From a virus, in the IMG/VR virus record IMGVR_UViG_3300025138_000103, positions 1 to 39,459 of that record: a DNA stretch of 39,459 nt; one strand, 5' to 3'. The notes under the pieces were generated by a model. It had not been told where the DNA came from. It did no database searches and was given only the letters and a program-made list of their open reading frames with translations. A program made the translations under genes and the position numbers. Numbering within the stretch: position 1 is the first letter of the stretch; each line of letters starts with the position of its first letter. Shown in pieces: positions 1-39,459 of this stretch.

Positions 1-285
1 ATAGAAGAGGCTAAAGGTATATATGCACATGCAGAAGCATTAGCTAAATCTAATCAGTCTAAATTTATAGGAGCTTTACAGGCTTCTGTTAGACCTGTTA
101 TTACTTATGCCTTCTTTATGTTGTTTGCTTTTGTAAAAGGTGCGTATGTAGTTATAGCAGTACAGGGCGGTGAAGATTTTTTAAAGGCAATACTAACAGC
201 CTGGGATGACGAGACAATGGCACTATTTGCCGCAGTTATGGCATTTTGGTTTGGTAATAGAGCTATTAGTAAGTGGAAAAAATAA
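1..285 (+). CDS. 3TM holin-like protein, 3' part only (GTA_holin_3TM type)
   Basis: The reading frame is open from the first base of the window and ends at TAA 283-285, giving 94 visible residues; the start lies upstream of the window. The visible part has a charged N-terminal stretch (EEAKGIYAHAEALAKSNQSK), then RPVITYAFFMLFAFVKG, a hydrophobic segment, and a second one (MALFAAVMAFWFGNRAISK) ending in WKK. This pattern, a conserved Arg-Pro before a membrane helix and a FWFGNR end, is that of the 3TM holin family found in gene transfer agents and marine phages. Holins of this kind permeabilise the inner membrane to release endolysin. The next gene begins directly after the stop, so the two are probably one operon. 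Family assignment is from remembered sequence pattern; the missing N-terminus prevents a helix count. Confidence 0.65.
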   Translation: MEEAKGIYAHAEALAKSNQSKFIGALQASVRPVITYAFFMLFAFVKGAYVVIAVQGGEDFLKAILTAWDDETMALFAAVMAFWFGNRAISKWKK

Positions 286-969
286 ATGGTTGCTATAAAA
301 AAACCTATAGAATTTAAAGATATGCAAGAAGGGCATAGTATGCTTATGCCTTTCGGACCACACATAGTTTATTCAAGATTACCTGAAAAAATTATTAAAT
401 CTTTAAATATGTATGTTGATGCAAAAATGCAACAGAAGAAAGATAAAGCATTAGATCATTCTGAACATCTTGTAGGTAAAGTTACACAAGAGTTTTTAAT
501 TGATGGTGATCAAATAAATAGAATGGCTGAGTTTTTTAATGGTGCATTTGGTGCGTATCATCAATTTTATTTACAAAGACAGAATCAAGCTCTACATCCA
601 GATGCTAGATTAGGTATTCAATATGCTTCTGCTTGGGTTGTAAGGCAGTTTGCAGGGGAGTTTAATCCTGCACATATTCATACAGAATGTCAGTTATCCT
701 GTGTAGGATATTTAAAAGTACCAGACCTAGAAAAAGAAGATGAAGAAGATTCTAAAAAACATTACCCTTGTAGTGGTAATATAGAACTGTTTCACGAAAG
801 CTCTAACTTTTATCATAATGGTGCTGTACGAATACGACCTGCTGTAGGAGACTTTATTATATTTCCTTCTTATCTAACACACACTGTATACCCTTTTAAA
901 AACACTGATGAAGAAAGAAGGTCTTTTAGTATGAATATAAACATAAACGTGGAGAAAGATAATGAATGA
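286..969 (+). CDS. 2-oxoglutarate/Fe(II)-dependent oxygenase-like protein
   Basis: The protein has 227 aa. Residues 128-144 (PAHIHTECQLSCVGYLK) carry the proximal iron-binding histidines H130/H132, followed by a beta strand. The distal part, GDFIIFPSYLTHTVYPF (188-204), supplies H199, and R211/R212 precede SFSMNINI, the usual 2OG-carboxylate-binding arginine and closing strand. The order matches the small phage 2OG-Fe(II) oxygenases (2OG-FeII_Oxy_5 type). Enzymes of this fold hydroxylate or demethylate proteins, nucleic acids or small molecules using 2OG and O2; the substrate here is unknown. The first ligand motif is HxH rather than the canonical HxD, so metal binding needs checking. The gene starts immediately after the holin-like stop and overlaps the next gene by 8 nt. 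A host-modifying or structural-protein-modifying enzyme are both possible. Confidence 0.7.
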   Translation: MVAIKKPIEFKDMQEGHSMLMPFGPHIVYSRLPEKIIKSLNMYVDAKMQQKKDKALDHSEHLVGKVTQEFLIDGDQINRMAEFFNGAFGAYHQFYLQRQNQALHPDARLGIQYASAWVVRQFAGEFNPAHIHTECQLSCVGYLKVPDLEKEDEEDSKKHYPCSGNIELFHESSNFYHNGAVRIRPAVGDFIIFPSYLTHTVYPFKNTDEERRSFSMNININVEKDNE

Positions 970-1234
970 AGAAGAACTTAAAACAGCAATGACTAAAGCA
1001 CCTCCTGCACCTGTACAAATACAAAAAAAATCCTGGTACAACGATGCAGAAGGATTTGATAAGTGGAGGGTATTTCCAAGACTTCTTATAAGTTTATATG
1101 GATTAATGTTTTATAAGTCTGCTATGTGGTTTATGACACTACCTGATCCTACTAATTCTCAGTCTGCTTTTGTATCTGTCATTGTAGGTGCAGGTGCGGC
1201 TTGGTTTGGTTTATATGTAGGGAATAAAAAATAA
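962..1234 (+). CDS. small two-helix membrane protein
   Basis: This 90-aa protein has a polar N-terminal third containing KAPPAPVQIQ and KSWYNDAEGFDKWRVFPR. Two hydrophobic segments follow: about 40-58 (LLISLYGLMFYKSAMWFM) and 70-86 (FVSVIVGAGAAWFGLYVG), ending in a basic NKK tail. It overlaps the oxygenase gene by 8 nt and shares a TAATG junction with the next gene, so it is part of the same plus-strand operon. Its place beside a holin-like gene suggests an accessory lysis or inner membrane role, but I do not recognise the family and this is inference only. Confidence 0.65.
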   Translation: MNEEELKTAMTKAPPAPVQIQKKSWYNDAEGFDKWRVFPRLLISLYGLMFYKSAMWFMTLPDPTNSQSAFVSVIVGAGAAWFGLYVGNKK

Positions 1235-1416
1235 TGGATAAGAAAACAGTAGATATAATAATAGGCTCTAGTACCCCTATACTAAAATTAAAAAAAGAAC
1301 TAAAAAATGTTATACCTTATCTATATAAATATAGAGACGTTCAACAAGGTGCTAAATGTAGAGAAGTTATTACTGCAAGAATACATAAAATAGAAGATTT
1401 ATTACAAGATATTTAA
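1234..1416 (+). CDS. small helical hypothetical protein
   Basis: This 60-aa protein is lysine-rich and predicted helical (KLKKELKNVIPYLYKYRD, then REVITARIHKIEDLLQDI). It begins at a TAATG overlap with the stop of the preceding membrane protein and is the last plus-strand gene before the convergent region. No domain is recognised. The clean codon start and coupling support it being real; function unknown. Confidence 0.5.
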   Translation: MDKKTVDIIIGSSTPILKLKKELKNVIPYLYKYRDVQQGAKCREVITARIHKIEDLLQDI

Positions 1417-1543
1417 AACTTCTTTAATACCAACTAAAAAAGGTCATATTATCCTTAAACTCTATATAAGCCCCACACAAGCTCATACAGACGATTTAAA
1501 GGTTTTATGACCTTTCCTATTTAACTATATATAAATCTTTCTT

Positions 1544-1570
1544 AGAACTCATCTATGAGAACTTTTTTTT
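1544..1570 (+). terminator. rho-independent terminator of the plus-strand genes
   Basis: The arms AG-AA-CTCAT and ATGAG-AA-CT pair with a 2x2 A.A internal mismatch around a CT loop, and eight T follow directly (1563-1570). It lies 128 nt after the last plus-strand stop codon. Read on the minus strand it lacks a T tract, so it should mainly stop rightward transcription. Confidence 0.6.
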
Positions 1571-1666
1571 AGAAAACCTATTAAATTTTCTATATGACTC
1601 GTAAGAGGCATGTTATTAGAGTGAATATGGAACTTACCCCTATTAAATATTGCATTGACTATCTCC

Positions 1667-1681
1667 TGTGATATATTCACA
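1667..1681. promoter_or_regulatory. palindromic site TGTGA-N5-TCACA
   Basis: The arms TGTGA and TCACA are perfect complements around TATAT. This resembles a CRP-type operator, but the spacer is 5 nt instead of the usual 6. No promoter elements were found beside it, so it may be only a hairpin in convergent transcripts. Confidence 0.3.
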
Positions 1682-1745
1682 GTTATACTCAATTTCTACT
1701 ATTAATCAAATTAATTAATCTAATAGATACTATTTATAATATAAA

Positions 1746-2012
1746 TTAATTAGCTAAAGGGTTATCGTTATTGCCAACATTATCTACTCTGTTTTCTGTC
1801 CTGTCTACTCTTTTTTCAAGACTGTCTACTTTAGTAGTTAGTGTAGCAATAGATTCTTGTAAGGGTGCAATGTTTACAGATTTAATCTTTTTCTTTTCTA
1901 TGTTATCAAGACGTAAATTAAACTGTCCCCAGGTGTAAAAGCCCCCGCCTATAGCGGTGATGACACCTATGATAGTTATGTACTGCTGTAGCTTTCCTAT
2001 TATGTTTTTCAT
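1746..2012 (-). CDS. membrane-anchored coiled-coil protein (i-spanin-like topology)
   Basis: This 88-aa protein starts after a strong ribosome site (AAAGGAGAT). Residues about 10-30 (YITIIGVITAIGGGFYTWG) form one membrane segment. The rest is polar and helical, with heptads VDSLEKR, VDRTENR, VDNVGN near 64-84. A short N-terminal anchor plus a periplasmic coiled coil is the layout of inner-membrane spanins, and the gene lies at the boundary with the lysis-type genes although on the opposite strand. No partner outer-membrane lipoprotein sits beside it. It could equally be a small virion or membrane protein. It follows the 676-aa secreted protein by 2 nt and closes the late operon. Confidence 0.55.
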   Translation of the reverse strand: MKNIIGKLQQYITIIGVITAIGGGFYTWGQFNLRLDNIEKKKIKSVNIAPLQESIATLTTKVDSLEKRVDRTENRVDNVGNNDNPLAN

Positions 2013-2014
2013 GT

Positions 2015-4045
2015 TTATCTCCTTTCTAAAAATATTCCCATTGGTTGAGAATCCATTATAGTATATAGAGTGTTTAAACTGCTATTAACTAAATTTCCAT
2101 ATGCTTCGCCATTGTCCCTCAACATAGCATCTGCATATATCTGTGTAGGCTGATACCAATTTGTTTGATCTGGTATATCAGCTTGTGAGTAGTCACTAAA
2201 ATTAGGCACATAATTCATATAAGCAATAAGGTTAGACTGCCCTTGAGAATCATATTCTCCTGATTGTTCTTGCTGTGCTTGTGACGTTTCTTGTTGTGCT
2301 CTTATATTACTAGCAACTACTTCTTCTGCTATCTGATCTGCTTCAGAAGAAGTCATTACAGACGATGTAACGCTTTGTATTTGGTTGTCCATAGTAGTTA
2401 CTTGTACTTCAGCCATGACAGCAGAAGGTGTATTATCCATAGAAGGCATGGGTATAACTTCTATAGACTGTAGTACTGTATTAGTCTGTACTTGTGCTGA
2501 AGATATTTGAGCAGATATACTAGGTGAGTTAGATACAGAAACACCTCCACCTCTTGATGATACAACAGCACTAGAAGAGCTACCGCCTGAGTTCACATTT
2601 TGTGAGGTTTGTCCTGAAGATATGCTAGAGTTCACTATATTTGAAGTTGTTCTGTTTGCGGTATTAATATTGTTTCTTACTAGCTGTCTTCTTCTTTCAG
2701 ACCTTTCTGGTCTATCTTCCTCTACTTCTTCTGGGCTTATCTCATCAATAGATTCATCTGAGATTTCTTCTTCCTCTTCTAACATCTCTTCTTCATACTG
2801 TTCTTCTATTTCTTCTCTCTGTTCTTCTTGTTCTTCAAAGTCTTCAAACTGCTCATCCCACTGTTCTCTGTCCATTTCATCTTCAAAATCAAAATGCTCA
2901 TCCATGTGTTGAGCAAGCTCTACAAACTCTTCTTCGGTTAATCGTATCTCAGGTAAAATATCTATAGGCGGTAGATCTAATAAATTTTCTGGTCCGCCTA
3001 TATCTATTTCTATAAGACTTAATGTTACTTCTTCACTACCAAGTAAAGCAAAATCCCCATCAAGGTGTATATCAAAATTATTATTAAAGTCTTCATATTC
3101 TATAGTATCCCTGTTATCAAATTCAAAATAACTATCGCTAATAGTCCCATCATAGTCAGTACCGCCACCATCCCTGCTGTCAGCACCTGTAAAAAAAACA
3201 GATGTTCCTGTATAAGTTTCTTCATCATTGAAACCATAAAATTCCTCCTCATCGTCATAGCCTAACAACATAGCGTCAGATAAACCTGAGCCACGTAGAT
3301 ACTCTTCATCGTCAAAACCATTTCCAAATTCATTGTCTAAGTCGTATACCTGGCACAATTCACTAAAGTCAGAATCAATTAAACACTCTGATGATAAGTT
3401 AGTAAAAGACTCATCAATAGCTGTACTAACAGACCAGTCGTCAGTTAATACGTAGCTTGTAGAATTGGTGTCTTCATAACGCAAGTGAGTTGTTGCTTCA
3501 TTATTTCCTTGTAAGCCTATAGTTATGTTATGGTTTGATACATTTATTTTATCATATCTAAACTCTATGACATTTGTAGTTTCGTACAAGATAGCTTCAA
3601 AAGAACTTAAATTATTATTTCTATATTCATTAACATTATACCATCCTGCAACCCAATACCTAGAGCCTGCATCACCATATGTACCTACGTAGGGAGAACC
3701 GTTGTTATTATTCTTGTCAATAAAATCAGACCATAGAGCGAATACGGTAAAATCAAAACCAGACGCAGGTATTACTTCAGATAGATAGTTTCTTTGATTG
3801 TATACATTAAAGTTAGAATTAAAAGTTACGAAACCATTCATAGCTACTCTAGCTTGACTATATGTATTACCGTAGTAATTAAAATCAAAGCCTAGATTTT
3901 GCATAGGAGAAACAGCATCATCATTAAGATTAAGAGCTGTGCCCGTGTTTTGGATATTTAATATAGGATCAGTACCTGTTGTGAATACAGGCGTGTTGGC
4001 TTGTGCCGAAATGCTAAAGAGTAATAAGAATATTAATCTAAGCAT
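2015..4045 (-). CDS. large secreted protein, nidogen-like N-terminal region with acidic and Ser/Asn/Gln-rich tail
   Basis: The 676-aa product opens with a classic signal peptide, MLRLIFLLLFSISAQA. Residues about 20-210 form a beta-rich region (GFDFNYYGNTYSQARVAMNG, then WSDFIDKNNNN) that resembles the nidogen-like/PEP-type extracellular module built on a 'yGn.y..v.i..NG.itF' pattern. A strongly acidic Glu-rich helix-forming stretch lies near 365-455 (for example EEEMLEEEEEISDESIDE), then a low-complexity Ser/Asn/Gln/Val-rich tail. It overlaps the preceding gene by 13 nt and has no clear ribosome site of its own, so it is probably coupled. A Sec-secreted protein at the end of a structural operon may be a surface-conversion or adhesion factor, or a virion part matured in the periplasm. 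Function unknown. Confidence 0.6.
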   Translation of the reverse strand: MLRLIFLLLFSISAQANTPVFTTGTDPILNIQNTGTALNLNDDAVSPMQNLGFDFNYYGNTYSQARVAMNGFVTFNSNFNVYNQRNYLSEVIPASGFDFTVFALWSDFIDKNNNNGSPYVGTYGDAGSRYWVAGWYNVNEYRNNNLSSFEAILYETTNVIEFRYDKINVSNHNITIGLQGNNEATTHLRYEDTNSTSYVLTDDWSVSTAIDESFTNLSSECLIDSDFSELCQVYDLDNEFGNGFDDEEYLRGSGLSDAMLLGYDDEEEFYGFNDEETYTGTSVFFTGADSRDGGGTDYDGTISDSYFEFDNRDTIEYEDFNNNFDIHLDGDFALLGSEEVTLSLIEIDIGGPENLLDLPPIDILPEIRLTEEEFVELAQHMDEHFDFEDEMDREQWDEQFEDFEEQEEQREEIEEQYEEEMLEEEEEISDESIDEISPEEVEEDRPERSERRRQLVRNNINTANRTTSNIVNSSISSGQTSQNVNSGGSSSSAVVSSRGGGVSVSNSPSISAQISSAQVQTNTVLQSIEVIPMPSMDNTPSAVMAEVQVTTMDNQIQSVTSSVMTSSEADQIAEEVVASNIRAQQETSQAQQEQSGEYDSQGQSNLIAYMNYVPNFSDYSQADIPDQTNWYQPTQIYADAMLRDNGEAYGNLVNSSLNTLYTIMDSQPMGIFLERR

Positions 4046-5010
4046 ATTTTATGTGTAGGATACTTCTTACAGAAATCTTTTTTCTTATACGCTTTAAACT
4101 CATGGGAAGAGATTTCTTTCTTTATATCATCCCAATCAGGTCTATCTTCTGGATTTTCTAACCAGGCTTTCTGTGCTTCTGCACCAATCTTGCCTTTATA
4201 CGGACAGGGAGTCCCTGCCATATTCATCGCCACGTGCACTCTTTTATCGGCACATAACATAGCAACTGCAGCTACCTTCATTCCCATATCATACAAACCC
4301 TTTGATAATTTCAGTCTTTCGCAGTTATCATCTCGTACACTTCTACCTGTAGATATACCAAAAAACTGAGTTTGGACCGCTGAACTAGCTCCTGTGGTGC
4401 ATAGGTCTTGACTATATGACATTATAGATGGGGCTATAGCGGATGGAGGAGCGGTTTTGATTCTTTGTGTTACCTTCTGTGTAGAGTCATTACGAGATAC
4501 ACTAGTGCTATTATTATTATTTGTATTTAAATTTGTGTTCTGATTTGTATTTTGATTGACACTTTCTGTAGATACAGAAGACGTACTGTTAGAAGTATTA
4601 GTATTTAAATTTGTGTTTTGGTTATTGTTACTAGATGTAGAATTATTGATATTTGTATTTGTTCCTACAGAAGTGACATTGCTTGTATTAGTAACGTCTT
4701 GAGTTTGTGTTATATTAGATGTTACATTAGATGTGCTAGTATTTACATTAGTGTTGTTATTTGTGGCATTGGTAGTCTGATTTATTGTAGTATTGTTTAC
4801 GTTGTTATTGTTATTAGTTGCAACAGATGTACTACTAATTGTGTTATTGTTGGTGTTATTATTGGTATTTGTATTTGTGCTAGTTACAGTACTAGTTGTA
4901 GTATTAGTTATGTTTGAGTCTTCACCAAATAGATTATTAGGTACAACAAGAGTTGCAACTAGTGCTACAGATACTATTCCTACTGCTATATCCTTTATAA
5001 AGTTTTTCAC
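4033..5010 (-). CDS. secreted Asn/Thr/Ser low-complexity protein with a Cys-containing C-terminal domain
   Basis: The gene starts with GTG after GGAGG and encodes 325 aa. An N-terminal hydrophobic segment (DIAVGIVSVALVATLVV) looks like a signal peptide or anchor. Residues about 30-185 are almost only N, T, S, V and Q. The C-terminal 130 residues are different: they start SYSQDLCTTGASSAVQTQFF, hold cysteines in DDNCERL, MLCADKR, GTPCPYKG and FCKKYPTHKICLD, and look folded and probably disulphide-bonded. I have a memory of this cysteine domain recurring in marine phages, but no functional name. It overlaps the next gene by 13 nt. It may be a surface-displayed or virion-associated protein whose N-terminal half is a flexible tether. 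Confidence 0.6.
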   Translation of the reverse strand: MKNFIKDIAVGIVSVALVATLVVPNNLFGEDSNITNTTTSTVTSTNTNTNNNTNNNTISSTSVATNNNNNVNNTTINQTTNATNNNTNVNTSTSNVTSNITQTQDVTNTSNVTSVGTNTNINNSTSSNNNQNTNLNTNTSNSTSSVSTESVNQNTNQNTNLNTNNNNSTSVSRNDSTQKVTQRIKTAPPSAIAPSIMSYSQDLCTTGASSAVQTQFFGISTGRSVRDDNCERLKLSKGLYDMGMKVAAVAMLCADKRVHVAMNMAGTPCPYKGKIGAEAQKAWLENPEDRPDWDDIKKEISSHEFKAYKKKDFCKKYPTHKICLD

Positions 5011-5041
5011 TGTTGCCTCCTCTTGCTTGTAATTATTTATT

Positions 5042-8000
5042 TTAATTGTCTTCCCTTAATATGTCTATCATTTGACTTTTTAAATCGTCTTCTCCTGTTA
5101 TGCCGTAGTCTTTTTTAATTTTACTTAATGCTCCTGTTTCTTGAGCTAAGATCCTTTCTCTGGAAGTCATGTTTCTAAGATCGTGTACAGCATCGTACAA
5201 AGGAAAATTATTAAACTTAGAAGTAAATCTTTTTCTCATGTGTCCTCGTAAACCTGTTCTTATATTAGATATAGCTCTTTCCATATAGACTCCTTTTTCA
5301 GCGTCTGATTTATTTACGTAGTGAGAAGAGTTTAGTTCGTTCTGATACACATCCATTAATTTAAAAAAACCTTCTTTATATGCGTAGGTTAATGCAGGAT
5401 TCTCATCCCATATTATTGCATCTTGATAAGAAAATCCTAATCTATCCATTTCAGATAAAAACACATGTTTCTTTTGGCTTGTGGCAGAAACACCAGAAAC
5501 TTGTTGTGCAAGAGGTGCTAATTTTGTTCTATACGAACTAGTAAAAGGTGAAGCAGAAGGTATTTCTTTTTTTCCTCCGATTAAATCATAAAAAACTGAA
5601 GGTATTTTATTAAGGCTTTTACTTGTTGCAGGATTAAATTTTGTTTCTCTTACTATTTCTTCTGCTCCATCCCATACACTTAGTACGTCACTCATTACAG
5701 AAAAAGGTGTAGCAAACCCTGAAAAATAATCTCCTGCTATTCCTTTAAGACCTGAGTTTAATCTAACAAAATTCTTTACTAGACTTAAATTATCTCCCTC
5801 ATCTTTTAAAGTAGTCTTTGGTACAAAAACATCATCTAAAAAAGAAGAAAGAGTTCCTACTCTAGCCTGTGTTCCTATGCCTGCTTTAAGCATTTCTCTT
5901 TGTAAAGTTTTAAAATTTTTATAGCTTCTTGGTCCTTTGTTCCATAAACCGTTGCTTTTTAAATCTTCTATATCTCCACCGTTATCTACTATTTCCCAAA
6001 ATTCTTCTTCTGTGTGTGGGCGTACTCCTTCTAAATTTCTTATAAAAAAATCTGATGCAAACATATAGGGACTTACATTAGGTCCTACTAATCCTATATT
6101 TACTATTCTTCCTGCACTATCTTTAACTTCATCCCATCTTTCTCCCGCATACTCACTTTTTCTAAATGCCCAAGCTGCCCCAAACATAGTTGTTCCTGCT
6201 ATACCTTTACCAATAGCAGAAAAATCGTATGTCTTGTCTGCCTGTCCTCTAGCAGCTCTAAACACTTTTGACCCCACTGCATCAAATAATCCAATAGGAC
6301 TGTACTCTAATTGAAACTTTAGAGCATTATATAAAAATCTTGGAAACGGTATTAAAGCAGTAGGACCTGGGTTTGACATAATTTTTACAAAATGTTTCAT
6401 AACAGTATCATAACCATGCATAAGATTAGTTTTAGGAGCACTTCTACTTCCTATATTATCTGCTCTACTTCTAGCAGTTCTTCCTTGAAACGTAAATTCC
6501 ATAGCATCATCAATAGCTCTAGTTATAACAGTATCTCCTTGACCTGCTGCCCCATAAAATTTTTGATTATTCCATATTTCAGCATTCATTTCCATGCCGC
6601 CTCTAGCTACAAAATCTGACATGCTTTTAAATTTTGCATCTTTACCTATAATGCCCAATCTTCCTAATTGTCTTTCTATAGAACTCATAAAAGACACTCT
6701 TCTAAATAGATGTTCTTGAGTTCTATTCATTATATTTACCATATCAGTAAATTTTTGTGCACCTTGTAGTAAAGTAGTTCCTACTCCCTTACCTTCTTTT
6801 TCTGCTAACTTATAACTTACCTCATTATATGCTTGATAAAAAGCCCTGCTTGCATACCCATCTGCATCTATTTTAGTCATTAATTCGTCTGTTAATCTTC
6901 CTGCTTCTGCATTATTAAAAAGCCATTTAAAAGCAGTATCCCCGTCTCCTAAATTGACGTTATTAATAGCACCCATTTTCTTGCCTTGTTTTTTATTAAT
7001 TTCCATAAGGCTATATGCTAATAAATTATCACTATATCTAGCTAGTGCATCAGCAGGCATTCTAATACCTACAGATATAGCATTTCTAATTGCTGTTTTT
7101 GGGTTAGATACCATAAGACCTCTTCTCACATTATCAATAGCTCGTATAGAAGATCCTAAACTTTTACTAGAATTTGCTACAGATGCTAAATATGCTTCTT
7201 TTTCTAGCTCCATTAAACTTCCACCAAACTGTAGATTTTTTAATTTACCTTCAAATAATCCTTTTCCTGACTTATCTCCTATAGAGTCATAAACTTCGTC
7301 TACACTTTTATTTATTTCTTTTGTTAATCTTCCCCATATACCTAAAGTTTTACCTGCTTCTGATATACTAGACCACCACATATGTCTTATATCATCTAGA
7401 CCTACTCCCATTTCATCCATTTGTTTAGTAAATTGATCCATAGGAATGTCGCCAGTTTCTAGTGCGTTAAATATGTTGTGAGTAACCCTATTACCTTTTC
7501 CTTTAGGCTGTAGTATTTGAGCTAATCCAGGATTTTTATGTATTAAATCTTCTACTACGTATGCTATATTTTCACTTACTCCTGTCCTTACTTGAGCATG
7601 TGTTAAAGGAGTAACACCAAATTTCTGTAATAGTTCTTGTCCTCTTTCTCCTACTTCTTTAAATGCTTCGTCTGCATCTTTTCCTAATTCTTTTTTTAAA
7701 TTACTTAAAGTTTTAAAACGCTCTTTATTATTTTTAACATCTTTTTTAATTTTATTTACAGCGTTTTCTTTTTTTAATTTTCTCCACTCTATTATGTTAG
7801 CTATTCTATTAGCTTTTCCTGCTTGCCACTTTGCCATAGGATACGTTAAAGCACCTCCTACTGCTCCTGATAAAGCAGTTACTCCTAAAGTTTGTCCTAA
7901 GCTATACTCTGTTCTTCCTTGATAAGGTAACTGTAAATTAGCTCCTGTAAGCTCTACATTTTGTCTTCCTACATCTGTAAGAGCAGCTATACCTGCTTCA

Positions 8001-8563
8001 ACTCCCCCTGCTTTAACAGCTTGACTTTTTGCGTATTCTTTTCCATACGCTTTTAACATTTGTTCTCGGACAGATTTGTTAAAATTTTTACCTACTACTT
8101 TCTTACCGTGAGATTTTGCATATTCTTTAACTGCCTGTTGTGTAACTCTACTAGCAGCCATTTGTGCACCTTTACCTGTACCTCCTACAAATAAAGAAAG
8201 GTACAAAGAAGGAGATTTTAAAAATCCTTCAACATAGTCTCCTATAACATTAAAATTATTTTCTGAGCTACTAAACCCTCCTTCATACTGATCAAATAAT
8301 GCAGTAGATCTTTTATAATTAGTTAATCTGTCTAGTTGATTTGTGCCATTAATGTCATTTGTATCTCTAACGTAGCTTAGATCTCCTAATACAGTAATCT
8401 CATTACCTATATTAAATTTTCTATTATGCTCTAACCAAAGTTTAGTAGCCTCTTCTGTATCTTGAATATTTTTTCCATACATATTTTTTACAAAAGGTTG
8501 TATTACTTCCCTTTGAGTTTCTTCTTTTAATAGATACTCGTAATTAAGTTTTTTAGTTGACAT
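5042..8563 (-). CDS. very large internal/ejection-type virion protein
   Basis: I chose the ATG at 8563 (MSTKKLNYEYLLKEE, 1173 aa) because GGAAA lies upstream at a suitable distance and it avoids a 47-nt overlap; an in-frame ATG at 8623 would add 20 residues. The protein is mainly helical, rich in Lys, Ala and Ser, with Gly/Ala-rich weakly hydrophobic stretches such as LGVTALSGAVGGALTYPMAKW (split by a Gly pair) near 230-250 and IAGTTMFGAAWAFR near 790-805. No enzyme motif was found. Its size and its place after the fibre and hendecad proteins match the large core or ejection proteins (T7 gp15/gp16-like role) of short-tailed phages. The family is known to me only as a recurrent marine phage internal protein, so the role is inferred from context. 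Confidence 0.65.
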   Translation of the reverse strand: MSTKKLNYEYLLKEETQREVIQPFVKNMYGKNIQDTEEATKLWLEHNRKFNIGNEITVLGDLSYVRDTNDINGTNQLDRLTNYKRSTALFDQYEGGFSSSENNFNVIGDYVEGFLKSPSLYLSLFVGGTGKGAQMAASRVTQQAVKEYAKSHGKKVVGKNFNKSVREQMLKAYGKEYAKSQAVKAGGVEAGIAALTDVGRQNVELTGANLQLPYQGRTEYSLGQTLGVTALSGAVGGALTYPMAKWQAGKANRIANIIEWRKLKKENAVNKIKKDVKNNKERFKTLSNLKKELGKDADEAFKEVGERGQELLQKFGVTPLTHAQVRTGVSENIAYVVEDLIHKNPGLAQILQPKGKGNRVTHNIFNALETGDIPMDQFTKQMDEMGVGLDDIRHMWWSSISEAGKTLGIWGRLTKEINKSVDEVYDSIGDKSGKGLFEGKLKNLQFGGSLMELEKEAYLASVANSSKSLGSSIRAIDNVRRGLMVSNPKTAIRNAISVGIRMPADALARYSDNLLAYSLMEINKKQGKKMGAINNVNLGDGDTAFKWLFNNAEAGRLTDELMTKIDADGYASRAFYQAYNEVSYKLAEKEGKGVGTTLLQGAQKFTDMVNIMNRTQEHLFRRVSFMSSIERQLGRLGIIGKDAKFKSMSDFVARGGMEMNAEIWNNQKFYGAAGQGDTVITRAIDDAMEFTFQGRTARSRADNIGSRSAPKTNLMHGYDTVMKHFVKIMSNPGPTALIPFPRFLYNALKFQLEYSPIGLFDAVGSKVFRAARGQADKTYDFSAIGKGIAGTTMFGAAWAFRKSEYAGERWDEVKDSAGRIVNIGLVGPNVSPYMFASDFFIRNLEGVRPHTEEEFWEIVDNGGDIEDLKSNGLWNKGPRSYKNFKTLQREMLKAGIGTQARVGTLSSFLDDVFVPKTTLKDEGDNLSLVKNFVRLNSGLKGIAGDYFSGFATPFSVMSDVLSVWDGAEEIVRETKFNPATSKSLNKIPSVFYDLIGGKKEIPSASPFTSSYRTKLAPLAQQVSGVSATSQKKHVFLSEMDRLGFSYQDAIIWDENPALTYAYKEGFFKLMDVYQNELNSSHYVNKSDAEKGVYMERAISNIRTGLRGHMRKRFTSKFNNFPLYDAVHDLRNMTSRERILAQETGALSKIKKDYGITGEDDLKSQMIDILREDN

Positions 8564-8576
8564 TATTGATTGTTTC

Positions 8577-11312
8577 CTAGTCTCTTTTATATGGTGTTCC
8601 ATCAGCATCATAGGTGTAGACACTTCCTAGTCCTGCAGGAACATTAAATACGTAGTTAGAATTTACGCCCATTGCATTTTTGTACTTTTCAAAACCTTTT
8701 GTATCTTTTCCTCCAAAGAGCCAGTCGTCTCCTTCTACTAAACGTCTTGATAAGTTTTGAAAAGCTGATTCTCCTATATTTCTTGGATTGTCTGCAACCG
8801 TTCCTTCAATAGATGCTGCTTCTATAGCTGCAGGTAAATCTTCTTTAAAGTTTTCTATAGCAGCAACGTTCAAACTATTTAAAGATTTTTTTTCAGAGTC
8901 GTCTCCAAACATTTCTTGCACTGTTAGTTTTTTTCTTTCTGTATCTGCATAGTTATACATTTTATCATATTCTTCTTCTCGTTCTTCCTTAGACATAGAA
9001 CGATCTCCTGCTAAGTCTTTTTCCATCATATTAGAGTCTTGTACACTAAAATCATAAGAATCAAGTCCGTAGCTGTTACTTCTACCTCCTAATCCTCCAA
9101 ATCCTCCAAAGCGAGATCCTCCGCCTCTTGTTCCTATTACTACTGTTTCATCTATTGTTCCTCCACTGTTTAAACGAGGTGTCATAATACCTCCTAAATA
9201 CATAGGTTTTGCAGTAGATATTTCTGGGCTCACTCCTCCTGATGCTATCTCATTAACATTATCTTCTTCAGCATTATATAAAGAAGCGTATTCAGGAACG
9301 CTATTAATATACTCAATAGCACTTTGTACTTCAGGTAACGCACTTACATAGTCACCAAAACCACCTTTTTCTGTAGCCATCATTGATTTTAATTCTGCTA
9401 TATTTTTTTCTGGGTTTAATGGTCTTCCTGATGGTTTAAAACCTGCTACTAAAGATTTAATTTTTCTAGCTAGTTTTTTCTGATCAAGAGCTCCTCCTTC
9501 AGAAGATATTTCTCTGATCCATTGAGGAAATCTTCCTCCATCTTTACCTAACTTCCCACCTGAAGCTATATAATCATCTTGTATTCTTTGATTTTTTTGT
9601 GCAAGTAACTCTTCAGCATTTTCTGAAGTAGGAATTATCCAAACTATGTCATTTATTACTTCGTTTACGTTTGGATCTTTGCCCCCTTCATTAGTTCCGT
9701 TTCCTGTACCTGTACTTGTATTAGTCTCTACTCCATATTTATCAACATCACTCTGTCCTATTTCTAACCCTGTATCAGTATCAGTAACTATGCCATCAGT
9801 ACCTACAACAACGCTGTCTATAGTATCACTACCTCCTTGAGCTTTTAATTCTGTAGTACCTTCAAATCTTTTTCTTTCTGCTATAGTTCTTTTTATAATA
9901 GCCTCACCATTAGAAGTAGAAATACCATTTTCATTATTTATAAAATCTTTTGATATAGCCTGTACTGCACTAAAACTTAAATTATTTACATTATTTACAT
10001 ATTCTCCTGTGTTTGCATTTTGTGTTATAATGCCTTTAAAAGGTTTATATACTCTATATCCTGCTGTTTGACCGTTTTCATTTAAAATAAGTTCAGTAGA
10101 TTCTAAGTTATACAATTCTTCAAGATCTTTATTTTTTAATAAGCTGTTCCATCTATTTTGTATTGCTTTTAATTTTTGCGGGTTTCCTATATCACTATTG
10201 AGTAACTCTTTAAGTCCTTTATCTCCAGTAGCAACAGATCCAGTTGCTGCTATTTTATTAAAATTTATATACTCTTGATCTAGTGTTTTAACTTCTTCAA
10301 GCATAGGTCTATAAGCAGCTATAATTTCATCACTAAGAGTTGCGGGAACTTGATCATTAATACGTTGAAATACTGAACCTTGAACTCCTGCTACATCATA
10401 GGCTAATGATGCAAAATTTTTAAAAGAATTAGTTCCTACGTCTTCTATTGTAACAGAATAATCTCCTGAATCTGGGCTTAGTACTGCCGATCCTACTGTA
10501 GTATTAATTAAAGTACCAAAAGAATTTCTAATGTTTGACCTAAATTGAGAATAGTTAATCCCAAACGATTCATACACAGGGTTAATACTCATCATAAATT
10601 TTCCGTCTTTCATTCGTTGATCTTTAGTAGCAACAGATATATAACCTTTTTCTAAAGCATTATCATACGTAGCTGTATCTATTCCTACATATTCAGGAGG
10701 AGTATTGTTAGTTAACTCAAATACTTTGTTAGCAGTTAAAGGTGTTCCGTCTACATCTACTAATCCTTCGTATTCAAGACTTGAAGCTGCTCCATAATAT
10801 TTAGCTTTTTGGGATCTATCAGGATTAATAACATTTTGAAACCCTTCTGTAAAAGTTGTAGGTTTTCCAGTCCCTGTATATTCATCACCTTTTTGGTAGC
10901 CAGTATTTAAAGCTGTTATAGATTGATCTAAATTTATCGTAGGATCTATAAAAAAGTTTCCCTTTTTTCTCCAATTTCCTATAACTGTACTTGGGCTATC
11001 TGTAATAAGGTCAGGATAATTTATTCCTTTTACATTTGTTGCTTTACCGACTTGATCGCTTGAAATAAAACTCATAGCTATTTTAAATGCTTCTTGTTTT
11101 GAAATATCTTGTTCACTCATAATTACTTTAACTAATTGATCAATAGCTAAATTATGTTGATTTTTAAGTTTAGCAGCTTCTCCTGCAGTTTGTAAGTTAC
11201 CTTTAACCGTAGAGTCTACTATTTCTTTTTTTTGTTGTAGATCAGCATTTTGCCCTTCTAAAATCTCAGAAGATATTTCCATGCCTTCATTAAATACGTC
11301 ACTCCACCCCAT
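8577..11312 (-). CDS. large virion/internal protein with TonB-box-like motifs
   Basis: The product has 911 aa and a strong ribosome site (AGGAGAATAAT before ATG). The N-terminus is helical (SSEILEGQNADLQQKKEIVD), the middle mixed, and from about 490 a flexible Gly/Thr/Asp-rich linker follows. Two TonB-box-like motifs occur: DSVVVGTD at 499-506 and ETVVIGTR at 722-729, the second followed by a Gly/Ser/Phe-rich loop (GGGSRFGGFGGLGGRS). The C-terminal 150 residues are charged and helical. It sits between two other putative internal proteins and likely belongs to the ejected core or tail tip. No catalytic motif is visible. The recurrent motif also appears in the transglycosylase gene and the 183-aa protein. 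Confidence 0.6.
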   Translation of the reverse strand: MGWSDVFNEGMEISSEILEGQNADLQQKKEIVDSTVKGNLQTAGEAAKLKNQHNLAIDQLVKVIMSEQDISKQEAFKIAMSFISSDQVGKATNVKGINYPDLITDSPSTVIGNWRKKGNFFIDPTINLDQSITALNTGYQKGDEYTGTGKPTTFTEGFQNVINPDRSQKAKYYGAASSLEYEGLVDVDGTPLTANKVFELTNNTPPEYVGIDTATYDNALEKGYISVATKDQRMKDGKFMMSINPVYESFGINYSQFRSNIRNSFGTLINTTVGSAVLSPDSGDYSVTIEDVGTNSFKNFASLAYDVAGVQGSVFQRINDQVPATLSDEIIAAYRPMLEEVKTLDQEYINFNKIAATGSVATGDKGLKELLNSDIGNPQKLKAIQNRWNSLLKNKDLEELYNLESTELILNENGQTAGYRVYKPFKGIITQNANTGEYVNNVNNLSFSAVQAISKDFINNENGISTSNGEAIIKRTIAERKRFEGTTELKAQGGSDTIDSVVVGTDGIVTDTDTGLEIGQSDVDKYGVETNTSTGTGNGTNEGGKDPNVNEVINDIVWIIPTSENAEELLAQKNQRIQDDYIASGGKLGKDGGRFPQWIREISSEGGALDQKKLARKIKSLVAGFKPSGRPLNPEKNIAELKSMMATEKGGFGDYVSALPEVQSAIEYINSVPEYASLYNAEEDNVNEIASGGVSPEISTAKPMYLGGIMTPRLNSGGTIDETVVIGTRGGGSRFGGFGGLGGRSNSYGLDSYDFSVQDSNMMEKDLAGDRSMSKEEREEEYDKMYNYADTERKKLTVQEMFGDDSEKKSLNSLNVAAIENFKEDLPAAIEAASIEGTVADNPRNIGESAFQNLSRRLVEGDDWLFGGKDTKGFEKYKNAMGVNSNYVFNVPAGLGSVYTYDADGTPYKRD

Positions 11313-11313
11313 A

Positions 11314-11865
11314 TTATTCTCCTACCTTACTCATTAAACCGCCTTTTTTATCTAACATTTTTTGTATTTCTTTTATTTCTGTTTCAGGCTGTACAGAACT
11401 TTCTGTAGAAACATTTTCTTTTACATCTATTTCTTTATCTGTATCTATTTCTTTATTCATTTTTTTATAGTCTATATAAACATCTTCATTACCAAAATTA
11501 ATATCAATTTCTGCTTTTGCTCCTATTACAACTATATCAGTTATAATAGCAGGTTTTATGAGTTCAGCTATGTCAGGAGTCCATAGACCTTTAGCATACC
11601 CCATCGTAAGTACAGATTGAGCAATAAGAGTAGGAGACATTTCCATTTCTAACAAATCTATTATTTCTAATATAGATTCTTCTTTATACATATTTTTTTC
11701 TAGCCATTCATATGCTTCTTCAGGGTCAGTATATATAGGAGGTTTATCCCAAGGAAATTTTTTAGGAGGCTGTGTTAGAGAATATCCAGGAGGAGTACGA
11801 CTAAAAAAATCTATTTCTTTTCCGTTAGGAGTATAATGTACATCTTTATCTATTTCTTTTTCCAT
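11314..11865 (-). CDS. acidic hypothetical virion-region protein
   Basis: This 183-aa protein has a good ribosome site (AAAGGAAAAT). It is rich in Asp, Glu, Ile and Lys. Residues about 40-60 (DKPPIYTDPEEAYEWLEKN) and 60-100 look helical; 110-117 read DIVVIGAK, similar to the TonB-box-like motifs of neighbouring proteins. Its stop lies just before the start of the 911-aa gene, so the two are co-translated. It could be a chaperone or a small core component; I do not recognise a family. Confidence 0.55.
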   Translation of the reverse strand: MEKEIDKDVHYTPNGKEIDFFSRTPPGYSLTQPPKKFPWDKPPIYTDPEEAYEWLEKNMYKEESILEIIDLLEMEMSPTLIAQSVLTMGYAKGLWTPDIAELIKPAIITDIVVIGAKAEIDINFGNEDVYIDYKKMNKEIDTDKEIDVKENVSTESSVQPETEIKEIQKMLDKKGGLMSKVGE

Positions 11866-11876
11866 TTAATTTTCCT

Positions 11877-12179
11877 TTAGCTCAATGCTCTAAAAAGTTT
11901 TTTACTGTAGTTTGATTGTTTTATAGTATCTTGATCTTCTAAATCTTTAAAAGCTGCAGCTATTTTGCTATCAAAGCCATAAAATGTAGGTTTAAAAACA
12001 CGAGCACTTCTTGTGTTTATAGATTTAGGTTTTCTAAGACCTTTGCCTATAAAAAACTCACTAGAAATTCCTGGTTTACCTAAATCAGTTTCTTTATAAC
12101 CAATTTGAGCACCACTTTTACTTTTACTTCCGAGAACTGCCCCTGCTACTGTTCCTATTATTGCTGTTAGTAATCCCAT
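11877..12179 (-). CDS. small protein with Gly-rich hydrophobic N-terminus
   Basis: The 100-aa product begins MGLLTAIIGTVAGAVLGSK, a short Gly/Ala-rich hydrophobic helix, followed by a basic, Ser-rich region and a helical C-terminus. It starts in a TAATG overlap with the stop of the S74 protein, with AGGAGAAAA as ribosome site. Position within the internal-protein block suggests a small virion or ejection component that might insert in membrane, but no family is recognised. Confidence 0.55.
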   Translation of the reverse strand: MGLLTAIIGTVAGAVLGSKSKSGAQIGYKETDLGKPGISSEFFIGKGLRKPKSINTRSARVFKPTFYGFDSKIAAAFKDLEDQDTIKQSNYSKKLFRALS

Positions 12180-15100
12180 TATTTTTCTCCTCTTGTTCTA
12201 TGAAGAACCTCGTCAAACATAATAGCTAAATAATTATCTATTGTAGAAACTAATTCAGGATAAACTTTTTCTACTTCTTGAGCTATGAATCCTTCTGTAA
12301 TATTAGGATCAACTTTAGATAAAGGTAAAGCTTTTTCTACCCAGTCCCATGTATACCATCCTAAGCCGTTATTAAATGTTTTTTGTTTTACAATATTAGT
12401 CTTTAACCTAATGTCTGATGCCATATAACTAGAAAATATATTACTTACAAATCTTAATATATTAGATGTTTTATTAGCACTTGTTTCTTTTGATGCAAAA
12501 TACTTTTGTAAATCTGCATCCATAGTAGCAATCATTAAATTAAAATCTCTATCTTTTTGATTTTCGCCTTTATTAAAAGCATAAGCAGTAGTGTCTCTAT
12601 ATTCTTGCCATATTTCTGATAAAGCTTGATTAGATAACTCTAAACGATTTAATACATTTTGTTGATTTGCGGCATTAAGACCTGCTGTATTTAAAGTGTT
12701 TAACTCTCTTCTATAATTTACATTTGCTTGTTCTATTTCAAGAGCATTATTAGCATTAAATTTTTCTCTTTGATCTTGTAATGTAACGTTAAATTGATCC
12801 ATTGCATTAGCTTGTCCTGAATTAAATTGTTCCATTGCATTCATTTGAGTAGAATTAAACTTTCTAATGTCTGCAGTTAAATTTTCATAGAATTGTTCTA
12901 CTTGGTTTTCACTAGTTGCATTAAATTGTAGTGCTGCATTTTGAGCTGCTTGATCAGATAATAAACCTTGTTGTAGCTGTTGAGAATACAGTATAGTAGC
13001 TTGTTGATCATTTGTTAGATTAGCTATATTCATAGATAAAAAGTTTTTAGCATTTTCTACTTGGGCTGCTTGTCTATTGTTAAATTCTACATTATCCATT
13101 TGAGAATAGTTTGCAGCATTTTGTAATACACGAGCCTGATCATAATCTAAATTATTTAAGTTTAATGATTCTAATAATTTAGAATTAGAAAACACCCGTG
13201 TCTGTTCTGCAGTAAAATCTAGGTTAGCATTTTCAGCATATCTAGATGCTTTAATTATATTAACCTGTTGTATATTGTCAAGTTCTTTTCCCTCTAAAGC
13301 ACCTTGAACTTGTAGTTCTGCAAGAATAGCCTTTTCTTTAGCAGATAATTCTGCCATATCTACTGTTAAATTATTTGCTTCGTTTGTAATACGAGCTTGT
13401 TGCTCATTAGTTAAATTTATGTTCTCTAGTTCTGCATAACGAGCTGCATTTACTACTTGCTCTTGTTGACCACGAGATAAATCTTTTTCTTGTAGTGCAT
13501 TTGACATTTGAGAATTTGCTAATACTGCTGCTTGGTAGTTACTTAATGAAGCACTTAGTAGTTGATAACGTTGTACAGAATTTGCTAACTCTGTTTGTTG
13601 TGCGTTAGATAAATCTTGTAATCTAAAGTTTCTAGCTGCTGCAGCATTATCAAGTGCAAATTTATTTTTATTAGCTAAGTTAGTTAAATTCATATTGGCG
13701 TATACTTGTGCGTCTGCTTGTGCAATAGGTAGTGCAGCTTCTTGTGCAGCTTGTACTATAGTAGCTGCTGCTAAAGAACTATTTCCTAGTCCTCTTTCTG
13801 CCATAACTTGATTAGCAACTCGTATAGATCCTGCTGCCCAATCAGGCATACCGTCATCAAAATCAGTCATTAATAAACTTAATTGACCTCTTACAGTATC
13901 TAGTGCATTTACATCACCCTCTACTGCTGCAGGAAAATATTCTCCCACTATATTAGAGGCTTTTTCTACAGCGGGTGCTGCAGCTAGTTCCGTAGCGTTT
14001 AAACTAGCAGTATCTTTACCTAGTGCTCTTTCTAATATTTGACCACCTTGAGTAGCTGCTACTCTTTCTAGCTCTGTTACTTCATCTTGTGTTCTATTAG
14101 CCCCTTCTTCATCAGATACAAAATCACTCGTAGCTCTTTCTGCTATTCCTAATACTTCTGAGCCAAATGCTGCTATAGTTGCAGCAGTAGGTAATTCTGC
14201 TCCTGCAGGTACTACACCAATTACTTCACCGTTTGCACCTAAAATTTGTACAGGTTGATCAGACATCATGCCTCTACGAGAAGGTAACTCACTTGCATCT
14301 ACAGTATACGTACCTTGATTACGTGCTACAATATCATCTGCAGCGTCATTTAGTACTAAAGATTTTAATGAAGGGTCGCCAAATTGTGCTATTACTTCTT
14401 TATCTACAGCATTATTCTCACCATACAATCTTTTTATTTCATCATACATTTGGTCTGCAGTATATGTATTAGCATTTCTTTCTAATGTATTTCTTGCAGT
14501 ATCTGTATCGCCAGTTGTTAAAGTGCCTGATATACTTGGGTCTAATCTAGATTCTTCTGGGCGAATTAATTCTTCATTAGGGTTAAATTTTTGTTCTGTA
14601 AATTTAAACTCAGTGCCTTCAGGAAGACCAGGTTTTTTTATTTGCTCTATTGAAAATTTAATAGGATCAAAAGGTTCACCTGTTTCAGGGTCTATAGGTA
14701 AAACAGGAGTAGGTCCAGGAGTAGGATCACCACCATCGTCATCTCCAGGTGCAGGTATAGCTCCTAATATAGTATAGCTATCTGGGCTAAATGCATTCAT
14801 AGGCATTCCATTTCCTTTAGTCATTAAATATCCATTGTTATCATATACCATAGTCATAGCAGGTATATTTCCTATACCACTTGTTCCCCCACTAGAGCCA
14901 GGATTGTAGTATACGTATATAGGAGTTTTCCCCCATGTAGGAGGCATTTTTCCGTCATCAGGCATTACTTGTGTAACAGCTACATCATTAATATAACCTC
15001 TTTGTGCACCCATCTGAGTTAATTGTTCAATAGTCATAGGACTAGGTTCTTGCCCTGCAATAGGTACATAACGAGTTGCTCCCATTGAACTCCAATTATT

Positions 15101-15856
15101 AGAATAGTCTCCATCCCATCCTTCATTAGGTTTTGTAGGATCGTAGAAACCAGGTGTTTCATCTTTTTTGGGTATAGGACCTTGTGCTTCTATAGGTCTA
15201 GTTCTATTATAACTAGGTGAATTAGGGTTTATATCTCGTTGTGTAATAATATATTTACCAGTTGTAGGATCAGGCTCTGATCTTCCTATCTCTACAAAAT
15301 TAGGTTCTTTGTTTACTGTTTCATCTGGTTTTTCTTCTGTATCTTCCCCAGTCCCACCAGGAACAGTTGAATCTTCCCCAGTCCCACCAGGCACAGTTGA
15401 ATCTTCTCCAGTCCCACCAGGCACAGTTGTATCAGTCCCTGTACCACCAGGCACAGTTGTATCAGTTCCTGTACCACCAGGCACAGTTACATCTTCTCCA
15501 GTCCCACCAGGCACAGTAGTAGTAGTTTGTGCTACTGTATCTCCACCAAATCCACCAGGAGGTATAGTAATATTTCCAAAAGGTGTATTAATAGTTTGTC
15601 CGCCTGATGTTGTATTAGTTGCCTGTGTAGTAGCAGCAGGAGTTGTGTCAACAGCAGGAGTTGTGTCAACAGCAGGAGTTACAGTATTGTTATTTTGAGC
15701 TGATGCAACTGCTGCGTCAATTCTTGCTTGTATATCAGGAGTAATATTAAAACCTGAAAAACCTTTAGGTATAGCCTGACCATTAGCAGCCATTTGTTTT
15801 TCTAAGGCTTTTTTTCTTTTAGCTAATTCTTTTTGTGTTAATGGTTTTTTTGGCAT
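12179..15856 (-). CDS. long hendecad-repeat virion protein with C-terminal S74 intramolecular chaperone
   Basis: The 1225-aa protein has four parts. Residues 1-230 are low complexity, with six 10-residue VPGGTGEDT-type repeats. Residues about 230-740 are mixed, with Pro/Gly-rich linkers. Residues 749-968 are ten consecutive 22-residue units with a Leu/Phe first position and QQ or QA at position 5-6, and 977-1053 are seven consecutive 11-residue units starting QF/KF, so both blocks fit a hendecad alpha-helical fold. The C-terminus (about 1145-1210) reads SDIRLKTNIV, then GLGWYTWDWV and GFIAQEVEKVYPELV. This is the Peptidase_S74 intramolecular chaperone, which trimerises fibres and spikes and then may cleave itself off. 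The serine of SDIRLKTN is the expected cleavage residue. It is likely a trimeric fibre, spike or tail-needle component. Confidence 0.75.
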   Translation of the reverse strand: MPKKPLTQKELAKRKKALEKQMAANGQAIPKGFSGFNITPDIQARIDAAVASAQNNNTVTPAVDTTPAVDTTPAATTQATNTTSGGQTINTPFGNITIPPGGFGGDTVAQTTTTVPGGTGEDVTVPGGTGTDTTVPGGTGTDTTVPGGTGEDSTVPGGTGEDSTVPGGTGEDTEEKPDETVNKEPNFVEIGRSEPDPTTGKYIITQRDINPNSPSYNRTRPIEAQGPIPKKDETPGFYDPTKPNEGWDGDYSNNWSSMGATRYVPIAGQEPSPMTIEQLTQMGAQRGYINDVAVTQVMPDDGKMPPTWGKTPIYVYYNPGSSGGTSGIGNIPAMTMVYDNNGYLMTKGNGMPMNAFSPDSYTILGAIPAPGDDDGGDPTPGPTPVLPIDPETGEPFDPIKFSIEQIKKPGLPEGTEFKFTEQKFNPNEELIRPEESRLDPSISGTLTTGDTDTARNTLERNANTYTADQMYDEIKRLYGENNAVDKEVIAQFGDPSLKSLVLNDAADDIVARNQGTYTVDASELPSRRGMMSDQPVQILGANGEVIGVVPAGAELPTAATIAAFGSEVLGIAERATSDFVSDEEGANRTQDEVTELERVAATQGGQILERALGKDTASLNATELAAAPAVEKASNIVGEYFPAAVEGDVNALDTVRGQLSLLMTDFDDGMPDWAAGSIRVANQVMAERGLGNSSLAAATIVQAAQEAALPIAQADAQVYANMNLTNLANKNKFALDNAAAARNFRLQDLSNAQQTELANSVQRYQLLSASLSNYQAAVLANSQMSNALQEKDLSRGQQEQVVNAARYAELENINLTNEQQARITNEANNLTVDMAELSAKEKAILAELQVQGALEGKELDNIQQVNIIKASRYAENANLDFTAEQTRVFSNSKLLESLNLNNLDYDQARVLQNAANYSQMDNVEFNNRQAAQVENAKNFLSMNIANLTNDQQATILYSQQLQQGLLSDQAAQNAALQFNATSENQVEQFYENLTADIRKFNSTQMNAMEQFNSGQANAMDQFNVTLQDQREKFNANNALEIEQANVNYRRELNTLNTAGLNAANQQNVLNRLELSNQALSEIWQEYRDTTAYAFNKGENQKDRDFNLMIATMDADLQKYFASKETSANKTSNILRFVSNIFSSYMASDIRLKTNIVKQKTFNNGLGWYTWDWVEKALPLSKVDPNITEGFIAQEVEKVYPELVSTIDNYLAIMFDEVLHRTRGEK
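12698..13612 (-). repeat. coding repeats: ten 22-residue then seven 11-residue units
   Basis: Within the S74 protein, unit starts such as LSNYQAAVLAN, LSRGQQEQVVN, LTNEQQARITN and LDNIQQVNIIK recur every 66 nt without any insertion or deletion from 13612 to 12953. After an 8-residue joint, QFNATSENQVE, KFNSTQMNAME, QFNSGQANAMD and QFNVTLQDQRE recur every 33 nt. The repeats are diverged at DNA level, so they are old and selected at protein level. Confidence 0.85.
15341..15520 (-). repeat. six 30-bp tandem coding repeats (VPGGTGEDST type)
   Basis: Six head-to-tail 30-bp units in the S74 protein gene encode a 10-residue unit, PGGTGEDSTV with variants TDTTV and EDVTV. The units are nearly identical at DNA level, so copy number is probably unstable. 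A second short tandem of 18 bp (encoding TPAVDT) lies at about 15635-15680. They look like flexible linker. Confidence 0.85.
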
Positions 15857-15866
15857 ATTTCTCTCT

Positions 15867-16037
15867 CTAGCTCATTATAATCTTTATTAGCAAACCTATT
15901 ACAGAAACACTTGCTCCTATAAGTATTGCTTCTATTCTATACAGTCTTCTATCTATTGCTTCATACCTACTCGTACAAGCATCTACATGGTCGTCTATTT
16001 TTTGGTTTACTACACTTGCTGTTGGTTTAGTAGGCAT
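15867..16037 (-). CDS. small protein with C-terminal membrane helix
   Basis: The frame encodes 56 aa starting MPTKPTASVVNQKIDDHVDA, with a short amphipathic helix (SRYEAIDRRLYRIEA) and a hydrophobic C-terminal segment (ILIGASVSVIGLLIKIIMS). AAGGAGAAAAC in front of the ATG is one of the best ribosome sites in the region. It fills the space between the 151-aa gene and the S74 gene. Layout (polar N-terminal helix, one membrane helix) is similar to small phage membrane or haemolysin-XhlA-like proteins, but that link is tentative. Confidence 0.6.
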   Translation of the reverse strand: MPTKPTASVVNQKIDDHVDACTSRYEAIDRRLYRIEAILIGASVSVIGLLIKIIMS

Positions 16038-16049
16038 GTTTTCTCCTTA

Positions 16050-16505
16050 TTATATTTGTGTTACAGTATCGCCAGAGATATGACTTGCAGCATCAGTTGA
16101 TGCAGTCCCTCTAGTGCAGCCTGTAAGATTTGTTCCGTCTACTCCAGTATACGTAATCTTCTCATCATTGATTTGCACAGTACCAGACGCTGTAAATGGG
16201 TTGGTATTACCAACAGGAATAGTTGTCACAGAGTCATTAACACTAGATGAAAGAATATTAATACCTACATAATCTGTATTGGCTGACCATGAAGAACCAT
16301 CGTGTTTATATTTCCAACCCCACCAAGTAGCCTGTTCGTCTACGTCTGTATGTAAAGTTGCGTTGCTTGAGTTGCAATCTGCTATAATAAATTCTGGCGT
16401 ACCTCCTTCACTAATTGTGGTTTCTGTGGAAGTAATATCTACAGTTTTACTATCGGTTAGATAATAAAGACTTATATTAGTTTCGTTTCTTACTATTGTT
16501 TGCAT
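16050..16505 (-). CDS. small beta-rich tail/virion protein
   Basis: This 151-aa protein lies just downstream of the giant fibre, with AAGGAA before the ATG. It is Thr/Ser/Asn-rich and beta-type. The part TASGTVQINDEKITYTGVDG, then LTGCTRGTASTDAASHISGD, is a motif I know from phage tail and fibre-associated proteins, where it precedes a short C-terminal strand. WWGWKYKHDG near 62-71 is aromatic-rich. Probably a fibre partner or virion decoration domain; no enzyme activity suggested. Confidence 0.6.
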   Translation of the reverse strand: MQTIVRNETNISLYYLTDSKTVDITSTETTISEGGTPEFIIADCNSSNATLHTDVDEQATWWGWKYKHDGSSWSANTDYVGINILSSSVNDSVTTIPVGNTNPFTASGTVQINDEKITYTGVDGTNLTGCTRGTASTDAASHISGDTVTQI

Positions 16506-16528
16506 TTTGTTTTTTCCTTAAATTAATA

Positions 16529-19500
16529 TTAGTTAGCGTGTACTTGATACCCTACTAAAAGTTGGTTTTCAGACAAAGCTCTGCCTACCGCTATAGCACT
16601 TGGTGTTGTGCTAATTGTTCCACCCGCAGTACTATAGTATGCCTGCCCTGTTACTAACTCAGTACTTGTTGTTGTAAACGGAAGAGTTATTATCTGTCCA
16701 TGAGTAGCTACCTCAACCTGTGCTCCCGCATCTACACTTTTTGTTGCAAAGCCTATAAAATTTTCTTCGGTTACAGATGTTGTACTTCCACTACACGCAG
16801 TTAAAGTTCCGTTAGTTTCAACAAGCATAAGGTTTCCTCTTGGAACTGCATTACTAGATATACCGTATATATAACCTTCATTTTTTCTCATTTTTATTTT
16901 ATCGGCAGCTATGGCGTGTCCTAAGTATCTTCCTCCAAATGCATCTGCAGATAAACCTACAACTCCTTCGGAATTAGTAAAGTAATGATTTCCTATAGTT
17001 AGACTTGTTTGATTTTCATTTACTCCTCCAAATATAGTAATTTTACCTGTGGCTGTGTCTGATATTCCTGCTGCTGCCACGCCTAAAAAATTACCATCAT
17101 CTAAATTTGTTGTTATTGTCTTTAGATAAAATCTATGCTGAGTGCCTACTTTATTGCTTTGACCGTTACTATGAACGCCTACTATTGTTCCAAAACCTGC
17201 CCCATAAGCTGCTGATCCTGTTCCTACAGTATTTTCTTGAGCAATATGGGTAAAAGCATTACTGTTAGAAACACTAAAAGAAGATGCGGCAGGAGTAATT
17301 TGCATGTCTCCAAATTGGTTGCTTGAGTCAGCGTTTCTAGCAAATAAATCAATTAGACCTTTATCACTGTCGTATGCTATGTCTATCCCTCCTGGAGCAG
17401 AGCTATAATTATATATATCCGCAGTTCCTGCAAAACTAACAGCGTTAGTACCTGCTGTAATAGTACCTATAGAACCTCTTATTTTAGTGTCTGATGTATT
17501 AACATAAGCAACAAATACTTTATTATTAGCCGTATCATACGCTAAAGACACATCTGCACAGTTGTCTGTACCATCAAATGTTGCATCTGCTCCTATAGTT
17601 ACCGTAGGAGAGCCTGCTGTTCCTGTAGATTGAATAACATTAGCAGTTCCAACATCAGAATTTTCAGTATCTCTATACGCAACTATTGATCTATTTGTAT
17701 CTGTATCAAATAATATAGACGACTCTCTAGTAGATATAGCACCACTTATAAGTGCTGAAGCAGTTCCTGCAGTGTAGGCATCAGTTCCTGAATTATAATA
17801 AATAGGCAGTACAAAAGATGAAGTACCACTAGAAAAAACTAAATGTATGTAATTATTAGCTGTGTCATAAGCTTGGTGATACCCTAGAGGATCAGGATTA
17901 ATAGATGGATTTACCATAACCATATTTGGTTTTGAGCCATCAGCATAAGCAATAGCTAATTTTCCTGAGTCTGGATCTATAATCATAGTTGGACTCGACC
18001 AAGTGCCTTCTGAATCTTCATCACCTAGAAAATCAGGATAAGCAGTATACGATGTATTTAAACTTGAGTCTGTATCAACTATTGTAAATTTTTTATGATC
18101 AGTTCCTGATCCCTTTCTCCATGTATAATAAAATTGTCCTGAAGTCCCTCCTGCGTACAAAATACTATGATCATACATTGTATTACTGTTAGTATGCCCA
18201 GTAAAACTGCCTGTTTGAGTACGAGTTCCTGAACTTACATTTGTACCAGAGTAAGTCAGTACCCTTTGATAACCTACATTACTTTCTTTGCTGACGGTAT
18301 ACGCTTCTAAAAATCTATTATTGACTGGGTCAAATGCCATATGACCATAGTTTGTATATTCACCATTTGCTATAGTTGCCTGCGATCCTGAAGAGATTGC
18401 ATTATCTGTTCCTCCTGTGAAAGTAATTACACGAGCTCTGGATCTATCTTGGCTATCTATAGTAGTATAACGAGCAAGTGCTTTACCTGAATTATTTGTG
18501 TCTACAGCCATTCTAGCGAATAAAGTATTACCTGAATTCATGGTTTCTATACTACCCCAATGGAAGGTATTTGTAGTGCCTCCAGTTATATACCCAACAC
18601 CTGCTTTAAAATCATTTGAACGGACACCAAAAGCAACAAAACGATTAAGATTTTGATCATACACAAGACTCCACTCTTGATTTCCTGTACCGCTTAGTAT
18701 TCTTTCATGTGCACCAAATGCTACAGAGTTAGTTGTGCCACCAGTTATAGTAGCTACTAAACTTTGTACATCATAATTACTCGCTTGGTCAATATATATA
18801 AGTCCTACTCTATTAGTACTAGAATCAAAGTGAGCATGGTTGTTAGGGTTAAGTCTTGTAGTAGCTGAGTGATATACTACAGGAGTACCGTAGGTTATAG
18901 CACCAGTAGCTGTATTAGAAAGTTGTGCTACTACTGCTGTTCCATAATTACTAGAATCTGTATAATTTATTAAAAACCTATCAGTATTCGTGTCATATGC
19001 TATTCCTGCAGTAGTACCTGCACTACTAGTTGACAGTCTTTGTTCTCCTGCACTAGCAGGTGCAAAAGCAGAAGAAAACGAATGTACAGCAGATCCTACT
19101 TCAGTAGCTGATGTGCCTGCAGTTACAGCTACACTTTTTACTACACCTGTCCCATTTGCATCTCTATAGGATACGTGAACTTTATTACCTCCTGCTGAAA
19201 GATGAGGCTGTTCATGTAGTACAGAAGATTCAAAAACAGTAGCTGTTCCAAGAGTTATACCAGATGCTGATTTTGTAATTGCAGAGGTTTTACCTGCTAT
19301 AATCGTTCCGTAACCACTATTATTACTTGTGTCTTTATATGCTAAAACAAAGTGATCGGTGCTCGGATCAAATACACAACTTACAGCTTTATCTGTAGTA
19401 TCGTTTGCATTACCACCTGCACCAGGTTGAACTATGGCTGTTTTAGTTGGGCTAGAAGCTACTGCAACAGTTTGAGCAACTTGCTGTGCTTTACCTGCAC

Positions 19501-22500
19501 TAGTTAATACTACTGGTTTACCTGCGGTAATTGCACCATCTGCAACCATATTTACAGTCCCACCACCTGCTTGATCTACCCAAGCTAGTGCGTTAGAACC
19601 ATCTGTTTTAAGAACTTGATCTGCTGAACCATCTGCATTAGGTAATACCCACACTTCATTAGAAGCTATAGCATCTGGAGCTTTAAATCCTACATAGTTT
19701 GCACCATTAGCTGCTAACTCTTGAAATTTTAACTCTGTACCATTTCCTGTACCTGTACCGTGTGGAGCAAAAGCAACACCATTTGCAGCTACAATAGCTG
19801 TGGTATCATTACCATCTTCATCATATTCAATACTAAAGTTTTGATCTGATCCAAGATAAATTTTCTTATCGTCTGCAATATATAAGTCACCCCATTCAAG
19901 AGATGTGCTACCTAAATCTGCACCGCCTGAAGCATCAGGTACAACAGAAGTTTCTGCTGTAAATGTATTTGTTCTAATTCCAGAAGTACCATTATCAATA
20001 GCACCAAATCCTGAAGTTATAGAACCTGCATCTAAAGCACCTACAGAAGTTATATTTGTTTGTGCTGCTGTTGTTAATGTTCCTGCAATATTACCAAAAA
20101 TAACATTACCTACTGTACCGCTAAATACTTCAGAAGAATTTGTAGCATCTGGTACAAATGTAAATGCACCTGCAGAATCATCCCAACCAAAGAAACCTAC
20201 TTTGGCTGCAGAACCTGTATGATATTTAAATTCAATACCTCTATCTTTATTGTCATCAGAGCCTGGAGTACCGTCTCCGCCTAATGTAAATATAGGATCA
20301 TCAATAGTTACTGTAGTAGAGTTTACAGTTGTTGTAGTTCCGTTTACAGTATGATTACCAGTAACAACTAGATTACCTGCAACAGTAGCATTAGCACCAT
20401 CAAAAGTTAAAGCAGTTGTAGTTCCTGATTTAATAATTAAATCGCCTGAAGTATTAGTAGCACTACCAAATGTAGTACCTGCATCTTTAAATACTATGTC
20501 TCCACCGTCTGCATCTATAGTAACATCGCCTACTGCGTCTATACTTACTGCACCACTAGATGTTATATTAGCTGAATCTACACTAGCATAGTTACCCATG
20601 TAAGCATGAGAAGAACATTGATAATATAATGTGCTTGGAGTCTGGTCTGTAACTGCTATAGTTGTATGAGCACCTGCAGTACCAGGTGTACCGCTAGTTG
20701 TAACACCAGTTGTATAAGCTATAGTTTTAGCAGCATCTAAATAAAATCTTAATGGGTGTCCACTGTTAGAGCTATCTGCTTGGTCAAATTTGTAATAATA
20801 TCCTGAAGAAGATGTAACGCTATCTACGCCATTTAAGTTAATAGCAGGAGCTTCAGCACCATTTAAAAAATAAGCACTTGAGCTACCATCGCCATTGTAA
20901 GGATGTCCTGATGTTTTAGAAGCTACAGTAACTGTAAGTACTGTTGGACTACCACTAGCCCCATAGCTGTAACCTAAAATGCCTACATCTGTTATACTTT
21001 TATCTTGTGCGTCTAAATTACCGCCTAATTGTGGGCTAGTGTCTTCTACTATGTTAGATATAGCACTTGATGTAGCAAGACCTGATACTAAAGTACTACG
21101 AGTAATTTTCTTTAATCCACCGCCTGAAGTATCCACAATAAGAAGAACATCATCACTGGCTACAGAAGATACTGCACTTAAATCTCCAACAGCAGTGGGC
21201 TCAAAATCTGTACCATCTGCAATAAGAATTGTACCTGCTACATTAGAAGCCATAGCTAGTTTACCATTTAAGGTAAGTGTTGTACCATCAAATGTAAGAT
21301 TAGCTTCTCCGTCTACTTGTGTAGTTGTAGATGCTACGGTAACTAATCTGTTTTCTGCAGCATTGTTTATAGTAGTTCCTGTATCATCAGCAAATGATAA
21401 AGTACCTGAACCATTTGTTTTTAATATTTGGTTAGCTGAACCGTCTGCTGTAGGTAATGTTATAGAAGTAGTACCAAAACCTATTGCATCAAGGTAAGCT
21501 GTCCCATGTACATAAATATCTTTAATTTGTTTTGCAGATGTACCAATGTCTACAGTATTGTCTGTTATAGGTTCTAATATACCTGCACTTGTTAGTTTTA
21601 AATATTCTGTTAGTGTACCATTTAAGGATGTAGAGAATACCATAGAAGAATCTTGAGTTGCTGCAGTAGAAGTAAAGGATGCTTCTTTTTTAACTGCTAT
21701 TTTAGCAGCGTCTACTGTATTTCCACTTGTGTCTTCTAAATCAAATCTAAGAGAAGCTATACCTGTTGTGTCTGCAGCATCACTTTCGTTTCTAAGAACA
21801 AGAGCTACAAACTCTCCATCAGTATCTTGTGTAGATAATATTGATGCACTACCTACAGGTTTAAACTTAATGTCTTCTCCAGAACTACCAAAGAAGTGAA
21901 AACCATTTACATTTATATTACCTGCTAATTGTGTAAGACCTTCAGCCGAAGCAATAGAATCATCTACATATACTTTTCTTGCAGCATCGCCATCTGCACT
22001 AGGAGCAGCAAGACCTGTAACTTTATTACTACCCATAGCTAAGTTACCACTCATAGTAGTACCTGCAAGTGTATCTATATTAGCTGTACCATTAATATGA
22101 ATGTCTTTAAATTGTAAACTTGATGTACCTAAATCTACATCGTTGTCTGTAACAGGTTTAATAACACCATCAGCAAAAGTAACTTGAGCAGTTCCTCCTG
22201 CAGTAAATGACATTTCATCTGTACCTGAGAAGTATAGACCTTGATTTGTATCGCCTGTATTTGTAATTACTGGAGCAGAAGCTGATCCATCTGGTAAAGA
22301 TAATACGCCTGCAGATAAAGAAGCACCTACATGTATTTCAAGAGTGTCTATATAAGCAGTACCATCTATATGTATATCTTTATATTGTAAAGAACTTGTA
22401 CCAAGATCAATGTCATTACTAGTTACTGGAACTATTGCACCATCTTGTATTCTTATTTGTTCTACTGCAGAAGAAGAAACTTGAACAAAGAATCCGTGTC

Positions 22501-22714
22501 TGTTATTAGATGTGTCAACTACTACTTTATTTAAAGCATCAACATCTGCTAAAATACCTACATATGAACCTTCAGTAGAAGAACCGTCATGGTTGTGACC
22601 TCCACTAAACGCAAATGCCGCTAATACTGCGTCAAACTCACTGTTGAGTGGGGCTGCTGTAATTGTTTCCCCATCCGCAATACTACTAGAACTCTGTCTC
22701 GCATATCCTGCCAT
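16529..22714 (-). CDS. giant tail fibre / receptor-binding protein with propeller-like repeats
   Basis: The 2061-aa product starts at a TAATG junction with the stopper gene. The N-terminus (1-90) holds GGHNHDGSSTEGSY, common at the virion end of phage fibres. Shaft repeats of the form DLGTSSLQYKDIHIDGTA occur near 103, 192 and 388, and a diverged one near 935. Residues about 640-710 hold a cupredoxin-like set: H653 (GHPLRF), C700, H703 and M706 (CSSHAYM). From about 1115 to 1790, 13 units of roughly 50 residues recur (FDPSTDHFVLAYKD, YDTNTDRFLINYTD, YDTANNKVFVAYVN), a beta-propeller pattern. The C-terminal 230 residues are beta-rich. There is no S74 domain here. Its place after adaptor and stopper makes it the main host-binding fibre. 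Confidence 0.75.
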   Translation of the reverse strand: MAGYARQSSSSIADGETITAAPLNSEFDAVLAAFAFSGGHNHDGSSTEGSYVGILADVDALNKVVVDTSNNRHGFFVQVSSSAVEQIRIQDGAIVPVTSNDIDLGTSSLQYKDIHIDGTAYIDTLEIHVGASLSAGVLSLPDGSASAPVITNTGDTNQGLYFSGTDEMSFTAGGTAQVTFADGVIKPVTDNDVDLGTSSLQFKDIHINGTANIDTLAGTTMSGNLAMGSNKVTGLAAPSADGDAARKVYVDDSIASAEGLTQLAGNINVNGFHFFGSSGEDIKFKPVGSASILSTQDTDGEFVALVLRNESDAADTTGIASLRFDLEDTSGNTVDAAKIAVKKEASFTSTAATQDSSMVFSTSLNGTLTEYLKLTSAGILEPITDNTVDIGTSAKQIKDIYVHGTAYLDAIGFGTTSITLPTADGSANQILKTNGSGTLSFADDTGTTINNAAENRLVTVASTTTQVDGEANLTFDGTTLTLNGKLAMASNVAGTILIADGTDFEPTAVGDLSAVSSVASDDVLLIVDTSGGGLKKITRSTLVSGLATSSAISNIVEDTSPQLGGNLDAQDKSITDVGILGYSYGASGSPTVLTVTVASKTSGHPYNGDGSSSAYFLNGAEAPAINLNGVDSVTSSSGYYYKFDQADSSNSGHPLRFYLDAAKTIAYTTGVTTSGTPGTAGAHTTIAVTDQTPSTLYYQCSSHAYMGNYASVDSANITSSGAVSIDAVGDVTIDADGGDIVFKDAGTTFGSATNTSGDLIIKSGTTTALTFDGANATVAGNLVVTGNHTVNGTTTTVNSTTVTIDDPIFTLGGDGTPGSDDNKDRGIEFKYHTGSAAKVGFFGWDDSAGAFTFVPDATNSSEVFSGTVGNVIFGNIAGTLTTAAQTNITSVGALDAGSITSGFGAIDNGTSGIRTNTFTAETSVVPDASGGADLGSTSLEWGDLYIADDKKIYLGSDQNFSIEYDEDGNDTTAIVAANGVAFAPHGTGTGNGTELKFQELAANGANYVGFKAPDAIASNEVWVLPNADGSADQVLKTDGSNALAWVDQAGGGTVNMVADGAITAGKPVVLTSAGKAQQVAQTVAVASSPTKTAIVQPGAGGNANDTTDKAVSCVFDPSTDHFVLAYKDTSNNSGYGTIIAGKTSAITKSASGITLGTATVFESSVLHEQPHLSAGGNKVHVSYRDANGTGVVKSVAVTAGTSATEVGSAVHSFSSAFAPASAGEQRLSTSSAGTTAGIAYDTNTDRFLINYTDSSNYGTAVVAQLSNTATGAITYGTPVVYHSATTRLNPNNHAHFDSSTNRVGLIYIDQASNYDVQSLVATITGGTTNSVAFGAHERILSGTGNQEWSLVYDQNLNRFVAFGVRSNDFKAGVGYITGGTTNTFHWGSIETMNSGNTLFARMAVDTNNSGKALARYTTIDSQDRSRARVITFTGGTDNAISSGSQATIANGEYTNYGHMAFDPVNNRFLEAYTVSKESNVGYQRVLTYSGTNVSSGTRTQTGSFTGHTNSNTMYDHSILYAGGTSGQFYYTWRKGSGTDHKKFTIVDTDSSLNTSYTAYPDFLGDEDSEGTWSSPTMIIDPDSGKLAIAYADGSKPNMVMVNPSINPDPLGYHQAYDTANNYIHLVFSSGTSSFVLPIYYNSGTDAYTAGTASALISGAISTRESSILFDTDTNRSIVAYRDTENSDVGTANVIQSTGTAGSPTVTIGADATFDGTDNCADVSLAYDTANNKVFVAYVNTSDTKIRGSIGTITAGTNAVSFAGTADIYNYSSAPGGIDIAYDSDKGLIDLFARNADSSNQFGDMQITPAASSFSVSNSNAFTHIAQENTVGTGSAAYGAGFGTIVGVHSNGQSNKVGTQHRFYLKTITTNLDDGNFLGVAAAGISDTATGKITIFGGVNENQTSLTIGNHYFTNSEGVVGLSADAFGGRYLGHAIAADKIKMRKNEGYIYGISSNAVPRGNLMLVETNGTLTACSGSTTSVTEENFIGFATKSVDAGAQVEVATHGQIITLPFTTTSTELVTGQAYYSTAGGTISTTPSAIAVGRALSENQLLVGYQVHAN

Positions 22715-24279
22715 TATCTTAACCCTGCCTCCTCATATTGAATTGCAAAACCAAATATACTATAAGGGTTTGCACTACTTGTTGTAACAAAACGTAACAA
22801 CATAGAACTTCCTGAACCTTGTATTCCTTGTTTAATAACTGCCTTAGTTGCACCACCATATACAAAACCTGCTGTATTATAGTTTGTTGCAGTATCTCTA
22901 TACTCTGCTTTAGCTCCTGTAGATGCTATTGTATAGTCTGTAGGACTAAATACATCTGCATCATCCCAATCATAATCTGCAGTAACCAAAAAGTTATTAT
23001 CTCCTTCAGGTCTAGTAAATATACTTACTCTACTAAACAATTTTCTTAATTGTGGATTACCAAAATCTAAAAAAGGTGTTTTATAAGAAGCGAACACATT
23101 AGTTCCACCAAATGTTCCACCTCTTTCTTGTCTATACACTTTACCATCAAAGTCTCCGTGTAAAACAAATTCATCGTCTCCTATAAAACCACTAGTTGCA
23201 CAAGAAGCTCTAAAACCTCTTAAATCTCCAAACTCCCATCCTGCTCTTTGGTCCGATGTTCTTAATGACCCTATAAATCCTGCAGTACTAGTTGCACTTA
23301 AACCTGATTTACCAAACATGTACCTAAACTGTGATTTTTCTTTTACTACTACACTAGTTAATTGGTCGTATGTAAAATCAATATCTATTAACTGTAATGC
23401 ATTTTGAATAGGTTTTGAAATTGTAGCTAATTCAACATCACCAATTCTTTCTGTAGCTTGAATAGTTCTTATTCCATCAGGTGCTAAAAATAATACATCA
23501 CCACCTATTTCTATTATGCTATCACTTGCAAGACATCCTACGCTACTTGAAACTTCTGCTAAACTAAAGTTAGCGGTAGAACTTCCTGTTAATTTTCTTA
23601 TATCTGTTTTACCAAATACATAAAGAGCATCTCTAAATCTTTTTATGCCCATTATGTCAAAGCCTACATTTATTACCCCTGCTCCACTAGCTGCTGTAAA
23701 ATCGCTATCGCTATTAGGTGCAGTAAATACTAATAATTGAGGAGACTGACTCATGCCTGCAAAAAACAAATGGCTTCTATATGTTTCTGCAAACTTAGCA
23801 TTATCTACATCAGACGATCCGTTTAATTTTGTCCATGTAGTGTCTACTAATTTCATTGGAAAATTAATACCATCTGTTAGTATTAATGTTTTACTTCCTG
23901 TAAAAGAGTGATTTAGTGTTCTTACTCTTGTTACATTAGTAGCAACTTGTCCAGATGTCAAGCTAGTTGATGACCATCCTACTCCTGCTACGTACTTTAA
24001 TACATCATAATCATTTCCTGATGCTTCTTTTCTAGCTGCATATATAGAACCATTATATATAGCTAGTCCTAATATTTGTCCTGTGCCTGCAGGAGTATGG
24101 TATGTAGAGTCTAGTGCTTCGTATCCACTTACTCTTCTGTAGCCACCATATTGCCCTACTTCAAAATTAACTAAAGCTGTAGCTGCACCTGGTAGGTTAT
24201 CACTAAGAGCTAAGTAATTTTCATTGGTATATAAACCACCGCCAGACAGTATTTTTGCTACCTGTAACCTATCAGTCAT
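22714..24279 (-). CDS. tail stopper / DNA stabilisation protein (P22 gp10-like)
   Basis: The 521-aa protein follows the adaptor with an 8-nt overlap and ends in a TAATG overlap with the fibre gene. It is rich in beta strands with propeller-like segments (for example GGDVLFLAPDGIRTIQATER and FRDALYVFGKTDIRKLTG). The motif order resembles P22 gp10, the packaged-DNA stabilisation protein that plugs the head after packaging and forms the tail hub. T7 gp12-like nozzle function is the alternative. The adaptor/stopper/fibre order supports the call; family membership is by pattern memory. Confidence 0.6.
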   Translation of the reverse strand: MTDRLQVAKILSGGGLYTNENYLALSDNLPGAATALVNFEVGQYGGYRRVSGYEALDSTYHTPAGTGQILGLAIYNGSIYAARKEASGNDYDVLKYVAGVGWSSTSLTSGQVATNVTRVRTLNHSFTGSKTLILTDGINFPMKLVDTTWTKLNGSSDVDNAKFAETYRSHLFFAGMSQSPQLLVFTAPNSDSDFTAASGAGVINVGFDIMGIKRFRDALYVFGKTDIRKLTGSSTANFSLAEVSSSVGCLASDSIIEIGGDVLFLAPDGIRTIQATERIGDVELATISKPIQNALQLIDIDFTYDQLTSVVVKEKSQFRYMFGKSGLSATSTAGFIGSLRTSDQRAGWEFGDLRGFRASCATSGFIGDDEFVLHGDFDGKVYRQERGGTFGGTNVFASYKTPFLDFGNPQLRKLFSRVSIFTRPEGDNNFLVTADYDWDDADVFSPTDYTIASTGAKAEYRDTATNYNTAGFVYGGATKAVIKQGIQGSGSSMLLRFVTTSSANPYSIFGFAIQYEEAGLR

Positions 24280-24973
24280 TGACTATGCCACTAACTCTAG
24301 TGTCACGCATCCTAATGTATCTATTTATTAATGTAGAACGCATGTAGTCTATCCCCTCTTGAAAAGCTCTAGAAGCTCTGTCTGCTTGCTCTATGTTATC
24401 TCTCATCATATATAAATGATATAATGCACCATCTATTAACGTATTTTTATACTGTGCAGGAACTTCAGGCACAGAATCTGATGCTTCTAGTTCTGTAGGT
24501 GCTTTATAATAAGTGTATTTTATTACATAAGCTTTATCAGGAGTAGGACTAAATCCTAGTTTATAATCGGGAGTTAGATATACGTATATAGGTGTATCGT
24601 AATCTCCTGAATCTCTTTGTTCGTCTGTTTCTTTATGTGTGTCTATATACTCGTCATATGTTAATGGTATAAGTCTTCTTTCTTCTACGTTTAGTGTATC
24701 ATTTCTATCTAACATAACTGTGTCAATGTCTACACTCATAAAACCTGTAGTTACTGCATATTCGTTTGTTCCTGCTGTAAGAGTCTGACTAGTAGATCCA
24801 TATGCAAAACTCCACTCTCTATCTCTTGTAAATATATCTCTTTGTGAATTGTTTATAGCGTCTTTCACTAACGCTTGTACACCTTTAGCTGCACTAAATT
24901 CTGAAGAAGTCATTTCTACTTCGTTAAGTCTTCTTAATGCTTCATTTGTTACTGTAAAAAATGTATATGCCAT
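24272..24973 (-). CDS. head-tail adaptor / tail tubular protein A-like
   Basis: The 233-aa helical protein begins MAYTFFTVTNEALRRLNEVE, continues with AAKGVQALVKDAINNSQRDI, and holds the conserved WSFAYGSTSQTLTAGTNEYA strand followed by PLTYDEYIDTHKET. This is the T7 gp11/P22 gp4-type adaptor that sits under the portal. The gene lies between the decoration gene and the stopper, exactly where an adaptor is expected. Its ribosome site is weak, and a 9-bp stem lies 11 nt upstream of the start, which may tune expression. Confidence 0.7.
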   Translation of the reverse strand: MAYTFFTVTNEALRRLNEVEMTSSEFSAAKGVQALVKDAINNSQRDIFTRDREWSFAYGSTSQTLTAGTNEYAVTTGFMSVDIDTVMLDRNDTLNVEERRLIPLTYDEYIDTHKETDEQRDSGDYDTPIYVYLTPDYKLGFSPTPDKAYVIKYTYYKAPTELEASDSVPEVPAQYKNTLIDGALYHLYMMRDNIEQADRASRAFQEGIDYMRSTLINRYIRMRDTRVSGIVND

Positions 24974-24983
24974 ATATTAAATG

Positions 24984-25014
24984 TAGGAGAGGCAAGAAAT
25001 ACTCACCCCTCCTA
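24984..25014 (-). promoter_or_regulatory. stable hairpin between head and tail genes
   Basis: On the minus strand TAGGAGGGG pairs with CCTCTCCTA (nine pairs, one G.U) around a 13-nt loop. It is in the 55-nt gap between the decoration and adaptor genes, the longest gap in this part of the operon. No T tract follows, so it is more likely a processing or translation-control hairpin than a terminator. Confidence 0.5.
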
Positions 25015-25028
25015 ATCCTAGAATAAAT

Positions 25029-25559
25029 CTATACTAAGTCTCTAGCTACAACATCTCTTCCTGTTTGTTGAGAAGAAACATCTGCAAGAACCGCATAAAC
25101 TCTAAGTACACCACTAACACAAGCTGTATCAGTTGCTGCAACTTTCACGTCAATAGTGTCTGCTGCTGTAATTAATGCAGTAAATGTATTAGCTGCTGCT
25201 GTGTTTATGATATTGCCTTGACCATTAGAACCTGCTGCAAGATAACCAGTTGCTGAAACGTCTCCGCCATCAATGATGTCATCCCCTGCTGCAAAGTCAA
25301 TATCTACAGTGGCAGAACCACCTGTAAATACTGTAGTGACTTCAGCACCTGCAGTAATAACAATAGTATTAGCAGGAACTTCTAATAATTGAAAAATGTC
25401 GCCACTAGCTACGTTGGCAAATGTGCCTTCCGCTACTAATTTTGCTACATCTAATTCTTTTTCAATTACATATGCTCCTCTACGATTACCTGGTAGAGTT
25501 GCTGTTGAGTCAGAACTAACGCCTGTAGTGGATTTAGCTGTTAAATCATATGTTGCCAT
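25029..25559 (-). CDS. head decoration / minor capsid protein
   Basis: The 176-aa product is Ala/Thr/Gly/Val-rich and beta-type: MATYDLTAKSTTGVSS, then PANTIVITAGAEVTTVF and a final VLRVYAVLAD strand. GGGAGAT precedes the ATG. Position directly after the capsid gene and the composition match phage capsid decoration or fibre proteins common in marine viromes. It might bind carbohydrate or stabilise the shell; exact family unknown. Confidence 0.6.
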   Translation of the reverse strand: MATYDLTAKSTTGVSSDSTATLPGNRRGAYVIEKELDVAKLVAEGTFANVASGDIFQLLEVPANTIVITAGAEVTTVFTGGSATVDIDFAAGDDIIDGGDVSATGYLAAGSNGQGNIINTAAANTFTALITAADTIDVKVAATDTACVSGVLRVYAVLADVSSQQTGRDVVARDLV

Positions 25560-25571
25560 GTTTTATCTCCC

Positions 25572-26645
25572 TTACGCTGCGTTATATTTAGCTGTCACAA
25601 TGCCTTCAGGTCTAAGTATTTTCCTTCCGTACATCTGCATCCCTCTGACAATGTCAGCGAAAGATTCAGGATCACGATAAGATTCAACTTTATTGATCTG
25701 AGAAGCAGTTGCTACTGCTGAACTATGTCCTGCAACAAGTACGCCAAAGTTAGTATTTTGATTTCCTGAACCAGAGGTTGCAGAACCAGTACCAACTGAA
25801 GGTAAGTTACTTGAGACATATACATCAAAACCATGTAGATTTCCGATTGAAATACCATTTACAAGTCCACCTTTATCTGCGGTGTCATTGTTTAATAGTC
25901 TAGAATCTTCATCTGATAATAGTTCCATGAATACAGGATCTACGACTAAGAAACGACCTGCTGTATCTACTTGTTGTACATTTAATAGTCTAGCCATTCT
26001 AGCAATTACTTGAAGCGGTGTTGCGGTAGCTGTTGCTACTGCTGTCGCTCCAGGCATTCTTACTGCTAGAGGGATAGAGTGGTCGCCTGCTGAAGAAGTT
26101 GTAATGTTTCCAAAAGAACCTTTACTTAAAGTCATTGAGGATAATAATTCATTACTTCCTGCGGTGCTTACAGCTTTAGTTCCTGATACTGTGTCATTAG
26201 TAGTATCTGCAACTGTGTTTAAAGCTGATTGTTTAAAACCAGATAGGTAACCAAGAACTTCTTGATCGTATTGATCACGAAGTCTATAGCCTGCTCTATC
26301 TGATGCCATGCTTTCAAAATTTACATGAGAGTGAGCTTCCTCAATATCATCCATTTTAAAAGCAAAGTAGTTTGCCTGATCAACAGTTAGTGTAAAATCT
26401 TCATCGTCTAAGTCTTGTGGTGTGACTGTAGTACCACGAGAATACGCTTTAACTGTTATTTCTGGCTCTTTAATAATACGGACTGTATCACCAAAGTTTG
26501 CAATTTCTCCAAAGTAGTCATTGTTAGTAATTGATTCAGCAACTGAACTCTTACGAAAAGCTTGTTGAACCTTTTGACTGTAAATAACTGGAGAGAAATT
26601 ACCATTAGGTAGGTTTGTATAACCTGACGCTACTTTAAAAGCCAT
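25572..26645 (-). CDS. major capsid protein
   Basis: The 357-aa protein carries the coat pattern: MAFKVASGYTNLPNGNFSP, then FGDTVRIIKEPEITVKAYSR (N-terminal arm and E-loop region), DFTLTVDQANYFAFKMDDIE, YDQEVLGYLSGF, and later RFLVVDPVFMELLSDEDSRL and DVYVSSNLPSV. These blocks are typical of HK97-fold coat proteins from T7/P22-like marine phages, and length fits. AAAGGAGAAAAAG precedes the ATG. It follows the scaffold gene after a 220-nt leader that contains a promoter-like element, which would allow the high expression a coat protein needs. Confidence 0.85.
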   Translation of the reverse strand: MAFKVASGYTNLPNGNFSPVIYSQKVQQAFRKSSVAESITNNDYFGEIANFGDTVRIIKEPEITVKAYSRGTTVTPQDLDDEDFTLTVDQANYFAFKMDDIEEAHSHVNFESMASDRAGYRLRDQYDQEVLGYLSGFKQSALNTVADTTNDTVSGTKAVSTAGSNELLSSMTLSKGSFGNITTSSAGDHSIPLAVRMPGATAVATATATPLQVIARMARLLNVQQVDTAGRFLVVDPVFMELLSDEDSRLLNNDTADKGGLVNGISIGNLHGFDVYVSSNLPSVGTGSATSGSGNQNTNFGVLVAGHSSAVATASQINKVESYRDPESFADIVRGMQMYGRKILRPEGIVTAKYNAA

Positions 26646-26865
26646 CTTTTTCTCCTTTTAGTTTTTAGAGGCTAACAAACGATAACTCCACTTCGTAAGG
26701 GCTGATGCTGAAAATGGGTAGCTATAAATAGGACCATAACATCAGGTAGCCTGAGTAGGATTTCATTTGAATATTGTAGAGTAGAGAATATAAAATTCTG
26801 GTCTACACGAATGTGTATTTATCTATACATACACAAAAATAGTAATTTGTCAAGCAGTTAAGCTA
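26646..26865 (-). other. leader region before the capsid gene (220 nt)
   Basis: No reading frame is visible. A TTGACA-type promoter sits at its upstream end (26826-26853) and a perfect small hairpin, TCAGG-TAG-CCTGA, at 26742-26754. The long untranslated leader in an otherwise overlapping operon suggests it stabilises or regulates capsid mRNA. Confidence 0.5.
26826..26853 (-). promoter_or_regulatory. candidate late promoter for capsid gene
   Basis: Minus-strand TTGACA (26853-26848) and TATGTA (26831-26826) are 16 nt apart, just after the scaffold stop codon. The same pair, with TTGACAAAT and TATGTAT identical, is found at 37797-37824, which argues for a shared element rather than chance. The -10 is not ideal for sigma70. 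Confidence 0.45.
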
Positions 26866-27741
26866 TTAAGCTCTAGCTGCTCCACTAACATCGTATACAA
26901 AGTTGCCTGAACGAATAGCTTTACTAATAGCGTCTTCGTTTGCAGAATATTCTTGTGATGTCATTTTAGCTACTTCTGACTCTAGTATATTATTAGAACC
27001 TGTAGCATTATTATCAGGAGTAGTAGAACTTTTAACATTCACTGCTCTTGCTGCATCTTTTTTAGATGTTTTCTTTTTAGGTGTTTTTACTCCCATGTCT
27101 GCTTTATACAGATCTATGGCACGTGCTGCTGCACGAGGATCATCTTCGTTTTCATAAAGAGCTTTTTGAATGTAATCAGGTTGTTCTTCTGCCCAATCAT
27201 GGAACTCAGGATTATCTCTAATTTCTGTAAAATCTGGATGTATCTGTAATAATTCCATTTCAGCACGTTCTCGTGATGTCAGTCTTTCTCTTTCTGATAA
27301 AGAATTTAATCTTTCTTCAATATCTTTGTTTTGTTCTACTGCTTTTTTCATTGCAATAGTTTCTACAATTTTAGCAACGTCTGGGTACTCAGAAGCCCAT
27401 GCATCAATTTCTTCATCAGTTTTAGGCAACTTCATCTCTTTTTTAGTAGCTGCTGATAATTGTTTTTTAAGATCAGATAATTCTTTATCTTTTGCTTCTG
27501 TAGTTTTTTGCATATGTCTACGCAAATCACCATAACGTTTTTTAAATGATTCGTCTTCAGGTCCACTAGCTGTTTGTTCAACAGTTTCTGAATCTTCAGT
27601 TGTTCCTTCTCTTTCTTTTAGAGCTTCATCTGCAGCTAATTCTTGCATAGTAGGTTCTGCTCTTTGGTATCTTACAGGTTTTTGCATTATTGTGTCACCT
27701 GTGTCTTCATCTCTTTTTATTACTGTTTCTTCGTTTGACAT
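26866..27741 (-). CDS. capsid scaffolding protein
   Basis: The 291-aa protein is very acidic in its first third (QELAADEALKEREGTTEDSE), has a central coiled coil (AKDKELSDLKKQLSAATKK) and a basic patch near 220-232 (TPKKKTSKKDAAR), ending in a small helical domain. Absence of a fold core, strong charge, coiled coil, and the place immediately before the coat gene are typical of scaffolds of T7/P22-like phages. The C-terminal basic and helical part may bind the coat inside the prohead. AAGGAGACG precedes the ATG. Confidence 0.75.
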   Translation of the reverse strand: MSNEETVIKRDEDTGDTIMQKPVRYQRAEPTMQELAADEALKEREGTTEDSETVEQTASGPEDESFKKRYGDLRRHMQKTTEAKDKELSDLKKQLSAATKKEMKLPKTDEEIDAWASEYPDVAKIVETIAMKKAVEQNKDIEERLNSLSERERLTSRERAEMELLQIHPDFTEIRDNPEFHDWAEEQPDYIQKALYENEDDPRAAARAIDLYKADMGVKTPKKKTSKKDAARAVNVKSSTTPDNNATGSNNILESEVAKMTSQEYSANEDAISKAIRSGNFVYDVSGAARA

Positions 27742-27836
27742 TTACGTCTCCTTGTTGGGGCTACTTAGTTGCCTATTGCTAGGGGTCAGTAGGTAGCCAT
27801 AAACTAAGCATTGTTGCTTAGGGCTAAGTAGTTAGT
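27742..27836 (-). promoter_or_regulatory. structured intergenic leader before scaffold gene
   Basis: In the minus-strand transcript CTACTTAG (27831-27824) can pair with CTAAGTAG (27768-27761), enclosing a 7-bp hairpin CTAAGCA/TGCTTAG (27821-27804). A second segment, GGCTAC (27798-27793), competes for the same 3' partner as GTAGCC (27764-27759). Two exclusive foldings are possible, as in attenuators. It sits between the transglycosylase and scaffold genes. Confidence 0.45.
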
Positions 27837-29030
27837 CTACTTAAATACTTGTTCTGTTTGTTCTTGAACGCTAGAAGGTTCTGCACTCTCTATTCTTTGA
27901 GGAGGTGGGTATAAACTTGCATTAGATCCACCCCAAGGTTCTGTAGTTATACCCCCTTGGTTAAGATTAGGTATCATACCATCAAATGGAAACTCTTGTA
28001 TAGGTATAGTTGTAATATCTATGCCTAATGCTTCTCCTCTTTCTATTCCTCTTGTTCCTATGTATCTAGGGTTAGAAGATAAAGGTATAGAGGGGTCTGC
28101 TAAACCTTTTATATAGTTGCTAGGTCCTACATTGTACATTTCACCTATAATAGAAGGATCAGTAGAATCTAATCCTGCATTTGCTGCATATTTTATAACA
28201 AGTTTTATATACTTGGCTTGAGCATCTACAGCAGAATTTAAATTTTCTGTTATATCTTTCATAGTATAATCTGTATCAAAGTTTTGATTTACATCTTTTA
28301 AGGCTATAGGAGCTAATTGAGCAATAGATTTTGCTCCTGTACTACTAACTTCTTTTTCTCTTAAATCTGTTTCTATAGCTAATAAAAGAGTTATGTAATC
28401 TGCATTAATATTATTTTTTTGAGAAGCTAAAGTTATAGCTTCTGCTAAAGCTTCTTTATTTATATTTACAGCTTTTTTGTTAAAATTATTTCTATAAAAA
28501 GTTTCAAGTTTGTTAATGTTAGATAGAGTATCGTTGTATCGTGGAGTTCCTACAACTACAGTTTCATCTATTTCTCCAGTACCATATAAATCAGAAATGT
28601 TTAGTAATGCATCCGCACCTTTTTCAATTTCATTATCTGTAGTACCATACCTTTTTTTATTCCTATCAGTTATATCTTTAACAGCTTCTTTCATATTTGG
28701 TCCAATTCCATCTTTAAAATCATGCCCTTCTTCTTCATCTGCTTTTCCTGCAAAGTGAAATTTTGAAAACATTTCAGGATCAGATTGAAAAAGTTGATCT
28801 CCTATATCTCTACTAGCAGACATAACATCTTCAACTCTTCTACTACTACTACCCCCTAATGAAAAATAAGGAGAGTAGTTTGCAGAAGAATCTCTAGTTC
28901 CTGTAACTACTGTTTCCTCTATTGTAGCACCGTCTTGTAAAGAGTGTATTGTTCCTCCTTCACGTAAGGATGCAGTAAATTTCTCACTGTCTCTACCTGT
29001 TAAAGAATTTTGAAAAGCTTTATTTACCAT
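27837..29030 (-). CDS. virion-associated lytic transglycosylase (SLT-like) with TonB-box-like motifs
   Basis: The protein has 397 aa. Residues about 208-307 match the soluble lytic transglycosylase fold: the catalytic glutamate E220 in LLLAIETDLRE, then VSSTGAKSIAQLAP (228-241), which is the family's 'SStGA.GlmQl.P', then YNVGPSNYI (299-307). Such enzymes cut the MurNAc-GlcNAc bond of peptidoglycan and help DNA entry through the cell wall. Upstream are IEETVVTGTR (37-46) and IDETVVVGT (154-162), close to TonB boxes. The C-terminus is Pro/Ser-rich. It begins at a TAATG overlap with the preceding gene. Being in the structural block, it is likely packed in the virion and not the lysis enzyme. 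Confidence 0.7.
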   Translation of the reverse strand: MVNKAFQNSLTGRDSEKFTASLREGGTIHSLQDGATIEETVVTGTRDSSANYSPYFSLGGSSSRRVEDVMSASRDIGDQLFQSDPEMFSKFHFAGKADEEEGHDFKDGIGPNMKEAVKDITDRNKKRYGTTDNEIEKGADALLNISDLYGTGEIDETVVVGTPRYNDTLSNINKLETFYRNNFNKKAVNINKEALAEAITLASQKNNINADYITLLLAIETDLREKEVSSTGAKSIAQLAPIALKDVNQNFDTDYTMKDITENLNSAVDAQAKYIKLVIKYAANAGLDSTDPSIIGEMYNVGPSNYIKGLADPSIPLSSNPRYIGTRGIERGEALGIDITTIPIQEFPFDGMIPNLNQGGITTEPWGGSNASLYPPPQRIESAEPSSVQEQTEQVFK

Positions 29031-29671
29031 TAAACAGGAGCACCTTCAGGCATAGTAGGACCTAATAACCCTTCAGGAGCTTCTTCTTGTGGGCTCACTA
29101 ATTGACCTTCTTGATCCATTACATTTAATCCATCAAGAGCATTCTTTCTCATTTTTTCATACTGAGCTAGACCGTGATACCTAACTACATTAGCAGGTAC
29201 TACAAGTTCTCCTTCAGATAATAAAACGAGTTGATCGTCTGCTACTTCTTCTGCAGTTGCACCAGGAGGTGCGACAGTTATTCCTAAACTTTCTGCTTCT
29301 TTTGCCATATCAGGTGATACAGATTCTTGTGATGGGGGTGGGGGTGGCATACCGCCCATAGGTGACATTGCTATGTTTCCTTCTGCAGCTTTTCTAATAT
29401 ATGCTCCACCTGATCTTAATTCATTTGCGTTTACCATGTACTTTCCTTTGTTTGCCATTATAGTTCTCCCTGCCATACTATTTTTATTTTTTTCTTTAGC
29501 TAATTTGTCCAATTCTAAAAAAGCATTATATGAGGCTAAACTTTTAGCATCAGGATTTACTTTTGGATTAACTTTAGTATTTATTTTTGCTTTATTGACT
29601 AAAGGATTGACTCTAGGTCCTCCTTTACTTTCATCTCCTACAGGTGTTATTATATTTTTATTTTCTGCCAT
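29030..29671 (-). CDS. conserved phage structural-region protein
   Basis: The 213-aa protein has short NPKVNP/NPLVNK repeats near its start, a PPPPPS segment near 110 and a distinctive C-terminal block: DDQLVLLSEGELVVPANVVR then YHGLAQYEKMRKNALDGLNV. I recognise this block from many marine phage genomes next to the portal, but it has no agreed function. AAAGGAGAAATAAT precedes the ATG; the next gene starts in its TAATG end. It may be a minor virion or head-assembly protein. Confidence 0.6.
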   Translation of the reverse strand: MAENKNIITPVGDESKGGPRVNPLVNKAKINTKVNPKVNPDAKSLASYNAFLELDKLAKEKNKNSMAGRTIMANKGKYMVNANELRSGGAYIRKAAEGNIAMSPMGGMPPPPPSQESVSPDMAKEAESLGITVAPPGATAEEVADDQLVLLSEGELVVPANVVRYHGLAQYEKMRKNALDGLNVMDQEGQLVSPQEEAPEGLLGPTMPEGAPV

Positions 29672-29672
29672 A

Positions 29673-29894
29673 TTATTTCTCCTTTGCTGACTGAATAGCT
29701 TCTTCTCGTATTGTTAAAAATCGTTGAAGCTCTTGAATTGATCCTTGTAGCATATGTATCTTACAGTGATCTACCTCCCTATAAAGATTCTTTGTTTGAG
29801 AATCTATCCTGTCTTTAACATATTGAGAGAGGGCTTCAAGATGCTTAGGATCGTTTAAACACGGTAGTAATTTTTTAGCTGTTTCTTTTATCAT
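29673..29894 (-). CDS. small helical hypothetical protein
   Basis: The 73-aa product is charged and helical (MIKETAKKLLPCLNDPKHLE, then a C-terminal ELQRFLTIREEAIQSAKEK). Its ATG overlaps the portal stop in an ATGA junction, so it depends on portal translation. Similar tiny genes often follow the portal gene in short-tailed phages. No domain recognised. Confidence 0.55.
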   Translation of the reverse strand: MIKETAKKLLPCLNDPKHLEALSQYVKDRIDSQTKNLYREVDHCKIHMLQGSIQELQRFLTIREEAIQSAKEK

Positions 29895-31969
29895 TGTATT
29901 CCTTCATTGCTTCCTAGAGGAGGTGCAGAAAATCCTTCCATACCAGGCTCAGGTGCTCCACCTGGTCCTATATTACCATTACCTGTTTGAGCAGGATTAG
30001 TAGAAGCAGGTATACCGCCTCCTTCTGGTGCTGTAGGTTGAGGAGCTTGTTCAGCAGGTCCTGCAGGCATCATTCCCGCAGCTTTCATAACTTCTGCTTG
30101 TCTTACAGCTTCTCTTTCATCATTAACAAATTTTTCTGCATCAAGATCAAATGCATGAGCAATCTCTCTTAATATTACAGGAAACTTTATAAAAGGTGCT
30201 AAGGTAGGAGAACTGCCTATTTGCATAAGTTGTATAAGTCTTTGACTTCTTACTTCATTACGCATAAGACTTTCTGTGCCTCTAGCTTTTACTTCTATGT
30301 CACCTTTTATTTCTTTATCATAATCAAATTGTTGATTAAAAGCGTAAAAGGCTTCTCCTAATGGTTGTAACAGATAGTCATCTATATTTTTAATAACTGT
30401 TTTAATAGATAGCTGAGCAGCACCCATTAGCATAGATATGCCCGATGCTGTTCTACCTACTCCAGTAACTCCTGTTTGACCGTGAGAGAAAGAAGGTATT
30501 CCTGTAGCTTCGTCTGCAAGTACCCTAGCCTTATCAAACATCTGCATGTTTTGATTTGACACATTAGGATAACTAGTAGCAAATAAAGACTGACCAGGTG
30601 CTCCACCCTGCCTTCTAAAAATTTTACCAGGATAGAGCTCTAAGTCCTGTCCTGGTACGAGATTAGTTTCGTCAATCTCAAATATAAGATTTCCTGCTAG
30701 TACAGCATTATCTACCGCCATACGCATAAAACCATTCATTAGTTGTTGGGTGTCTACCATATTTTCTGCTAGACCTACCCCATAAAAACTATATGGGTTC
30801 AGCTCAAAAGGAGCAGCAAAATAAGGAATCCTATTAGGAACGAAAGGGTTAATCGCCAATCTAAGGATTTTACCATTTCCCACCCAAGCATTAATTTGGA
30901 CTGTGTCCAAGTCAGAGTATTCGTCAGGAATATCAAGACCTGCATCTTCTGCAGTGTCTTTGTCAATGTTTCCCCAATACTCATAAACTTCAAATCTATC
31001 CACGCTATAACTTTTTGTATCTTCATCTTCAACTTGTGTCTCCCACCATTTACGGACATAATTAGTGCCCATTTCTATACATTCATTAATAGCATCGCTA
31101 TCAAAGAAAGGTCGTTTCTTTAACCCTCTTAAATCTGAGTGAGATAATTTATGTCTTTGTATTACATACTCAGCTTGTTCCATATTTTTAGCATCTGGGT
31201 CAGGGTAAAAATTCCAGATAGAAACAAATTCTAATTTAGGTACAGTAGTTATTTTAGGATTATAAGATACTTTACCTTCTTCGTCTTCTTCCCAATTAGG
31301 ATATTCTTTATCTACTGCAAAAGGTCCTTTTAAGACACCTGTACCAAATAAAGACATTTCAAATGCAGCAGAACGTAAATGTTTAGATGCTGAAGATTCT
31401 TCTAATTGGTCTAGTATTCTTTTTTCCATTTTTTTAGCTGCGTCATCTGCAGGATGAAACGTTATAGCTGTAGGAGTTAAACCTTCTCCTTCTTTTAAAT
31501 TTAAATCATTTTGTAAATATTCTAAATTGCCTAAGCGATCTTCTAAACTTTTTTGTGTATCTCCAGGTTCTAAATCATTACCGTCTCCAGGAAAACCATA
31601 AGGTGATGTTAAGTTATCAGGTTCGTTAGGATCAAAGTGTACAGACTCAGCAACTCCTTCTGGTATACGTGTAGAATTAATACCTAAAGGAAATCTCTGT
31701 CCTGCAAATAGTACATCTGTTATCTGACCAAAAGCTGCTATTACTTTTGTTTTTGTTACTTTAATGAATACTTGACTTTTTTCTGTGTCAGTAAATTGAT
31801 TATCATTACCATAAATTCCTCTATAGTTTCTATAAGAAGTTATCCATCTAGTTTCTTGGTCACGCCTAGCGTCTTCTGACTTAGTAAACGAACTGCTTAC
31901 ATGTTTTGCTAAAGCACTTTCTTGATCATCTAACAATAACTCTTCTATTTCTAATTCTTCATCTGCCAT
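29891..31969 (-). CDS. portal protein
   Basis: The 692-aa protein follows TerL directly and has the size of podovirus portals. Typical pieces are the N-terminal SFTKSEDARRDQETRWITSY then VFIKVTKTKVIAAFGQITDV, a wing region with SLFGTGVLKGPFAVDKEYP and FVSIWNFYPDPDAK, the AEYVIQRHKLS strand, the PYSFYGVGLAENMVDTQQLM stem helix region and SGISMLMGAAQLSIKTVIKN. The C-terminal 70 residues are Pro/Gly/Ala-rich and disordered. The dodecameric portal is the DNA channel in one capsid vertex and docks TerL and then the adaptor. AAGGGATATAAT precedes the ATG. Confidence 0.85.
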   Translation of the reverse strand: MADEELEIEELLLDDQESALAKHVSSSFTKSEDARRDQETRWITSYRNYRGIYGNDNQFTDTEKSQVFIKVTKTKVIAAFGQITDVLFAGQRFPLGINSTRIPEGVAESVHFDPNEPDNLTSPYGFPGDGNDLEPGDTQKSLEDRLGNLEYLQNDLNLKEGEGLTPTAITFHPADDAAKKMEKRILDQLEESSASKHLRSAAFEMSLFGTGVLKGPFAVDKEYPNWEEDEEGKVSYNPKITTVPKLEFVSIWNFYPDPDAKNMEQAEYVIQRHKLSHSDLRGLKKRPFFDSDAINECIEMGTNYVRKWWETQVEDEDTKSYSVDRFEVYEYWGNIDKDTAEDAGLDIPDEYSDLDTVQINAWVGNGKILRLAINPFVPNRIPYFAAPFELNPYSFYGVGLAENMVDTQQLMNGFMRMAVDNAVLAGNLIFEIDETNLVPGQDLELYPGKIFRRQGGAPGQSLFATSYPNVSNQNMQMFDKARVLADEATGIPSFSHGQTGVTGVGRTASGISMLMGAAQLSIKTVIKNIDDYLLQPLGEAFYAFNQQFDYDKEIKGDIEVKARGTESLMRNEVRSQRLIQLMQIGSSPTLAPFIKFPVILREIAHAFDLDAEKFVNDEREAVRQAEVMKAAGMMPAGPAEQAPQPTAPEGGGIPASTNPAQTGNGNIGPGGAPEPGMEGFSAPPLGSNEGIQ

Positions 31970-31980
31970 ATTATATCCCT

Positions 31981-33573
31981 TTAATAACCAAATGACTCAT
32001 CAAATGGTTGCCATTTTTTTATTTGTTGAGTTGCATCAAAACCAAATAAAGACCTTGGCACTGGTCTAGACATTACACCATAACGCAATGCGTCATAGCC
32101 ATGATCATAATCTATCTTAGTATTAATATCTTCTGGATTATTTTTATCTAAAGGTAGTTGAGGTATCTCTGCAATTAGTTGCGTACAATTCTCAAAAAAC
32201 TCTATACCTGCTTCATCCATTTCTTCGTCTACTCTTAATAATCTATGTATCTCATTCTTACCTGCTATACGACTTCCTTTTGTTCTATCTGAAGGTCGCC
32301 ATCTACATCCTTTAAGAATCATTGCTTCTGCTATACTAGGTCCTGTTTGACCTCTTTGATGCCAACAAGAAGAGTCTAGTATGCCATATGCTATGCTATC
32401 GTCTGTCTCTCGTTCAATTCTTAGTATAATATCAGCTAACTCATCTGCAGTTTTTTTACGTACATACAATTCTCTATATACTATAATATGTCCATCTGGT
32501 CTAGCAGCCATCCATAATACTACTGACCAAGAGCTGTACCCATAATCACAAGCTCTAAATCTTCTCCACGAAGAAGGAATATCATAAGGTTTAACAACAT
32601 GTATATCTCTGTTAAACTCTCCGAAGGCTGCTCCTTCTGCTATGTCCCATGACCCTTCTAGAAGTTGCTTACGCTGAACTTCTGGTAAAGATAAAAGGTT
32701 AGCTTCGTATTCACCTGATTCAGATAGATAAGGATTATCTGTTAGTTTAGCAGGTATAAACCTTCTTTTAAACAGGGACTCTCCTGCTTTATCGTGTGCA
32801 TCTGGATACCTAAGAACATTACCTGATTCTATATCTGTTGCAGCAAACGCTTTATTATAAGGAGAAGGATTAATAAACATCTTCTTAACCCATATATGAC
32901 CTGGTCCACCAGGATTGCTTGTAGCTCTCATATGTATAGGCAGTGAAGGATCAGTTGTTCTAAGCCTTGACCTTAAATAGTCCCAAGCGTAAGGAGTAGG
33001 ATACTGAGTTAATTCATCTACACCTATCCAAGTAAACGCTTGTCCTTGGTATCTTAATACGTCTTTGTCTTGTTCTAGATATGTCATCCATATCCTAGCA
33101 CCTGAAGGGAATGTCCATAAAGACTTTCTTTCGCTCCAATGAGCTCCTTTAAATGCTTGAGGGTACATAGTCTGACTTTTCTGTACCAACTCTCTTAATT
33201 CATCATTTGTTCTACGAATAATTAAAGCAGAGTGATTACCATTACCACAATACCTTAATACATCTGCTAGTAATGCGTAGGACTTACCACCGCCTGCTGC
33301 ACCACCATATAAAACTTCTCTTTCACTTGCTGCTAAAAACTCTGTTTGCGGACCTTCATTAGGTCTAAATATTATAGGTCTTTCTTCTCTAAGCTCTTCT
33401 TCTACCGCTTCTATTTTTTTTTCTGCATAAGCTAATTTAATTTTAGCTGCTTTCTTGGCTTTTTTTGCTACGGTAAGTTTCTGCTTCTGCGATGAGATCT
33501 TCTTGCGTTTCTGTCCTTGCCTTGGCTTTGGCACGTTCCCATCTAAGTTTAGCTGCTCTTCTTCTTTTTTCAC
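31981..33573 (-). CDS. terL: terminase large subunit (TerL)
   Basis: The 530-aa product starts with GTG behind AAAAGGATTTAA. After a Lys-rich helix (20-60), the ATPase has Walker A GGAAGGGKS (90-98), Walker B TWIGVDE (181-187, D186 and catalytic E187) and coupling motif ATSN (217-220). The RNase H-like nuclease follows with acidic residues D343 (RACDYGYSS), D400 (GILDSS) and D494 (GYDALRYG). TerL pumps DNA into the prohead and cuts the concatemer. The first 131 nt overlap the upstream gene in another frame, unusually long for this genome; the overlapping part encodes only the Lys-rich N-terminal extension, not the ATPase. Confidence 0.92.
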   Translation of the reverse strand: MKKEEEQLNLDGNVPKPRQGQKRKKISSQKQKLTVAKKAKKAAKIKLAYAEKKIEAVEEELREERPIIFRPNEGPQTEFLAASEREVLYGGAAGGGKSYALLADVLRYCGNGNHSALIIRRTNDELRELVQKSQTMYPQAFKGAHWSERKSLWTFPSGARIWMTYLEQDKDVLRYQGQAFTWIGVDELTQYPTPYAWDYLRSRLRTTDPSLPIHMRATSNPGGPGHIWVKKMFINPSPYNKAFAATDIESGNVLRYPDAHDKAGESLFKRRFIPAKLTDNPYLSESGEYEANLLSLPEVQRKQLLEGSWDIAEGAAFGEFNRDIHVVKPYDIPSSWRRFRACDYGYSSWSVVLWMAARPDGHIIVYRELYVRKKTADELADIILRIERETDDSIAYGILDSSCWHQRGQTGPSIAEAMILKGCRWRPSDRTKGSRIAGKNEIHRLLRVDEEMDEAGIEFFENCTQLIAEIPQLPLDKNNPEDINTKIDYDHGYDALRYGVMSRPVPRSLFGFDATQQIKKWQPFDESFGY

Positions 33574-33814
33574 TTAAATCCTTTTTAGTTATTCTATATA
33601 ACGATACATGAGATATGTATTTTCCGCTTCTGCTTGATAACCATTTAGCTACTTCTCTATAGCTTGATCCTTTTAAATATTCTTTAGCTTTATCTAGTAG
33701 TTCTATTTCTTCTGGAACTATTTCTAGTAAATCTTTTGAGCCTTCTACTAGTACCCAACCAAACGGTATAGTGGAAGAAGTTCTTCTTTTGTATTTATTC
33801 GTTTGTTCCGTCAT
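33443..33814 (-). CDS. small HTH-like protein upstream of TerL
   Basis: The 123-aa protein has SSTIPFGWVLVEGSKDLLEI followed by VPEEIELLDKAKEYLKGSSY and REVAKWLSSRSGKYISHVSL. That is a helix-turn-helix pattern like the DNA-binding end of serine recombinases, where G-W and S-x-R-x-V-A/I are conserved. No catalytic recombinase domain is present. The tail (100-123) is basic and overlaps terL by 131 nt. It may be a TerS-like DNA-recognition protein or a regulator. It overlaps the upstream gene by 20 nt, so it is co-translated. Start site support is weak (no clear ribosome site). Confidence 0.6.
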   Translation of the reverse strand: MTEQTNKYKRRTSSTIPFGWVLVEGSKDLLEIVPEEIELLDKAKEYLKGSSYREVAKWLSSRSGKYISHVSLYRITKKDLSEKRRRAAKLRWERAKAKARTETQEDLIAEAETYRSKKSQESS

Positions 33815-34172
33815 CTACATCTTCATCATCATTTTTTCTAGGTAATATAAAAATACCTTGAGGAGACTTGACTTCAATCTTATCTGTTTTACTAACGCCT
33901 ATTCTATCTAGTACATCTTTTGCTGCTGCTAGTTTATCTCGTGTCCCCATTTCTACAGGATCATCAATAACACCTACTATAGCCATTGCTGCTTTGGGTG
34001 CATTAGCTGCAAGAAAATTTTTAGAGGATGATATAATATCTTCTTCACATCCTTTTAGTACATCATTAATAGATGTGTTTTTAGAATACTCTGCAATATC
34101 CATAGCTGCTCTATAATTTCCTTGAGCTTCTGCAAATAAAGCATTTATAAAAATTTTTTGTTTGGGAGTCAA
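33795..34172 (-). CDS. terminase small subunit candidate
   Basis: The gene starts with TTG behind AGGAGGG and encodes 125 aa. The N-terminus, TPKQKIFINALFAEAQGNYR then AAMDIAEYS, has the 'T.KQ..Fi.a....gn...A...AGYS' pattern of small terminase subunits. The middle (SKNFLAANAPKAAMAIVGVI then KLAAAKDVLDRIGVSK) matches the helical oligomer part, and the end is acidic. TerS binds the packaging site and stimulates TerL. The order TerS, HTH-like protein, TerL is consistent. The following HTH-like gene is the other TerS candidate. Confidence 0.65.
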   Translation of the reverse strand: MTPKQKIFINALFAEAQGNYRAAMDIAEYSKNTSINDVLKGCEEDIISSSKNFLAANAPKAAMAIVGVIDDPVEMGTRDKLAAAKDVLDRIGVSKTDKIEVKSPQGIFILPRKNDDEDVDDGTNE

Positions 34173-34173
34173 A

Positions 34174-34515
34174 CTACCCTCCTATTACTATTTGTTCTAC
34201 TACAGTTGTAACAGTTAAATCATTAGCTGAACCTGCTGTAGCAGATATAAGATCACCTGCTTCTAATCCTATGATAATATCGTTTAACCAGAGATAGCCA
34301 TCAGCAGCTACACTAGTTGCTCCTGTAAGAGCAAAATGAGTCGTAGAAGAAGCATCATACAATTCTATCTTAACAGTTGCTGCATTACTTGCATCTACAT
34401 TACCTACCATAATTTGTTTTACAATAGACCGATGGTTGGAGGGCGTAGTATATATTGTAGTTCTATTGGTGTTAGCCAATGCTACAGGTGATGTTACTAA
34501 CAACCCTCCTTGCAT
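34174..34515 (-). CDS. small beta-rich virion-type protein
   Basis: The 113-aa protein is beta-type and Thr/Ala/Val-rich: NRTTIYTTPSNHRSIVKQIM, then ATVKIELYDASSTTHFAL and a closing LTVTTVVEQIVIGG. This 'tilYtvP.g....v..i.v.N' pattern is frequent in small phage tail or head decoration proteins. The ATG is two nucleotides from the stop of the preceding membrane-protein gene. Its own 3' end contains the AGGAGGG used by the TTG-started gene behind it. Role by analogy only. Confidence 0.55.
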   Translation of the reverse strand: MQGGLLVTSPVALANTNRTTIYTTPSNHRSIVKQIMVGNVDASNAATVKIELYDASSTTHFALTGATSVAADGYLWLNDIIIGLEAGDLISATAGSANDLTVTTVVEQIVIGG

Positions 34516-34517
34516 CT

Positions 34518-34697
34518 TTAACTAGCTACCATGCTAGAAATAATAATCAATGCTAAAAGACCTATACCTAAATACAAACCGTACTTATTATACTCTTTAG
34601 TCATAGCTACTTCTTTCTTTGGAACAACTTTAGAAACCTTTGCTTTTTTTTCAAATTTAACTTTAGTTATTTCTTCTTTTGCTTTTGCTTCAGCCAT
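34518..34697 (-). CDS. small Lys-rich single-helix membrane protein
   Basis: The 59-aa product begins MAEAKAKEEITKVKFEKKAK, is highly basic for 40 residues and ends with one membrane helix (YLGIGLLALIIISSMVAS). AAGGAGTATAAT precedes the ATG. Together with the basic proteins upstream it forms a run of tiny genes before the terminase. A tail-anchored membrane topology is likely. Function unknown. Confidence 0.6.
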   Translation of the reverse strand: MAEAKAKEEITKVKFEKKAKVSKVVPKKEVAMTKEYNKYGLYLGIGLLALIIISSMVAS

Positions 34698-34725
34698 ATT
34701 ATACTCCTTAATACCCTCGTACTTT

Positions 34726-34824
34726 CTATTTCTTTTTCTTACTAGACTTTTTCTTTTTTGTCAAGACCATAAGCCCAAAGACACATTTTTTACCAGTAGG
34801 AGACTTTACTTTTTTATCAGCCAC
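34726..34824 (-). CDS. possible 32-aa basic peptide
   Basis: A GTG-started frame encodes VADKKVKSPTGKKCVFGLMV and a Lys-rich end. It begins four nucleotides after the stop of the lipoprotein gene, so it could be translated by re-initiation, but there is no good ribosome site. Basic composition matches the neighbouring gene cluster. Low confidence. Confidence 0.3.
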   Translation of the reverse strand: MADKKVKSPTGKKCVFGLMVLTKKKKSSKKKK

Positions 34825-34828
34825 AGTA

Positions 34829-34966
34829 CTACTCGTTGTTGTCTGAAGTTTTAATAGATATATCTAGCTCTTGACCTTTCGGTGCAGATGCAGTTACAGA
34901 TATTTGTGACCCTGCACAACCTACTAAACCTAAACTTAATACACATACAATTATTAAAGTTTTCAT
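34829..34966 (-). CDS. tiny lipoprotein
   Basis: The 45-aa frame starts MKTLIIVCVLSLGLVGCAGS: a signal peptide with a lipobox LVGC (cleavage before Cys17). The mature part is only 29 residues, QISVTASAPKGQELDISIKT and a short acidic end. AAAGGAGAAAAAA in front of the ATG is strong, and the ATG overlaps the HNH-like stop in an ATGA junction. Phage lipoproteins of this size act as outer-membrane spanin subunits or superinfection-exclusion factors. Neither can be told apart here. A longer frame through this region in phase starts at 35105 but would read through the HNH-like gene and lacks a ribosome site. Confidence 0.65.
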   Translation of the reverse strand: MKTLIIVCVLSLGLVGCAGSQISVTASAPKGQELDISIKTSDNNE

Positions 34967-35226
34967 TTTTTTCTCCTTTTGATTCTTTTTCCTGCAGTTT
35001 TAGTGCGAGGAAACGACCTATTCTTACTTTTTGAAATCGCTCTAAGATTACTTTTTTTATTATTCTTAGGATTACCATCTTTATGGTCGATGTCTTTATT
35101 GTCACCTTTCTTAACTGTACCTTTAGCTAATGCTCTATTACGTGCAGTATTACGTGACGCTCTTCTTTTCTTCTGCGTAGTAGTGCCTTGATAATTTTTA
35201 TATTCCTTTTTATAGTTTCTAGGCAT
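34963..35226 (-). CDS. small basic HNH-like protein
   Basis: The 87-aa product is strongly basic. Its core, DIDHKDGNPKNN (45-56), then SNLRAISKSKNRSF (59-72), matches the second half of phage HNH endonucleases: an Asp-His pair, a DGNP turn, Asn-Asn, then SNL and N-R. The usual first half with zinc-binding or beta strands is missing, so it is either a minimal HNH fold or a degenerate DNA-binding remnant. It starts after GAGGACTAGT and overlaps the lipoprotein gene by 4 nt. HNH proteins beside terminase genes can assist packaging cleavage. Confidence 0.65.
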   Translation of the reverse strand: MPRNYKKEYKNYQGTTTQKKRRASRNTARNRALAKGTVKKGDNKDIDHKDGNPKNNKKSNLRAISKSKNRSFPRTKTAGKRIKRRKK

Positions 35227-35227
35227 A

Positions 35228-35890
35228 CTAGTCCTCGTATAAATTATTAAAAGTTATATGTGGATCTGTATAACTTTCATGCTCTTCACTACTGTGAGTC
35301 CATTGACTAGGAGCAAAATCAGGAGCTCCTTCTCCTGTAACCCATAATGCAGGATTAGTAACTCTTACTCTATTATTAGGTAATGCTACTATATTTCCTT
35401 TCCATTTACCTTCAGTCAAATATAATACATGACTTTGTTTATGTTGGTCTGGGCTATCAGCTATATCATCATTAGTATAATCTACTGTGAAGATATATTT
35501 AGCTAAGTAAAACTCTCCGTCTATCTTAGCATACCAAGGTGAAGAAGATGTTCTATCTAGAACTACTACTTCATGTTCCCTAGACATACAGTCCCAAGGC
35601 TGACATAAATGGTTTTCCATTCTCTCACCCCATTCTTCTAGGGGTATATCAGCAACCAAAGCTTGTATTGGCATCCGAGCCCACATAGCACCACCGTGCA
35701 CATTAGGCTCATCTAATTCGTTTTCACAACCAGTAAATACAATCTGAAAAGATAGTGATCTATCTGGTATACAATTTACAGCTATTGCTAATCCGTGTAA
35801 GAACTCACCGTGGTAGTCTTGGTGATTAGCTGTAAACTCTCTTCTTACCCATACTTTAAAGTAGGGTATGTTTGATATAAGGTTTCGCAT
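35228..35890 (-). CDS. conserved phage protein of unknown function
   Basis: The 220-aa protein begins MRNLISNIPYFKVWVRREFT and continues with DYHGEFLHGLAIAVNCIPDR, SFQIVFTGCENE, then HGGAMWARMPIQALVADIPL and CQPWDCMSREHEVVVLDR. It is mixed alpha/beta, soluble and Trp-rich. I know similar sequences from marine myo- and podoviruses without a function. The starting ATG has no clear ribosome site and lies after the Lys-repeat gene. Neighbours suggest a middle gene or minor virion protein. Confidence 0.6.
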   Translation of the reverse strand: MRNLISNIPYFKVWVRREFTANHQDYHGEFLHGLAIAVNCIPDRSLSFQIVFTGCENELDEPNVHGGAMWARMPIQALVADIPLEEWGERMENHLCQPWDCMSREHEVVVLDRTSSSPWYAKIDGEFYLAKYIFTVDYTNDDIADSPDQHKQSHVLYLTEGKWKGNIVALPNNRVRVTNPALWVTGEGAPDFAPSQWTHSSEEHESYTDPHITFNNLYED

Positions 35891-35893
35891 GAA

Positions 35894-36181
35894 CTATTTC
35901 TTAGTCCTTGCCCCACCCCTTTTCATTCCTTTAGCCTTTTTTACAACGCCACCTTTTTTCATGCCCTTAGCTTTAAGTACTCCTCCTTTTTTCATACCTT
36001 TAGCTTTTTTAAGAACACCGCCCTTATTCATGCCCTTAGCTTTTTTAAGGACACCACCTTTCTTCATGCCCTTAGCTTTCTTTGACGCTATTGTGCCACC
36101 TTTTTTCATGTAGCCCATTTTGTTTCTTACAGATGATGGTAATTTACCAAGACCTTTATTTTTTGATGGTACTTTCTTCAT
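35894..36181 (-). CDS. Lys/Gly repeat protein (MKKGGVLKKAKG units)
   Basis: The 95-aa protein is built from a short basic N-terminus and six units of 10-14 residues, for example MKKGGVLKKAKG, MNKGGVLKKAKG and MKKGGVVKKAKG. It is extremely basic and low in hydrophobic residues, like histone H1 tails or nucleoid proteins. The corresponding 36-nt DNA repeats at about 35920-36110 keep frame. It begins in a TAATG overlap with the next upstream gene. A DNA- or RNA-condensing or membrane-active role is possible; no experiment-based family is known to me. Confidence 0.65.
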   Translation of the reverse strand: MKKVPSKNKGLGKLPSSVRNKMGYMKKGGTIASKKAKGMKKGGVLKKAKGMNKGGVLKKAKGMKKGGVLKAKGMKKGGVVKKAKGMKRGGARTKK

Positions 36182-36483
36182 TACTTTTTCTTCCTTCTAG
36201 TAGTTTTCTTTTTCTTTACTATAGTCTTTACATTAGTAGGTTTACCGCCTACTCCTTGAGACTTAGATCTTTTTCTAGTCACAGCACTTTTCTTTTGTGC
36301 CTTAGTCATACTCTTAGCTTTAGACCTTGGTACACACTTAGGATAAGATCTTTTACTTTTACTTGCAGATTTTCTACCGCAAGGTTGGAGCTTACCTTTC
36401 TTCTTGGGTGCACCTATGTCAACCCAATCTCCTTTAGGTCCTTTACCAAACCAGGCTGTTAGTCCTCCTGTTGGTTTAGCCAT
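36181..36483 (-). CDS. small basic conserved phage protein (WFGKG...WVDIGAPKKKG type)
   Basis: The 100-aa product starts MAKPTGGLTAWFGKGPKGDW then VDIGAPKKKGKLQPCGRKSA, continues SKRSYPKCVPRSKAKSMTKA and ends in a poly-Lys/Arg tail. The W-F, WVDI, PCGRK and YPKCVP blocks are conserved in many marine phages and some giant viruses. Two cysteines (CGRK and KCVP) could bind zinc. It overlaps its neighbours by single TAATG junctions on both sides. Function unknown; nucleic acid binding is a reasonable inference from charge. Confidence 0.65.
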   Translation of the reverse strand: MAKPTGGLTAWFGKGPKGDWVDIGAPKKKGKLQPCGRKSASKSKRSYPKCVPRSKAKSMTKAQKKSAVTRKRSKSQGVGGKPTNVKTIVKKKKTTRRKKK

Positions 36484-36656
36484 TACTTGTATCCACCACC
36501 ACGTTTCTTATATTCCCTAACTAACCATCCGTTAGCATACGCTGATGGGTACACTTTAAATTTCTTTTTAGCTGCTGCTTTTACCCTTGAGTATAACCCA
36601 GGGTTACTAGGTGTAGCACCTTTCTTCTTAGTTGTTTTCTTTTTCTTAGCAGCCAT
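36483..36656 (-). CDS. small basic conserved phage protein (DUF5872-like)
   Basis: This 57-aa gene reads MAAKKKKTTKKKGATPSNPG, then LYSRVKAAAKKKFKVYPSAY and ANGWLVREYKKRGGGYK. The LYxRVK, KKKF.VYPSAYAN and WLV+EYK+RGG blocks form a compact motif common in phages and large DNA viruses that I associate with DUF5872. ATG lies directly before the stop of the upstream gene, and the TAATG end starts the 100-aa gene. Function unknown; likely nucleic acid associated. Confidence 0.65.
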   Translation of the reverse strand: MAAKKKKTTKKKGATPSNPGLYSRVKAAAKKKFKVYPSAYANGWLVREYKKRGGGYK

Positions 36657-36956
36657 TTAACACTTCCACCTTCTTCTTGCTTGTCTAATACGAGAGTTAG
36701 GATCATTTCTAGTTTTAGCTGAACTGTTTTTTAACTGTCCTGCTGATCTAGCACAATACGACTTCCTTCTCTTCGCAGCTTTACTACCTTTCTTTACTTT
36801 GCCAGTAACTGCTGTCTTTAACTTAGATCCAGGATTAGCTTTACGATAAGCCTTTACCCCTTTCTTAGTCATACCTGCTCCAGACTTAGTAGGTCTATAA
36901 TTAGCCCCTTTGCCTTTCGTAGTCTTTGGTATAGGTTTAGATGCTTTTCTCGGCAT
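36657..36956 (-). CDS. small basic conserved phage protein (DUF6321-like)
   Basis: The 99-aa protein has the blocks GAGMTKKGVKAYRKANPGSK, LKTAVTGKVKKGSKAAKRRK, SYCARSAGQLKN and DPNSRIRQARRRWKC. This matches a very conserved phage family I know as DUF6321-like, one of the most widespread small basic phage proteins. Two cysteines (SYCAR and WKC) are conserved. GAGGAGATACA precedes the ATG; it overlaps the upstream membrane gene by 20 nt. Probably DNA- or RNA-binding; no activity established. Confidence 0.7.
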   Translation of the reverse strand: MPRKASKPIPKTTKGKGANYRPTKSGAGMTKKGVKAYRKANPGSKLKTAVTGKVKKGSKAAKRRKSYCARSAGQLKNSSAKTRNDPNSRIRQARRRWKC

Positions 36957-37128
36957 TGTATCTCCTCATCTTACTACTATACCACCATATAAACATAATG
37001 TTAAATGGTAGTGATAAAAAAAATAATCCTACGTTATCTTCTACTAAGCTGACAAGACCTGTATATAAACTAGTTGCTCCTAGTATACATACTATAACTT
37101 TTATAAAATCTGACAACATTTCTTTCAT
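36937..37128 (-). CDS. small two-helix membrane protein
   Basis: The 63-aa product has two hydrophobic helices: about 9-26 (IKVIVCILGATSLYTGLV) and 33-50 (GLFFLSLPFNIMFIWWYS), and a basic C-terminal tail. It starts directly after the stop of the preceding gene without a clear ribosome site, and overlaps the following gene by 20 nt. It could be a superinfection-immunity or inner-membrane modifier; the sequence does not decide. Confidence 0.55.
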   Translation of the reverse strand: MKEMLSDFIKVIVCILGATSLYTGLVSLVEDNVGLFFLSLPFNIMFIWWYSSKMRRYNAEKSI

Positions 37129-37404
37129 CTAGGGTTTAGTGTCACTGTTTTCAAATACACTTTTTGCTCCTGTCGGAGAATCTATTACTTCTTTCTTTTT
37201 TCTTCTGTTTTTTTCAAACTTAACAGTTTCATATAATTGATTAGCTGCTAATCCTGCTGTTACTACAGCTCCTACATAAGGTAACTTTTTAACTACGCCT
37301 TTAATTATTTTTTTTACTGTAGAAGGTGGTTTCTTTTTTTTAAATTGAAACTTTCCTTCGTCAAGACCTTTTAACATAGTTTCGGTTGATGTTTTTTTAC
37401 TCAT
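37129..37404 (-). CDS. small basic protein with central hydrophobic helix
   Basis: The 91-aa protein is Lys-rich (KFQFKKKKPPSTVKKIIKGV, then VKKLPYVGAVVTAGLAANQL) and has one weak membrane segment near 46-60, then a charged tail. AGGAAAGTACT precedes the ATG. It heads the block of small basic genes, and a GC-rich hairpin lies about 20 nt upstream. No family recognised. Confidence 0.55.
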   Translation of the reverse strand: MSKKTSTETMLKGLDEGKFQFKKKKPPSTVKKIIKGVVKKLPYVGAVVTAGLAANQLYETVKFEKNRRKKKEVIDSPTGAKSVFENSDTKP

Positions 37405-37487
37405 AGTACTTTCCTATTATAATGGGGGGTACAAGATATACTCATACCCCCGTGCCTTACATGCTGTAAAGATTCAATCTGTACCAC
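37401..37487 (-). CDS. possible 28-aa leader peptide
   Basis: A GTG start three nucleotides after AGGAG gives VVQIESLQHVRHGGMSISCT and ends in a TGA that overlaps the next ATG (ATGA). The GC-rich hairpin at 37425-37451 lies inside it. It could couple translation to the downstream gene or be chance; no homology is known. Confidence 0.25.
   Translation of the reverse strand: MVQIESLQHVRHGGMSISCTPHYNRKVL
37425..37451 (-). promoter_or_regulatory. GC-rich hairpin upstream of the small basic gene block
   Basis: GGGGGTA and TACCCCC form a perfect 7-bp stem with a 13-nt loop, in a 127-nt gap between genes. It is conspicuous in AT-rich DNA. There is no T tract downstream on the minus strand, so processing or translation control is more likely than termination. 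Confidence 0.5.
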
Positions 37488-37531
37488 GATCTCCTCGGAA
37501 AAAAGGATACAAGATGCTTTAGAGGGACATT

Positions 37532-37933
37532 CTATTTCTTATCTTTACGAAACGCATGTTTCCTGGCAAACCAATTAGGTACACTGTATTCCCCCCACGG
37601 TAGCATACCTTCTAAATACATAGCTTTCTCTACTTCTGCGAGACTAGGTGTGTATCCAATCTTATCTATAAACTCTTTATCTTCTTCTATTACCGCCCTA
37701 ATGTAGAATACGGAACTGTGTGGCAAACTAATTGCTGTGGATGTCTCCTCGTTTCCATGAATTAGGGAGTAATAAAATTTCTCTAATAGGTTTACATACA
37801 TATCCGAATTTACTGATTTGTCAAGTTTTTTATCTCTTGCACTACGTTTAAGAGTACGTACTACTTCATCTCTTTCATTATCAGGTAAGTCCCAAGCTAT
37901 TTCCATCAATTCGTCTAATGTTTTTATATCCAT
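37532..37933 (-). CDS. small early-type hypothetical protein
   Basis: I place the start at 37933 (MDIKTLDELMEIAWDLPDNE, 133 aa), where ATG overlaps the upstream stop as TAATG; an in-frame ATG at 37981 would add 16 residues that fall inside the previous gene. The protein is acidic then basic, mostly helical, with TPSLAEVEKAMYLEGMLPWG near 95-115 and a basic end (KHAFRKDKK). No domain recognised. A promoter-like element lies inside it at 37797-37824. Confidence 0.55.
   Translation of the reverse strand: MDIKTLDELMEIAWDLPDNERDEVVRTLKRSARDKKLDKSVNSDMYVNLLEKFYYSLIHGNEETSTAISLPHSSVFYIRAVIEEDKEFIDKIGYTPSLAEVEKAMYLEGMLPWGEYSVPNWFARKHAFRKDKK
37797..37824 (-). promoter_or_regulatory. candidate internal promoter
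   Basis: Minus-strand TTGACA (37824-37819) and TATGTA (37802-37797) are 16 nt apart, the same arrangement and flanks (TTGACAAAT, TATGTAT) as before the capsid gene. It lies inside a coding sequence and would feed the small basic gene block and beyond. Confidence 0.35.
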
Positions 37934-38136
37934 TACCAGTGCCTTATCACCCCTGCAACAATAAAGAAACAGGTTATCCACGTTACAGATCTTTCTGCTA
38001 TACGCATATAGAATCCTATCTTAGCATGTCTCTGCCTTAGTACAGCAGTTCTAGGTGTATCATTATCACTTTCGCCTATAGGATACTCTATTGCCCTTGC
38101 AACGATTTTCTCCCATGTTCTATACTTAGTGTTCAT
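37933..38136 (-). CDS. small membrane protein
   Basis: The 67-aa product is polar at the start (MNTKYRTWEKIVARAIEYPI) and has one membrane helix near the C-terminus (VTWITCFFIVAGVI). It overlaps the upstream gene by 11 nt and the downstream gene by TAATG. Early location beside the promoter suggests host takeover or immunity, but nothing in sequence proves it. Confidence 0.5.
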   Translation of the reverse strand: MNTKYRTWEKIVARAIEYPIGESDNDTPRTAVLRQRHAKIGFYMRIAERSVTWITCFFIVAGVIRHW

Positions 38137-38347
38137 CGTGGTTCTCCATTAGTACTATAGGAGTGTCTTCGCCTATCCATGCACCTAGTATATTGAAATC
38201 TATCCACTCAATAGACTCTTCTTCTTCCATACCTTGTTGTATAAATACATCTACTAACTTATCGTAATCATATACTACAACAGACTCACAACCACATCTG
38301 TGACCTAGTCCTACAATAGCCTCATCGCATCCTGACCATTTTTTCAT
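38126..38347 (-). CDS. conserved small phage protein (FNI.GAW.GE.TP type)
   Basis: The 73-aa protein has SGCDEAIVGLGHRCGCESVV, then VYDYDKLVDVFIQQGMEEEE and WIDFNILGAWIGEDTP. The order 'G.G..CG...vvYD..kli..l...Gm..eEA.e...FNi.GayvGe.TP' is a very common phage early-gene family with no function assigned. AAGGAGAAAAAAG precedes the ATG. First gene after the HNH gene in the leftward operon. Confidence 0.65.
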   Translation of the reverse strand: MKKWSGCDEAIVGLGHRCGCESVVVYDYDKLVDVFIQQGMEEEESIEWIDFNILGAWIGEDTPIVLMENHDEH

Positions 38348-38477
38348 CTTTTTTCTCCTTATAACTTGACAGATTGAATATTATGTGTTATAACTACGTT
38401 ATTCCCCCTGGGGGGGCTACATATATATACTAGTTATATATCTAATTAGTACATAGTCCCTACTTAGTATATACTTA
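38348..38477. other. intergenic region with plus-strand promoter and GC palindrome
   Basis: The 130 nt between two minus-strand genes contain a plus-strand sigma70-like promoter, an 11-nt C5-T-G5 palindrome (extended to seven G) and an AT-rich stretch with repeated TAGTA. No reading frame was found. Confidence 0.5.
38366..38394 (+). promoter_or_regulatory. plus-strand sigma70-like promoter, antisense to the HNH gene
   Basis: TTGACA (38366-38371), 17 nt, TATAAC (38389-38394): five of six -10 bases and all -35 bases match consensus. Transcription would start near 38401, at the C5-T-G7 palindrome, and run against the 148-aa HNH gene. Confidence 0.5.
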
Positions 38478-38924
38478 TTACCCATGCAGGCGATACCTCA
38501 TGTCACTAAGTGATTCACCTAGTTGAATATCTACCTTACTTCTTTCATGTTCATAGAGTCTATCTGCTACTCTATATAAATCTACAGATGTACCTATAGA
38601 TTTAATGTTATTAGCTTTAGAACTTATAATTTCTACATTACCATCTACATACCCTTTCTCTGGTACAATCCTATCTAAGGTAGGAGACTCTTTAGTAATG
38701 CCTTTCTTCTTATTATTCCAATCTAATTTAATCTCAGTGAAGTAAGGACACCTCTCTTTAACCAAAGGTATCAATTCTTCCCATACAAGAGTACATGGTA
38801 CTCCCTTCTTTAACGCCCTAGCCCTTGCCCTACGAACCATAGACTTTAGTTTGTAAGCTACAGGGTCTTCACGTAACTGTCGTTTCCTATAATCACGCAT
38901 ATATTGTACATTTTTTTTAACCAT
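38478..38924 (-). CDS. HNH-type endonuclease / DNA-binding protein
   Basis: The 148-aa protein has a basic helical N-terminus (YMRDYRKRQLREDPVAYKLK, then RRARARALKKGVPC), a CPYFTEIKLDW segment (59-69) and the motif SPTLDRIVPEKGYVDGNVEI (80-99) followed by ISSKANNIKS. That motif is characteristic of a frequent phage HNH-like endonuclease family in which D83, R85, G95-N96 and N105-x-K are conserved; a CxxxG or CxxC zinc pair is only partly present. It would nick or cut DNA. The upstream promoter is so close that the transcript should begin at the ATG, leaving no ribosome site. Confidence 0.7.
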   Translation of the reverse strand: MVKKNVQYMRDYRKRQLREDPVAYKLKSMVRRARARALKKGVPCTLVWEELIPLVKERCPYFTEIKLDWNNKKKGITKESPTLDRIVPEKGYVDGNVEIISSKANNIKSIGTSVDLYRVADRLYEHERSKVDIQLGESLSDMRYRLHG

Positions 38925-38930
38925 GTACGT

Positions 38931-38959
38931 ATTATATTAAGAGTGCAGGCGATTGTCAA
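38931..38959 (-). promoter_or_regulatory. perfect consensus sigma70 promoter, leftward
   Basis: On the minus strand TTGACA (38959-38954), exactly 17 nt, TATAAT (38936-38931): all twelve consensus bases and ideal spacing. The expected start point is the A of the ATG at 38924. A CAAACTAAGTAAC repeat overlaps the -35. Confidence 0.8.
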
Positions 38960-39123
38960 ACTAAGTAACGAGTTATTCCTTGAATATATCTATATATTGT
39001 ATGCCAAACTAGGTAACACCGCTATTTTATAATTTTATGCAGCATCCGTATACACTATACCCCCCGCGGGGCGGTGGTCATACCTACCCCGTAGATAAGC
39101 GTTTAAACTCAGTAGGCTACTAG

Positions 39124-39181
39124 TTGCGAACCATTCGCAAAAATGATAGTATAATGATAGTTTTTAGAACCATTCTAAACT
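39124..39181. promoter_or_regulatory. twin palindromes flanking a TATAAT box (operator-like)
   Basis: TTGCGAA-CCA-TTCGCAA (39124-39140) and TTTAGAA-CCA-TTCTAAA (39163-39179, extendable with AGTTT/AAACT and a TT bulge to 39159-39181) share GAACCATTC, while the outer pairs differ with compensation. TATAAT (39150-39155) lies between them inside a direct repeat of ATGATAG. Confidence 0.55.
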
Positions 39182-39205
39182 AAGTTTGTAACATTTTTGC
39201 AACTG

Positions 39206-39214
39206 TGTGGATAA
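39206..39214 (-). other. consensus DnaA box
   Basis: TGTGGATAA on the plus strand is the exact complement of TTATCCACA, the high-affinity DnaA box. It lies 25 nt after the twin palindromes and 27 nt before an AT-rich inverted repeat. A one-mismatch copy (TTATCCACG) lies in a gene near 37974. Confidence 0.6.
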
Positions 39215-39459
39215 TGCAACACTATTTGCGGGGGAATGGGAAATAATAAAAATTATTAACATTTTATACAGCGTTTAAACCCTATGTTATTTTAAATCAA
39301 TTTTAAGAGCCATACAGCACAATTTTTGTATTAGGATACCCTCCTATTCAAAAATGTTAAATCAAATTTGTTCTCTTTTTGTTCTGATGAAGTTTGTTAC
39401 ATTCTGTTACATTATTTTACTTCACGTTTAAACTTTAATATGCTCCTATCTATTTAAGG

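Follow-up and report, generated by a model that had tools for sequence, protein, structure and literature searches.

A viral repeat protein whose predicted helical array changes length in whole units

The window (the whole 39,459-nt stretch of viral DNA analysed here) encodes a 1225-aa protein (12179..15856, minus strand) that carries an array of 22-residue repeats followed by a run of 11-residue repeats and has homologues in 27 phage records and more than 550 viral-contig loci. We confirmed that the array is genuine and regular and that its length is quantised in evolution. The whole explanation that we prefer, at a little under an even chance, is a virion solenoid protein whose adjustable length would let it act as a spacer in a DNA conduit or as its wall; the evidence suggests an adjustable spacer in a DNA-delivery machine rather than a single long rod. 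The phage type that carries the protein is very common in the sea, and an array that changes in whole helical units, mostly in fives, offers natural length variants, from 1 to 26 units, that could be used to learn whether podophages set their conduits to a measured length.

Layout of the repeat protein

The N-terminal region of the protein (residues 1-560; 14177..15856, minus strand, as for all features below) is rich in Gly (11.8%), Pro (10.5%) and Thr (12.7%) and is not conserved, with nearly all relatives aligning only from residue ~560-650 onward in homology searches. Within it lie six tandem copies of VPGGTGxDxT, each ~10 residues long. Eleven 22-residue units, each predicted to form a helix and a loop, occupy residues 727-968 (12953..13678). 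The unit starting at residue 727 is degenerate in the window protein and canonical in relatives, and AlphaFold places a helix at its position 3. The other ten run without a gap over residues 749-968 (13612-12953), exactly where the first-pass annotation had placed them, and start, as it had noted, with L (eight units) or F (two). Position 5, described there as mostly Q, is Q in nine of the ten and E in the unit at residue 837. The 22-residue array is N/Q/A-rich, contains no proline (P 0%) and is predicted to be alpha-helical. An 8-residue joint, QAAQNAAL (residues 969-976; 12929..12952), which belongs to a conserved anchor, is followed by the seven expected 11-residue repeats (residues 977-1053; 12928-12698), in which F recurs six times at a spacing of 11 and long helices are predicted.

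Periodicity analysis gave significant lags for both repeat types. For residues 749-968, self-similarity z-scores were 6.1, 7.5, 8.5 and 4.8 at lags of 22, 44, 66 and 88, and for residues 977-1053 they were 6.5, 6.8 and 5.3 at lags of 11, 22 and 33. All of these exceed the highest z reached at any lag in 2000 shuffles of the same stretches (4.6 and 4.4, respectively).

The protein ends in a predicted helical tail (residues 1054-1146; 12419..12697), modelled at low confidence, and a Peptidase_S74 domain (residues 1147-1203; 12248..12418). The presence of the latter, already proposed, is supported by a match to PF13884 (E=5e-9; 36.7 bits against a cut-off of 22) and by SDIRLK at residue 1147, an instance of the SDxxLK motif near the C-terminus. 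S74 domains usually act on trimers, and a trimeric needle had been proposed on that basis. S74 also occurs in phages CRP-3 and CRP-235, and the 57 relatives scanned for domains had S74 in two cases and LysM in one, other domains giving single matches. A relative 86% identical to the window protein (L001) has a short hydrophobic Gly-rich tail and no S74. With a C-terminus as modular as this, trimerisation through S74 does not transfer to the family, and the trimeric needle applies at most to the window protein and a few CRP phages. The single LysM, a peptidoglycan-binding domain, sits in the N-terminal region of the CRP-235 relative (L032, 1390-3921), ahead of the repeat core, and S74 follows at the C-terminus. 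We also noted a C-terminal extension (AREVYG...APKW), without S74, that is common to HMO-2011 and some contigs (L021, 8263-10383; L077; L090).

Length variation in steps of 11, 22 and 110 residues

The 27 phage records found with tblastn include HMO-2011, eleven roseobacter phages, four pelagiphages, three rhizobial phages, phiM6, and Vibrio (CHOED), Aeromonas and Pseudoalteromonas phages. Among viral contigs, the single protein as the query gave 20 loci, and 557 relatives were confirmed with an alignment, 80 of which were kept. Sixteen matches in bacterial and archaeal genomes were all on contigs from MAGs or single cells, and we read these as viral. Pfam contains no model specific to the family, and PHROG matches to it are almost absent. 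Its members in HMO-2011 (phage1322_25) and in the CRP, HTVC, CHOED and phiM6 phages are annotated as hypothetical; most homologues lack S74, and that of HMO-2011 has five units compared with ten in the window.

Spacing was measured between three conserved anchors, searched as small profiles (around ALPIA; QAAxNAAxQFNA; QxNxxWRR). In 111 of 112 proteins, the distance between the first and second anchors, which spans the 22-residue array, departed from the window value by an exact multiple of 11; the departures ran from -198 to +330 residues. Between the second and third anchors, which span the 11-residue repeats, the difference was a multiple of 11 in all 117 proteins. Homologues were predicted to vary in steps of 11 or 22 residues, and these spacings uphold the 11-residue quantum. 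The two parts differed in their variability: the 11-residue part had the same length in 95 of 117 proteins, while the 22-residue array varied, with 1 to 26 gapless units per relative. Duplication of whole units alone predicts 22-residue steps, and 11-residue steps were seen as well. The sole spacing that was not a multiple of 11 (+328, in L067, 3-3983) may reflect a sequencing error or a real two-residue deletion.

Changes in unit number were frequent, at least 28 on a quick tree from the flanking sequence and a 183-aa partner protein, the tree being rough and possibly affected by recombination. When counts were scaled to the window's ten units, 85 of the 112 loci fell on a multiple of five (5 units in 53 loci, 10 in 21, 15 in 7, 20 in 1 and 25 in 3). 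Another 15 had 4.5 units, and the remainder had 1, 3, 6, 8, 10.5 or 13 units or were the exceptional L067. In long relatives, with up to 26 gapless 22-residue units in one protein, a 110-residue super-repeat was evident from the similarity between units five and ten apart (z of 7.7 and 3.7 for L064 and 6.4 and 4.2 for L068) or five apart (4.4 for L082). The corresponding five-unit peak in the window protein was not significant (p=0.12). This super-period is new here, an addition to what the first-pass annotation had observed. The counts in fives together with the peaks at distances of five and ten units indicate that the array has grown largely by blocks of 110 residues.

Predicted structure of the 22- and 11-residue repeats

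We examined two single-chain AlphaFold models, built from 44 and 57 sequences. Each 22-residue unit was modelled as one helix, mostly of 13-17 residues (~15), and a loop, with one helix split in two. The helices start at model residues 40, 62, 84, 106, 128, 150, 172, 194, 216, 238 and 260, always at unit position 3 and thus exactly 22 apart. The pLDDT was 79-94 across the first seven units and dropped to 50-70 in the 11-residue part (pTM 0.66), and the longer model had identical helix breaks. Two features of the units are independent of the models. Residues of the helix N-cap type (S, T, D or N) fill position 2 in 99% of cells, and position 20 is G or N in 39%, as expected of helix ends. Furthermore, large hydrophobic residues in the 22-residue units follow mainly a period of 2.75 (power 15.0), with power of only 3.7 (p=0.03) at 3.67. 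Judged by the breaks, N-caps and 2.75 period, each unit resembles a solenoid coil made of one helix. The repeats are thus helical in the models, as had been supposed, and the 22-residue array is probably a helical solenoid, not a hendecad rod. Units have been gained or lost in odd numbers, which would fit one orientation per unit rather than hairpin pairs running up and down.

With Foldseek, the best PDB match to either model was at E 0.31, to designed helical proteins, and the only viral models below E 0.001 were sequence relatives. A VIA comparison reached middling Z values (up to 8.5), which fell almost entirely within model residues 178-365; it therefore hardly covered the best-predicted units, and we do not propose a new fold from it. 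Against PDB sequences, neither the protein itself nor family profiles (repeat, 183-aa and 1193-aa) matched anything above chance level.

The first-pass annotation had proposed a continuous right-handed hendecad coiled coil, trimerised through S74, that would form a needle, fibre or conduit of ~45 nm. For the 11-residue repeats, the hendecad part of this proposal is acceptable: they look like a hendecad helix, with a strong hydrophobic period of 3.67 (power 10.1, p<0.0005). The 11-residue quantum throughout the relatives, the usual action of S74 on trimers and the 4-4-3 hendecad spacing of positions 1, 5, 9, 12, 16 and 20 in the 22-residue units would also suit a rod. However, position 5, which would lie in the core, is Q in 94% of the units, position 18 on the opposite face is hydrophobic, nearly all relatives lack S74, and capping residues and predicted breaks in all units argue against a continuous helix through the 22-residue array. 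Stacked helices take up ~1 nm each, and at that spacing the array would extend ~10 nm, not 33 nm, so a ~45-nm rod is probably wrong. Long coiled coils can come out folded back in error when AlphaFold models a single chain, and loops may straighten in an oligomer; we keep the rod as an unlikely reading, at about one chance in five.

Gene neighbourhood and a putative role in DNA delivery

Along the minus strand, the genes for the terminase, portal, capsid, a tail protein, an amidase/internal-protein-like product and fibres precede the repeat gene, which is followed by genes for 100-aa, 183-aa, 911-aa and 1193-aa proteins. The 100-aa protein (11877..12179) has a hydrophobic Gly-rich N-terminus, and a homologue was not found. 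The 183-aa protein (11314..11865) has a hydrophobic segment and is a conserved partner: its family lies downstream of the repeat protein, in the same order and on the same strand, in 108 of the 108 loci that have both, and the two are found in practically the same set of phage records. At the position of T7 gp15 stands the 911-aa protein (8577..11312), which is fast-evolving; one homologue was found by sequence, and an interval of 306-822 codons is present at its position in all loci tested, between the 183-aa family and the start of the 1193-aa family. The latter protein (5042..8623), at the position of T7 gp16, has homologues in 77 ORFs and no match in PHROG and PDB searches.

The gp14-, gp15- and gp16-like ejection proteins of podophages are 181-240, 431-982 and 609-1337 aa long, in that order, and their homologues are often undetectable by sequence (PMC8954989). 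The sizes of the 183-, 911- and 1193-aa proteins and their order from small to large fall within these ranges. The T7 gp14-15-16 and P22 gp7-20-16 cassettes (PMC8954989) are thus alike in the order and sizes of the three proteins and in their place at the end of the structural module, but a sequence relation is undetectable, profile comparisons with T7 gp14, gp15 and gp16 gave no match, and the repeat protein would add a fourth protein to the set. For T7/P22-type ejection proteins we found no description of a 22-residue array, and the literature search found no published proteomics of the HMO-2011-type group. Based on the gene order, the protein sizes and the LysM fusion in CRP-235, we favour an ejection or conduit role by analogy, and gene order makes the earlier suggestion of a part in DNA delivery likely. 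The nearest analogies are the phiX174 H tube and tape measure proteins with 11-residue repeats. The H protein forms an N/Q-rich helical tube lining the DNA path, with hendecads first (PMC7354561), and shares the hendecad-type helices and N/Q richness. The H conduit differs in that one kinked helix comprises its three hendecads and eleven heptads, without 22-residue units; it belongs to a small ssDNA phage, and the PDB sequence search found no relation.

The gene of the repeat protein heads a conserved cassette in which three further proteins stand at the position of podophage ejection proteins, and under the preferred reading its product would be part of the virion of a podophage of the HMO-2011 type. 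The predicted helix-loop modules may stack into an elongated alpha-solenoid that evolves through gain or loss of whole units, mostly five-unit (110-residue) blocks. The 11-residue repeats would give long helices of the hendecad type, which probably associate with one another. The protein might leave the particle with the DNA or line the DNA path, and act in the conduit across the cell envelope as a spacer or wall whose length can be adjusted. The particular form in which this is an undescribed type of alpha-solenoid, with a single helix-loop per coil, five units as the superhelical period and an N/Q-rich trans-envelope conduit wall in abundant ocean phages, we regard as improbable.

Three other roles are doubtful to different degrees. 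It could be an internal protein that acts as a tape measure or scaffold, its length setting an assembly distance (for example of a core or tail channel) and the F of each 11-residue repeat serving as an anchor. This would parallel the tape measure proteins of some phages, in which tandem 11-residue repeats, variable in number and bearing F/W at set positions, have evolved as units were duplicated and lost (PMC3271669). Six F/W in a row at a spacing of 11 were present in 79 of 117 proteins, yet the published pattern of seven in a row was found in none; the window protein has six. Those repeats belong to long-tailed phages, whereas this genome encodes short-tail tube proteins and its 22-residue units vary while the 11-residue part is near-constant, and we judge this role quite unlikely. 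Equally so is an external tail fibre or needle shaft, in which the repeats would space an attachment end from a receptor-binding or S74-matured end. The adjoining tail-fibre genes, the variable N-terminal region and the S74 of the window and some CRP phages would fit, but the array is alpha-helical and N/Q/A-rich, searches gave no fibre-family match, the 183-aa partner is always present and the LysM fusion suggests the periplasm. Far less probable still are amphipathic helices that coat a membrane during DNA entry. Apolipoproteins have similar 22- and 11-residue units and a similar pattern of helix breaks, with which the predicted unit breaks agree; the proline punctuation is absent, however, and the helical hydrophobic period is weak in the 22-residue units.

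Returning to the spacer or conduit wall that we prefer, repeat number did not correlate with the length of the neighbouring 911-aa-type protein (Spearman -0.21, p=0.07). Two further proteins are encoded beyond the cassette on the minus strand. One, of 676 aa (2015-4045), has a signal-like N-terminus, an Asp/Glu-rich middle and a Ser/Gln-rich tail, and has no relatives among the loci compared. The other, of 325 aa (4033-5010), contains long Asn/Thr low-complexity stretches (NTNTNNNT...), and its sole match is phrog_20531, a PHROG of unknown function.
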